64,000 nucleotides of DNA from Closterium sp. Naga37s-1 (lineage: Eukaryota; Streptophyta; Zygnematophyceae; Desmidiales; Closteriaceae): assembly GCA_947471745.1 (NCBI GenBank), contig CANJKZ010000977.1:2460501-2524500 (forward strand), written 5' to 3'. The notes under the pieces are model-generated. The model was not told the DNA's origin, searched no databases, and saw only the letters and a program-made list of their open reading frames with translations. Of this stretch, positions 1-64,000 are shown in pieces (position 1 is the first letter of the stretch; each line of letters begins with the position of its first letter). The position numbers and the translations under genes are program-made.

Positions 1-1046
1 TTGGCAGGTAGGTCTATTGGCAGCTAGGCCTATTGGCAGGTAGGTCTATTGGCAGCTAGGTCTATTGGCAGGTAGGTCTATTGGAAGGTAGGTCTATTGG
101 CAGGTAGGTCTTTTGGCAGGTAGGGCTATTGGCAGGTAGGTCCATTGGCAGGTAGGTCTATTGGCAGGTAGGTCTATTGGCAGGTAGGTCTATTGGCAGG
201 TAGGTCTATTGGCAGGTAGGTCTATTGGCAGGTAGGACTATTGGCAGGTAGGTCTATTGGCAGCTAGGTCTGTTGGCAGGTAGGTCTATTGGCAGCTAGG
301 TCTATTGGCAGCTAGGTCTATTGGCAGGTAGGTCTATTCGCAGGTAGGTCTATTCGCAGGTAGGTCTATTGGCAGGTAGGTCTATTGGCAGATAGGTCTG
401 TAGGTCTATTGGCAGCTAGGTCTATTGGCAGCTAGGTCTATTGGCAGGTAGGTCTATTGGCAGGTAGGTCTATTAGCAAGTAGGTCCATTGGCAGGTAGG
501 TCTTTTGGCAGGTTGGTCTATTGGCAGGTAGGTCTATTGGCAGGTAGGTCAATTGGCAGGTAGGTCTATTGGCAGGTAGGTCTATTGGCAGCTAGGTCTA
601 TTGGCAGCTAGGTCTACTGGCAGGTAGGTCTATCGGCAGGTAGGTCTATTGGCAGGTAGGTCTATTGGCAGCTAGGTCTATTGGCAGGTAGGTCTATTGG
701 CAGGTAGGTCTATTGGCAGCTAGGTCTATTGGCAGCTAGGTCTATTGGCTGGTAGGTCTATTGGCAGGTAGGTCTATTGGCAGGTAGATCTATTGGCAGG
801 TAGGTCTATTGGCAGGTAGGTCTATTGGCAGGTAGGTCTATTGGCAGGTAGGTCTATTGGCGGGTAGGTCTATTGGCAGATAGGTCTGTAGGTCTATTGG
901 CAGCTAGGTCTATTGGTAGGTAGGTCGATTCGCAGGTAGGTCTATTCGCAGGTAGGTCTATTGGCAGGTAGGTCTATTGGCAGGTAGGTCTATTGGCAGG
1001 TAGGTCTATTGGCAGGTAGGTCTATTGGCAGGTAGGTCTATTGGCA
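1..1046. repeat. Higher-order repeat, block A, copy 1
   Basis: The order of rare 16-bp variants here recurs at 1881 (offset 1,880) and at 5273 (offset a further 3,392). Markers are ttggaagg at 81, ttagcaag at 473, cgggtagg at 861 and ggtcgatt at 923. The first base of the window falls inside this copy, so its true start may lie outside. Confidence 0.85.
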
Positions 1047-1945
1047 GCTAGGTCTATTGGCAGGTAGGTCTATTGGCAGGTAGGTCTATTGGCAGGTAGG
1101 TCTATTGGCAGGTAGGTCTATTGGCAGGTAGGTCTATTGGCAGGTAGGTCTATTGGCAGGTAGGTCTATTGGCAGCTAGGTCTATTGGCAGGTAGGTCTA
1201 TTGGCAGGTAGGTCTATTGGCAGCTAGGTCTATTGGCAGGTAGGTCTATTCGCAGATAGGTCTATTCGCAGGTAGGTCTATTGGCAGGTAGGTCTATTGG
1301 CAGATAGGTCTGTAGGTCTATTGGCAGCTAGGTCTATTGGAAGGTAGGTCTATTGGCAGCTAGGTCTATTGGCAGGTAGGGCTATTGGCAGGTAGGTCCA
1401 TTGGCAGGTAGGTCTATTGGCCGGTAGGTCTATTGGCAGGTAGGTCTATTGGCAGGTAGGTCTATTGGCAGGTAGGTCTATTGGCAGGTAGGACTATTGG
1501 CAGGTAGGTCTATTGGCAGCTAGGTCTATTGGCAGGTAGGTCTATTGGCAGCTAGGTCTATTGGCAGCTAGGTCTATTGGCAGGTAGGTCTATTGGCAGC
1601 TAGGTCTATTGGCAGGTAGGTCTATTGGCAGCTAGGTCTATTGGCAGGTAGGTCTATTGGCAGCTAGGTCTATTGGCAGGTAGGTCTATTGGCAGGTAGG
1701 TCTATTGGCAGGTAGGTCTATTGGCAGGTAGGTCTATTGGCAGAGAGGTCTGTAGGTCTATTGGCAGGTAGGTCTATTGGCAGGTAGGTCTATTGGCAGG
1801 TAGGTCTATTGGCAGGTAGGTCTATTGGCAGGTAGGTCTATTGGCAGATAGGTCTGTAGGTCTATTGGCAGCTAGGTCTATTGGCAGGTAGGTCTATTGG
1901 CAGCTAGGTCTATTGGCAGGTAGGTCTATTGGCAGCTAGGTCTAT
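1041..1945. repeat. Higher-order repeat, block A, second type, copy 1
   Basis: A different variant phrase, marked by cgcagata at 1251, ccggtagg at 1421 and cagagagg at 1741. It recurs 3,192 bp downstream. It fills the interval between copies 1 and 2 of the first phrase. Confidence 0.78.
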
Positions 1946-2926
1946 TGGCAGGTAGGTCTATTGGAAGGTAGGTCTATTGGCAGGTAGGTCTATTGGCAGG
2001 TAGGGCTATTGGCAGGTAGGTCCATTGGCAGGTAGGTCTATTGGCAGGTAGGTCTATTGGCAGGTAGGTCTATTGGCAGGTAGGTCTATTGGCAGGTAGG
2101 TCTATTGGCAGGTAGGACTATTGGCAGGTAGGTCTATTGGCAGCTAGGTCTATTGGCAGGTAGGTCTATTGGCAGCTAGGTCTATTGGCAGCTAGGTCTA
2201 TTGGCAGGTAGGTCTATTCGCAGGTAGGTCTATTCGCAGGTAGGTCTATTGGCAGGTAGGTCTATTGGCAGATAGGTCTGTAGGTCTATTGGCAGCTAGG
2301 TCTATTGGCAGCTAGGTCTATTGGCAGGTAGGTCTATTGGCAGGTAGGTCTATTAGCAAGTAGGTCCATTGGCAGGTAGGTCTTTTGGCAGGTTGGTCTA
2401 TTGGCAGGTAGGTCTATTGGCAGGTAGGTCAATTGGCAGGTAGGTCTATTGGCAGGTAGGTCTATTGGCAGCTAGGTCTATTGGCAGCTAGGTCTACTGG
2501 CAGGTAGGTCTATCGGCAGGTAGGTCTATTGGCAGGTAGGTCTATTGGCAGCTAGGTCTATTGGCAGGTAGGTCTATTGGCAGGTAGGTCTATTGGCAGC
2601 TAGGTCTATTGGCAGCTAGGTCTATTGGCAGGTAGGTCTATTGGCAGGTAGGTCTATTGGCAGGTAGATCTATTGGCAGGTAGGTCTATTGGCAGGTAGG
2701 TCTATTGGCAGGTAGGTCTATTGGCAGGTAGGTCTATTGGCGGGTAGGTCTATTGGCAGATAGGTCTGTAGGTCTATTGGCAGCTAGGTCTATTGGTAGG
2801 TAGGTCGATTCGCAGGTAGGTCTATTCGCAGGTAGGTCTATTGGCAGGTAGGTCTATTGGCAGGTAGGTCTATTGGCAGGTAGGTCTATTGGCAGGTAGG
2901 TCTATTGGCAGGTAGGTCTATTGGCA
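1881..2926. repeat. Higher-order repeat, block A, copy 2
   Basis: Same variant order as 1-1046 with only scattered single-base differences (for example aggcct in copy 1 against aggtct here). Markers fall at exactly +1,880: ttggaagg 1961, ttagcaag 2353, cgggtagg 2741. Copying of about 65 units at once, not unit-by-unit drift, is the simplest reading. Confidence 0.85.
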
Positions 2927-4232
2927 GGTAGGTCTATTCGCAGGTAGGTCTATTCGCAGGTAGGTCTATTCGCAGGTAGGTCTATTCGCAGGTAGGTCTA
3001 TTCGCAGGTAGGTATATTGGCAGGTAGGTCTATTGGCAGGTAGGTCTATTGGCAGGTAGGTCTATTGGCAGGTAGGTCTATTGGCAGGTAGGTCTATTGG
3101 CAGAGAGGTCTGTAGGTATATTGGCACCTAGGTCTATTGGCAGGTAGGTCTATTGGCAGGTAGGTCTATTCGCAGGTAGGTCTATTGGCAGGTAGGTCTA
3201 TTGGCAGGTAGGTCTATTGGCAGGTAGGTCTATTGGCAGGTAGGTCTATTGTCAGATAGGTCTGTAGGTCTATTGGCAGCTAGGTCTATTGGCAGCTAGG
3301 TCTATTGGCAGGTAGGTCTATTGGCAGGTAGGTCTATTGGCAGGTAGGTCTATTGGCAGGTAGGTCTATTGGCAGGTAGGTCTATTGGCAGGTAGGTCTA
3401 TTGGCAGGTAGGTCTATTGGCAGGTAGGTCTATTCGCAGCTAGGTCTATTGGCAGCTAGGTCTATTGGCAGCTAGGTCTATTGGCAGCTAGGTCTATTGG
3501 CAGCTAGGTCTATTGGAAGGTAGGTCTATTCGCAGATAGGTCTATTCGCAGGAAGGTCTATTGGCAGGTAGGTCTATTGGCAGATAGGTCTGTAGGTCTA
3601 TTGGCAGCTAGGTCTATTGGATGATAGGTCTATTGGCAGGTAGGTCTATTGGCAGGTAGGTCTATTGGCAGGTAGGTCTATTGGCAGGTAGGTCTATTGG
3701 CAGGTAGGTCTATTGGCAGGTAGGTCTATTGGCAGGTAGGTCTATTGGCAGGACGGTCTATTGGCAGGTAGGACTATTGGCAGCTAGGTCTATTGGCAGG
3801 TAGGTCTATTCGCAGGTAGGTTTATTCGCAGGTAGGTCTATTGGCAGGTAGGTCTATTGGCAGATAGGTCTGTAGGTCTATTGGCAGCTAGGTCTATTGG
3901 CAGGTAGGTCTATTCGCAGGTAGGTCTATTCGCAGGTAGGTATATTGGCAGGTAGGTCTATTGGCAGGTAGGTCTATTGGCAGGTAGGTCTATTGGCAGG
4001 TAGGTCTATTGGCAGGTAGGTCTATTGGCAGAGAGTTCTGTAGGTCTATTGGCAGCTAGGTCTATTGGCAGGTAGGTCTATTCGCAGGTAGGTCTTTTCG
4101 CAGGTGGGTCTATTGGCAGGTAGGTTTATTGGCAGGTAGGTCTATTGGCAGGTAGGTCTATTGGCAGGTAGGTCTATTGGCAGATAGGTCTGTAGGTCTA
4201 TTGGCAGCTAGGTCTATTGGCAGGTAGGTCTA

Positions 4233-5137
4233 TTGGCAGCTAGGTCTATTGGCAGGTAGGTCTATTGGCAGGTAGGTCTATTGGCAGGTAGGTCTATTGG
4301 CAGGTAGGTCTATTGGCAGGTAGGTCTATTGGCAGGTAGGTCTATTGGCAGGTAGGTCTATTGGCAGCTAGGTCTATTGGCAGGTAGGTCTATTGGCAGG
4401 TAGGTCTATTGGCAGCTAGGTCTATTGGCAGGTAGGTCTATTCGCAGATAGGTCTATTCGCAGGTAGGTCTATTGGCAGGTAGGTCTATTGGCAGATAGG
4501 TCTGTAGGTCTATTGGCAGCTAGGTCTATTGGAAGGTAGGTCTATTGGCAGCTAGGTCTATTGGCAGGTAGGGCTATTGGCAGGTAGGTCCATTGGCAGG
4601 TAGGTCTATTGGCCGGTAGGTCTATTGGCAGGTAGGTCTATTGGCAGGTAGGTCTATTGGCAGGTAGGTCTATTGGCAGGTAGGACTATTGGCAGGTAGG
4701 TCTATTGGCAGCTAGGTCTATTGGCAGGTAGGTCTATTGGCAGCTAGGTCTATTGGCAGCTAGGTCTATTGGCAGGTAGGTCTATTGGCAGCTAGGTCTA
4801 TTGGCAGGTAGGTCTATTGGCAGGTAGGTCTATTGGCAGGTAGGTCTATTGGCAGCTAGGTCTATTGGCAGGTAGGTCTATTGGCAGGTAGGTCTATTGG
4901 CAGGTAGGTCTATTGGCAGGTAGGTCTATTGGCAGAGAGGTCTGTAGGTCTATTGGCAGGTAGGTCTATTGGCAGGTAGGTCTATTGGCAGGTAGGTCTA
5001 TTGGCAGGTAGGTCTATTGGCAGGTAGGTCTATTGGCAGATAGGTCTGTAGGTCTATTGGCAGCTAGGTCTATTGGCAGGTAGGTCTATTGGCAGCTAGG
5101 TCTATTGGCAGGTAGGTCTATTGGCAGCTAGGTCTAT
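4233..5137. repeat. Higher-order repeat, block A, second type, copy 2
   Basis: Markers at +3,192: cgcagata 4443, ccggtagg 4613, cagagagg 4933. It lies just before copy 3 of the first phrase, so the order (second phrase, then first phrase) seen at 1041-2926 is repeated at 4233-6318. Parts of this phrase recur in block B near 35.1, 36.4, 38.3 and 43.9 kb. Confidence 0.78.
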
Positions 5138-5272
5138 TGGAAGGTAGGTCTATTGGCAGGTAGGTCTATTGGCAGGTAGGTCTATTGGCAGGTAGGTCTA
5201 TTGGCAGGTAGGTCTATTGGCAGGTAGGTCTATTGGCAGATAGGTCTGTAGGTCTATTGGCAGCTAGGTCTA

Positions 5273-6318
5273 TTGGCAGGTAGGTCTATTGGCAGCTAGG
5301 TCTATTGGCAGGTAGGTCTATTGGCAGCTAGGTCTATTGGCAGGTAGGTCTATTGGAAGGTAGGTCTATTGGCAGGTAGGTCTATTGGCAGGTAGGGCTA
5401 TTGGCAGGTAGGTCCATTGGCAGGTAGGTCTATTGGCAGGTAGGTCTATTGGCAGGTAGGTCTATTGGCAGGTAGGTCTATTGGCAGGTAGGTCTATTGG
5501 CAGGTAGGACTATTGGCAGGTAGGTCTATTGGCAGCTAGGTCTATTGGCAGGTAGGTCTATTGGCAGCTAGGTCTATTGGCAGCTAGGTCTATTGGCAGG
5601 TAGGTCTATTCGCAGGTAGGTCTATTCGCAGGTAGGTCTATTGGCAGGTAGGTCTATTGGCAGATAGGTCTGTAGGTCTATTGGCAGCTAGGTCTATTGG
5701 CAGCTAGGTCTATTGGCAGGTAGGTCTATTGGCAGGTAGGTCTATTAGCAAGTAGGTCCATTGGCAGGTAGGTCTTTTGGCAGGTTGGTCTATTGGCAGG
5801 TAGGTCTATTGGCAGCTAGGTCTATTGGCAGGTAGGTCTATTGGCAGGTAGGTCTATTGGCAGCTAGGTCTATTGGCAGCTAGGTCTACTGGCAGGTAGG
5901 TCTATCGGCAGGTAGGTCTATTGGCAGGTAGGTCTATTGGCAGCTAGGTCTATTGGCAGGTAGGTCTATTGGCAGGTAGGTCTATTGGCAGCTAGGTCTA
6001 TTGGCAGCTAGGTCTATTGGCAGGTAGGTCTATTGGCAGGTAGGTCTATTGGCAGGTAGATCTATTGGCAGGTAGGTCTATTGGCAGGTAGGTCTATTGG
6101 CAGGTAGGTCTATTGGCAGGTAGGTCTATTGGCGGGTAGGTCTATTGGCAGATAGGTCTGTAGGTCTATTGGCAGCTAGGTCTATTGGTAGGTAGGTCGA
6201 TTCGCAGGTAGGTCTATTCGCAGGTAGGTCTATTGGCAGGTAGGTCTATTGGCAGGTAGGTCTATTGGCAGGTAGGTCTATTGGCAGGTAGGTCTATTGG
6301 CAGGTAGGTCTATTGGCA
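5273..6318. repeat. Higher-order repeat, block A, copy 3
   Basis: Third copy of the same variant order, 3,392 bp after copy 2: ttggaagg 5353, ttagcaag 5745, the ggtctact/tatcgg pair near 5883. A few units differ from copies 1 and 2 after the ggttggtc marker. Confidence 0.8.
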
Positions 6319-9300
6319 GGTAGGTCTATTGGCAGGTAGGTCTATTGGCGGTAGGTCTATTGGCAGATAGGTCTGTAGGTCTATTGGCAGGTAGGTCTAT
6401 TGGCAGGTAGGTCTATTGGCAGGTAGGTCTATTCGCAGCTAGGTCTATTGGCAGGTAGGTCCATTGGCAGGTAGGTCTATTGGCAGGTAGGTCTTTTGGC
6501 AGGTAGGTCTATTGGCAGGTAGGTCTATTGGCAGGTAGGTCTATTGGCAGGTAGGTCTATTGGCAGCTAGGTCTATTGGCAGGTAGGTCTATTGGCAGGT
6601 AGGTCTATTGGCAGGTAGGTCTATTGGCGGTAGGTCTATTGGCAGATAGGTCTGTAGGTCTATTGGCAGCTAGGTCTATTGGCAGGTAGGTCTATTGGCA
6701 GGTAGGTCTATTGGCAGGTAGGTCTATTCGCAGGTAGGTCTATTCGCAGGTAGGTCTATTGGCAGGTAGGTCTATTCGCAGGTAGGTATATTCGCAGGTA
6801 GGTCTATTCGCAGGTAGGTCCATTGGCAGATAGGTCTATTCGCAGGTAGGTCTATTCGCAGGTAGGTCTATGGGCAGATAGGTCTGTAGGTCTATTGGCA
6901 GGTAGGTCTATTGGCAGCTAGATCTATTGGCAGGTAGGTCTATTGGCAGGTAGGTCTATTGGCAGCTAGGTCTATTGGCAGGGAGGTCTATTGGCAGGTA
7001 GGTTTATTGGCAGGTAGGTCTATTGGCAGATAGGTCTGTAGGTCTATTGGCAGGTAGGTCTATTGGCAGGTAGGTCTATTGGCAGGTAGGTCTATTGGCA
7101 GATAGGTCTGTAGGTCTTTTGGCAGGTAGGTCTATTGGCAGGTAGGTCTATTGGCAGGTAGGTCTATTGGCAGGTAGGTCTATTGGCAGGTAGGTCTATT
7201 GGCAGGTAGGTCTATTGGCAGGTAGGTCTATTCGCAGGTAGGTCTATTCGCAGGTAGGTCTATTGGCAGATAGGTCTGTAGGTCTATTGGCAGGTAGGTC
7301 TATTGGCAGGTAGGTCTATTGGCAGGTAGGTCTATTGGCAGGTAGGTCTATTGGAAGGTAGGTCTATTGGCAGATAGGTCTGTAGGTCTATTGGCAGCTA
7401 GGTCTATTGGTAGGTAGGTCTTTTCGCAGGTAGGTCTATTCGCAGGTAGGTCTATTCGCAGGTAGGTCTATTGGCAGGTAGGTCTATTGGCAGGTAGGTC
7501 TATTGGCAGGTAGGTCTATTGGCAGGTAGGTCTATTGGCAGGTAGGTCTATTGGTAGGTCTTACTACCAAGCCAGCAAGGGCGTGGGAGGGTTGCGAGCA
7601 TCATCGGTCATCGGGGCTCGCGAATGAAGAGCGCCCGCTGCACTTCCTGCACATGTGCGGATCCTACCGCATTTTGGGGTGGAAGCGCTCGTTCCGAGCG
7701 TTTTTCTTCCTCCGTGTCACGTGGCTGCGCTTGTCTGGGCCTATTACCAATCCAGCAAGGGCGTGGGAGGGTTGCGAGCATCATCGGTCATCGGCGCTCG
7801 CGAATGAAGAGCGCCCGCTGCACTTCCTGCACATGTGCGGATCATTCCGCGTTTTGGGGGTGGAAGTGCTCGTTCCGAGCGTTTTTCTTCCGCCGTGTCA
7901 CGTGGCTACGCTTATCTGGTCCTATTACCAAGCCAGTAAGGGCGTGGGAGGGTTGCGAGCATCACCGGTCATCGGCGGTCGCGAATGAAGAGCGCCCGCT
8001 GCACTTCCTGCACACGTGAGGATCCTTCCGCATTTTGGGGCTAGAAGCGCTCGGTCCGAGCGTTTTTCTTCCGCCGGGTCACGTGGCTGCGCTTGTCTGG
8101 TCTTATTACCAAGCCAGCAACGGCGTGGGAGGGTTGCGAGCATCATCGGTCATCGGCGCTCGTGAATAAAGAGCGCCCGCTGCACTTCTTGCACATGTGC
8201 AGATCCTTCTGCGTTTTGGTGGTGGAAGCGCTCGTTCCGAACGTTTTTCTTCCGCTGGGTCACGTGGCTGCGCTTGTTTGGTCTTATTACCAAGCCAGCA
8301 AGGGCGTGGGAGGGTTGCGAGCAACATCGGTCATCGGCGCTCGCGAATGAAGAGCGCCCGCTGCACTTCCTGCACATGTGCGGATCATTCCGCGTTTTGG
8401 GGGTGGAAGCGCTCGTTCCGAGCGTTTTTCTTCCGCCGTGTCACGTGGCTGCGCTTGTCTGGGCCTATTACCAAGCCAGCAAGGGCGTGGGAGGGTTGCA
8501 AGCATCATCGGTCATTGGCGCTCGCGAATGAAGAGCGCCTGCTGCACATCCTGCACATGTGCGGATCCTTCCGCATTTTGGGGGTGGAAGCGCTCGTTCC
8601 GAGCGTTTTTCTTCCGCCAGGTCACGTGGCTGCGCTTGTCTTGTCCTATTACCAAGCCAGCAAGGGCGCGGGAGGGTTGCGATCATCATCGGTGATTGGC
8701 GCTCGCGAATGAAGAGCGCCCGCTGCACTTCCTGCACATGTGCGGATCCTTCCGCGTTTTGGGGCTGTAAGTGCTCGTTCCGCGCGGTTTACTTCCGCCG
8801 GGTCATGTGGCTGCGCTTGTCTGGGCCTATTACCAAGCCAGCAAGGGTGTGGGAGGGTTGCGAGCATCATCGGTCATCGGCGGTCGCGAATGAAGAGCGC
8901 CCGCTGCACTTCCTGCACATGTGCGGATCCTTCCGCGTTTTGGGGCTGTGAGCGCTCGTTCCGCGCGGTTTTCTTCCGCCGGGTCACGTGGCTGCGCTTG
9001 TCTGGGCCTATTACCAAGCAAGCAAGGGCGTGGAAGGGTTGCGAGCATCATTGGTCATCGGCGCTCGCGAATGAAGAGCGCCCGCTGCACTTCCTGCACA
9101 TGTGCGAATCCTTCCACATTTTGGGGGTGGAAGCGCTCGTTCCGAGCGTTTTTCTTCCGCCGGGTCACGTGGCTATGCTTATCTGGTCCTCTTACCAAGC
9201 CAGCAAGGGCGTGGGAGGGTTGCGATCATCATCGGTCATCGGCGCTCGCGAATGAAGAGCGCCCGCTGCACTTCCTGCACATGTGCGGATCCTTCCGCAT

Positions 9301-11000
9301 TTTGGGGTGGAAGCGCTCGTTCCGAGCGTTTTTCTTCCGCTGGGTCACGTGGCTGCACTTGTCTGGTCCTATTACCAAACCAGCAAGGGCGTGGGAGGGT
9401 TGCGAGCATCATCGGTCATCGGCGCTCGCGAATGAAGAGCGCCCGCTGCACTTCCTGCACATGTGCGGATCCTTCCGCGTTTTGGGGGTGGAAGCGCTCG
9501 TTCCGAGCATTTTTCTTCCGCCGGGTCACGTGGCTACGCTTGTCTGGGCCTATTACCAAGCCAGCAAGGGCGTGGGAGGGTTGGGAGCATCATCGGTCAT
9601 CGGCGCTCGCGAATGAAGAGCGCCCGCTGCACTTCATGCACATGTGCGGATCCTTCCGCGTTTTGGGGGTAGAAGCGCTCGTTCCGAGCGTTTTTCTTCC
9701 GCCAGGTCACGTGTCTGCGCTTGTCTGGTCCTATTACCAAGCCAGCAAGGGCGTGGGAGGGTTGCGAGCATCATCGGTCATCGGCGCTCGCGAATGAAGA
9801 GCGCCCGCTGCACTTCCTGCACATGTGCGGATCCTTCCGCGTTTTGGGGGTGGAAGCGCTCGTTCCGAGCGTTTTTCTTCCGCCGGGTCACGTGGCTGCA
9901 CTTGTCTGGTCCTATTACCAAACCAGCAAGGGCGTGGGAGGGTTGGGAGCATCATCAGTCATCGGCGCTCGCGAATGAAGAGCGCCCGCTGCACTTCTTG
10001 CACATGTGCGGATCCTTCCGCGTTTTGGTGGTGGAAGCGCTCGTTCAGAGCGATTTTCTTCCGCCGGGTCACGTGGCTGCGCTTGTCTGGGCCTATTACC
10101 AAGCCAGCAAGGGCGTGGGAGGGTTGCGAGCACCATCGGTCATCGGCGCTCGCGAATGAAGAGCGCCCGTTGCACTTCCTGCACATGTGCGGATCCTTCC
10201 GCGTTTTGGGGGAGGAAGCGCTTGTTCCGAGCGTTTTTCTTCCGCCGGGTCACGTGGCTGCGCTTGTCTGGGCCTATTACCAAGCTAGGAAGGGCGTGGG
10301 AGGGTTGCGAGCATCATTGGTCATCGGCGCTCGCGAATGAAGAGCGCCCGCTGCACTTCCTGCACATGTGCGGATCCTTCCGCGTTTTGGGGGTGGAAGC
10401 GCTCGTTCCGAGCGATTTTCTTCCGCCGGGTCACGTGGCTGCGCTTGTCTGGTCTTATTACCAAGCCAGCAAGGGCGTGGGAGCGTTGCGAGCATCATCG
10501 GTCATCGGCGCTCGCGAATGAAGAGCGCCCGCTGCACTTCCTGCACATGTGCGGATCCTTCCGCGTTTTGGGGGTGGAAGCGCTCGTTCCGAGCGTTTTT
10601 CTTCCGCCGGGTCACGTTGCTGCGCTTGTCTGGGCCTATTACCAAGCCAGCAAGGGCGTGGGAGGGTTGCGAGCATCATCGGTCATCGGCGCTCGCGAAT
10701 GAAGAGCGCCCGCTGCACTTCCTGCACATGTGCGGATCCTTCCGCGTTTTGGGGCTGTGAGCGCTCGTTTTCCGCGCAGTTTTTTTCCGCCGGGTCACAT
10801 GGCTGCGCTTGTCTGGGCCTATTACCAAGCCAGCAAGGGCGTGGGAGGGTTGCGAGAATCATCGGTCATCGGCGGTCGCGAATGAAGAGCGCCCGCTGCA
10901 CTTCCTGCACATGTGCGGATCCTTCCGCGTTTTGGGGGTGGAAGCGCTCGTTCTGAGCGTTTTTCTTCCGCCGGGTCACGTGGCTGCGCTTGTCTGGGCC

Positions 11001-11181
11001 TATTACCAAGCCAGCAAGGGCGTGGGAGGGTTGCGAGCATCATCGGTCATCGGCGCTCGCGAATGAAGAGCGCCCGCTGCACTTCCTGCACATGTGCGGA
11101 TCCTTCCGCGTTTTGGGGGTGGAAGCGCTCGTTCCGAGCGTTTTTCTTCCGCCGGGTCACGTGGCTGCGCTTGTCTGGTCT
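11001..11181 (+). repeat. Representative 181-bp unit with its dyads
   Basis: One typical unit. It contains five dyad-symmetric stretches: a 7-bp-stem hairpin (ggcgctc/gagcgcc, 9-base loop) at 11052-11074 with NruI-type TCGCGA at 11057; the perfect palindrome gcacatgtgc at 11088-11097; gcgga-tcct-tccgc at 11096-11109 including GGATCC; a 6-bp stem with 3-base loop, cgctcg-ttc-cgagcg, at 11126-11140; and the E-box palindrome CACGTG at 11158-11163. These elements are kept in most units of both arms. Such dyads could bind dimeric proteins or form hairpins; no function is shown by the sequence alone. Confidence 0.85.
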
Positions 11182-12299
11182 TATTACCAAGCCAGCAAGG
11201 GCGTGGGAGGGTTGCGAGCATCATCGGTCATCGGCGCTCGCGAATGAAGAGCGCCCGCTGCACTTCTTGCACATGTGCGGATCCTTCCGCGTTTTGGTGG
11301 TGGAAGCGCTTGTTCCGAACGTTTTTCTTCCGCCGGGTCACGTGGCTGCGCTTGTCTGGTCTTATTACCAAGCCAGCAAGGGCGTGGGAGCATTGCGAGC
11401 ATCATCGGTCATCGGCGCTCGCGAATGAAGAGCGCCCGCTGCACTTCCTGCACATGTGCGGATCCTTCCGCATTTTGGGGGTGGAAGCGCTCGTTACGAG
11501 CTTTTTTCTTCCGCCGGGTCACGTGGCTGCGCTTGTCTGGTCCTATTACCAAGCCAGCAAGGGCTTGGGAGGGTTGCGATCATCATCGGTCATCGGCGGT
11601 CGCGAATGAAGAGCGCCCGCTGCACTTCCTGCACATGTGCGGATCCTTCCGCATTTTGGGGCTGGAAGCGCTCGTTCCGAGCGTTTTTCTTCCGCCGGGT
11701 CACGTGGCTGCGCTTGTCTGGGCTTATTACCAAGCCAGCAAGGGCGTGGGAGGGTTGCGAGCATCATCGGTCATCGGCGCTCGCGAATGAAGAGCGCCCG
11801 CTGCACTTCCTGCACATGTGCGGATCCTTCCGCGTTTTGGGGGTGGAAGCGCTCGTTCCGAGCGTTTTTCTTCCGCCGGGTCACGTGGCTGCGCTTGTCT
11901 GGGCCTATTACCAAGCCAGCAAGGGCGTGGGAGGGTTGCGAGCATCATCGGTCACCGGCGGTCGCGAATGAAGAGCGCCCGCTGCACTTCCTGCACATGT
12001 GCGGATCCTTCCGCATTTTGGGGCTGGAAGCGCTCGTTCCGAGCGTTTTTCTTCCGCCGGGTCACGTGGCTGCGCTTGTCTGGTCTTACTACCAAGCCAG
12101 CAAGGGCGTGGGAGGGTTGCGAGCATCATCGGTCATCGGCGCTCGCGAATGAAGAGCGCCCGCTGCACTTCCTGTACATGTGCGGATCCTTCCGCGTTTT
12201 GGGGGTGGAAGCGCTCGTTCCGAGCGTTTTCTTCCGCCGTGTCACATGGCTGCGCTTGTCTGGGCCTATTACCAAGCCAGCAAGGGCGTGGGAGGGTTG

Positions 12300-13270
12300 C
12301 GAGCATCATCGGTCATCGGCGCTCGCGAATGAAGAGCGCCCGCTGCACTTCCTGCACATGTGCGGATCCTTCCGCATTTTTTGGGTGGAAGCGCTCGTTT
12401 CGAGCATTTTTCTTCCGTCGGGTCATGTGGCTGCGCTCGTTTGGGCCGAGTCCGCCGGGACACGTGGCTGCGCTTGTCTGGGCCTATTACCAAGCCAGCA
12501 AGGGCGTGGGAGGGTTGCGAGCATCATCGGTCATCGGCGCTCGCGAATGAAGAGCGCCTGCTGCACTTCTTGCACATGTGCGGATCCTACAGCGTTTTGG
12601 GGCTGGAAGCGCTCGTTCCGGGCGTTTTTCTTCCGTGGGGTCACCTTGCTACGCTAGCCTGGGCCTATTACCAAGCCAGCAAGGGCGTGGGAGGGTTGCG
12701 AGCATCATCGGTCATCGGCGCTCGCGAATGAAGAGCGCCCGCTGCACTTCCTGCACATGTGCGGATCCTTCCGCGTTTTGGGGGTGGAAGAGCTCGTTCT
12801 GAGCGTTTTTCTTCAGCTGGGTCACGTGGCTGCGCTTGTCTGGGCCTATTACCAAGCCAGCAAGGGCGTGGAAGGGTTGCGAGCATCATCGGTCATCGGC
12901 GCTCGCGAATGAAGAGCGCCCGCTGCACTTCCTGCACATGTGCGGATCATTCCGCGTTTTGGGGGTGGAAGCGCTCGTTCCGAGCGTTTTTCTTCCGCCG
13001 TGTCACATGGTTGCGCTTGTCTGGGCCTATTACCAAGCCAGCAAGGGCGTGGGAGGGTTGCGAGCATCATCGGTTATCGGCGCTCGCGAATGAAGAGCGC
13101 CCGCTGCACATCCTGCACATGTGCGGATCCTTCCGCATTTTGGGGGTGGAAGCGCTCGTTCCGAGCTTTTTTCTTCCGCCGGGTCACGTGGCTGCGCTTG
13201 TCTGGTCCTATTACCAAGCCAGCAAGGGCGTGGGAGGGTTGCGATCATCATCGTTGATTGGCGCTCGCGA
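12300..13270 (+). repeat. Higher-order copy in the plus arm (copy 1)
   Basis: Five to six consecutive units, including the 218-bp variant and the distinctive following unit (atcctacagcg at about 12585), recur in the same order 5,322 bp downstream. Boundaries are approximate. Confidence 0.75.
12431..12467 (+). repeat. 37-bp internal duplication making a 218-bp satellite unit (copy 1)
   Basis: The tail of the unit (gctgcgct..gtttgggc, then a diverged ccgccgg-cacgtgg) is duplicated, so this unit is 218 bp instead of 181. The same insertion occurs at +2,390 and again +2,932 further, marking higher-order copies. Confidence 0.85.
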
Positions 13271-14820
13271 ATGAAGAGCGCCCGCTGCACTTCCTGCACA
13301 TGTGCGGATCCTTCCGCGTTTTGGGGGTGGAAGCGCTCGTTCCGAGCGTTTTTCTTCCGCCGTGTCACGTGGCTGCGCTTGTCTGGGCCTATTACCAAGC
13401 CAGCAAGGGCGTGGGAGGGTTGCGAGCATCATCGGTTATCGGCGCTCGCGAATGAAGAGCGCCCGCTGCACATCCTGCACATGTGCGGATCCTTCCGCAT
13501 TTTGGGGGTGGAAGCGCTCGTTCCAAGCTTTTTTCTTCCGCCGGGTCCCGTGGCTGCGCTTGTCTGGTCCTATTACCAAGCCAGCAAGGGCTTGGGAGGG
13601 TTGCGATCATCATCGTTGATTGGCGCTCGCGAATGAAGAGCGCCCGCTGCACTTCCTGCACATGTGCGGATCCTTCCGCGTTTTGGGGGTGGAAGCGCTC
13701 GTTCCGAGCGTTTTTCTTCCGCCGGGTCACGTGGCTGCGCTTGCCTGGGCCTATTACCAAGCCAGCAAGGGCGTGGGAGGGTTGCGAGCATCATCGGTCA
13801 TCGGCGGTCGCGAATGAAGAGCGCCCGCTGCACTTCCTGCACATGTGCGGATCCTTCCGCATTTTGGGGCTGGAAGCGCTCGTTCCGAGCGTTTTTCTTC
13901 CGCCGGGTCACGTGGCTGCGCTTGTCTGGGCTTATTACCAAGCCAGCAAGGGCGTGGGAGGGTTGCGAGCATCATCGGTCATCGGCGCTCGCGAATGAAG
14001 AGCGCCCGCTGCACTTCCTGCACATGTGCGGATCCTTCCGCGTTTTGGGGGTGGTAGCGCTCGTTTCGAGCGTTTTTCTTCCGCCGGGTCACGTGGCTGC
14101 GCTTGTCTGGGCCTATTACCAAGCCAGCAAGGGCGTGGGAGGGTTGCGAGCATCATCGGTCATCGGCAGTCGCGAATGAAGAGCGCCCGCTGCACTTCCT
14201 GCACATGTGCGGATCCTTCCGCATTTTGGGGCTGGAAGCGCTCGTTCCGAGCGTTTTTCTTCCGCCGGGTCACGTGGCTGCGCTTGTCTGGGCTTATTAC
14301 CAAGCCAGCAAGGGCGTGGGAGGGTTGCGAGCATCATCGGTCATCGGCGCTCGCGAATGAAGAGCGCCCGCTGCACTTCCTGCACATGTGCGGATCCTTC
14401 CGCGTTTTGGGGGTGGAAGCGCTCGTTCCGAGCGTTTTTATTCCGCCGGGTCACGTGGCTGCGCTTGTCTGGTCTTACTACCAAGCCAGCAAGGGCGTGG
14501 GAGGGTTGCGAGCATCATCGGTCATCGGCGCTCGCGAATGAAGAGCGCCCGCTGCACTTCCTGCACATGTGCGGATCCTTCCGCGTTTTGGGGGTGGAAG
14601 CGCTCGTTCCGAGCGTTTTTCTTCCGCCGTGTCACGTGGCTGAGCTTGTCTGGGCCTATTACCAAGCCAGCAAGGGCGTGGGAGGATTGCGAGCATCATC
14701 GGTCATCGGCGCTCGCGAATGAAGAGCGCCCGCTGCACTTCCTGCACATGTGCGGATCCTTCCGCATTTTTTGGGTGGAAGCGCTCGTTTCGAGCATTTT
14801 TCTTCCGTCGGGTCATGTGG

Positions 14821-14857
14821 CTGCGCTCGTTTGGGCCGAGTCCGCCGGGACACGTGG
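14821..14857 (+). repeat. 37-bp internal duplication making a 218-bp satellite unit (copy 2)
   Basis: Same 37-bp insertion as at 12431. Spacing of 2,390 bp equals one 218-bp unit plus twelve 181-bp units, so the three variants descend from one event spread by block duplication. Confidence 0.85.
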
Positions 14858-17621
14858 CTGCGCTTGTCTGGGCCTATTACCAAGCCAGCAAGGGCGTGGG
14901 AGGGTTGCGAGCATCATCGGTCATCGGCGCTCGCGAATGAAGAGCGCCCGCTGCACTTCCTGCACATGTGCGGATCATTCCGCGTTTTGGGGGTGGAAGC
15001 GCTCGTTCCGAGCGTTTTTCTTCCGCCGTGTCACGTGGTTGCGCTTGTCTGGGCCTATTCCCAAGCCAGCAAGGGCGTGGGAGGGTTGCGAGCATCATCG
15101 GTTATCGGCGCTCGCGAATGAAGAGCGCCCGCTGCACATCCTGCACATGTGCGGATCCTTCCGCATTTTGGGGGTGGAAGCGCTCGTTCCGAGCTTTTTT
15201 CTTCCGCCGGGTCACGTGGCTGCGCTTGTCTGGTCCTATTACAAAGCCAGCAAGGGCGTGGGAGCGTTGCGAGCATCATCGGTCATCGGCGGTCGCGAAT
15301 GAAGAGCGCCCGCTGCACTTCCTGCACATGTGCGGATCATTCCGCGTTTTGGGGGTGGAAGCGCTCGTTCCAAGCGTTTTTCTTCCGCCGTGTCACGTGG
15401 CTGCGCTTGTCTGGGCCTATTACCAAGCCAGCAAGGGCGTGGGAGGGTTGCGAGCATCATCGGTTATCGGCGCTCGCGAATGAAGAGCGCCCGCTGCACA
15501 TCCTGCACATGTGCGGATCCTTCCGCATTTTGGGGGTGGAAGCGCTCGTTCCGAGCTTTTTTCTTCCGCCGGGTCACGTGGCTGCGCTTGTCTGGTCCTA
15601 TTACCAAGCCAGCAAGGGCTTGGGAGGGTTGCGATCATCATCGTTGATTGGCGCTCGCGAATGAAGAGCGCCCGCTGCACTTCCTGCACATGTGCGGATC
15701 CTTCCGCGTTTTGGGGCTGTAAGCGCTCGTTCCGCGCGGTTTTCTTCCGCCTGGTTATGTGGCTGCGCTTGTCTGGGCCTATTACCAAGCCAGCAATGAC
15801 GTGGGAGGGTTGCGAGCATCATCGGTCATCGGCGCTCGCGAATGAAGAGCGCCCGCTGCACTTCCTGCACATGTGCGGATCCTTCCGCGTTTTGGGGGTG
15901 GAAGCGCTCGTTCCGAGCGTTTTTCTTCTGCCGGGTCACGTGGCTGCGCTTGTCTGGGCCTATTACCAAGCCAGCAAGGGCGTGGAGGGTTGCGAGCATC
16001 ATCGGTCATCGGCGCTCGCGAATGAAGAGCGCCCGCTGCACTTCCTGCACATGTGCGGATCCTTCCGCGTTTTGGGGGTGGAAGCGCTCGTTCCGAGCGT
16101 TTTTCTTCCGCCGGGTCACGTGGCTGCGCTTGTCTGGGCCTATTACCAAGCCAGCAAGGGCGTGGGAGGGTTGCGAGCATCATCGGTCATCAGCGGTCGC
16201 GAATGAAGAGCGCCCGCTGCACTTCCTGCACATGTGCGGATCCTTCCGCATTTTGGGGCTGGAAGCGCTCGTTCCGAGCGTTTTTCTTCCACCGGGTCAC
16301 GTGGCTGCACTTGTCTGGGCCTATTACCAAGCCAGCAAGGGCGTGGGAGGGTTGCGAGCATCATCGGTCATCGGCGCTCGCGAATGAAGAGCGCCCGCTG
16401 CACTTCCTGCACATGTGCGGATCCTTCCGCGTTTTGGGGGTGGAAGCGCTCGTTCCGAGCGTTTTTCTTCCGCCGGGTCACGTTGCTGCGCTTGTCTGGG
16501 CCTATTACCAAGCCAGCAAGGGCGTGGGAGGGTTGCGAGCATCATCGGTCATCGGCGGTCGCGAATGAAGAGCGCCCGCTGCACTTCCTGCACATGTGCG
16601 GATCCTTCCGCATTTTGGGGCTGGAAGCGCTCGTTCCGAGCGTTTTTCTTCCGCCGGGTCACGTGGCTGCGCTTGTCTGGGCTTATTACCAAGCCAGCAA
16701 GGGCGTGGGAGGGTTGCGAGCATCATCGGTCATCGGCGCTCGCGAATGAAGAGCGCCCGCTGCACTTCCTGCACATGTGCGGATCCTTCCGCGTTTTGGG
16801 GGTGGAAGCGCTCGTTCCGAGAGTTTTTCTTCCGCCGGGTCACGTGGCTGCGCTTGTCTGGGCCTATTACCACGCCAGCAAGGGCGTGGGAGGGTTGCGA
16901 GCATCATCGGTCATCGGCGCTCGCGAATGAAGAGCGCCCGCTGCACTTCCTGCACATGTGCGGATCCTTCCGCGTTTTGGGGGTGGAAGCGCTCGTTCCG
17001 AGCGTTTTTCTTCCGCCGGGTCACGTGGCTGCGCTTGTCTGGGCCTATTACCAAGCCAGCAAGGGCGTGGGAGGGTTGCGAGCATCATCGGTCATCAGCG
17101 GTCGCGAATGAAGAGCGCCCGCTGCACTTCCTGCACATGTGCGGATCCTTCCGCGTTTTGGGGGTGGAAGCGCTCGTTCCGAGCGTTTTTCTTCCGCCGG
17201 GTAACGTGGCTGCGCTTGTCTGGGCCTATTACCAAGCCAGCAAGGGCGTGGGAGGGTTGCGAGCATCATCGGTCATCGGCGCTCGCGAATGAAGAGCGCC
17301 CGCTGCACTTCCTGCACATGTGCGGATCCTTCCGCGTTTTGGGGGTGGAAGCGCTCGTTCCGAGCGTTTTTATTCCGCCGGGTCACGTGGCTGCGCTTGT
17401 CTGGTCTTACTACCAAGCCAGCAAGGGCGTGGGAGGGTTGCGAGCATCATCGGTCATCGGCGCTCGCGAATGAAGAGCGCCCGCTGCACTTCCTGCACAT
17501 GTGCGGATCCTTCCGCGTTTTGGGGGTGGAAGCGCTCGTTCCGAGCGTTTTTCTTCCGCCGTGTCACGTGGCTGCGCTTGTCTGGTCCTATTACCAAGCC
17601 AGAAAGGGCGTGGGAGGGTTG

Positions 17622-18592
17622 CGAGCATCATCGGTCATCGGCGCTCGCGAATGAAGAGCGCCCGCTGCACTTCCTGCACATGTGCGGATCCTTCCGCATT
17701 TTTTGGGTGGAAGCGCTCGTTTCGAGCATTTTTCTTCCGTCGGGTCATGTGGCTGCGCTCGTTTGGGCCGAGTCCGCCGGGACACGTGGCTGCGCTTGTC
17801 TGGGCCTATTACCAAGCCAGCAAGGGCGTGGGAGGGTTGCGAGCATCATCGGTCATCGGCGCTCGCGAATGAAGAGCGCCTGCTGCACTTCTTGCACATG
17901 TGCGGATCCTACAGCGTTTTGGGGCTGGAAGCGCTCGTTCCGGGCGTTTTTCTTCCGTGGGGTCACCTTGCTGCGCTTGCCTGGGCCTATTACCAAGCCA
18001 GCAAGGGCGTGGGAGGGTTGCGAGCATCATCGGTCATCGGCGCTCGCGAATGAAGAGCGCCCGCTGCACTTCCTGCACATGTGCGGATCCTTCCGCGTTT
18101 TGGGGGTGGAAGCGCTCGTTCTGAGCGTTTTTCTTCAGCTGGGTCACGTGGCTGCGCTTTTCTGGGCCTATTACCAAGCCAGCAAGGGCGTGGAAGGGTT
18201 GCGAGCACCATCGGTCATCGGCGCTCGCGAATGAAGAGCGCCCGCTGCACTTCCTGCACATGTGCGGATCATTCCGCGTTTTGGGGGGGGAAGCGCTCGT
18301 TCCGAGCGTTTTTCTTCCGCCGTGTCACGTGGTTGCGCTTGTCTGGGCCTATTACCAAGCCAGCAAGGGCGTGGGAGGGTTGCGAGCATCATCGGTTATC
18401 GGCGCTCGCGAATGAAGAGCGCCCGCTGCACATCCTGCACATGTGCGGATCCTTCCGCATTTTGGGGGTGGAAGCGCTCGTTCCGAGCTCTTTTCTTCCG
18501 CCGGGTCACGTGGCTGCGCTTGTCTGGTCCTATTACCAAGCCAGCAAGGGCGTGGGAGGGTTGCGATCATCATCGTTGATTGGCGCTCGCGA
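17622..18592 (+). repeat. Higher-order copy in the plus arm (copy 2)
   Basis: Matches 12300-13270 at offset 5,322 with few differences. The unit after 18600 then switches to a variant (ggggctgtaagcg) otherwise seen near 15717, so its downstream end joins a different history. Confidence 0.75.
17753..17789 (+). repeat. 37-bp internal duplication making a 218-bp satellite unit (copy 3)
   Basis: Same insertion again. Spacing of 2,932 bp from copy 2 equals 218 plus one 180-bp unit (near 15985) plus fourteen 181-bp units. The sequence that follows it matches that after copy 1, not copy 2. Confidence 0.85.
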
Positions 18593-19653
18593 ATGAAGAG
18601 CGCCCGCTGCACTTCCTGCACATGTGCGGATCCTTCCGCGTTTTGGGGCTGTAAGCGCTCGTTCCGCGCGGTTTTCTTCCGCCAGGTCACGTGGCTGCGC
18701 TTGTCTGGGCCTATTACCAAGCCAGCAAGGGCGTGGGAGGGTTGCGAGCATCATCGGTCATCGGCGCTCGCGAATGAAGAGCGCCCGCTGCACTTCCTGC
18801 ACATGTGCGGATCCTTCCGCGTTTTGGTGGTGGAAGCGCTCGTTCCGAGCGTTTTTCTTCCGCCGGGTCACGTGGCTGCACTTGTCTGGTCTTATTACCA
18901 AGCCAGCAAGGGCGTGGGAGGGTTGCGAGCATCATCGGTCATCGGCGCTCGCGAATGAAGAGCGCCCGCTGCACTTCTTGCACATGTGCGGATCCTTCCG
19001 CGTTTTGGTGGTGGAAGTGCTAGTTCCGAACGTTTTTCTTCCGCCGGATCACGTGGCTGCGCTTGTCTGGTCTTATTACCAAGCCAGCAAGGGCGTGGGA
19101 GCGTTGCGAGCATCATCGGTCATCGGCGCTCGCGAATGAAGAGCGCCCGCTGCACTTCCTGCACATGTGCGGATCCTTCCGCGTTTTGGGGGTGGAAGCG
19201 CTCGTTCCGAGCGTTTTTCTTCCGCCGGGTCATGTGGCTGCGCTTGTCTGGGCCTATTACCAATCCAGCAAGGGCGTGGGAGGGTTGCGAGCATCATCGG
19301 TCATCGGCGCTCGCGAATGAAGAGCGCCCGCTGCACTTCATGCACATGTGCGGATCCTTCCGCGTTTTTGGGGTAGAAGCGCTCGTTCCGAGCGTTTTTC
19401 TTCCGCTGGGTCACGTGGCTGCGTTTATCTGGTCTTATTACCGAGCTAGCAAGGGCGTGGGAGGGTTACGAGCATCATCGGTCATCGGCGCTCACGAATG
19501 AAGAGCGCCCGCTGCACTTCCTGCACATGGGGGTGGAAGCGCTCGTTCCGAGCGTTTTTCTTCCGCTGGGTAACGTGGCTGCGCTTGTCTGGTCATATTA
19601 CCAAGCCAGCAAGGGCGTGGGAGGGTTGTGAGCATCATCGGTCATCCGCGCTT

Positions 19654-19695
19654 GCGAATGAAGAGCGCCCGCTGCACTTCCCGCTCTTCATTCGC
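19654..19695. repeat. Palindromic inversion junction of the 181-bp satellite
   Basis: The plus-oriented array stops at 19681 and the reverse complement of the same satellite starts at 19682 with no other DNA between. The breakpoints leave a perfect 14-bp inverted repeat (gcgaatgaagagcg at 19654-19667, its complement at 19682-19695) around a 14-base centre. Beyond the stem the two arms remain complementary, with mismatches, for as long as the arms last, so this is the centre of a palindrome of about 12 kb. The unit just before it is shortened by 21 bp (160 bp, from 19436), and units near the junction are more diverged than average. It could be a true inversion or a fold-back or assembly chimera. 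Confidence 0.93.
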
Positions 19696-19861
19696 GACCG
19701 CCAATGACCGATGATGCTCGCAACCCTCCCACGCCCTTGCTGGATTGGTAATAGGCACAGACAAGCGCAGCCACGTGACCCTGCGGAAGAAAAACGCTCG
19801 GAACGAGCGTTTCCACCCCGAAAACGCGGAAGGATCCGCACATGTGCAGGAAGTGCAGCGG

Positions 19862-21930
19862 GCGCTCTTCATTCGCGAGCGCCGATGACCGATGATGCTC
19901 GCAACCCTCCCACGCCCTTGCTGGCTTGGTAATAGGCCCAGACAAGCGCAGCCACGTGACCCGACGGAAGAAAAACGCTCGGAACGGTCGCTTCCAGCCC
20001 CAAAACGCGGAAGGATCCGCACATGTGCAGGAAGTGGAGCGGGCGCTCTTCATTCACGAGCGCCGATGACCGATAATGCTCACAACCCTCCCACGCCCTT
20101 GCTGGATTGGTAATAGGCCCAGACAAGCGCAGCCACGTGACCCTGCGGAAGAAAAACGCTCGGAACGAGCGCTTCCACCCCCAAAACGCGGAAGGATCCG
20201 CACATGTGCAGGAAGTGCAGCGGGCGCTCTTCATTCGAGAGCGCCGATGACCGATGATGCTCGCAACCCTCCCACGCCCTTGCTGGCGTGGTAATAGGCC
20301 CAGACAAGCGCAGCCACGTGACCCGGCGGAAGAAAAACTCTCGGAACGAGCGCTTCCACCCCCAAAACGCGGAAGGATCCGCACATGTGCAGGAAGTGCA
20401 GCGGGCGCTCTTCATTCGCGAGCGCCGATGACCGATGATGCTCGCAACCCTCCCACGCCCTTGCTGGCTTGGAAATAGGCCCAGACAAGCGCAGCCACGT
20501 GACCCGGCGGAAGAAAAACGCTCGGAACGAGCGCTTCCAGCCCCAAAACGCGGAAGGATCCGTCCATGTGCAGGAAGTGCAGCGGACGCTCTTCATTCGC
20601 GAGCGCCGATGACCGATGATGCTCGCAACCCTCCCACGCCCTTGCTGGCTTGGTAATAGGACCAGACAAGCGCAGCCACGTGACCCGGCGGAAGAAAAAC
20701 GCTCGGAACGAACGCTTCCAGCCCCAAAACGCGGAAGGATCCGCGCATGTGCAGGAAGTGCAGCGGGCGCTCTTCATTCGCGAGCGCCGATGACCGATGA
20801 TGCTCGCAACCCTCCCACGCCCTTGCTGGCTTGGTAATAGGCCCAGACAAGCGCAGCCACGTGACCCGGCTGAAGAAAAACGCTCGGAACGAGAGCTTCC
20901 ACCCCCAAAACGCGGAAGGATCCGCACATGTGCAGGAAGTGCAGCGGGCGCTCTTCATTCGTGAGCGCCGATGACCGATGATGCTCGCAACCCTCCCACG
21001 CCATTGCTGGCGTGCTAATAGGCCCAGATAAGTGCAGCCACGTAACCCGGCGGAAGAAAAATGCTCGGAACAAGCGCTTCCACCCCCAAAACGCGGAAGG
21101 ATCCGCACATGTGCAGGAAGTGCAGCGGGCGCTCTTCATTCGCGAGCGCCGATGACCGATGATGCTCGCAACCCTCCCACGCCCTTGCTCGCTTGGTAAT
21201 AGGCCCAGACAAGCGCAGCCACATGACCCGGCGGAAGAAAAACGCTCGGAACAAGCGCTTCCACCCCGAAAACGCGGAAGGATCCGCACATGTGCAGGAA
21301 GTGCAGCGGGCTCTCTTCATTCGCGAGCGCCGATGACCGATGATGCTCGCAACCCTCCCACGCCCTTGATGGCTTGGTAATAGGCCCAGACAAGCGCAGC
21401 CACATGACCCGGCGGAAGAAAAACGCTCGGAACAAGCGCTTCCACCCCGAAAACGCGGAAGGATCCGCACATGTGCAGGAAGTGCAGCGGGCGCTCTTCA
21501 TTCGTGAGCGCCGATGACCGATGATGCTCGCAACCCTCCCACGCCCTTGATGGCTTGGTAATAGGCCCAGACAAGCGCAGCCACGTGACCCGGCGGAAGA
21601 AAAACGCTCGGAACGAGCGCTTCCACCCCCAAAACGCGGAAGGATCCGCACATGTGCAGGAAGTGCAGCGGGCGCTCTTCATTCGCGAGCGCCGATGACC
21701 GATGATGCTCGCAACCCTCCCACGCCCTTGCTGGCTTGGTAATAGGCCCAGACAAGCACAGCCACGTGACCCGGCGGAAGAAAAACGCTCGGAATGAGCG
21801 CTTCCAGCCCCAAAACGCGGAAGGATCCCCACATGTGCAGGAAGTGCAGCGGGCACTCTTCATTCGCGAGCGCCGATGACCGATGATGCTCGCAACCCTC
21901 CCACGCCTTTGCTGGCTTGGTAATAGGCCC
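19862..21930 (-). repeat. Thirteen-unit-spaced duplication in the inverted arm, copy 1
   Basis: About 2.07 kb that recurs at exactly +2,353 bp (13 x 181) with roughly five visible differences (for example ttcattcgtgagcg at 21499 against cgcgagcg in copy 2, and ggctgaag at 20868 against ggcggaag). Shared private variants include aaaactctcggaac and ggtcgcttccagcc. Such similarity is far above that between neighbouring units, so this block duplication is recent. Confidence 0.85.
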
Positions 21931-22214
21931 AGACAAGCGCAGCCAAGTGACACGGCGGAAGAAAAACGCTCGGAACGAGCGCTTCCACCCCCAAAATGCG
22001 GAAGGATCCGCACATGTGCAGGAAGTGCAGCGGGCGCTCTTCATTCGCGAGCGCCGATGATCGATGATGCTCGCAACCCTCCCACGCCCTTGCTGGCTTG
22101 GTAATAGGCCCAGACAAGCGCAGCCAAGTGACACGGCGGAAGAAAAACGCTCGGAACGAGCGCTTCCACCACCAAAACGCGGAAGGATCCGCACATGTGC
22201 AGGAAGTGCAGCGG

Positions 22215-24283
22215 GCGCTCTTCATTCGCGAGCGCCGATGACCGATGATGCTCGCAACCCTCCCACGCCCTTGCTGGCTTGGTAATAGGCCCAGACAAGC
22301 GCAGCCACGTGACCCGACGGAAGAAAAACGCTCGGAACGGTCGCTTCCAGCCCCAAAACGCGGAAGGATCCGCACATGTGCAGGAAGTGGAGCGGGCGCT
22401 CTTCATTCACGAGCGCCGATGACCGATAATGCTCACAACCCTCCCACGCCCTTGCTGGATTGGTAATAGGCCCAGACAAGCGCAGCCACGTGACCCTGCG
22501 GAAGAAAAACGCTCGGAACGAGCGCTTCCACCCCCAAAACGCGGAAGGATCCGCACATGTGCAGGAAGTGCAGCGGGCGCTCTTCATTCGAGAGCGCCGA
22601 TGACCGATGATGCTCGCAACCCTCCCACGCCCTTGCTGGCGTGGTAATAGGCCCAGACAAGCGCAGCCACGTGACCCGGCGGAAGAAAAACTCTCGGAAC
22701 GAGCGCTTCCACCCCCAAAACGCGGAAGGATCCGCACTTGTGCAGGAAGTGCAGCGGGCGCTCTTCATTCGCGAGCGCCGATGACCGATGATGCTCGCAA
22801 CCCTCCCACGCCCTTGCTGGCTTGGAAATAGGCCCAGACAAGCGCAGCCACGTGACCCGGCGGAAGAAAAACGCTCGGAACGAGCGCTTCCAGCCCCAAA
22901 ACGCGGAAGGATCCGTCCATGTGCAGGAAGTGCAGCGGACGCTCTTCATTCGCGAGCGCCGATGACCGATGATGCTCGCAACCCTCCCACGCCCTTGCTG
23001 GCTTGGTAATAGGACCAGACAAGCGCAGCCACGTGACCCGGCGGAAGAAAAACGCTCGGAACGAACGCTTCCAGCCCCAAAACGCGGAAGGATCCGCGCA
23101 TGTGCAGGAAGTGCAGCGGGCGCTCTTCATTCGCGAGCGCCGATGACCGATGATGCTCGCAACCCTCCCACGCCCTTGCTGGCTTGGTAATAGGCCCAGA
23201 CAAGCGCAGCCACGTGACCCGGCGGAAGAAAAACGCTCGGAACGAGAGCTTCCACCCCCAAAACGCGGAAGGATCCGCACATGTGCAGGAAGTGCAGCGG
23301 GCGCTCTTCATTCGTGAGCGCCGATGACCGATGATGCTCGCAACCCTCCCACGCCATTGCTGGCGTGCTAATAGGCCCAGATAAGTGCAGCCACGTAACC
23401 CGGCGGAAGAAAAATGCTCGGAACAAGCGCTTCCACCCCCAAAACGCGGAAGGATCCGCACATGTGCAGGAAGTGCAGCGGGCGCTCTTCATTCGCGAGC
23501 GCCGATGACCGATGATGCTCGCAACCCTCCCACGCCCTTGCTCGCTTGGTAATAGGCCCAGACAAGCGCAGCCACATGACCCGGCGGAAGAAAAACGCTC
23601 GGAACAAGCGCTTCCACCCCGAAAACGCGGAAGGATCCGCACATGTGCAGGAAGTGCAGCGGGCTCTCTTCATTCGCGAGCGCCGATGACCGATGATGCT
23701 CGCAACCCTCCCACGCCCTTGATGGCTTGGTAATAGGCCCAGACAAGCGCAGCCACATGACCCGGCGGAAGAAAAACGCTCGGAACAAGCGCTTCCACCC
23801 CGAAAACGCGGAAGGATCCGCACATGTGCAGGAAGTGCAGCGGGCGCTCTTCATTCGCGAGCGCCGATGACCGATGATGCTCGCAACCCTCCCACGCCCT
23901 TGATGGCTTGGTAATAGGCCCAGACAAGCGCAGCCACGTGACCCGGCGGAAGAAAAACGCTCGGAACGAGCGCTTCCACCCCCAAAACGCGGAAGGATCC
24001 GCACATGTGCAGGAAGTGCAGCGGGCGCTCTTCATTCGCGAGCGCCGATGACCGATGATGCTCGCAACCCTCCCACGCCCTTGCTGGCTTGGTAATAGGC
24101 CCAGACAAGCACAGCCACGTGACCCGGCGGAAGAAAAACGCTCGGAATGAGCGCTTCCAGCCCCAAAACGCGGAAGGATCCCCACATGTGCAGGAAGTGC
24201 AGCGGGCACTCTTCATTCGCGAGCGCCGATGACCGATGATGCTCGCAACCCTCCCACGCCTTTGCTGGCTTGGTAATAGGCCC
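22215..24283 (-). repeat. Thirteen-unit-spaced duplication in the inverted arm, copy 2
   Basis: Second copy of 19862-21930. It ends near 24283, where copy 1 continues with agccaagtgacacgg and this one with agccacgtgacccgg. One private change is cacttgtgc at 22735 in place of the usual palindromic cacatgtgc. Confidence 0.85.
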
Positions 24284-25873
24284 ATACAAGCGCAGCCACG
24301 TGACCCGGCGGAAGAAAAACGCTCGGAACGAGCGTTTCCACCCCCAAAACGCGGAAGGATCCGCACATGTGCAGGAAGTGCAGCGGGCACTCTTCATTCG
24401 CGAGCGCAGATGACCGATGATGCTCGCAACCCTCCCACGCCCTTGCTGGCTTGGTAATAGGCCCAGACAAGCGCAGCCACGTGACCCGGCGGAAGAAAAA
24501 CGCTCGGAACGAGCGCTTCCAGGCCCAAAACGCGGAAGGATCCGCACATGTGCAGGAAGCGCAGCGGGCACTCTTCATTCGCGAGCGCCAACGACCGATG
24601 ATGCTATCGACCCTCCCACTCCCTTGCTGGCTTGGTAATAGGCCCAGACAAACGCAGCCACGTGACCCGGCGGAAGAAAAACGCTCGGAATGAGCGCTTC
24701 CACCCCCAAAACGCGGAAGTATCCGCACATGTGCAGGAAGTGCAGCGGGCGCTCTTCATTCGCGAGCACCGACGACAGATGATTCTAGCGACCCTCCCAC
24801 GCCCTTGCTGGCTTGGTAATAGGCCCAGACAAGCGCAGCCACGTGACCCGGCGGAAGAAAAACGCTCGGAACGAGCGCTTCCAGCCCCAAAACGCGGAAG
24901 GATCCGCACATGTGCAGGAAGTGCAGCGGGCGCTCTTCATTCGCGAGCGCAGATGACCGATGATGCTCGCAACCCTCCCACGCCCTTGCTGGCTTGGTAA
25001 TAGGCCCAGACAAGCGCAGCCACGTGACCCGGCGGAAGAAAAACGCTCGGAACGAGCGCTTCCACCCCCAAAACGCGGAAGGATCCGCACATGTGCAGGA
25101 AGTGCAGCGGGCGCTCTTCATTCGCGAGCGCCGATGACTGATGATGCTCGCAACCCTCCCACGCCCCGGCGGAAGAAAAACGCTCGGAACGAGCGCTTCC
25201 AGCCCCAAAACGCGGAAGGACGCACATGTGCAGGAAGTGCAGCGGGCGCTCTTCATTCGCGAGCGCCGATGACCGACGATGCTCGCAACCCTCCCACGCC
25301 CTTGCTGGCTTGGTAATAGGACCAGAAAAGTGCAGCCACGTGACCCGGCGGAAAAAAAACGCTCGGAACGAGCGCTTCCACCCCCAAAACGCGGAAGGAT
25401 CCGCACATGTGCAGGAAGTGCAGCGGGCGCTCTTCATTCGCGAGCGCCGATGACCGATGATGCTCGCAACCCTCCCACGCCCTTGCTGGCTTGGTAATAG
25501 GCTCAGACAAGCACAGCCACGTGACCCGTGGAAGAAAAACAATCAGAACGAGCGCTTCCACCCCCAAAACGCGGAAGGATCCGCACATGTGCATGAAGTG
25601 CAGCAGGCGCTCTTCATTCGCGAGCGCCGATGACCGATGATGCTCGCAACCCTCTCACGCCCTTGCTGGCTTGGTAATAGGCCCATACAAGTGCAGCCAC
25701 TTGACCTGGCGGAAGAAAAACGCTCGGAACGAGCGCTTCCACCCTCAAAACGCGGAAGGATCCGCACATGTGCAGAAAGTGCAGCGGGCGCTCTTCATTT
25801 GCGAGGGCCGATGACCAATGATGCTCGCAACCCTCCCACGCCCTTGCTGGCTTGGTAATAGGCCCATACAAGC

Positions 25874-26130
25874 AGATAGGTCTATTGGCAGGTAGGTTTT
25901 CTGGCACGTAGGTCTACTGGCATGTAGGTTTGTTGGCTAGCAGGTCTATTGGCTGGCATGTCTATTGACAGGCAGGTCTATTGGTAGGTAGGTCTATTGG
26001 CAAGTAGGTCTATTGGCAGGTAGGTCTACTGGCAGGTAGGTCTATTGGCAGCTAGGTCTATTGGCACGGAGGTCTATTGGCTGGGAGGTCGATTGGCTGG
26101 TAGGTCGATTGGCAGGTGGAAGGTCTATAG
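25874..26130. repeat. Diverged edge of 16-bp block B
   Basis: The first 15 or so units next to the 181-bp satellite are much more degenerate than the rest (ttttctggcacgtagg, gtttgttggctagcagg, ctgggaggtcgatt, a ggtggaagg insertion). This is the usual sign of an array edge that escapes homogenisation. The opposite junction at 7557 shows no such decay. Confidence 0.85.
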
Positions 26131-27351
26131 GCAGGTAGGTCTATTGGCAGGTAGGTCTATTGGAAGGTAGGTCTATTGGCAGGTAGGTCTATTGGCAGGT
26201 AGGTCTTTTAGCAGGTAGGTCTATTGGCAGGTAGGTCTATTGGCAGGTAGGTCTATTGGCAGGTAGGGCTATTGGCAGGTAGGTCTATTGGCAGGTAGGT
26301 CTACTTGCAGGTAGGTCTATTGGAAGGTAGGACTATTGGCAGGTAGGTCTATTGGCAGCTAGGTCTATTGGCAGGTAGGTCTATTGGCAGGTAGGTCTAT
26401 TGGCAGGTAGGTCTATTGGCAGCTAGGTATATTGGCAGGTAGGTCTATTGGCAGGTAGGTCTATTGGCAGGTAGGTCTATTGGCAGCTAGGTCTGTAGGT
26501 CTATTGGCAGCTAGGTCTATTGGCAGGTAGGTCTATTGGCAGGTAGGTCTATTGGCAAGTAGGTCTTTTGGCAGGAAGGTCTATTGGCAGGTAGGTCTAT
26601 TGGCAGGTGTCTATTCGCAGGTAGGTCTATTCGCGGGTAGGTCTAATGGCAGGTAGGTCTATTGGCAGATAGGTCTGTAGGTCTATTGGCAGGTAGGTCT
26701 ATTGGCAGGTAGATCTATTGGCAGCTAGGTCAATTGGCAGGTAGGTCTATTGGAAGCTAGGTCTATTGGCAGGTAGGTCTATTCGCAGGTAGGTGTATTG
26801 GCAGGTAGGTGTATTGGCAGATATGTCTGTAGGTCTATTGGCAGCTAGGTCTATTGGCAGGTAGGTCTATTGGCAGGTAGGTCTATTGGCAGGTAGGTCT
26901 ATTGGCAGGTAGGTCTATTGGCAGATAGGTCTGTAGGTCTATTGGCAGCTAGGTCTATTGGCAGGTAGGTCTATTGGCAGGTAGGTCTATTGGCAGGTAG
27001 GTCTATTGGCAGGTAGGTCTATTGGCAGGTAGGTCTATTGGCAGGTAGGTCTATTGGCAGGTAGGTCTATTGGCAGGTAGGTCTATTGGCAGGTAGGTCT
27101 ATTGGCAGGTAGGTCTATTGGCAGCTAGGTCTATTGGAAGGTAGGTCTATTGGCAGGTAGGTCTATTGGCAGCTAGGTCTATTGGCAGGTAGGTCTATTG
27201 GCAGGTAGGTCTATTGGCAGGTAGGTCTATTGGCGGGTAGGTCTATTGGCAGATAGGTCTGTAGGTCTATTGGCAGCTAGGTCTATTGGTAGGTAGGTCT
27301 ATTGGCAGGTAGGTCTATTGGCAGGTAGGTCTATTGGCAGGTAGGTCTATT

Positions 27352-29479
27352 GGGAGGTAGGTCTATTGGCAGGTAGGTCTATTGGCAGGTAGGTCCATTG
27401 GCAGGTAGGTCTATTTGCAGCTAGGGCTATTGGCAGGTAGGTCTATTGGCAGGTAGGTCTACTGGCAGCTAGGTCTATTGGCAGGTAGGTCTATTCGCAG
27501 GTAGGTCTATTCGCAGGTAGGTCTATTGGCAGGTAGGTCTATTGGCAGATAGGTTTGTAGGTCTATTGGCAGGTAGGTCTATTGGCAGGTAGGTCTATTG
27601 GCAGGTAGGTCTATTGGCAGGTAGGTCTATTGGCAGGTAGGTCTATTGGCAGGTAGGTCTATTGGCAGGTAGGTCTATTGGCGGGTAGGTCTATTGGCAG
27701 GTAGGTCTATTGGCAGGTAGGTCTATTGACAGCTAGGTCTATTGGAAGGTAGGTCTATTGGCAGGTAGGTCTATTGGCAGCTAGGTCTATTGGCAGGTAG
27801 GTCTATTGGCAGGTAGGTCTATTGGCAGGTAGGTCTATTGGCGGGTAGGTCTATTGGCAGATAGGTCTGTAGGTCTATTGGCAGCTAGGTCTATTGGTAG
27901 GTAGGTCTATTCGCAGGTAGGTCTATTCGCAGGTAGGTCTATTGGCAGGTAGGTCTATTGGCAGGTAGGTCTATTGGCAGGTAGGTCTATTGGCAGGTAG
28001 GTCCATTGGCAGGTAGGTCTATTTGCAGCTAGGTCTATTGGCAGGTAGGTCTATTGGCAGGTAGGTCTATTGGCAGCTAGGTCTATTGGCAGGTAGGTCT
28101 ATTCGCAGGTAGGTCTATTCGCAGGTAGGTCTATTGGCAGGTAGGTCTATTGGCAGATAGGTCTGTAGGTCTATTGGCAGGTAGGTCTATTGGCAGGTAG
28201 GTCTATTGGCAGGTAGGTCTATTGGCAGGTAGGTCTATTGGCAGGTAGGTCTATTGGCAGGTAGGTCTATTGGCAGGTAGGTCTATTGGCAGGTAGGTCT
28301 ATTGGCAGGTAGGCCTATTGGCAGCTAGGTCTATTGGCAGGTAGGTCTATTGGCATCTAGGTCTATTGGCAGGTAGGTCTATTCGCAGGTAGGTCTATTC
28401 GCAGGTAGGTCTATTGGCAGGTAGGTCTATTGGCAGATAGGTCTGTAGGTCTATTGGCAGCTAGGTCTATTGGCAGGTAGGTCTATTCGCAGGTAGGTCT
28501 ATTCGCAGGTAGGTATATTGGCAGGTAGGTCTATTGGCAGGTAGGTCTATTGGCAGGTAGGTCTATTGGCAGGTAGGTCTATTGGCAGGTAGGTCTATTG
28601 GCAGAGAGGTCTGTAGGTATATTGGCACCTAGGTCTATTGGCAGGTAGGTCTATTGGCAGGTAGGTCTATTGGCAGGTAGGTCTATTGGCAGGTAGGTCT
28701 ATTGGCAGGTAGGTCTATTGGCAGGTAGTTCTATTGGCAGATAGGTCTGTGGGTCTATTGGCAGCTAGGTCTATTGGCAGTTAGGTCTATTGGCAGCTAG
28801 GTCTATTGGCAGGTAGGTCTATTGGCAGGTAGGTCTATTGGCAGGTAGGTCTATTGGCAGGTAGGTCTATTGGCAGGTAGGTCTATTGGCAGGTAGGTCT
28901 ATTGGCAGGTAGGTCTATTGGCAGCTAGGTCTATTGGCAGGTAGGTCTATTGGCAGCTAGGTCTATTGGCAGCTAGGTCTATTGGCAGGTAGGTCTATTC
29001 ACAGATAGGTCTATTCGCAGGAAGGTCTATTGGCAGGTAGGTCTATTGGCAGATAGGTCTGTAGGTCTATTGGCAGCTAGGTCTATTGGATGATAGGTCT
29101 ATTGGCAGGTAGGTCTATTGGCAGGTAGGTCTATTGGCAGGTAGGTCCATTGGCAGGTAGGTCTATTGGCAGGTAGGTCTATTGGCAGGTAGGTCTATTG
29201 GCAGGTAGGTCTATTGGCAGGTAGGTCTATTGGCAGGTAGGTCTATTGGCAGGTAGGTCTATTGGCAGCTAGGTCTATTGGCAGGTAGGTCTATTCGCAG
29301 GTAGGTTTATTCGCAGGTAGGTCTATTGGCAGGTAGGTCTATTGGCAGATAGGTCTGTAGGTCTATTGGCAGCTAGGTCTATTGGCAGGTAGGTCTATTC
29401 GCAGGTAGGTCTATTCGCAGGTAGGTATATTGGCAGGTAGGTCTATTGGCAGGTAGGTCTATTGGCAGGTAGGTCTATT
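27352..29479. repeat. Block B higher-order repeat, copy 1 (2,128 bp)
   Basis: First of three adjacent copies of a long variant phrase. Markers in order: ttgggagg (27351), atttgcagctagggc, ggcatctagg (28354), ggcacctagg (28625), ggtctgtggg, ttggatgata (29086). Copy boundaries are set arbitrarily at the gggagg marker. Confidence 0.82.
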
Positions 29480-31887
29480 GGGAGGTAGGTCTATTGGCAG
29501 GTAGGTCTATTGGCAGGTAGGTCCATTGGCAGGTAGGTCTATTTGCAGCTAGGGCTATTGGCAGGTAGGTCTATTGGCAGGTAGGTCTACTGGCAGCTAG
29601 GTCTATTGGCAGGTAGGTCTATTCGCAGGTAGGTCTATTCGCAGGTAGGTCTATTGGCAGGTAGGTCTATTGGCAGATAGGTTTGTAGGTCTATTGGCAG
29701 GTAGGTCTATTGGCAGGTAGGTCTATTGGCAGGTAGGTCTATTGGCAGGTAGGTCTATTGGCAGGTAGGTCTATTGGCAGGTAGGTCTATTGGCAGGTAG
29801 GTCTATTTGCAGCTAGGGCTATTGGCAGGTAGGTCTATTGGCAGGTAGGTCTACTGGCAGCTAGGTCTATTGGCAGGTAGGTCTATTCGCAGGTAGGTCT
29901 ATTCGCAGGTAGGTCTATTGGCAGGTAGGTCTATTGGCAGATAGGTTTGTAGGTCTATTGGCAGGTAGGTCTATTGGCAGGTAGGTCTATTGGCAGGTAG
30001 GTCTATTGGCAGGTAGGTCTATTGGCAGGTAGGTCTATTGGCAGGTAGGTCTATTGGCAGGTAGGTCTATTGGCGGGTAGGTCTATTGGCAGGTAGGTCT
30101 ATTGGCAGGTAGGTCTATTGACAGCTAGGTCTATTGGAAGGTAGGTCTATTGGCAGGTAGGTCTATTGGCAGCTAGGTCTATTGGCAGGTAGGTCTATTG
30201 GCAGGTAGGTCTATTGGCAGGTAGGTCTATTGGCGGGTAGGTCTATTGGCAGATAGGTCTGTAGGTCTATTGGCAGCTAGGTCTATTGGTAGGTAGGTCT
30301 ATTCGCAGGTAGGTCTATTCGCAGGTAGGTCTATTGGCAGGTAGGTCTATTGGCAGGTAGGTCTATTGGCAGGTAGGTCTATTGGCAGGTAGGTCCATTG
30401 GCAGGTAGGTCTATTTGCAGCTAGGTCTATTGGCAGGTAGGTCTATTGGCAGGTAGGTCTATTGGCAGCTAGGTCTATTGGCAGGTAGGTCTATTCGCAG
30501 GTAGGTCTATTCGCAGGTAGGTCTATTGGCAGGTAGGTCTATTGGCAGATAGGTCTGTAGGTCTATTGGCAGGTAGGTCTATTGGCAGGTAGGTCTATTG
30601 GCAGGTAGGTCTATTGGCAGGTAGGTCTATTGGCAGGTAGGTCTATTGGCAGGTAGGTCTATTGGCAGGTAGGTCTATTGGCAGGTAGGTCTATTGGCAG
30701 GTAGGCCTATTGGCAGCTAGGTCTATTGGCAGGTAGGTCTATTGGCATCTAGGTCTATTGGCAGGTAGGTCTATTCGCAGGTAGGTCTATTCGCAGGTAG
30801 GTCTATTGGCAGGTAGGTCTATTGGCAGATAGGTCTGTAGGTCTATTGGCAGCTAGGTCTATTGGCAGGTAGGTCTATTCGCAGGTAGGTCTATTCGCAG
30901 GTAGGTATATTGGCAGGTAGGTCTATTGGCAGGTAGGTCTATTGGCAGGTAGGTCTATTGGCAGGTAGGTCTATTGGCAGGTAGGTCTATTGGCAGAGAG
31001 GTCTGTAGGTATATTGGCACCTAGGTCTATTGGCAGGTAGGTCTATTGGCAGGTAGGTCTATTGGCAGGTAGGTCTATTGGCAGGTAGGTCTATTGGCAG
31101 GTAGGTCTATTGGCAGGTAGGTCTATTGGCAGGTAGTTCTATTGGCAGATAGGTCTGTGGGTCTATTGGCAGCTAGGTCTATTGGCAGTTAGGTCTATTG
31201 GCAGCTAGGTCTATTGGCAGGTAGGTCTATTGGCAGGTAGGTCTATTGGCAGGTAGGTCTATTGGCAGGTAGGTCTATTGGCAGGTAGGTCTATTGGCAG
31301 GTAGGTCTATTGGCAGGTAGGTCTATTGGCAGCTAGGTCTATTGGCAGGTAGGTCTATTGGCAGCTAGGTCTATTGGCAGCTAGGTCTATTGGCAGGTAG
31401 GTCTATTCACAGATAGGTCTATTCGCAGGAAGGTCTATTGGCAGGTAGGTCTATTGGCAGATAGGTCTGTAGGTCTATTGGCAGCTAGGTCTATTGGATG
31501 ATAGGTCTATTGGCAGGTAGGTCTATTGGCAGGTAGGTCTATTGGCAGGTAGGTCCATTGGCAGGTAGGTCTATTGGCAGGTAGGTCTATTGGCAGGTAG
31601 GTCTATTGGCAGGTAGGTCTATTGGCAGGTAGGTCTATTGGCAGGTAGGTCTATTGGCAGGTAGGTCTATTGGCAGCTAGGTCTATTGGCAGGTAGGTCT
31701 ATTCGCAGGTAGGTTTATTCGCAGGTAGGTCTATTGGCAGGTAGGTCTATTGGCAGATAGGTCTGTAGGTCTATTGGCAGCTAGGTCTATTGGCAGGTAG
31801 GTCTATTCGCAGGTAGGTCTATTCGCAGGTAGGTATATTGGCAGGTAGGTCTATTGGCAGGTAGGTCTATTGGCAGGTAGGTCTATT
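29480..31887. repeat. Block B higher-order repeat, copy 2 (2,408 bp)
   Basis: Same marker order as copy 1: ggcatctagg at 30743 and ttggatgata at 31494. It is longer because a 264-bp segment (29541-29804) is tandemly duplicated at its start; the rest differs by about one unit. Confidence 0.82.
29541..30068. repeat. 264-bp tandem duplication inside a higher-order copy
   Basis: The phrase beginning atttgcagctagggc and ending in the 24-bp mark with ggtttgtagg is present at 29541 and again at 29805, offset 264 bp (fifteen 16-bp units and one 24-bp unit). Copies 1 and 3 of the higher-order repeat have it once, so this is a later local event. Confidence 0.78.
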
Positions 31888-34044
31888 GGGAGGTAGGTCT
31901 ATTGGCAGGTAGGTCTATTGGCAGGTAGGTCCATTGGCAGGTAGGTCTATTTGCAGCTAGGGCTATTGGCAGGTAGGTCTATTGGCAGGTAGGTCTACTG
32001 GCAGCTAGGTCTATTGGCAGGTAGGTCTATTCGCAGGTAGGTCTATTCGCAGGTAGGTCTATTGGCAGGTAGGTCTATTGGCAGATAGGTTAGGTCTATT
32101 GGCAGGTAGGTCTATTGGCAGGTAGGTCTATTGGCAGGTAGGTCTATTGGCAGGTAGGTCTATTGGCAGGTAGGTCTATTGGCAGGTAGGTCTATTGGCA
32201 GGTAGGTCTATTGGCGGGTAGGTCTATTGGCAGGTAGGTCTATTGGCAGGTAGGTCTATTGACAGCTAGGTCTATTGGAAGGTAGGTCTATTGGCAGGTA
32301 GGTCTATTGGCAGCTAGGTCTATTGGCAGGTAGGTCTATTGGCAGGTAGGTCTATTGGCAGGTAGGTCTATTGGCGGGTAGGTCTATTGGCAGATAGGTC
32401 TGTAGGTCTATTGGCAGCTAGGTCTATTGGTAGGTAGGTCTATTCGCAGGTAGGTCTATTCGCAGGTAGGTCTATTGGCAGGTAGGTCTATTGGCAGGTA
32501 GGTCTATTGGCAGGTAGGTCTATTGGCAGGTAGGTCCATTGGCAGGTAGGTCTATTTGCAGCTAGGTCTATTGGCAGGTAGGTCTATTGGCAGGTAGGTC
32601 TATTGGCAGCTAGGTCTATTGGCAGGTAGGTCTATTCGCAGGTAGGTCTATTCGCAGGTAGGTCTATTGGCAGGTAGGTCTATTGGCAGATAGGTCTGTA
32701 GGTCTATTGGCAGGTAGGTCTATTGGCAGGTAGGTCTATTGGCAGGTAGGTCTATTGGCAGGTAGGTCTATTGGCAGGTAGGTCTATTGGCAGGTAGGTC
32801 TATTGGCAGGTAGGTCTATTGGCAGGTAGGTCTATTGGCAGGTAGGTCTATTGGCAGGTAGGCCTATTGGCAGCTAGGTCTATTGGCAGGTAGGTCTATT
32901 GGCATCTAGGTCTATTGGCAGGTAGGTCTATTCGCAGGTAGGTCTATTCGCAGGTAGGTCTATTGGCAGGTAGGTCTATTGGCAGATAGGTCTGTAGGTC
33001 TATTGGCAGCTAGGTCTATTGGCAGGTAGGTCTATTCGCAGGTAGGTCTATTCGCAGGTAGGTATATTGGCAGGTAGGTCTATTGGCAGGTAGGTCTATT
33101 GGCAGGTAGGTCTATTGGCAGGTAGGTCTATTGGCAGGTAGGTCTATTGGCAGAGAGGTCTGTAGGTATATTGGCACCTAGGTCTATTGGCAGGTAGGTC
33201 TATTGGCAGGTAGGTCTATTGGCAGGTAGGTCTATTGGCAGGTAGGTCTATTGGCAGGTAGGTCTATTGGCAGGTAGGTCTATTGGCAGGTAGTTCTATT
33301 GGCAGATAGGTCTGTGGGTCTATTGGCAGCTAGGTCTATTGGCAGTTAGGTCTATTGGCAGCTAGGTCTATTGGCAGGTAGGTCTATTGGCAGGTAGGTC
33401 TATTGGCAGGTAGGTCTATTGGCAGGTAGGTCTATTGGCAGGTAGGTCTATTGGCAGGTAGGTCTATTGGCAGGTAGGTCTATTGGCAGCTAGGTCTATT
33501 GGCAGGTAGGTCTATTGGCAGCTAGGTCTATTGGCAGCTAGGTCTATTGGCAGGTAGGTCTATTCACAGATAGGTCTATTCGCAGGAAGGTCTATTGGCA
33601 GGTAGGTCTATTGGCAGATAGGTCTGTAGGTCTATTGGCAGCTAGGTCTATTGGATGATAGGTCTATTGGCAGGTAGGTCTATTGGCAGGTAGGTCTATT
33701 GGCAGGTAGGTCCATTGGCAGGTAGGTCTATTGGCAGGTAGGTCTATTGGCAGGTAGGTCTATTGGCAGGTAGGTCTATTGGCAGGTAGGTCTATTGGCA
33801 GGTAGGTCTATTGGCAGGTAGGTCTATTGGCAGCTAGGTCTATTGGCAGGTAGGTCTATTCGCAGGTAGGTTTATTCGCAGGTAGGTCTATTGGCAGGTA
33901 GGTCTATTGGCAGATAGGTCTGTAGGTCTATTGGCAGCTAGGTCTATTGGCAGGTAGGTCTATTCGCAGGTAGGTCTATTCGCAGGTAGGTATATTGGCA
34001 GGTAGGTCTATTGGCAGGTAGGTCTATTGGCAGGTAGGTCTATT
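31888..34044. repeat. Block B higher-order repeat, copy 3 (about 2,157 bp)
   Basis: Same marker order (ggcatctagg 32900, ttggatgata 33651), offset 2,157 from copy 2. The offset is 3 bp short of a multiple of 16 because the punctuating unit near 32087 has lost three bases (gcagataggttaggtc). The next expected gggagg marker is absent, so the tandem run ends here. Confidence 0.8.
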
Positions 34045-35649
34045 GGCAGGTAGGTCTATTGGCAGGTAGGTCTATTGGCAGAGAGGTCTGTAGGTCTATT
34101 GGCAGCTAGGTCTATTGGCAGGTAGGTCTATTCGCAGGTAGGTCTTTTCGCAGGTGGGTCTATTGGCAGGTAGGTTTATTGGCAGGTAGGTCTATTGGCA
34201 GGTAGGTCTATTGGCAGGTAGGTCTATTGGCAGATAGGTCTGTAGGTCTATTGGCAGCTAGATCTATTGGCAGGTAGGTCTATTCGCAGGTAGGTCTATT
34301 CGCAGGTAGGTATATTGGCAGGTAGGTCTATTGGCAGGTAGGTCTATTGGCAGGTAGGTCTATTGGCAGGTAGGTCTATTGGCAGGTAGGTCTATTGGCA
34401 GAGAGGTCTGTAGGTATATTGGCACCTAGGTCTATTGGCAGGTATGTCTATTGGCAGGTAGGTCTATTGGCAGGTAGGTCTATTGGCAGGTAGGTCTATT
34501 GGCAGGTAGGTCTATTGGCAGGTAGGTCTATTGGCAGGTAGGTCTATTGGCAGATAGGTCTGTAGGTCTATTGGCAGCTAGGTCTATTGGCAGGTAGGTC
34601 TATTCGCAGGTAGGTCTATTCGCAGGTAGGTATATTGGCAGGTAGGTCTATTGGCAGGTAGGTCTATTGGCAGGTAGGTCTATTGGCAGGTAGGTCTATT
34701 GGCAGGTAGGTCTATTGGCAGAGAGGTCTGTAGGTCTATTGGCAGCTAGGTCTATTGGCAGGTAGGTCTATTCGCAGGTAGGTCTTTTCGCAGGTGGGTC
34801 TATTGGCAGGTAGGTTTATTGGCAGGTAGGTCTATTGGCAGGTAGGTCTATTGGCAGGTAGGTCTATTGGCAGATAGGTCTGTACGTCTATTGGCAGCTA
34901 GGTCTATTGGCAGATAGGTCTATTGGCAGCTAGGTCTATTGGCAGGTAGGTCTATTGGCAGGTAGGTCTATTGGCAGGTAGGTCTATTGGCAGGTAGGTC
35001 TATTGGCAGGTAGGTCTATTGGCAGGTAGGTCTATTGGCAGGTAGGTCTATTGGCAGCTAGGTCTATTGGCAGGTAGGTCTATTGGCAGGTAGGTCTATT
35101 GGCAGCTAGGTCTATTGGCAGGTAGGTCTATTCGCAGATAGGTCTATTCGCAGGTAGGTCTATTGGCATGTAGGTCTATTGGCAGATAGGTCTGTAGGTC
35201 TATTGGCAGCTAGGTCTATTGGAAGGTAGGTCTATTGGCAGCTAGGTCTATTGGCAGGTAGGGCTATTGGCAGGTAGGTCCATTGGCAGGTAGGTCTATT
35301 GGCCGGTAGGTCTATTGGCAGGTAGGTCTATTGGCAGGTAGGTCGATTGGCAGGTAGGTCTATTGGCAGGTAGGACTATTGGCAGGTAGGTCTATTGGCA
35401 GCTAGGTCTATTGGCAGGTAGGTCTATTGGCAGCTAGGTCTATTGGCAGCTAGGTCTACTGGCAGGTAGGTCTATCGGCAGGTAGGTCTATTGGCAGGTA
35501 GGTCTATTGGCAGGTAGGTCTATTGGCAGGTAGGTCTATTGGCAGGTAGGTCTATTGGCAGGTAGGTCTATTGGCAGGTAGGTCTATTGGCAGGTAGGTC
35601 TATTGGCAGATAGGTCTGTAGGTCTATTGGCAGCTAGGTCTATTGGCAG

Positions 35650-36849
35650 GTAGGTCTATTTGCAGGTAGGTCTATTCGCAGGTAGGTATATTGGCAGGTA
35701 GGTCTATTGGCAGAGAGGTCTGTAGGTATATTGGCACCTAGGTCTATTGGCAGGTATGTCTATTGGCAGGTAGGTCTATTGGCAGGTAGGTCTATTGGCA
35801 GGTAGGTCTATTGGCAGGTAGGTCTATTGGCAGGTAGGTCTATTGGCAGGTAGGTCTATTGGGAGATAGGTCTGTAGGTCTATTGGCAGCTAGGTCTATT
35901 GGCAGGTAGGTCTATTCGCAGGTAGGTCTATTCGCAGGTAGGTATATTGGCAGGTAGGTCTATTGGCAGGTAGGTCTATTGGCAGGTAGGTCTATTGGCA
36001 GGTAGGTCTATTGGCAGGTAGGTCTATTGGCAGAGAGGTCTGTAGGTCTATTGGCAGCTAGGTCTATTGGCAGGTAGGTCTATTCGCAGGTAGGTCTTTT
36101 CGCAGGTGGGTCTATTGGCAGGTAGGTTTATTGGCAGGTAGGTCTATTGGCAGGTAGGTCTATTGGCAGGTAGGTCTATTGGCAGATAGGTCTGTAGGTC
36201 TATTGGCAGCTAGGTCTATTGGCAGATAGGTCTATTGGCAGCTAGGTCTATTGGCAGGTAGGTCTATTGGCAGGTAGGTCTATTGGCAGGTAGGTATATT
36301 GGCAGGTAGGTCTATTGGCAGGTAGGTCTATTGGCAGGTAGGTCTATTGGCAGGTAGGTCTATTGGCAGCTAGGTCTATTGGCAGGTAGGTCTATTGGCA
36401 GGTAGGTCTATTGGCAGCTAGGTCTATTGGCAGGTAGGTCTATTCGCAGATAGGTCTATTCGCAGGTAGGTCTATTGGCATGTAGGTCTATTGGCAGATA
36501 GGTCTGTAGGTCTATTGGCAGCTAGGTCTATTGGAAGGTAGGTCTATTGGCAGCTAGGTCTATTGGCAGGTAGGGCTATTGGCAGGTAGGTCCATTGGCA
36601 GGTAGGTCTACTGGCAGGTAGGTCTATTGGCAGGTAGGTCTATTGGCAGGTAGGTCTATTGGCAGGTAGGTCTATTGGCAGGTAGGTCTATTGGCAGGTA
36701 GGTCTATTGGCAGCTAGGTCTATTGGCAGGTAGGTCTATTGGCAGGTAGGTCTATTGGCAGCTAGGTCTATTGGCAGGTAGGTCTATTCGCAGATAGGTC
36801 TATTCGCAGGTAGGTCTATTGGCAGGTAGGTCTATTGGCAGATAGGTCT
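35650..36849. repeat. Block B 1,880-bp-spaced higher-order repeat, copy 1
   Basis: Marker series cagagagg (35711), ggcacctagg, gggagata (35861), cttttcgcaggtggg (36096), ggcatgtagg (36478), ggtctactgg (36605) recurs at exactly +1,880 bp. Confidence 0.78.
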
Positions 36850-37529
36850 GTAGGTCTATTGGCAGCTAGGTCTATTGGAAGGTAGGTCTATTGGCAGGTA
36901 GGTCTATTGGCAGGTAGGGCTATTGGCAGGTAGGTCCATTGGCAGGTAGGTCTATTGGCAGGTAGGTCTATTGGCAGGTAGGTCTATTGGCAGGTAGGTC
37001 TATTGGCAGGTAGGTCTATTGGCAGGTAGGTCTATTGGCAGCTAGGTCTATTGGCAGGTAGGTCTATTGGCAGCTAGGTCTATTGGCAGCTAGGTCTATT
37101 GGCAGGTAGGTCTATTGGCAGCTAGGTCTATTGGCAGGTAGGTCTATTGGCAGGTAGGTCTATTGGCAGGTAGGTCTATTGGCAGGTAGGTCTATTGGCA
37201 GGTAGGTCTATTGGCAGGTAGGTCTATTGGCAGGTAGGTCTATTGGCAGCTAGGTCTATTGGCAGGTAGGTCTATTGGCAGGTAGGTCTATTGGCAGCTA
37301 GGTCTATTGGCAGGTAGGTCTATTCGCAGGTAGGTCTTTTCGCAGGTGGGTCTATTGGCAGGTAGGTTTATTGGCAGGTAGGTCTATTGGCAGGTAGGTA
37401 TATTGGCAGGTAGGTCTATTGGCAGATAGGTCTGTAGGTCTATTGGCAGCTAGGTCTATTGGCAGGTAGGTCTATTCGCAGGTAGGTCTATTCGCAGGTA
37501 GGTATATTGGCAGGTAGGTCTATTGGCAG

Positions 37530-38729
37530 GTAGGTCTATTGGCAGGTAGGTCTATTGGCAGGTAGGTCTATTGGCAGGTAGGTCTATTGGCAGAGAGGTC
37601 TGTAGGTATATTGGCACCTAGGTCTATTGGCAGGTAGGTCTATTGGCAGGTAGGTCTATTGGCAGGTAGGTCTATTGGCAGGTAGGTCTAATGGCAGGTA
37701 GGTCTATTGGCAGGTAGGTCTATTGGCAGGTAGGTCTATTGGCAGATAGGTCTGTAGGTCTATTGGCAGCTAGGTCTATTGGCAGGTAGGTCTATTCGCA
37801 GGTAGGTCTATTCGCAGGTAGGTATATTGGCAGGTAGGTCTATTGGCAGGTAGGTCTATTGGCAGGTAGGTCTATTGGCAGGTAGGTCTATTGGCAGGTA
37901 GGTCTATTGGCAGAGAGGTCTGTAGGTCTATTGGCAGCTAGGTCTATTGGCAGGTAGGTCTATTCGCAGGTAGGTCTTTTCGCAGGTGGGTCTATTGGCA
38001 GGTAGGTTTATTGGCAGGTAGGTCTATTGGCAGGTAGGTCTATTGGCAGGTAGGTCTATTGGCAGATAGGTCTGTAGGTCTATTGGCAGCTAGGTCTATT
38101 GGCAGATAGGTCTATTGGCAGCTAGGTCTATTGGCAGGTAGGTCTATTGGCAGGTAGGTCTATTGGCAGGTAGGTATATTGGCAGGTAGGTCTATTGGCA
38201 GGTAGGTCTATTGGCAGGTAGGTCTATTGGCAGGTAGGTCTATTGGCAGCTAGGTCTATTGGCAGGTAGGTCTATTGGCAGGTAGGTCTATTGGCAGCTA
38301 GGTCTATTGGCAGGTAGGTCTATTCGCAGATAGGTCTATTCGCAGGTAGGTCTATTGGCATGTAGGTCTATTGGCAGATAGGTCTGTAGGTCTATTGGCA
38401 GCTAGGTCTATTGGAAGGTAGGTCTATTGGCAGCTAGGTCTATTGGCAGGTAGGGCTATTGGCAGGTAGGTCCATTGGCAGGTAGGTCTACTGGCAGGTA
38501 GGTCTATTGGCAGGTAGGTCTATTGGCAGGTAGGTCTATTGGCAGGTAGGTCTATTGGCAGGTAGGTCTATTGGCAGGTAGGTCTATTGGCAGCTAGGTC
38601 TATTGGCAGGTAGGTCTATTGGCAGGTAGGTCTATTGGCAGCTAGGTCTATTGGCAGGTAGGTCTATTCGCAGATAGGTCTATTCGCAGGTAGGTCTATT
38701 GGCAGGTAGGTCTATTGGCAGATAGGTCT
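37530..38729. repeat. Block B 1,880-bp-spaced higher-order repeat, copy 2
   Basis: Same markers at +1,880 (cagagagg 37591, ggcatgtagg 38358, ggtctactgg 38485). Similarity breaks near 38729, where part of the punctuating unit and the unit after it are missing (gcagataggtctattggaagg). Confidence 0.78.
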
Positions 38730-40599
38730 ATTGGAAGGTAGGTCTATTGGCAGGTAGGTCTATTGGCAGGTAGGGCTATTGGCAGGTAGGTCCATTGGCA
38801 GGTAGGTCTATTGGCAGGTAGGTCTATTGGCAGCTAGGTCTATTGGCAGGTAGGTCTATTGGCAGCTAGGTCTATTGGCAGCTAGGTCTATTGGCAGGTA
38901 GGTCTATTCACAGATAGGTCTATTCGTAGGAAGGTCTATTGGCAGGTAGGTCTATTGGCAGATAGGTCTGTAGGTCTATTGGCAGCTAGGTCTATTGGAT
39001 GATAGGTCTATTGGCAGGTAGGTCTATTGGCAGGTAGGTCTATTGGCAGGTAGGTCCATTGGCAGGTAGGTCTATTGGCAGGTAGGTCTATTGGCAGGTA
39101 GGTCTATTGGCAGGTAGGTCTATTGGCAGGTAGGTCTATTGGCAGGTAAGTCTATTGGCAGCTAGGTCTATTGGCAGGTAGGTCTATTCGCAGGTAGGTT
39201 TATTCGCAGGTAGGTCTATTGGCAGGTAGGTCTATTGGCAGATAGGTCTGTAGGTCTATTGGCAGCTAGGTCTATTGGCAGGTAGGTCTATTCGCAGGTA
39301 GGTCTATTCGCAGGTAGGTATATTGGCAGGTAGGTCTATTGGCAGGTAGGTCTATTGGCAGGTAGGTCTATTGGCAGGTAGGTCTATTGGCAGGTAGGTC
39401 TATTGGCAGAGAGGTCTGTAGGTCTATTGGCAGCTAGGTCTATTGGCAGGTAGGTCTATTCGCAGGTAGGTCTTTTCGCAGGTGGGTCTATTGGCAGGTA
39501 GGTTTATTGGCAGGTAGGTCTATTCGCAGGTAGGTCTATTGCCAGGTAGGTCTATTGGCAGATAGGTCTGTAGGTCTATTGGCAGCTAGGTCTATTGGAA
39601 GGTAGGTCTATTGGCAGGTAGGTCTATTGGCAGGTAGGTCTATTGGCAGGTAGGTCCATTGGCAGGTAGGTCTATTGGCAGGTAGGTCTATTGGCAGGTA
39701 TGTCTATTGGCAGGTAGGTCTATTGGCAGGTAGGTCTATTGGCAGGTAGGTGTATTGACAGGTAGGTCTATTGGCAGCTAGGTCTATTGGCAGGTAGGTC
39801 TATTCGCAGGTAGGTTTATTCGCAGGTAGGTCTATTGGCAGGTAGGTCTATTGGCAGATAGGTCTGTAGGTCTATTGGCAGCTAGGTCTATTGGCAGGTA
39901 GGTCTATTCGCAGGTAGGTCTATTCGCAGGTAGGTATATTGGCAGGTAGGTCAATTGGCAGGTAGGTCTATTGGCAGGTAGGTCTATTGGCAGGTAGGTC
40001 TATTGGCAGGTAGGTCTATTGGCAGAGAGGTCTGTAGGTCTATTGGCAGGTAGGTCTATTGGCAGGTAGGTCTATTGGCAGGTAGGTCTATTGGCAGGTA
40101 GGTCTATTGGCAGATAGGTCTGTAGGTCTATTGGCAGCTAGGTCTATTGGCAGGTAGGTCTATTGGCAGCTAGGTCTATTGGCAGGTAGGTCTGTTGGCA
40201 GCTAGGTCTATTGGCAGGTAGGTCTATTGGCAGGTAGGTCTATTGGCAGGTAGGTCTATTGGCAGGTAGGTCTATTGGCAGGTAGGTCTATTGGCAGGTA
40301 GGTCTATTGGCAGGTAGGTCTATTGGCAGCTAGGTCTATTGGCAGGTAGGTCTATTGGCAGGTAGGTCTATTGGCAGCTAGGTCTATTGGCAGGTAGGTC
40401 TATTGGCAGATAGGTCTATTCGCAGGTAGGTCTATTGGCAGGTAGGTCTATTGGCAGATAGGTCTGTAGGTCTATTGGCAGCTAGGTCTATTGGCAGCTA
40501 GGTCTATTGGCAGGTAGGTCTATTGGCAGATAGGTCTATTCGCAGGTAGGTCTATTGGCAGGTAGGTCTATTGGCAGATAGGTCTGTAGGTCTATTGGC

Positions 40600-41760
40600 A
40601 GCTAGGTCTATTGGAAGGTAGGTCTATTGGCTGGTAGGTCTATTGGCAGGTAGGTCTATTGGCAGGTAGGTCCATTGGCAGGTAGGTCTATTGGCAGGTA
40701 GGTCTATTGGCAGGTATGTCTATTGGCAGGTAGGTCTATTGGCAGGTAGGTCTATTGGCAGGTAGGTCTATTGACAGGTAGGTCTATTGGCAGCTAGGTC
40801 TATTGGCAGGTAGGTCTATTCGCAGGTAGGTTTACTCGCAGGTAGGTCTATTGGCAGGTAGGTCTATTGGCAGATAGGTCTGTAGGTCTATTGGCAGCTA
40901 GGTCTATTGGCAGGTAGGTCTATTCGCAGGTAGGTCTATTCGCAGGTAGGTATATTGGCAGGTAGGTCAATTGGCAGGTAGGTCTATTGGCAGGTAGGTC
41001 TATTGGCAGGTAGGTCTATTGGCAGGTAGGTCTATTGGCAGAGAGGTCTGTAGGTCTATTGGCAGGTAGGTCTATTGGCAGGTAGGTCTATTGGCAGGTA
41101 GGTCTATTGGCAGATAGGTCTGTAGGTCTATTGGCAGCTAGGTCTATTGGCAGGTAGGTCTATTGGCAGCTAGGTCTATTGGCAGGTAGGTCTATTGGCA
41201 GCTAGGTCTATTGGCAGCTAGGTCTATTGGCAGGTAGGTCTATTGGCAGGTAGGTCTATTGGCAGGTAGGTCTATTGGCAGGTAGCTCTATTGGCAGCTA
41301 GGTCTATTGGCAGGTAGGTCTATTGGCAGCTAGGTCTATTGGCGGGTAGGTCTATTGGCAGATAGGTCTGTAGGTCTATTGGCAGCTAGGTCTATTGGCA
41401 GGTATGTCTATTGGCATGTAGGTCTATTGGCAGGTAGGTCTGTAGGTCTATTGGCAGGTAGGTCTATTGGCAGGTAGGTCTATTGGCAGGTAGGTCTATT
41501 GGCAGCTAGGTCTATTGGCAGGTAGGTCTATTGGCAGGTAGGTCTATTGGCAGCTAGGTCTATTGGCAGGTAGGTCTATTGCCAGGAAGGTCTATTGGCA
41601 GCTAGGTCTAATGGCAGCTAGGTCTATTGGCAGGTAGGTCTATCGGCAGGTAGGTCTATTGGCAGGTAGGTCTATTGGCAGCTAGGTCTATTGGCAGGTA
41701 GGTCTATTGGCAGGTAGGTCTATTGGCAGCTAGGTCTATTGGCAGCTAGGTCTATTGGCA
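40600..41760. repeat. Block B phrase with ggtagctc marker, copy 1
   Basis: Roughly 1.1 kb phrase carrying ggctggtagg (40629), ggtatgtc, ggtttactcgc, ggtcaatt and ggtagctc (41281). It recurs near 49.25-50.3 kb and 53.2-54.1 kb. Ends are approximate. Confidence 0.7.
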
Positions 41761-44700
41761 GGTTGGTCTATTGGCGGTAGGTCTATTGGCAGATAGGTCT
41801 ATTCGCAGGTAGGTCTATTGGCAGGTAGGTTTATTGGCAGGTAGGTCTATTGGCAGCTAGGGCTATTGGCAGGTAGGTCTATTCGCAGGTAGGTCTATTC
41901 GCAGGTAGGTATATTGGCAGGTAGGTCAATTGGCAGGTAGGTCTATTGGCAGGTAGGTCTATTGGCAGGTAGGTCTATTGGCAGGTAGGTCTATTGGCAG
42001 AGAGGTCTGTAGGTCTATTGGCAGGTAGGTCTATTGGCAGGTAGGTCTATTGGCAGGTAGGTCTATTGGCAGGTAGTTCTATTGGCAGATAGGTCTGTAG
42101 GTCTATTGGCAGCTAGGTCTATTGGCAGTTAGGTCTATTGGCAGCTAGGTCTATTGGCAGGTAGGTCTATTGGCAGGTAGGTCTATTGGCAGGTAGGTCT
42201 ATTGGCAGGTAGGTCTATTGGCAGGTAGGTCTATTGGCAGGTAGGTCTATTGGCAGGTAGGTCTATTGGCAGCTAGGTCTATTGGCAGGTAGGTCTATTG
42301 GCAGCTAGGTCTATTGGCAGCTAGGTCTATTGGCAGGTAGGTCTATTCACAGATAGGTCTATTCGCAGGAAGGTCTATTGGCAGGTAGGTCTATTGGCAG
42401 ATAGGTCTGTAGGTCTATTGGCAGCTAGGTCTATTGGATGATAGGTCTATTGGCAGGTAGGTCTATTGGCAGGTAGGTCTATTGGCAGGTAGGTCCATTG
42501 GCAGGTAGGTCTATTGGCAGGTAGGTCTATTGGCAGGTAGGTCTATTGGCAGGTAGGTCTATTGGCAGGTAGGTCTATTGGCAGGTAGGTCTATTGGCAG
42601 GTAGGTCTATTGGCAGCTAGGTCTATTGGCAGGTAGGTCTATTCGCAGGTAGGTTTATTCGCAGGTAGGTCTATTGGCAGGTAGGTCTATTGGCAGATAG
42701 GTCTGTAGGTCTATTGGCAGCTAGGTCTATTGGCAGGTAGGTCTATTCGCAGGTAGGTCTATTCGCAGGTAGGTATATTGGCAGGTAGGTCTATTGGCAG
42801 GTAGGTCTATTGGCAGGTAGGTCTATTGGCAGGTAGGTCTATTGGCAGGTAGGTCTATTGGCAGAGAGGTCTGTAGGTCTATTGGCAGCTAGGTCTATTG
42901 GCAGGTAGGTCTATTCGCAGGTAGGTCTTTTCGCAGGTGGGTCTATTGGCAGGTAGGTTTATTGGCAGGTAGGTCTATTGGCAGGTAGGTATATTGGCAG
43001 GTAGGTCTATTGGCAGATAGGTCTGTAGGTCTATTGGCAGCTAGGTCTATTGGCAGGTAGGTCTATTCGCAGGTAGGTCTATTCGCAGGTAGGTATATTG
43101 GCAGGTAGGTCTATTGGCAGGTAGGTCTATTGGCAGGTAGGTCTATTGGCAGGTAGGTCTATTGGCAGGTAGGTCTATTGGCAGAGAGGTCTGTAGGTAT
43201 ATTGGCACCTAGGTCTATTGGCAGGTAGGTCTATTGGCAGGTAGGTCTATTGGCAGGTAGGTCTATTGGCAGGTAGGTCTAATGGCAGGTAGGTCTATTG
43301 GCAGGTAGGTCTATTGGCAGGTAGGTCTATTGGCAGATAGGTCTGTAGGTCTATTGGCAGCTAGGTCTATTGGCAGGTAGGTCTATTCGCAGGTAGGTCT
43401 ATTCGCAGGTAGGTATATTGGCAGGTAGGTCTATTGGCAGGTAGGTCTATTGGCAGGTAGGTCTATTGGCAGGTAGGTCTATTGGCAGGTAGGTCTATTG
43501 GCAGAGAGGTCTGTAGGTCTATTGGCAGCTAGGTCTATTGGCAGGTAGGTCTATTCGCAGGTAGGTCTTTTCGCAGGTGGGTCTATTGGCAGGTAGGTTT
43601 ATTGGCAGGTAGGTCTATTGGCAGGTAGGTCTATTGGCAGGTAGGTCTATTGGCAGATAGGTCTGTAGGTCTATTGGCAGCTAGGTCTATTGGCAGATAG
43701 GTCTATTGGCAGCTAGGTCTATTGGCAGGTAGGTCTATTGGCAGGTAGGTCTATTGGCAGGTAGGTCTATTGGCAGGTAGGTCTATTGGCAGGTAGGTCT
43801 ATTGGCAGGTAGGTCTATTGGCAGGTAGGTCTATTGGCAGCTAGGTCTATTGGCAGGTAGGTCTATTGGCAGGTAGGTCTATTGGCAGCTAGGTCTATTG
43901 GCAGGTAGGTCTATTCGCAGATAGTTCTATTCGCAGGTAGGTCTATTGGCAGGTAGGTCTATTGGCAGATAGGTCTGTAGGTCTATTGGCAGCTAGGTCT
44001 ATTGGAAGGTAGGTCTATTGGCAGCTAGGTCTATTGGCAGGTAGGGCTATTGGCAGGTAGGTCCATTGGCAGGTAGGTCTATTGGCCGGTAGGTCTATTG
44101 GCAGGTAGGTCTATTGGCAGGTAGGTCTATTGGCAGGTAGGTCTATTGGCAGCTAGGTCTATTGGCAGGTAGGTCTATTGGCAGGTAGGTCTATTGGCAG
44201 GTAGGTCTATTGGCAGGTAGGTCTATTGGCAGGTAGGTCTATTGGCAGCTAGGTCTATTGGCAGGTAGGTCTATTGGCAGGTAGGTCTATTGGCAGCTAG
44301 GTCTAATGGCAGGTAGGTCTATTCGCAGATAGATCTATTCGCAGGTAGGTCTATTGGCAGGTAGGTGTATTGGCAGATAGGTCTGTAGGTCTATTGGCAG
44401 CTAGGTCTATTGGAAGGTAGGTCTATTGGCAGGTAGGTCTATTGGCAGGTAGGGCTATTGGCAGGTAGGTCCATTGGCAGGTAGGTCTATTGGCAGGTAG
44501 GTCTATTGGCAGGTAGGTCTATTGGCAGGTAGGTCTATTGGCAGGTAGGTCTATTGGCAGGTAGGTCTATTGGCAGGTAGGTCTATTGGCAGCTAGGTCT
44601 ATTGGCAGGTAGGTCTATTGGCAGCTAGGTCTATTGGCAGGTAGGTCTATTGGCAGCTAGGTCTATTGGCAGCTAGGTCTATTGGCAGGTAGGTCTATTG

Positions 44701-47219
44701 GCAGGTAGGTCTATTGGCAGGTAGGTCTATTGGCAGGTAGGTCTATTGGCAGGTAGGTCTATTGGCAGGTAGGTCTATTGGCAGCTAGGTCTATTGGCAG
44801 GTAGGTCTATTGGCAGGTAGGTCTATTGGCAGCTAGGTCTATTGGCAGGTAGGTCTATTGGCAGCTAGGTCTATTGGCAGGTAGGTCTATTGGCAGGTAG
44901 GTCTATTGGCAGGTAGGTCTATTGGCAGGTAGGTCTATTGGCAGGTAGGTCTATTGGCAGCTAGGTCTATTGGCAGCTAGGTCTATTGGCAGGTAGGTCT
45001 ATTGGCAGCTAGGTCTATTGGCAGGTAGGTCTATTGGCAGGTAGGTCTATTGGCAGGTAGGTCTATTGGCAGGTAGGTCTATTGGCAGGTAGGTCTATTG
45101 CAGGTAGGTCTATTGGCAGGTAGGTCTATTGGCAGGTAGGTCTATTGGCAGCTAGGTCTATTGGCAGGTAGGTCTATTGGCAGGTAGGTCTATTGGCAGG
45201 TAGGTCTATTGGCAGCTAGGTCTATTGGAAGGTAGGTCTATTGGCAGGTAGGTCTATTGGCAGCTTGGTCTATTGGCAGGTAGGTCTATTGGCAGGTAGG
45301 TCTATTGGCAGGTAGGTCTATTGGCGGGTAGGTCTATTGGCAGATAGGTCTGTAGGTCTATTGGCAGCTAGGTCTATTGGTAGGTAGGTCTATTGGCAGG
45401 TAGGTCTATTGGCAGGTAGGTCTATTGGCAGCTAGGTCAATTGGAAGGTAGGTCTATTGGCAGCTAGGTCTATTGGCAGGTAGGTCTATTGGCAGGTAGG
45501 TCTATTGGCAGGTAGGTCTATTGGCAGGTAGGTCTATTGGCAGGTAGGTCTATTGGCAGGTAGGTCTATTGGCAGGTAGGTCTATTGGCAGGTAGGTCTA
45601 TTGGCAGCTAGGTCTATTGGAAGGTAGGTCTATTGGCAGGTAGGTCTATTGGCAGCTAGGTCTATTGGCAGGTAGGTCTATTGGCAGGTAGGTCTATTGG
45701 CAGGTAGGTCTATTGGCGGGTAGGTCTATTGGCAGATAGGTCTGTAGGTCTATTGGCAGCTAGGTCTATTGGTAGGTAGGTCTATTGGCAGGTAGGTCTA
45801 TTGGCAGGTAGGTCTATTGGCAGGTAGGTCTATTGGGAGGTAGGTCTATTGGCAGGTAGGTCTATTGGCAGGTAGGTCCATTGGCAGGTAGGTCTATTTG
45901 CAGCTAGGGCTATTGGCAGGTAGGTCTATTGGCAGGTAGGTCTACTGGCAGCTAGGTCTATTGGCAGGTAGGTCTATTCGCAGGTAGGTCTATTCGCAGG
46001 TAGGTCTATTGGCAGGTAGGTCTATTGGCAGATAGGTCTGTAGGTCTATTGGCAGGTAGGTCTATTGGCAGGTAGGTCTATTGGCAGGTAGGTCTATTGG
46101 CAGGTAGGTCTATTGGCAGGTAGGTCTATTGGCAGGTAGGTCTATTGGCAGGTAGGTCTATTGGCAGGTAGGTCTATTGGCAGGTAGGTCTATTGACAGC
46201 TAGGTCTATTGGAAGGTAGGTCTATTGGCAGGTAGGTCTATTGGCAGCTAGGTCTATTGGCAGGTAGGTCTATTGGCAGGTAGGTCTATTGGCAGGTAGG
46301 TCTATTGGCGGGTAGGTCTATTGGCAGATAGGTCTGTAGGTCTATTGGCAGCTAGGTCTATTGGTAGGTAGGTCTATTCGCAGGTAGGTCTATTCGCAGG
46401 TAGGTCTATTGGCAGGTAGGTCTATTGGCAGGTAGGTCTATTGGCAGGTAGGTCTATTGGCAGGTAGGTCCATTGTCAGGTAGGTCTATTTGCAGCTAGG
46501 TCTATTGGCAGGTAGGTCTATTGGCAGGTAGGTCTATTGGCAGCTAGGTCTATTGGCAGGTAGGTCTATTCGCAGGTAGGTCTATTCGCAGGTAGGTCTA
46601 TTGGCAGGTAGGTCTATTGGCAGATAGGTCTGTAGGTCTATTGGCAGGTAGGTCTATTGGCAGGTAGGTCTATTGGCAGGTAGGTCTATTGGCAGGTAGG
46701 TCTATTGGCAGGTAGGTCTATTGGCAGGTAGGTCTATTGGCAGGTAGGTCTATTGGCAGGTAGGTCTATTGGCAGGTAGGCCTATTGGCAGCTAGGTCTA
46801 TTGGCAGGTAGGTCTATTGGCATCTAGGTCTATTGGCAGGTAGGTCTATTCGCAGGTAGGTCTATTGGCAGGTAGGTCTATTGGCAGATAGGTCTGTAGG
46901 TCTATTGGCAGCTAGGTCTATTGGCAGGTAGGTCTATTCGCAGGTAGGTCTATTCGCAGGTAGGTATATTGGCAGGTAGGTCTATTGGCAGGTAGGTCTA
47001 TTGGCAGGTAGGTCTATTGGCAGGTAGGTCTATTGGCAGGTAGGTCTATTGGCAGAGAGGTCTGTAGGTATATTGGCACCTAGGTCTATTGGCAGGTAGG
47101 TCTATTGGCAGGTAGGTCTATTGGCAGGTAGGTCTATTGGCAGGTAGGTCTATTGGCAGGTAGGTCTATTGGCAGGTAGGTCTATTGGCAGGTAGGTCTA
47201 TTGGCAGATAGGTCTGTAG

Positions 47220-48620
47220 GTCTATTGGCAGCTAGGTCTATTGGCAGTTAGGTCTATTGGCAGCTAGGTCTATTGGCAGGTAGGTCTATTGGCAGGTAGG
47301 TCTATTGGCAGGTAGGTCTATTGGCAGGTAGGTCTATTGGCAGGTAGGTGTATTGGCAGGTAGGTCTATTGGCAGGTAGGTCTATTGGCAGCTAGGTCTA
47401 TTGGCAGGTAGGTCTATTGGCAGCTAGGTCTATTGGCAGCTAGGTCTATTGGCAGGTAGGTCTATTCACAGATAGGTCTATTCGCAGGAAGGTCTATTGG
47501 CAGGTAGGTCTATTGGCAGATAGGTCTGTAGGTCTATTGGCAGCTAGGTCTATTGGATGATAGGTCTATTGGCAGGTAGATCTATTGGCAGGTAGGTCTA
47601 TTGGCAGGTAGGTCCATTGGCAGGTAGGTCTATTGGCAGGTAGGTCTATTGGCAGGTAGGTCTATTGGCAGGTAGGTCTATTGGCAGGTAGGTCTATTGG
47701 CAGGTAGGTCTATTGGCAGCTAGGTCTATTGGCAGGTAGGTCTATTCGCAGGTAGGTCTATTCGCAGGTAGGTATATTGGCAGGTAGGTCTATTGGCAGG
47801 TAGGTCTATTGGCAGGTAGGTCTATTGGCAGGTAGGTCTATTGGCAGATAGGTCTGTAGGTCTATTGGCAGCTAGGTCTATTGGCAGGTAGGTCTATTCG
47901 CAGGTAGGTCTATTCGCAGGTAGGTATATTGGCAGGTAGGTCTATTGGCAGGTAGGTCTATTGGCAGGTAGGTCTATTGGCAGGTAGATCTATTGGCAGG
48001 TAGGTCTATTGGCAGAGAGGTCTGTAGGTCTATTGGCAGCTAGGTCTATTGGCAGGTAGGTCTATTCGCAGGTAGGTCTTTTCGCAGGTGGGTCTATTGG
48101 CAGGTAGGTTTATTGGCAGGTAGGTCTATTCGCAGGTAGGTCTATTGCCAGGTAGGTCTATTGGCAGATAGGTCTGTAGGTCTATTGGCAGCTAGGTCTA
48201 TTGGAAGGTAGGTCTATTGGCAGGTAGGTCTATTGGCAGGTAGGTCTATTGGCAGGTAGGTCCATTGGCAGGTAGGTCTATTGGCAGGTAGGTCTATTGG
48301 CAGGTATGTCTATTGGCAGGTAGGTCTATTGGCAGGTAGGTCTATTGGCAGGTAGGTCTATTGACAGGTAGGTCTATTGGCAGCTAGGTCTATTGGCAGG
48401 TAGGTCTATTCGCAGGTAGGTTTATTCGCAGGTAGGTCTATTGGCAGGTAGGTCTATTGGCAGATAGGTCTGTAGGTCTATTGGCAGCTAGGTCTATTGG
48501 CAGGTAGGTCTATTCGCAGGTAGGTCTATTCGCAGGTAGGTATATTGGCAGGTGGTCAATTGGCAGGTAGGTCTATTGGCAGGTAGGTCTATTGGCAGGT
48601 AGGTCTATTGGCAGGTAGGT
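47220..48620. repeat. Block B 4.1-kb macro-repeat, copy 1 (leading part)
   Basis: Markers ggcagttagg (47243), ttggatgata (47553), cttttcgcaggtggg (48078) and ggtatgtc (48303) recur near 51.37-52.7 kb, first at offset 4,130 then at 4,098 after a two-unit length change. The following phrase with ggtagctc also recurs, so the whole 47.2-51.3 kb stretch is broadly repeated at 51.4-54.7 kb. Confidence 0.7.
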
Positions 48621-49249
48621 CTATTGGCAGAGAGGTCTGTAGGTCTGGCAGGTAGGTCTATTGGCAGGTAGGTCTATTGGCAGGTAGGTCTATTGGCAGG
48701 TAGGTCTATTGGCAGATAGGTCTGTAGGTCTATTGGCAGCTAGGTCTATTGGCAGGTAGGTCTATTGGCAGCTAGGTCTATTGGCAGGTAGGTCTATTGG
48801 CAGCTAGGTCTATTGGCAGGTAGGTCTATTGGCAGGTAGGTCTATTGGCAGGTAGGTCTATTGGCAGGTAGGTCTATTGGCAGATAGGTCTGTAGGTCTA
48901 TTGGAAGCTAGGTCTATTGGCAGGTAGGTCTATTGGCAGCTAGGTCTATTGGCAGGTAGGTCTATTGGCAGCTAGGTCTATTGGCAGGTAGGTCTATTGG
49001 CAGGTAGGTCTATTGGCAGGTAGGTCTATTGGCAGGTAGGTCTATTGGCAGGTAGGTCTATTGGCAGGTAGGTCTATTGGCAGGTAGGTCTATTGGCAGC
49101 TAGGTCTATTGGCAGGTAGGTCTATTGGCAGGTAGGTCTATTGGCAGCTAGGTCTATTGGCAGGTAGGTCTATTGGCAGATAGGTCTATTCGCAGGTAGG
49201 TCTATTGGCAGGTAGGTCTATTGGCAGATAGGTCTGTAGGTCTATTGGC

Positions 49250-50300
49250 AGCTAGGTCTATTGGAAGGTAGGTCTATTGGCTGGTAGGTCTATTGGCAGG
49301 TAGGTCTATTGGCAGGTAGGTCCATTGGCAGGTAGGTCTATTGGCAGGTAGGTCTATTGGCAGGTATGTCTATTGGTAGGTAGGTCTATTGGCAGGTAGG
49401 TCTATTGGCAGGTAGGTCTATTGACAGGTAGGTCTATTGGCAGCTAGGTCTATTGGCAGGTAGGTCTATTCGCAGGTAGGTTTACTCGCAGGTAGGTCTA
49501 TTGGCAGGTAGGTCTATTGGCAGATAGGTCTGTAGGTCTATTGGCAGCTAGGTCTATTGGCAGGTAGGTCTATTCGCAGGTAGGTCTATTCGCAGGTAGG
49601 TATATTGGCAGGTAGGTCAATTAGGTCTATGGCAGGTAGGTCTATTGGCAGGTAGGTCTATTGGCAGGTAGGTCTATTGGCAGAGAGGTCTGTAGGTCTA
49701 TTGGCAGGTAGGAATATTGGCAGGTAGGTCTATTGGCAGGTAGGTCTATTGGCAGGTAGGTCTATTGGCAGATAGGTCTGTAGGTCTATTGGCAGCTAGG
49801 TCTATTGGCAGGTAGGTCTATTGGCAGCTAGGTCTATTGGCAGGTAGGTCTATTGGCAGCTAGGTCTATTGGCAGCTAGGTCTATTGGCAGGTAGGTCTA
49901 TTGGCAGGTAGGTCTATTGGCAGGTAGGTCTATTGGCAGGTAGCTCTATTGGCAGCTAGGTCTATTGGCAGGTAGGTCTATTGGCAGCTAGGTCTATTGG
50001 CGGGTAGGTCTATTGGCAGATAGGTCTGTAGGTCTATTGGCAGCTAGGTCTATTGGCAGGTAGGTCTATTGGCATGTAAGTCTATTGGCAGGTAGGTCTG
50101 TAGGTCTATTGGCAGGTAGGTCTATTGGCAGGTAGGTCTATTGGCAGGTAGGTCTATTGGCAGCTAGGTCTATTGGCAGGTAGGTCTATTGGCAGGTAGG
50201 TCTATTGGCAGCTAGGTCTATTGGCAGGTAGGTCTATTGCCAGGTAGGTCTATTGGCAGCTAGGTCTAATGGCAGCTAGGTCTATCGGCAGGTAGGTCTA
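49250..50300. repeat. Block B phrase with ggtagctc marker, copy 2
   Basis: Same markers (ggctggtagg 49279, ggtagctc 49939) about 8,650-8,658 bp after copy 1. It has small local deletions around 49619-49630 (ggtcaattaggtctatggc). Confidence 0.7.
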
Positions 50301-51349
50301 TTGGCAGGTAGGTCTATTGGCAGCTAGGTCTATTGGCAGGTAGGTCTATTGGCAGCTAGGTCTATTGGCAGCTAGGTCTATTGGCAGCTAGGTCTATTGG
50401 CAGGTAGGTCTATTGGCAGGTAGGTCTATTGGCAGGTAGGTCTATTGGCAGGTAGGTCTATTGGCAGGTAGGTCTATTGGCAGGTAGGTCTATTGGCAGG
50501 TCGGTCTATTCGCAGGTAGGTTTATTCGCAGGTAGGTCTATTCGCAGGTAGGTCTATTGGCAGGTAGGTCTATTGGCAGGTAGGTCTATTGGCAGGTAGG
50601 TCTATTGGCAGGTAGGTCTATTGGCAGGTAGGTCTATTGGCAGGTAGGTCTATTGGCAGGTAGGTCTATTGGCAGCTAGGTCTATTGGCAAGTAGGTCTA
50701 TTCGCAGGTAGGTCTATTGGCAGGTAGGTCTATTGGCAGGTAGGTCTTTTGGCAGGTAGGTCTATTGGCAGGTAGGTCTATTGGCAGGTAGGTCTATTGG
50801 CAGGTAGGTCTATTGGCAGGTAGGTCTATTGGCAGGTAGGTCTATTGGCAGGTAGGTCTATTGGCAGCTAGGTCTATTGGCAGGTAGGTCTATTGGCAGG
50901 TAGGTCTATTGGCAGCTAGGTCTATTGGCAGGTAGGTCTATTGGCAGGTAGGTCTATTGGCAGGTAGGTCTATTGGCAGGTAGGTCTATTGGCAGGTAGG
51001 TCTATTCGCAGGTAGGTCTATTCGCAGGTAGGTCTATTGGCAGGTAGGTCTATTCGCAGGTAGGTCTTTTCGCAGGTAGGTCTATTGGCAGTTAGGTCTA
51101 TTGGCAGCTAGGTCTATTGGCAGTAGGTCTATGGCAGGTAGGTCTATTGGCAGGTAGGTCTATTGGCAGGTAGGTCTATTGGCAGGTAGGTCTATTGGCA
51201 GGTAGGTCTATTGGCAGGTAGGTCTATTCGCAGGTAGGTCTATTCGCAGGTAGGTCTATTGGCAGGTAGGTCTATTGGCAGGTAGGTCTATTCGCAGGTA
51301 GGTCTATTCGCAGGTAGGTCTATTGGCAGGTAGGTCTATTCGCAGGTAG

Positions 51350-52720
51350 GTCTTTTCGCAGGTAGGTCTATTGGCAGTTAGGTCTATTGGCAGCTAGGTC
51401 TATTGGCAGGTAGGTCTATTGGCAGGTAGGTCTATTGGCAGGTAGGTCTATTGGCAGGTAGGTCTATTGGCAGGTAGGTCTATTGGCAGGTAGGTCTATT
51501 GGCAGGTAGGTCTATTGGCAGCTAGGTCTATTGGCAGGTAGGTCTATTGGCAGCTAGGTCTATTGGCAGCTAGGTCTATTGGCAGGTAGGTCTATTCACA
51601 GATAGGTCTATTCGCAGGAAGGTCTATTGGCAGGTAGGTCTATTGGCAGATAGGTCTGTAGGTCTATTGGCAGCTAGGTCTATTGGATGATAGGTCTATT
51701 GGCAGGTAGATCTATTGGCAGGTAGGTCTATTGGCAGGTAGGTCCATTGGCAGGTAGGTCTATTGGCAGGTAGGTCTATTGGCAGGTAGGTCTATTGGCA
51801 GGTAGGTCTATTGGCAGGTAGGTCTATTGGCAGGTAGGTCTATTGGCAGGTAGGTCTATTGGCAGCTAGGTCTATTGGCAGGTAGGTCTATTCGCAGGTA
51901 GGTTTATTCGCAGGTAGGTCTATTGGCAGGTAGGTCTATTGGCAGATAGGTCTGTAGGTCTATTGGCAGCTAGGTCTATTGGCAGGTAGGTCTATTCGCA
52001 GGTAGGTCTATTCGCAGGTAGGTATATTGGCAGGTAGGTCTATTGGCAGGTAGGTCTATTGACAGGTAGGTCTATTGGCAGGTAGGTCTATTGGCAGGTA
52101 GGTCTATTGGCAGAGAGGTCTGTAGGTCTATTGGCAGCTAGGTCTATTGGCAGGTAGGTCTATTCGCAGGTAGGTCTTTTCGCAGGTGGGTCTATTGGCA
52201 GGTAGGTTTATTGGCAGGTAGGTCTATTCGCAGGTAGGTCTATTGCCAGGTAGGTCTATTGGCAGATAGGTCTGTAGGTCTATTGGCAGCTAGGTCTATT
52301 GGAAGGTAGGTCTATTGGCAGGTAGGTCTATTGGCAGGTAGGTCTATTGGCAGGTAGGTCCATTGGCAGGTAGGTCTATTGGCAGGTAGGTCTATTGGCA
52401 GGTATGTCTATTGGCAGGTAGGTCTATTGGCAGGTAGGTCTATTGGCAGGTAGGTCTATTGACAGGTAGGTCTATTGGCAGCTAGGTCTATTGGCAGGTA
52501 GGTCTATTCGCAGGTAGGTTTATTCGCAGGTAGGTCTATTGGCAGGTAGGTCTATTGGCAGATAGGTCTGTAGGTCTATTGGCAGCTAGGTCTATTGGCA
52601 GGTAGGTCTATTCGCAGGTAGGTCTATTCGCAGGTAGGTATTTTGGCAGGTAGGTCAATTGGCAGGTAGGTCTATTGGCAGGTAGGTCTATTGGCAGGTA
52701 GGTCTATTGGCAGGTAGGTC
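51350..52720. repeat. Block B 4.1-kb macro-repeat, copy 2 (leading part)
   Basis: Matches 47220-48620 (ggcagttagg 51373, ttggatgata 51683, ggtatgtc 52401). Confidence 0.7.
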
Positions 52721-53189
52721 TATTGGCAGAGAGGTCTGTAGGTCTATTGGCAGGTAGGTCTATTGGCAGGTAGGTCTATTGGCAGGTAGGTCTATTGGCA
52801 GGTAGGTGTATTGGCAGATAGGTCTGTAGGTCTATTGGCAGCTAGGTCTATTGGCAGGTAGGTCTATTGGCAGCTAGGTCTATTGGCAGGTAGGTCTATT
52901 GGCAGCTAGGTCTATTGGCAGGTAGGTCTATTGGCAGGTAGGTCTATTGGCAGGTAGGTCTCTTGGCAGGTAGGTCTATTGGCAGGTAGGTCTATTGGCA
53001 GGTAGGTCTATTGGCAGGTAGGTCTATTGGCAGCTAGGTCTATTGGCAGGTAGGTCTATTGGCAGGTAGGTCTATTGGCAGCTAGGTCTATTGGCAGGTA
53101 GGTCTATTGGCAGATAGGTCTATTCGCAGGTAGGTCTATTGGCAGGTAGGTCTATTGGCAGATAGGTATGTAGGTCTATTGGCAGCTAG

Positions 53190-54134
53190 GTCTATTGGAA
53201 GGTAGGTCTATTGGCTGGTAGGTCTATTGGCAGGTAGGTCTATTGGCAGGAAGGTCCATTGGCAGGTAGGTCTATTGGCAGGTAGGTCTATTGGCAGGTA
53301 TGTCTATTGGTAGGTAGGTCTATTGGCAGGTAGGTCTATTGGCAGGTAGGTCTATTGACAGGTAGGTCTATTGGCAGCTAGGTCTATTGGCAGGTAGGTC
53401 TATTCGCAGGTAGGTTTACTCGCAGGTAGGTCTATTGGCAGGTAGGTCTATTGGCAGATAGGTCTGTAGGTCTATTGGCAGCTAGGTCTATTGGCAGGTA
53501 GGTCTATTCGCAGGTAGGTCTATTCGCAGGTAGGTATATTGGCAGGTAGGTCAATTGGCAGGTAGGTCTATTGGCAGGTAGGTCTATTGGCAGGTAGGTC
53601 TATTGGCAGGTAGGTCTATTGGCAGAGAGGTCTGTAGGTCTATTGGCAGGTAGGTCTATTGGCAGGTAGGTCTATTGGCAGGTAGGTCTATTGGCAGGTA
53701 GGTCTATTGGCAGATAGGTCTGTAGGTCTATTGGCAGCTAGGTCTATTGGCAGGTAGGTCTATTGGCAGCTAGGTCTATTGGCAGGTAGGTCTATTGGCA
53801 GCTAGGTCTATTGGCAGCTAGGTCTATTGGCAGGTAGGTCTATTGGCAGGTAGGTCTATTGGCAGGTAGGTCTATTGGCAGGTAGCTCTATTGGCAGCTA
53901 GGTCTATTGGCAGGTAGGTCTATTGGCAGCTAGGTCTATTGGCGGGTAGGTCTATTGGCAGATAGGTCTGTAGGTCTCTTGGCAGCTAGGTCTATTGGCA
54001 GGTAGGTCTATTGGCATGTAGGTCTATTGGCAGGTAGGTCTGTAGGTCTATTGGCAGGTAGGTCTATTGGCAGGTAGGTCTATTGGCAGGTAGGTCTATT
54101 GGCAGCTAGGTCTATTGGCAGGTAGGTCTATTGG
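53190..54134. repeat. Block B phrase with ggtagctc marker, copy 3
   Basis: Same markers (ggctggta 53213, ggtagctc 53881) about 3,934-3,942 bp after copy 2. Its last 512 bp are tandemly duplicated downstream. Confidence 0.72.
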
Positions 54135-54646
54135 CAGAGAGGTCTGTAGGGCTATTGGCAGGTAGGTCTATTGGCAGGTAGGTCTATTGGCAGGTAGGTC
54201 TATTGGCAGGTAGGTCTATTGGCAGATAGGTCTGTAGGTCTATTGGCAGCTAGGTCTATTGGCAGGTAGGTCTATTGGCAGCTAGGTCTATTGGCAGGTA
54301 GGTCTATTGGCAGCTAGGTCTATTGGCAGCTAGGTCTATTGGCAGGTAGGTCTATTGGCAGGTAGGTCTATTGGCAGGTAGGTCTATTGGCAGGTAGCTC
54401 TATTGGCAGCTAGGTCTATTGGCAGGTAGGTCTATTGGCAGCTAGGTCTATTGGCGGGTAGGTCTATTGGCAGATAGGTCTGTAGGTCTCTTGGCAGCTA
54501 GGTCTATTGGCAGGTAGGTCTATTGGCATGTAGGTCTATTGGCAGGTAGGTCTGTAGGTCTATTGGCAGGTAGGTCTATTGGCAGGTAGGTCTATTGGCA
54601 GGTAGGTCTATTGGCAGCTAGGTCTATTGGCAGGTAGGTCTATTGG
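53623..54646. repeat. 512-bp tandem duplication
   Basis: The segment starting at the cagagagg marker (53623) and holding ggtagctc (53881) and ggtctcttgg repeats at 54135 with ggtagctc at 54393, offset exactly 512 bp. It is two copies of thirty-odd units. Confidence 0.78.
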
Positions 54647-54959
54647 CAGGTAGGTCTATTGGCAGCTAGGTCTATTGGCAGGTAGGTCTATTGCCAGGTA
54701 GGTCTATTGGCAGCTAGGTCTAATGGCAGCTAGGTCTATTGGCAGGTAGGTCTATCGGCAGGTAGGTCTATTGGCAGGTAGGTCTATTGGCAGCTAGGTC
54801 TATTGGCAGGTAGGTCTATTGGCAGGTAGGTCTATTGGCAGCTAGGTCTATTGGCAGCTAGGTCTATTGGCAGGTAGGTCTATTGGCAGGTAGGTCTATT
54901 GGCAGGTAGGTCTATTGGCAGGTAGGTCTATTGGCAGGTAGGTCTATTGGCAGGTAGGT

Positions 54960-56560
54960 CTATTGGAAGGTAGGTCTATTGGCGGGTAGGTCTATTGGCA
55001 GATAGGTCTGTAGGTCTATTGGCAGCTAGGTCTATTGGTAGGTAGGTCTTTTCGCAGGTAGGTCTATTCGCAGGTAGGTCTATTCGCAGGTAGGTCTATT
55101 CGCAGGTAGGTCTATTGGCAGGTAGGTCTATTGGCAGGTAGGTCTATTGGCAGGTAGGTCTATTGGCAGGTAGGTCTATTGGCAGGTAGGTCTATTGGCA
55201 GGTAGGTCTATTGGCAGGTAGGTCTATTGGCAGGTCGGTCTATTCGCAGGTAGGTTTATTCGCAGGTAGGTCTATTCGCAGGTAGGTCTATTGGCAGGTA
55301 GGTCTATTGGCAGGTAGGTCTATTGGCAGGTAGGTCTATTGGCAGGTAGGTCTATTGGCAGGTAGGTCTATTGGCAGGTAGGTCTATTGGCAGGTAGGTC
55401 TATTGGCAGCTAGGTCTATTGGCAAGTAGGTCTATTCGCAGGTAGGTCTATTGGCAGGTAGGTCTATTGGCAGGTAGGTCTTTTGGCAGGTAGGTCTATT
55501 GGCAGGTAGGTCTATTGGCAGGTAGGTCTATTGGCTGGTAGGTCAATTGGCAGGTAGGTCTATTGGCAGGTAGGTCTATTCGCAGGTAGGTCTATTGGCA
55601 GCTAGGTCTATTGGCAGGTAGGTCTATTGGCAGGTAGGTCTGTAGGTCTATTGGCAGCTAGGTCTATTGGCAGGTAGGTCTATTGGCAGGTAGGTCTGTA
55701 GGTCTATTGGCAGGTAGGTCTATTGGCAGGTAGGTCTATTGGCAGGTAGGTCTATTGGCAGGTAGGTCTATTGGCAGGTAGGTCTATTGGCAGGTAGGTC
55801 TATTGGCAGCTAGGTCTATTGGCAGGTAGGTCTATTGGCAGGTAGGTCTATTGGCAGGTAGGTCTATTGGCAGGTAGGTCTATTGGCAGGTAGGTCTATT
55901 GGCAGGTAGGTCTATTGGCAGGTCGGTCTATTCGCAGGTAGGTTTATTCGCAGGTAGGTCTATTCGCAGGTAGGTCTATTGGCAGGTAGGTCTATTGGCA
56001 GGTAGGTCTATTGGCAGGTAGGTCTATTGGAAGGTAGGTCTATTGGCGGGTAGGTCTATTGGCAGATAGGTCTGTAGGTCTATTGGTAGGTAGGTCTTTT
56101 CGCAGGTAGGTCTATTCGCAGGTAGGTCTATTCGCAGGTAGGTCTATTCGCAGGTAGGTCTATTGGCAGGTAGGTCTATTGGCAGGTAGGTCTATTGGCA
56201 GGTAGGTCTATTGGCAGGTAGGTCTATTGGCAGGTAGGTCTATTGGCAGGTAGGTCTATTGGCAGGTAGGTCTATTGGCAGGTAGGTCTATTGGCAGGTC
56301 GGTCTATTCGCAGGTAGGTTTATTCGCAGGTAGGTCTATTCGCAGGTAGGTCTATTGGCAGGTAGGTCTATTGGCAGGTAGGTCTATTGGCAGGTAGGTC
56401 TATTGGCAGGTAGGTCTATTGGCAGGTAGGTCTATTGGCAGGTAGGTCTATTGGCAGGTAGGTCTATTGGCAGCTAGGTCTATTGGCAAGTAGGTCTATT
56501 CGCAGGTAGGTCTATTGGCAGGTAGGTCTATTGGCAGGTAGGTCTTTTGGCAGGTAGGTC
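54960..56560. repeat. Pair of copies spaced 1,064 bp near the right part of block B
   Basis: A phrase with ttggaagg, cgggtagg, cttttcgcagg and ggtcggtctattcgc occurs at 54963-55500 and again at 56027-56560. The marker offset is 1,064 bp (ttggaagg 54963/56027; ggtcggtc 55233/56297). From here to 60648 the array has simpler, less obviously ordered variants. Confidence 0.68.
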
Positions 56561-59500
56561 TATTGGCAGGTAGGTCTATTGGCAGGTAGGTCTATTGGCA
56601 GGTAGGTCTATTGGCAGGTAGGTCTATTCGCAGGTAGGTCTATTGGCAGCTAGGTCTATTGGCAGGTAGGTCTATTGGCAGGTAGGTCTGTAGGTCTATT
56701 GGCAGCTAGGTCTATTGGCAGGTAGGTCTATTGGCAGGTAGGTCTATTGGCAGGTAGGTCTGTAGGTCTATTGGCAGGTAGGTCTATTGGCAAGTAGGTC
56801 TATTGGCAGGTAGGTCTATTGGCAGCTAGGTCTATTGGCAGGTAGGTCTATTGGCAGGTAGGTCTATTGGCAGCTAGGTCTATTGGCAGGTAGGTCTATT
56901 GGCAGGTAGGTCTATTGGCAGGTAGGTCTATTGGCAGGTAGGTCTATTGGCAGGTAGGTCTATTCGCAGGTAGGTCTATTCGCAGGTAGGTTTATTGGCA
57001 GGTAGGTCTATTCGCAGGTAGGTCTTTTCGCAGGTAGGTCTATTGGCAGATAGGTCTGTAGGTCTATTGGCAGGTAGGTCTATTGGCAGGTAGGTCTATT
57101 GGCAGGTAGGTCTATTGGCAGGTAGGTCTATTGGCAGGTAGGTCTATTGGCAGGTAGGTCTATTGGCAGGTTGGTCTATTGGCGGTAGGTCTATTGGCAG
57201 ATAGGTCTATTCGCAGGTAGGTCTATTGGCAGATAGGTCTGTAGGTCTATTGGCAGATAGGTCTATTCGAAGGTAGGTCTATTCGCAGGTAGGTCTATTG
57301 GCAGATAGGTCTGTAGGTCTATTGGCAGGTAGGTCTATTGGCAGGTAGGTCTATTGGCAGGTAGGTCTATTCGCAGGTAGGTCTATTGGCAGCTAGGTCT
57401 ATTGGCAGGTAGGTCTATTGGCAGGTAGGTCTGTAGGTCTATTGGCAGGTAGGTCTATTGGCAGGTAGGTCTATTGGCAGGTAGGTCTATTGGCGGGTAG
57501 GTCTGTAGGTCTATTGGCAGGTAGGTCTATTGGCAGGTAGGTCTATTGGCAGGTAGGTCTATTGGCAGCTAGGTCTATTGGCAGCTAGGTCTATTGGCAG
57601 GTAGGTCTATTGGCAGCTAGGTCTATTGGCAGGTAGGTCTATTGGCAGGTAGGTCTATTCGCAGGTAGGTCTATTCGCAGGTAGGTCTATTGGCAGGTAG
57701 GTCTATTCGCAGGTAGGTCTATTCGTAGGTAGGTCTATTGGCAGATAGGTCTGTAGGTCTATTAGCAGGTAGGTCTATTGGCAGGTAGTTTAATTGAAGG
57801 TAGGTCTATTGGCAGGTAGGTCTATTGGCAGGTAGGTCTATAGGCAGGTTGGTCTATTGGCGGTAGGTCTATTGGCAGATAGGTCTATTCGCAGGTAGGT
57901 CTATTGGCAGATAGGTCTGTAGGTCTATTGGCAGATAGGTATATTCGCAGGTTGGTCTATTCGCAGGTAGGTCTATTGGCAGGTAGGTCTATTGGCAGGT
58001 AGGTCTATTGGCAGGTAGGTCTATTGGCAGGTAGGTCTATTGGCAGGTAGGTCTATTGGCAGGTAGGTCTATTGGCAGGTAGGTCTATTCGCAGGTAGGT
58101 CTATTGGCAGCTAGGTCTATTGGCAGGTAGGTCTATTGGCAGGTAGGTCTGTAGGTCTATTGGCAGGTAGGTCTATTGGCAGGTAGGTCTATTGGCAGGT
58201 AGGTCTATTGGCAGGTAGGTCTGTAGGTCTATTGGCAGGTAGGTCTATTGGCAGGTAGGTCTATTGGCAGGTAGGTCTATTGGCAGCTAGGTCTATTGGC
58301 AGGTAGGTCTATTGGCAGGTAGGTCTATTGGCAGCTAGGTCTATTGGCAGGTAGGTCTATTGGCATGTAGGTCTATTCGCAGGTAGGTCTATTGGCAGGT
58401 AGGTCTATTGGCAGGTAGGTCTATTGGCGGGTAGGTCTTTTGGCAGGTAGGTCTATTGGCAGGTAGGTCTATTGGCAGGTAGGTCTATTGGCAGGTAGGT
58501 CTATTGGCAGGTAGGTCTATTGGCAGGTAGGTCTATTGGCAGGTAGGTCTATTGGCAGGTAGGTCTATTGGCAGGTAGGTCTATTGGCGGGTAGGTCTAC
58601 TGGCAGGTAGGTCTATTGGCAGGTAGGTCTATTGGCAGGTAGGTGTATTGGCAGGTAGGTCTATTGGCAGGTAGGTCTATTGGCAGGTAGGTCTATTGGC
58701 AGGTAGGTCTATTTGCAGGTTGGCCTATTGGCGGTAGGTCTATTGGCAGATAGGTCTATTCGCAGGTATGTCTATTCGCAGGTAGGTCTATTGGCAGATA
58801 GGTCTGTAGGTCTATTGGCATGTTGGTCTATTGGCAGGTAGGTCTATTGGCAGGAAGGTCTATTGGCAGGTAGGTCTATTCGCAGGTAGGTCTATTGGCA
58901 GCTAGGTCTATTGGCAGGTAGGTCTATTGGCAGGTAGGTCTATTGGCAGGTAGGTCTGTAGGTCTATTAGCAGGTAGGTCTATTGGCAGGTAGGTCTATT
59001 GGCAGCTAGGTCTATTGGCAGGTAGGTCTATTGGCAGGTAGGTCTATTGGCAGGTAGGTCTATTGGCAGGTAGGTCTATTGGCAGGTAGGTCTATTCGCA
59101 GGTAGGTCTATTGGCAGGTAAGTCTATTGGCAGGTAGGTCTATTGGCAGGTAGGTCTTTTGGCAGGTAGGTCTATTGGCAGGTAGGTCTATTGGCAGGTA
59201 GGTCTATTGGCAGGTAGGTCTATTGGCAGCTAGGTCTATTGGCAGGTAGGTCTATTGGCAGGTAGGTCTATTGGCAGGTAGGTCTATTGGCAGGTAGGTC
59301 TATTGGCGGGTAGGTCTATTGGCAGGTAGGTCTATTGGCAGGTAGGTCTGTAGGTCTATTGGCAGGTAGGTCTATTGGCAGGTAGGTCTATTGGCAGGTA
59401 GGTCTATTGGCAGATAGGTCTGTAGGTCTATTGGCAGGTAGGTCTATTGGCAGGTAGGTCTATTCGCAGGTAGGTCTATTCGCAGGTAGGTCTATTGGCA

Positions 59501-60648
59501 GGTAGGTCTATTCGCAGGTAGGTCTATTCGCAGGTAGGTCTATTGGCAGGTAGGCCTATTCGCAGGTAGGTCTATTCGCAGGTAGGTCTATTGGCAGATA
59601 GGTCTGTAGGTGTATTGGCAGGTAGGTCTATTGGCAGGTAGGTCTATTGGCAGGTAGGTCTATTGGCGGGTAGGTCTATTGGCAGGTAGGTCTATTGGCA
59701 GGTAGGTCTATTGGCAGGTAGGTCTATTGGCAGGTAGGTCTATTGGCAGGTAGGTCTATTGGCAGGTAGGTCTATTGGCAGATAGGTCTGTAGGTCTATT
59801 GGCAGGTAGGTCTATTGGCAGGTAGGTCTATTGGCAGGTAGGTCTATTCGCAGGTAGGTCTATTCGCAGGTAGGTCTATTGGCAGGTAGGTCTATTCGCA
59901 GGTAGGTCTATTCGCAGGTAGGTCTATTGGCAGGTAGGTCTATTCGCAGGTTGGTCTATTCGCAGGTAGGTCTATTGGCAGATAGGTCTGTAGGTCTATT
60001 GGCAGGTAGGTCTATTGGCAGGTAGGTCTATTGGCGGGTAGGTCTATTGGCGGGTAGGTCTATTGGCAGGTAGGTCTATTGGCAGGTAGGTCTATTGGCA
60101 GGTAGGTCTATTGGCAGGTAGGTCTATTGGCAGGTAGGTCTATTGGCAGGTAGGTCTATTCGCAGGTAGGTCTATTCGCAGGTAGGTCTATTGGCAGGTA
60201 GGTCTATTCGCAGGTAGGTCTATTCGCAGGTAGGTGTATTGGCAGATAGGTCTGTAGGTCTATTGGCAGGTAGGTCTATTGGCAGGTAGGTCTATTGGCA
60301 GCTAGGTCTATTGGCAGGTAGGTCTATTCGCAGGTAGGTCTATTGGCAGGTAGGTCTATTGGCAGGTAGGTCTATTGGCAGGTAGGTCTATTGGCAGGTA
60401 GGTCTACTGGCAGGTAGGTCTATTGGCAGATAGGTCTGTAGGTCTATTGGCAGGTAGGTCTATTGGCAAGTAGGTCTGTAGGTCTATTGGCAGGTAGGTC
60501 TTTTGGCAGGTAGGTCTATTGGCAGGTAGGTCTATTGGCAGGTAGGTCTATTGGCAGGTAGGTCTATTGGCAGGTAGGTCTATTGGCAGCTAGGTCTATT
60601 GGCAGGTTGGTCTATTGGCAGGTAGGTCTATTGGCAGGTAGGTCTATT

Positions 60649-60720
60649 CTATTTGGTCCACGCGCGCGACCTGGTTCACGCGCGCGACACGGGGAGCACG
60701 GGGAACAAGAAACCCGAAAC
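60649..60720. repeat. GC-rich edge with an 18-bp direct duplication
   Basis: Between the last 16-bp unit and the gene's 3' flank. cacgcgcgcgac occurs twice 18 bp apart (about 60659 and 60677), followed by cggggagcacggggaaca and gaaacccgaaaccc, each internally repetitive. No gene seen. Confidence 0.7.
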
Positions 60721-60747
60721 CCAGGGTAACCCATGGAGATCCGAGTC

Positions 60748-60752
60748 TTACA
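60748..60752 (-). promoter_or_regulatory. Possible polyadenylation signal TGTAA (distal)
   Basis: Second TGTAA on the minus strand, about 315 bases past the stop and only about 100 bases before the 16-bp array begins. It is an alternative to the proximal site. Confidence 0.25.
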
Positions 60753-60843
60753 GCATACCTGGCGTATTACGGTAGCTTGTGCCCATAAGAATTCCCGAAG
60801 AATTGTAGTGCTAACACATTGGTTGTACGGTGTGTTTCCTTTT

Positions 60844-60848
60844 TTACA
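60844..60848 (-). promoter_or_regulatory. Possible polyadenylation signal TGTAA (proximal)
   Basis: TGTAA on the minus strand about 220 bases past the stop. TGTAA is the usual polyadenylation signal in chlamydomonadalean green algae. A 5-base motif is weak evidence on its own. Confidence 0.3.
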
Positions 60849-61065
60849 TTGTTGTGGCAGCCATGCAGAATCAAGCAGATTTCTTGATGTGGCTATAGGT
60901 TGTACAAAGAGAGCACTCTTGGACAGTGCACAGCAGATAGGGGAACCCAATCACATGGCCATATTGGGAAACATGTACCCCCACTGATGCTTTCTCTAAC
61001 AGGGATGAAGCAGAACGGCAACTGTGGTAGAGGTGTGCGGCAGGTGATGTGGTGGTGGTGGTGCA

Positions 61066-61695
61066 TCAGCCAAGCATCTTTGCCCGTGCGAACAGCACTC
61101 CTGCAAAGCACCCTGCGGAAGGAGAGAGAGGAGCAGGAAGGGAGGTGGTGGGTGGGTGAGATGATACAGGGTGATGTGAAGAAGGTACAAGATAGCGATG
61201 CCGTGTGGAGTGAAGCGCAGCCAGCAGTCCTGTGGTTTTTGTTGCGAAATAGAACGGCAATGTGTTCACTCCGTGAAAGAGTGGCTAGTATAGTAGCCAA
61301 GAGTTTTAGTCGAGTGAGGGGGAGTGGCTAGGTGAAGATAGCGCCTTCTCCCTACGGGGGGTTGGTTTCCTCCGGGGATCTCCTTAAAGCCCAAAAAAAA
61401 AAAAAAAAAAAAAAAAAAATAGGTGAAGATAGCAATTAGAGTGCAGGCCTAGTGGGTCCCGCACCGAAGAGGATGGAGAGGAGGGGGGTTGAACGGGACT
61501 GGAGAGGATAGAGGGGAAGGTGGGGGTGGACGCACTGACGAGGATAGAGAGAGGGATGGAGAGGGGAGTGGGAATGCAGTGCAAGTGGGGCACGCACCGA
61601 AGAGGATGGAGGAGATGTTGGCAGCGTTGGTGGGCGCTTTGAAGAGAATGATGCCGAAGAGGGAGAGTGGGATCTTGTTCAGCGACCCCACCAGA
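61066..61695 (-). CDS. GDP-mannose/nucleotide-sugar transporter, GONST1-like, C-terminal two exons (partial)
   Basis: The last two exons of a split gene. Exon 61598-61695 (98 nt; its first base completes a split codon) encodes LVGSLNKIPLSLFGIILF, then KAPTNAANISSILF. Exon 61066-61112 adds CFAGVLFARAKMLG and a TGA stop, a glycine codon being split across the junction. The acceptors are cccctggcag and, after a long pyrimidine tract, ccttccgcag; the donor is ttcg|gtgcgtg. Known for the family: GDP-sugar carriers of the Golgi (drug/metabolite transporter superfamily) exchange GDP-mannose for GMP, and the GALNK motif (GSLNK in plants) contacts the nucleotide sugar. Plant GONST1 ends in a very similar SLVGSLNKIPLS...SILFG..AGV.FARAKM. 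The match to remembered sequences is strong, but substrate is inferred. Upstream exons (the preceding segment usually reads WFLHQTGATTY) are not in the window. No breaks are visible in the part seen; whether the gene is intact cannot be judged. Confidence 0.86.
61329..61433 (+). mobile_element. Short retroposed insert with poly(A) tail and 14-bp target-site duplication
   Basis: taggtgaagatagc occurs at 61329-61342 and again at 61420-61433. Between them lie a 50-bp body (61343-61392, starting gccttctccctacgggg and ending ccttaaagccc) and an uninterrupted run of 27 A (61393-61419). Perfect duplications of this length flanking a poly(A)-ended insert are the hallmark of target-primed reverse transcription by a LINE-type enzyme. 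The body is too short to classify: a 5'-truncated SINE or LINE end, or a cDNA fragment. It lies in the transporter intron in antisense orientation and looks young because both duplications and the tail are unbroken. Confidence 0.85.
61441..61478 (-). repeat. Duplicated copy of the exon end and splice donor
   Basis: This segment matches 61574-61611 at 32 of 38 positions, with 19 in a row identical (cgcaccgaagaggatggag at 61460 and 61593). The second location is the 3' end of the penultimate coding exon with its donor. So the intron holds a decoy donor, tcttcg|gtgcggg, 133 bp downstream of the real one. The frame from the exon stays open up to it, but 133 is not a multiple of 3, so using it would put the last exon out of frame. 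Confidence 0.72.
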
Positions 61696-61886
61696 CTGCC
61701 AGGGGCGATGATGGGCACACGGGTCGGCATTGGAGCCACGGGGTTGTGGGGCCAAAGGTTTGCAGGGAACAATGTGGGAGGGAGAAAATTTAGGGATTTT
61801 GGGGTTCGGGTGAAAGGATGGCATTGATGTGGAGGTGATGGCAAGAGTGCAGCACGTGGAATATGGGCGCTCTGTGTACTGTGCAC

Positions 61887-62024
61887 GTGCACCTGTAGGT
61901 GGTGCACCTGTAGGTGGTGCACCTGTAGCTGGTGCACCTGTAGGTGGTGCACCTGTAGGTGGTGCACCTGTAGGTGGTGCACCTGTAGGTGGTGCACCTG
62001 TAGGTGGTGTACCTGTAGGTGGTG
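61887..62024. repeat. 15-bp minisatellite, nine copies
   Basis: Nine copies of gtgcacctgtaggtg with two variants (gtagctg near 61928, gtgtacc near 62009). Because 15 is a multiple of 3 the frames stay open: the minus strand reads a Pro-Thr-Gly-Ala-Pro repeat and the plus strand a Gly-Ala-Pro-Val-Gly repeat. I see no support for either being translated. It shares the core cctgtaggtggtg with the 19-bp array and is probably its relative. Confidence 0.93.
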
Positions 62025-62101
62025 GGGGGACCACAAGCAGATGGCACCTGTAGCAAGCTGTGCAGTGCGTGCTGTGCAGTGCGTGCTGTGCAAGGGATAT
62101 C
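62025..62101. repeat. Spacer with a 14-bp repeat between the two minisatellites
   Basis: Contains about 2.5 tandem copies of ctgtgcagtgcgtg (62059-62092) flanked by short unique DNA with one isolated cacctgtag remnant at 62045. Nothing else is seen. Confidence 0.8.
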
Positions 62102-64000
62102 TACCTGTAGGTGGAGGGCGTACCTGTAGGTGGAGGGCGTACCTGTAGGTGGTGGGCGTACCTGTAGGTGGTGGGCGTACCTGTAGGTGGTGGGCGTACC
62201 TGTAGGTGGTGGGCGTACCTGTAGGTGGTGGGCGTACCTGTAGGTGGTGGGCGTACCTGTAGGTGGTGGGCGTACCTGTAGGTGGTGGGCGTACCTGTAG
62301 GTGGTGGGCGTACCTGTAGGTGGTGGGCGTACCTGTAGGTGGTGGGCGTACCTGTAGGTGGTGGGCGTACCTGTAGGTGTGGGCGTACCTGTAGGTGGTG
62401 GGCGTACCTGTAGGTGGTGGGCGTACCTGTAGGTGGTGGGCGTACCTGTAGGTGGTGGGCGTACCTGTAGGTGGTGGGCGTACCTGTAGGTGGTGGGCGT
62501 ACCTGTAGGTGGTGGGCGTACCTGTAGGTGGTGGGCGTACCTGTAGGTGGTGGGCGTACCTGTAGGTGGTGGGCGTACCTGTAGGTGGTGGGCGTACCTG
62601 TAGGGTGGCGTAGGGGGCGTACCTGTAGGTGGTGGGCGTACCTGTAGGTGGTGGGCGTACCTGTAGGTGGTGGGCGTACCTGTAGGTGGTGGGCGTACCT
62701 GTAGGTGGTGGGCGTACCTGTAGGTGGTGGGCGTACCTGTAGGTGGTGGGCGTACCTGTAGGTGGTGGGCGTACCTGTAGGTGGTGGGCGTACCTGTAGG
62801 TGGTGGGCGTACCTGTAGGTGGTGGGCGTACCTGTAGGTGGTGGGCGTACCTGTAGGTGGTGGGCGTACCTGTAGGTGGTGGGCGTACCTGTAGGTGGTG
62901 GGCGTACCTGTAGGTGGTGGGCGTACCTGTAGGTGGTGGGCGTACCTGTAGGTGGTGGGCGTACCTGTAGGTGGTGGGCGTACCTGTAGGTGGTGGGCGT
63001 ACCTGTAGGTGGTGGGCGTACCTGTAGGTGGTGGGCGTACCTGTAGGTGGTGGGCGTACCTGTAGGTGGTGGGCGTACCTGTAGGTGGTGGGCGTACCTG
63101 TAGGTGGTGGGCGTACCTGTAGGTGGTGGGCGTACCTGTAGGTGGTGGGCGTACCTGTAGGTGGTGGGCGTACCTGTAGGTGGTGGGCGTACCTGTAGGT
63201 GGTGGGCGTACCTGTAGGTGGTGGGCGTACCTGTAGGTGGTGGGCGTACCTGTAGGTGGTGGGGCGTACCTGTAGGTGGTGGGCGTACCTGTAGGTGGTG
63301 GGCGTACCTGTAGGTGGTGGGGCCGTACCTGTACGGTGGGGGGCGTACCTGTAGGTGGTGGGCGTACCTGTAGGTGGTGGGCGTACCTGTAGGTGGTGGG
63401 CGTACCTGAGGTGTGGGCGTACCTGTAGGTGGTGGGCGTACCTGTAGGTGGTGGGCGTACCTGTAGGTGGTGGGGGTGGCGTACCTGTAGGTGGGTGGGC
63501 GTACCTGTAGGGTGGGCGTACCTGTAGGTGGTGGCGTACCTGTAGGTGGTGGCCGTACCTGTAGGTGGTGGGGCGTACCTGTAGGTGGTGGGCGTACCTG
63601 TAGGTGGTGGGCGTACCTGTAGGTGGTGGGCGTACCTGTAGGTGGTGGGCGTACCTGTAGGTGGTGGGCGTACCTGTAGGTGGTGGGCGTACCTGTAGGT
63701 GGTGGGCGTACCTGTAGGTGGTGGGCGTACCTGTAGGTGGTGGGGCGTACCTGTAGGTGGGGGCGTACCTGTATGTGGTGGCGTACCTGTAGGTGGTGGG
63801 CGTACCTGTAGGTGGTGGGCGTACCTGTAGGTGGTGGGCGTACCTGTAGGTGGTGGGCGTACCTGTAGGTGGTGGGCGTACCTGTAGGTGGTGGGCGTAC
63901 CTGTAGGTGGTGGGCGTACCTGTAGGTGGTGGGCGTACCTGTAGGTGGTGGGCGTACCTGTAGGTGGTGGGCGTACCTGTAGGTGGTGGGCGTACCTGTA
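62102..64000. repeat. 19-bp minisatellite array
   Basis: About 100 copies of tacctgtaggtggtgggcg, continuing past the window end. The first two copies read gtggaggg in place of gtggtggg; most of the rest are identical. Length-variant units cluster near 62612-62630, 63322-63345, 63408-63420, 63470-63550 and 63740-63785. On the minus strand each unit reads ctacag|gtacgcccaccac, a joined acceptor-like and donor-like motif. No coding potential is seen. Confidence 0.96.

Follow-up and report, generated by a model that had tools for sequence, protein, structure and literature searches.

The 3' end of a probable GDP-sugar transporter gene between tandem-repeat arrays

Results

The window, by which we mean the whole stretch of 64,000 nucleotides analysed, holds near its right end two minus-strand coding exons (Table 1) that together encode a 48-aa peptide: SLVGSLNKIPLSLFGIILFKAPTNAANISSILFG followed across the splice junction by CFAGVLFARAKMLG, in full SLVGSLNKIPLSLFGIILFKAPTNAANISSILFGCFAGVLFARAKMLG and then the stop codon TGA. 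The penultimate coding exon (hereafter exon 1) starts with T at 61695, the AG of the preceding intron's acceptor (...CCCCTGGCAG) occupying the two bases before it, and the first residue of the peptide, written S, is not certain because its codon is completed by the upstream exon. The donor of the last intron is TCTTCG/GTGCGTGC (the slash marks the exon boundary) and the intron's 3' end is TCTCTCCTTCCGCAG, giving a GT...AG span of GTGCGTGC...CTTCCGCAG. The initial annotation, which had read this two-exon gene end without tools as minus-strand segments 485 bp apart, joined at GT-AG sites in the correct phase, is correct to the base (61695–61598 and 61112–61066; phase 1). Its remark that neither segment forms an obvious long open frame is not quite right for exon 1, which falls inside a stop-free frame of 849 aa (61449–63998), solely owing to the adjacent 19-bp array, which lacks stop codons on the minus strand; as a real protein this open frame through the array was rejected, the array being simply stop-free.

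Table 1. Features at the transporter locus, in window coordinates
Feature	Coordinates	Strand	Remarks
16-bp satellite array	25872–60648	.	Past the gene's 3' end; unit GTAGGTCTATTGGCAG
Second TGTAA	60748	-	After the stop codon
TGTAA, possible poly(A) signal	60844–60848	-	About 220 bp past the stop codon; weak, five bases being frequent by chance
Last coding exon	61066–61112	-	End of TM10, tail FARAKMLG, stop TGA
Last intron	61113–61597	-	485 bp, GTGCGT...CCGCAG, phase 1
Penultimate coding exon	61598–61695	-	TM9 with GSLNK, start of TM10
Preceding intron, visible part	61696–64000	-	Acceptor CCCCTGGCAG read directly; holds both minisatellites
15-bp array	61887–62024	.	9 copies; in the preceding intron
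19-bp array	62102–64000	.	About 100 copies; in the preceding intron, continues off the window

The right edge of the window cuts the gene, leaving 48 codons, that is TM9, TM10 and a short tail; the upstream exons and the start codon are outside. Transporters of the Vrg4/GONST clade have ten transmembrane helices and a (F/Y)YNN motif on TM7, and in a complete gene TM7 and its FYNN-like motif would be encoded past that edge. The preceding intron is therefore seen in part and measures at least 2.3 kb. Third codon positions of the coding part are GC-rich (GC3 of 0.755, versus a G+C content of 0.53 in the intron).

When searched with phmmer against all PDB sequences, the 48-aa peptide significantly matched two entries, 5OGE (E = 1.6e-7) and 9S35 (E = 9.4e-7), the next match being noise (E = 1.4). 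Both are fungal Golgi GDP-mannose transporters, so that no other kind of SLC35 or TPT protein stands among the significant matches, and both alignments run ungapped over 46 residues spanning the splice junction. The homology of the joined peptide to GDP-sugar transporters, as the initial annotation had proposed for this 3' end, is thus strongly supported. For the joined peptide, alignment to the 5OGE stretch gave 40.1 bits and to that of 9S35 37.5, compared with 30.2 and 29.1 bits for exon 1 alone, 28.8 and 27.5 for the unspliced reading, and 12.3 and 12.5 for the best among 5000 shuffles; the gain from splicing over exon 1 alone is about 8 to 10 bits. While exon 2 (14 aa) is too short for a score of its own, its acceptor could be ranked by translating from every AG in the window, 10,650 over the two strands, in the phase needed and comparing each outcome with the last 13 residues of both transporters. 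The acceptor at 61112 comes first (score 29), and the runner-up (23) is satellite repeat. With the 9S35 stretch as query, tblastn over the whole window found one place above noise, the transporter exons (E = 2.6e-8). NCBIfam returned one weak match, below the cut-off, to the C-terminal end of the nucleotide-sugar transporter model TIGR00803, and a Pfam scan of the peptide, a fragment too short for it, gave no match. Among prokaryote genome contigs and viral contigs no relative was confirmed, and phage records yielded one chance match by tblastn (E = 3).

The peptide carries the motif GX(L/V)NK as GSLNK (61688–61674, minus strand) at the start of TM9. Predictions of GDP-sugar transport for the plant GONST clade rely on this motif (PMC7980081). 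Vrg4 has it as GALNK on TM9, where its lysine is important in recognising the sugar, TM9 being among the gating helices (PMC13342644). From the motif and its placement in Vrg4 it follows that the visible protein comprises TM9, TM10 and the short tail.

The gene stops close to a large satellite: the 16-bp array ends about 418 bp past the last base of the stop codon, in agreement with the roughly 420 bp given previously. If the transcript ended directly behind the first TGTAA (60844), roughly 190 bp would separate it from this array. Within the array, variant blocks of 24 bp keep recurring, often at a spacing of about 296 bp, which suggests higher-order repeats, and at its edge an 18-bp motif, TGGTCCACGCGCGCGACC, stands twice in tandem (60654–60688). 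The 181-bp satellite (about 7557–25872) displays an orientation flip at 19681/19682, inside an otherwise one-way 16-bp array. Searches for the 16-bp satellite in viral contigs, for Rfam families at the gathering threshold and for tRNAs by tRNA scan found none; miRNA/sRNA matches on the 15-bp array, weak and far below gathering scores, were rejected as repeat artefacts.

Both introns contain repeated sequence. A second copy of the end of exon 1 with its donor lies 133 nt inside the last intron, with 25 of 27 bases matching (within 61446–61612; the alignment scores 44, and none of 500 shuffles exceeds 33). Splicing at this second donor copy, whose GT is at 61464–61463, would change the reading frame and give the protein a different tail; a weaker copy is seen near 61545. 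The same intron harbours, at 61329–61433, a 77-bp insertion (a 50-bp body plus A27) lying antisense to the gene between 14-bp direct repeats, TAGGTGAAGATAGC. An A-tail between direct repeats is a hallmark of retroposons, and the insertion is probably a short one. In the preceding intron, the sense-strand units of the 19-bp and 15-bp arrays are GTACGCCCACCACCTACAG and GTGCACCACCTACAG, respectively. Every unit of either array has GT at its start and CAG at its end on the gene's sense strand, and the two arrays are probably related, since they share a common core (CCACCTACAGGT, minus strand).

Discussion

Taken together, the PDB matches, the splice junction and the motif make it very probable that the locus is the 3' end of a nuclear transporter gene whose product works in the Golgi, carries a GDP-sugar, probably GDP-mannose, and falls in the Vrg4/GONST clade of the NST/TPT (SLC35-like) superfamily; its source is most likely a green alga. 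Judging by its relatives, the protein would swap cytosolic GDP-mannose, or another GDP-sugar, for luminal GMP across the Golgi membrane; the gene itself, for an ordinary housekeeping-type carrier of a known kind, may be complete and expressed. It keeps a short last intron and, before it, a long one where minisatellites have expanded, and the 35-kb satellite starts shortly past its 3' UTR.

That two unrelated stretches joined by accident where there is no gene might be argued from the shortness of the visible peptide and the empty Pfam scan, but the chance of this is negligible: 46 residues align ungapped through the junction at E = 1.6e-7 and the acceptor at 61112 outranks all the others of the 10,650, which in practice refutes it. 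Better placed, while still improbable, is a gene fragment or pseudogene, its last exons copied or left behind as the repeats expanded and its upstream exons missing or broken. The 48 visible codons do lie between two repeat blocks, the long array on the upstream side leaves the window, and the last intron has its donor in duplicate as well as an insertion resembling a retroposon; against this stand an unbroken frame, two canonical splice sites, the retained motif and a coding-like GC3, and repeats and insertions are common in the introns of intact genes.

The lineage of this transporter gene is a matter of hints, none of them decisive: the GC3 of 0.755, the repeat-filled introns and two TGTAA pentamers within 430 bp after the stop codon. 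To these we add the C-terminal end, the part of the protein seen here, which we take to be identical to Arabidopsis GONST1 at 33 of 46 positions, a lead rather than a test; on this comparison the tail FARAKM and VGSLNKIPLS agree better with GONST1 than with the fungal proteins (22/46). The initial annotation's 'green lineage' likewise appears to draw on GONST1. Vrg4-like transporters are widespread among eukaryotes, and the gene could belong to a eukaryote outside the green lineage, for example a stramenopile or haptophyte. We consider this unlikely, though the least so of the alternatives, given the apparently closer resemblance to GONST1 and the TGTAA signals after the stop, TGTAA being the main Chlamydomonas signal (PMC3439250). 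The GONST1-like tail, the GC-rich third positions and these signals make a green-lineage, GONST1-like type plausible.

The setting was called unusual for such a carrier, which overstates the case. In Chlamydomonas and Volvox, introns have the highest tandem-repeat density, especially near intron ends (PMC3887541), and Drosophila has working genes whose introns are filled with satellite (PMC6508621); the setting is therefore not exceptional. The window may serve as a further example of a gene that has tandem repeats on its flanks and filling its intron, in what is probably an alga, and it holds a gene in a region that an annotation might otherwise show as nothing but repeat. The second donor copy in the last intron, along with the donor-like starts and acceptor-like ends of the array units, invites the idea that the arrays grew from splice-junction sequence, introns expanding by tandem splice-junction duplication into many interchangeable sites. 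Such an origin is speculation and very improbable: the opposite strand of the 19-bp array carries AGGT about as often (95 against 100), so the AG/GT pattern of the units is not strong evidence.

Among known systems, those closest to this gene end include two fungal GDP-mannose transporters, Vrg4 of the yeast Golgi (PDB 5OGE) and the protein of PDB 9S35: TM9–TM10 align gaplessly over 46 residues, with 22 identical to each, GxLNK stands at the same place, and the protein ends soon after TM10. It differs from both in having GSLNK where they have GALNK, in the tail FARAKMLG in place of YAVAKQ, and in a coding sequence that is split by introns. With Arabidopsis GONST1 and GONST2, Golgi GDP-sugar transporters, it shares the clade-marking GX(L/V)NK motif (PMC7980081).
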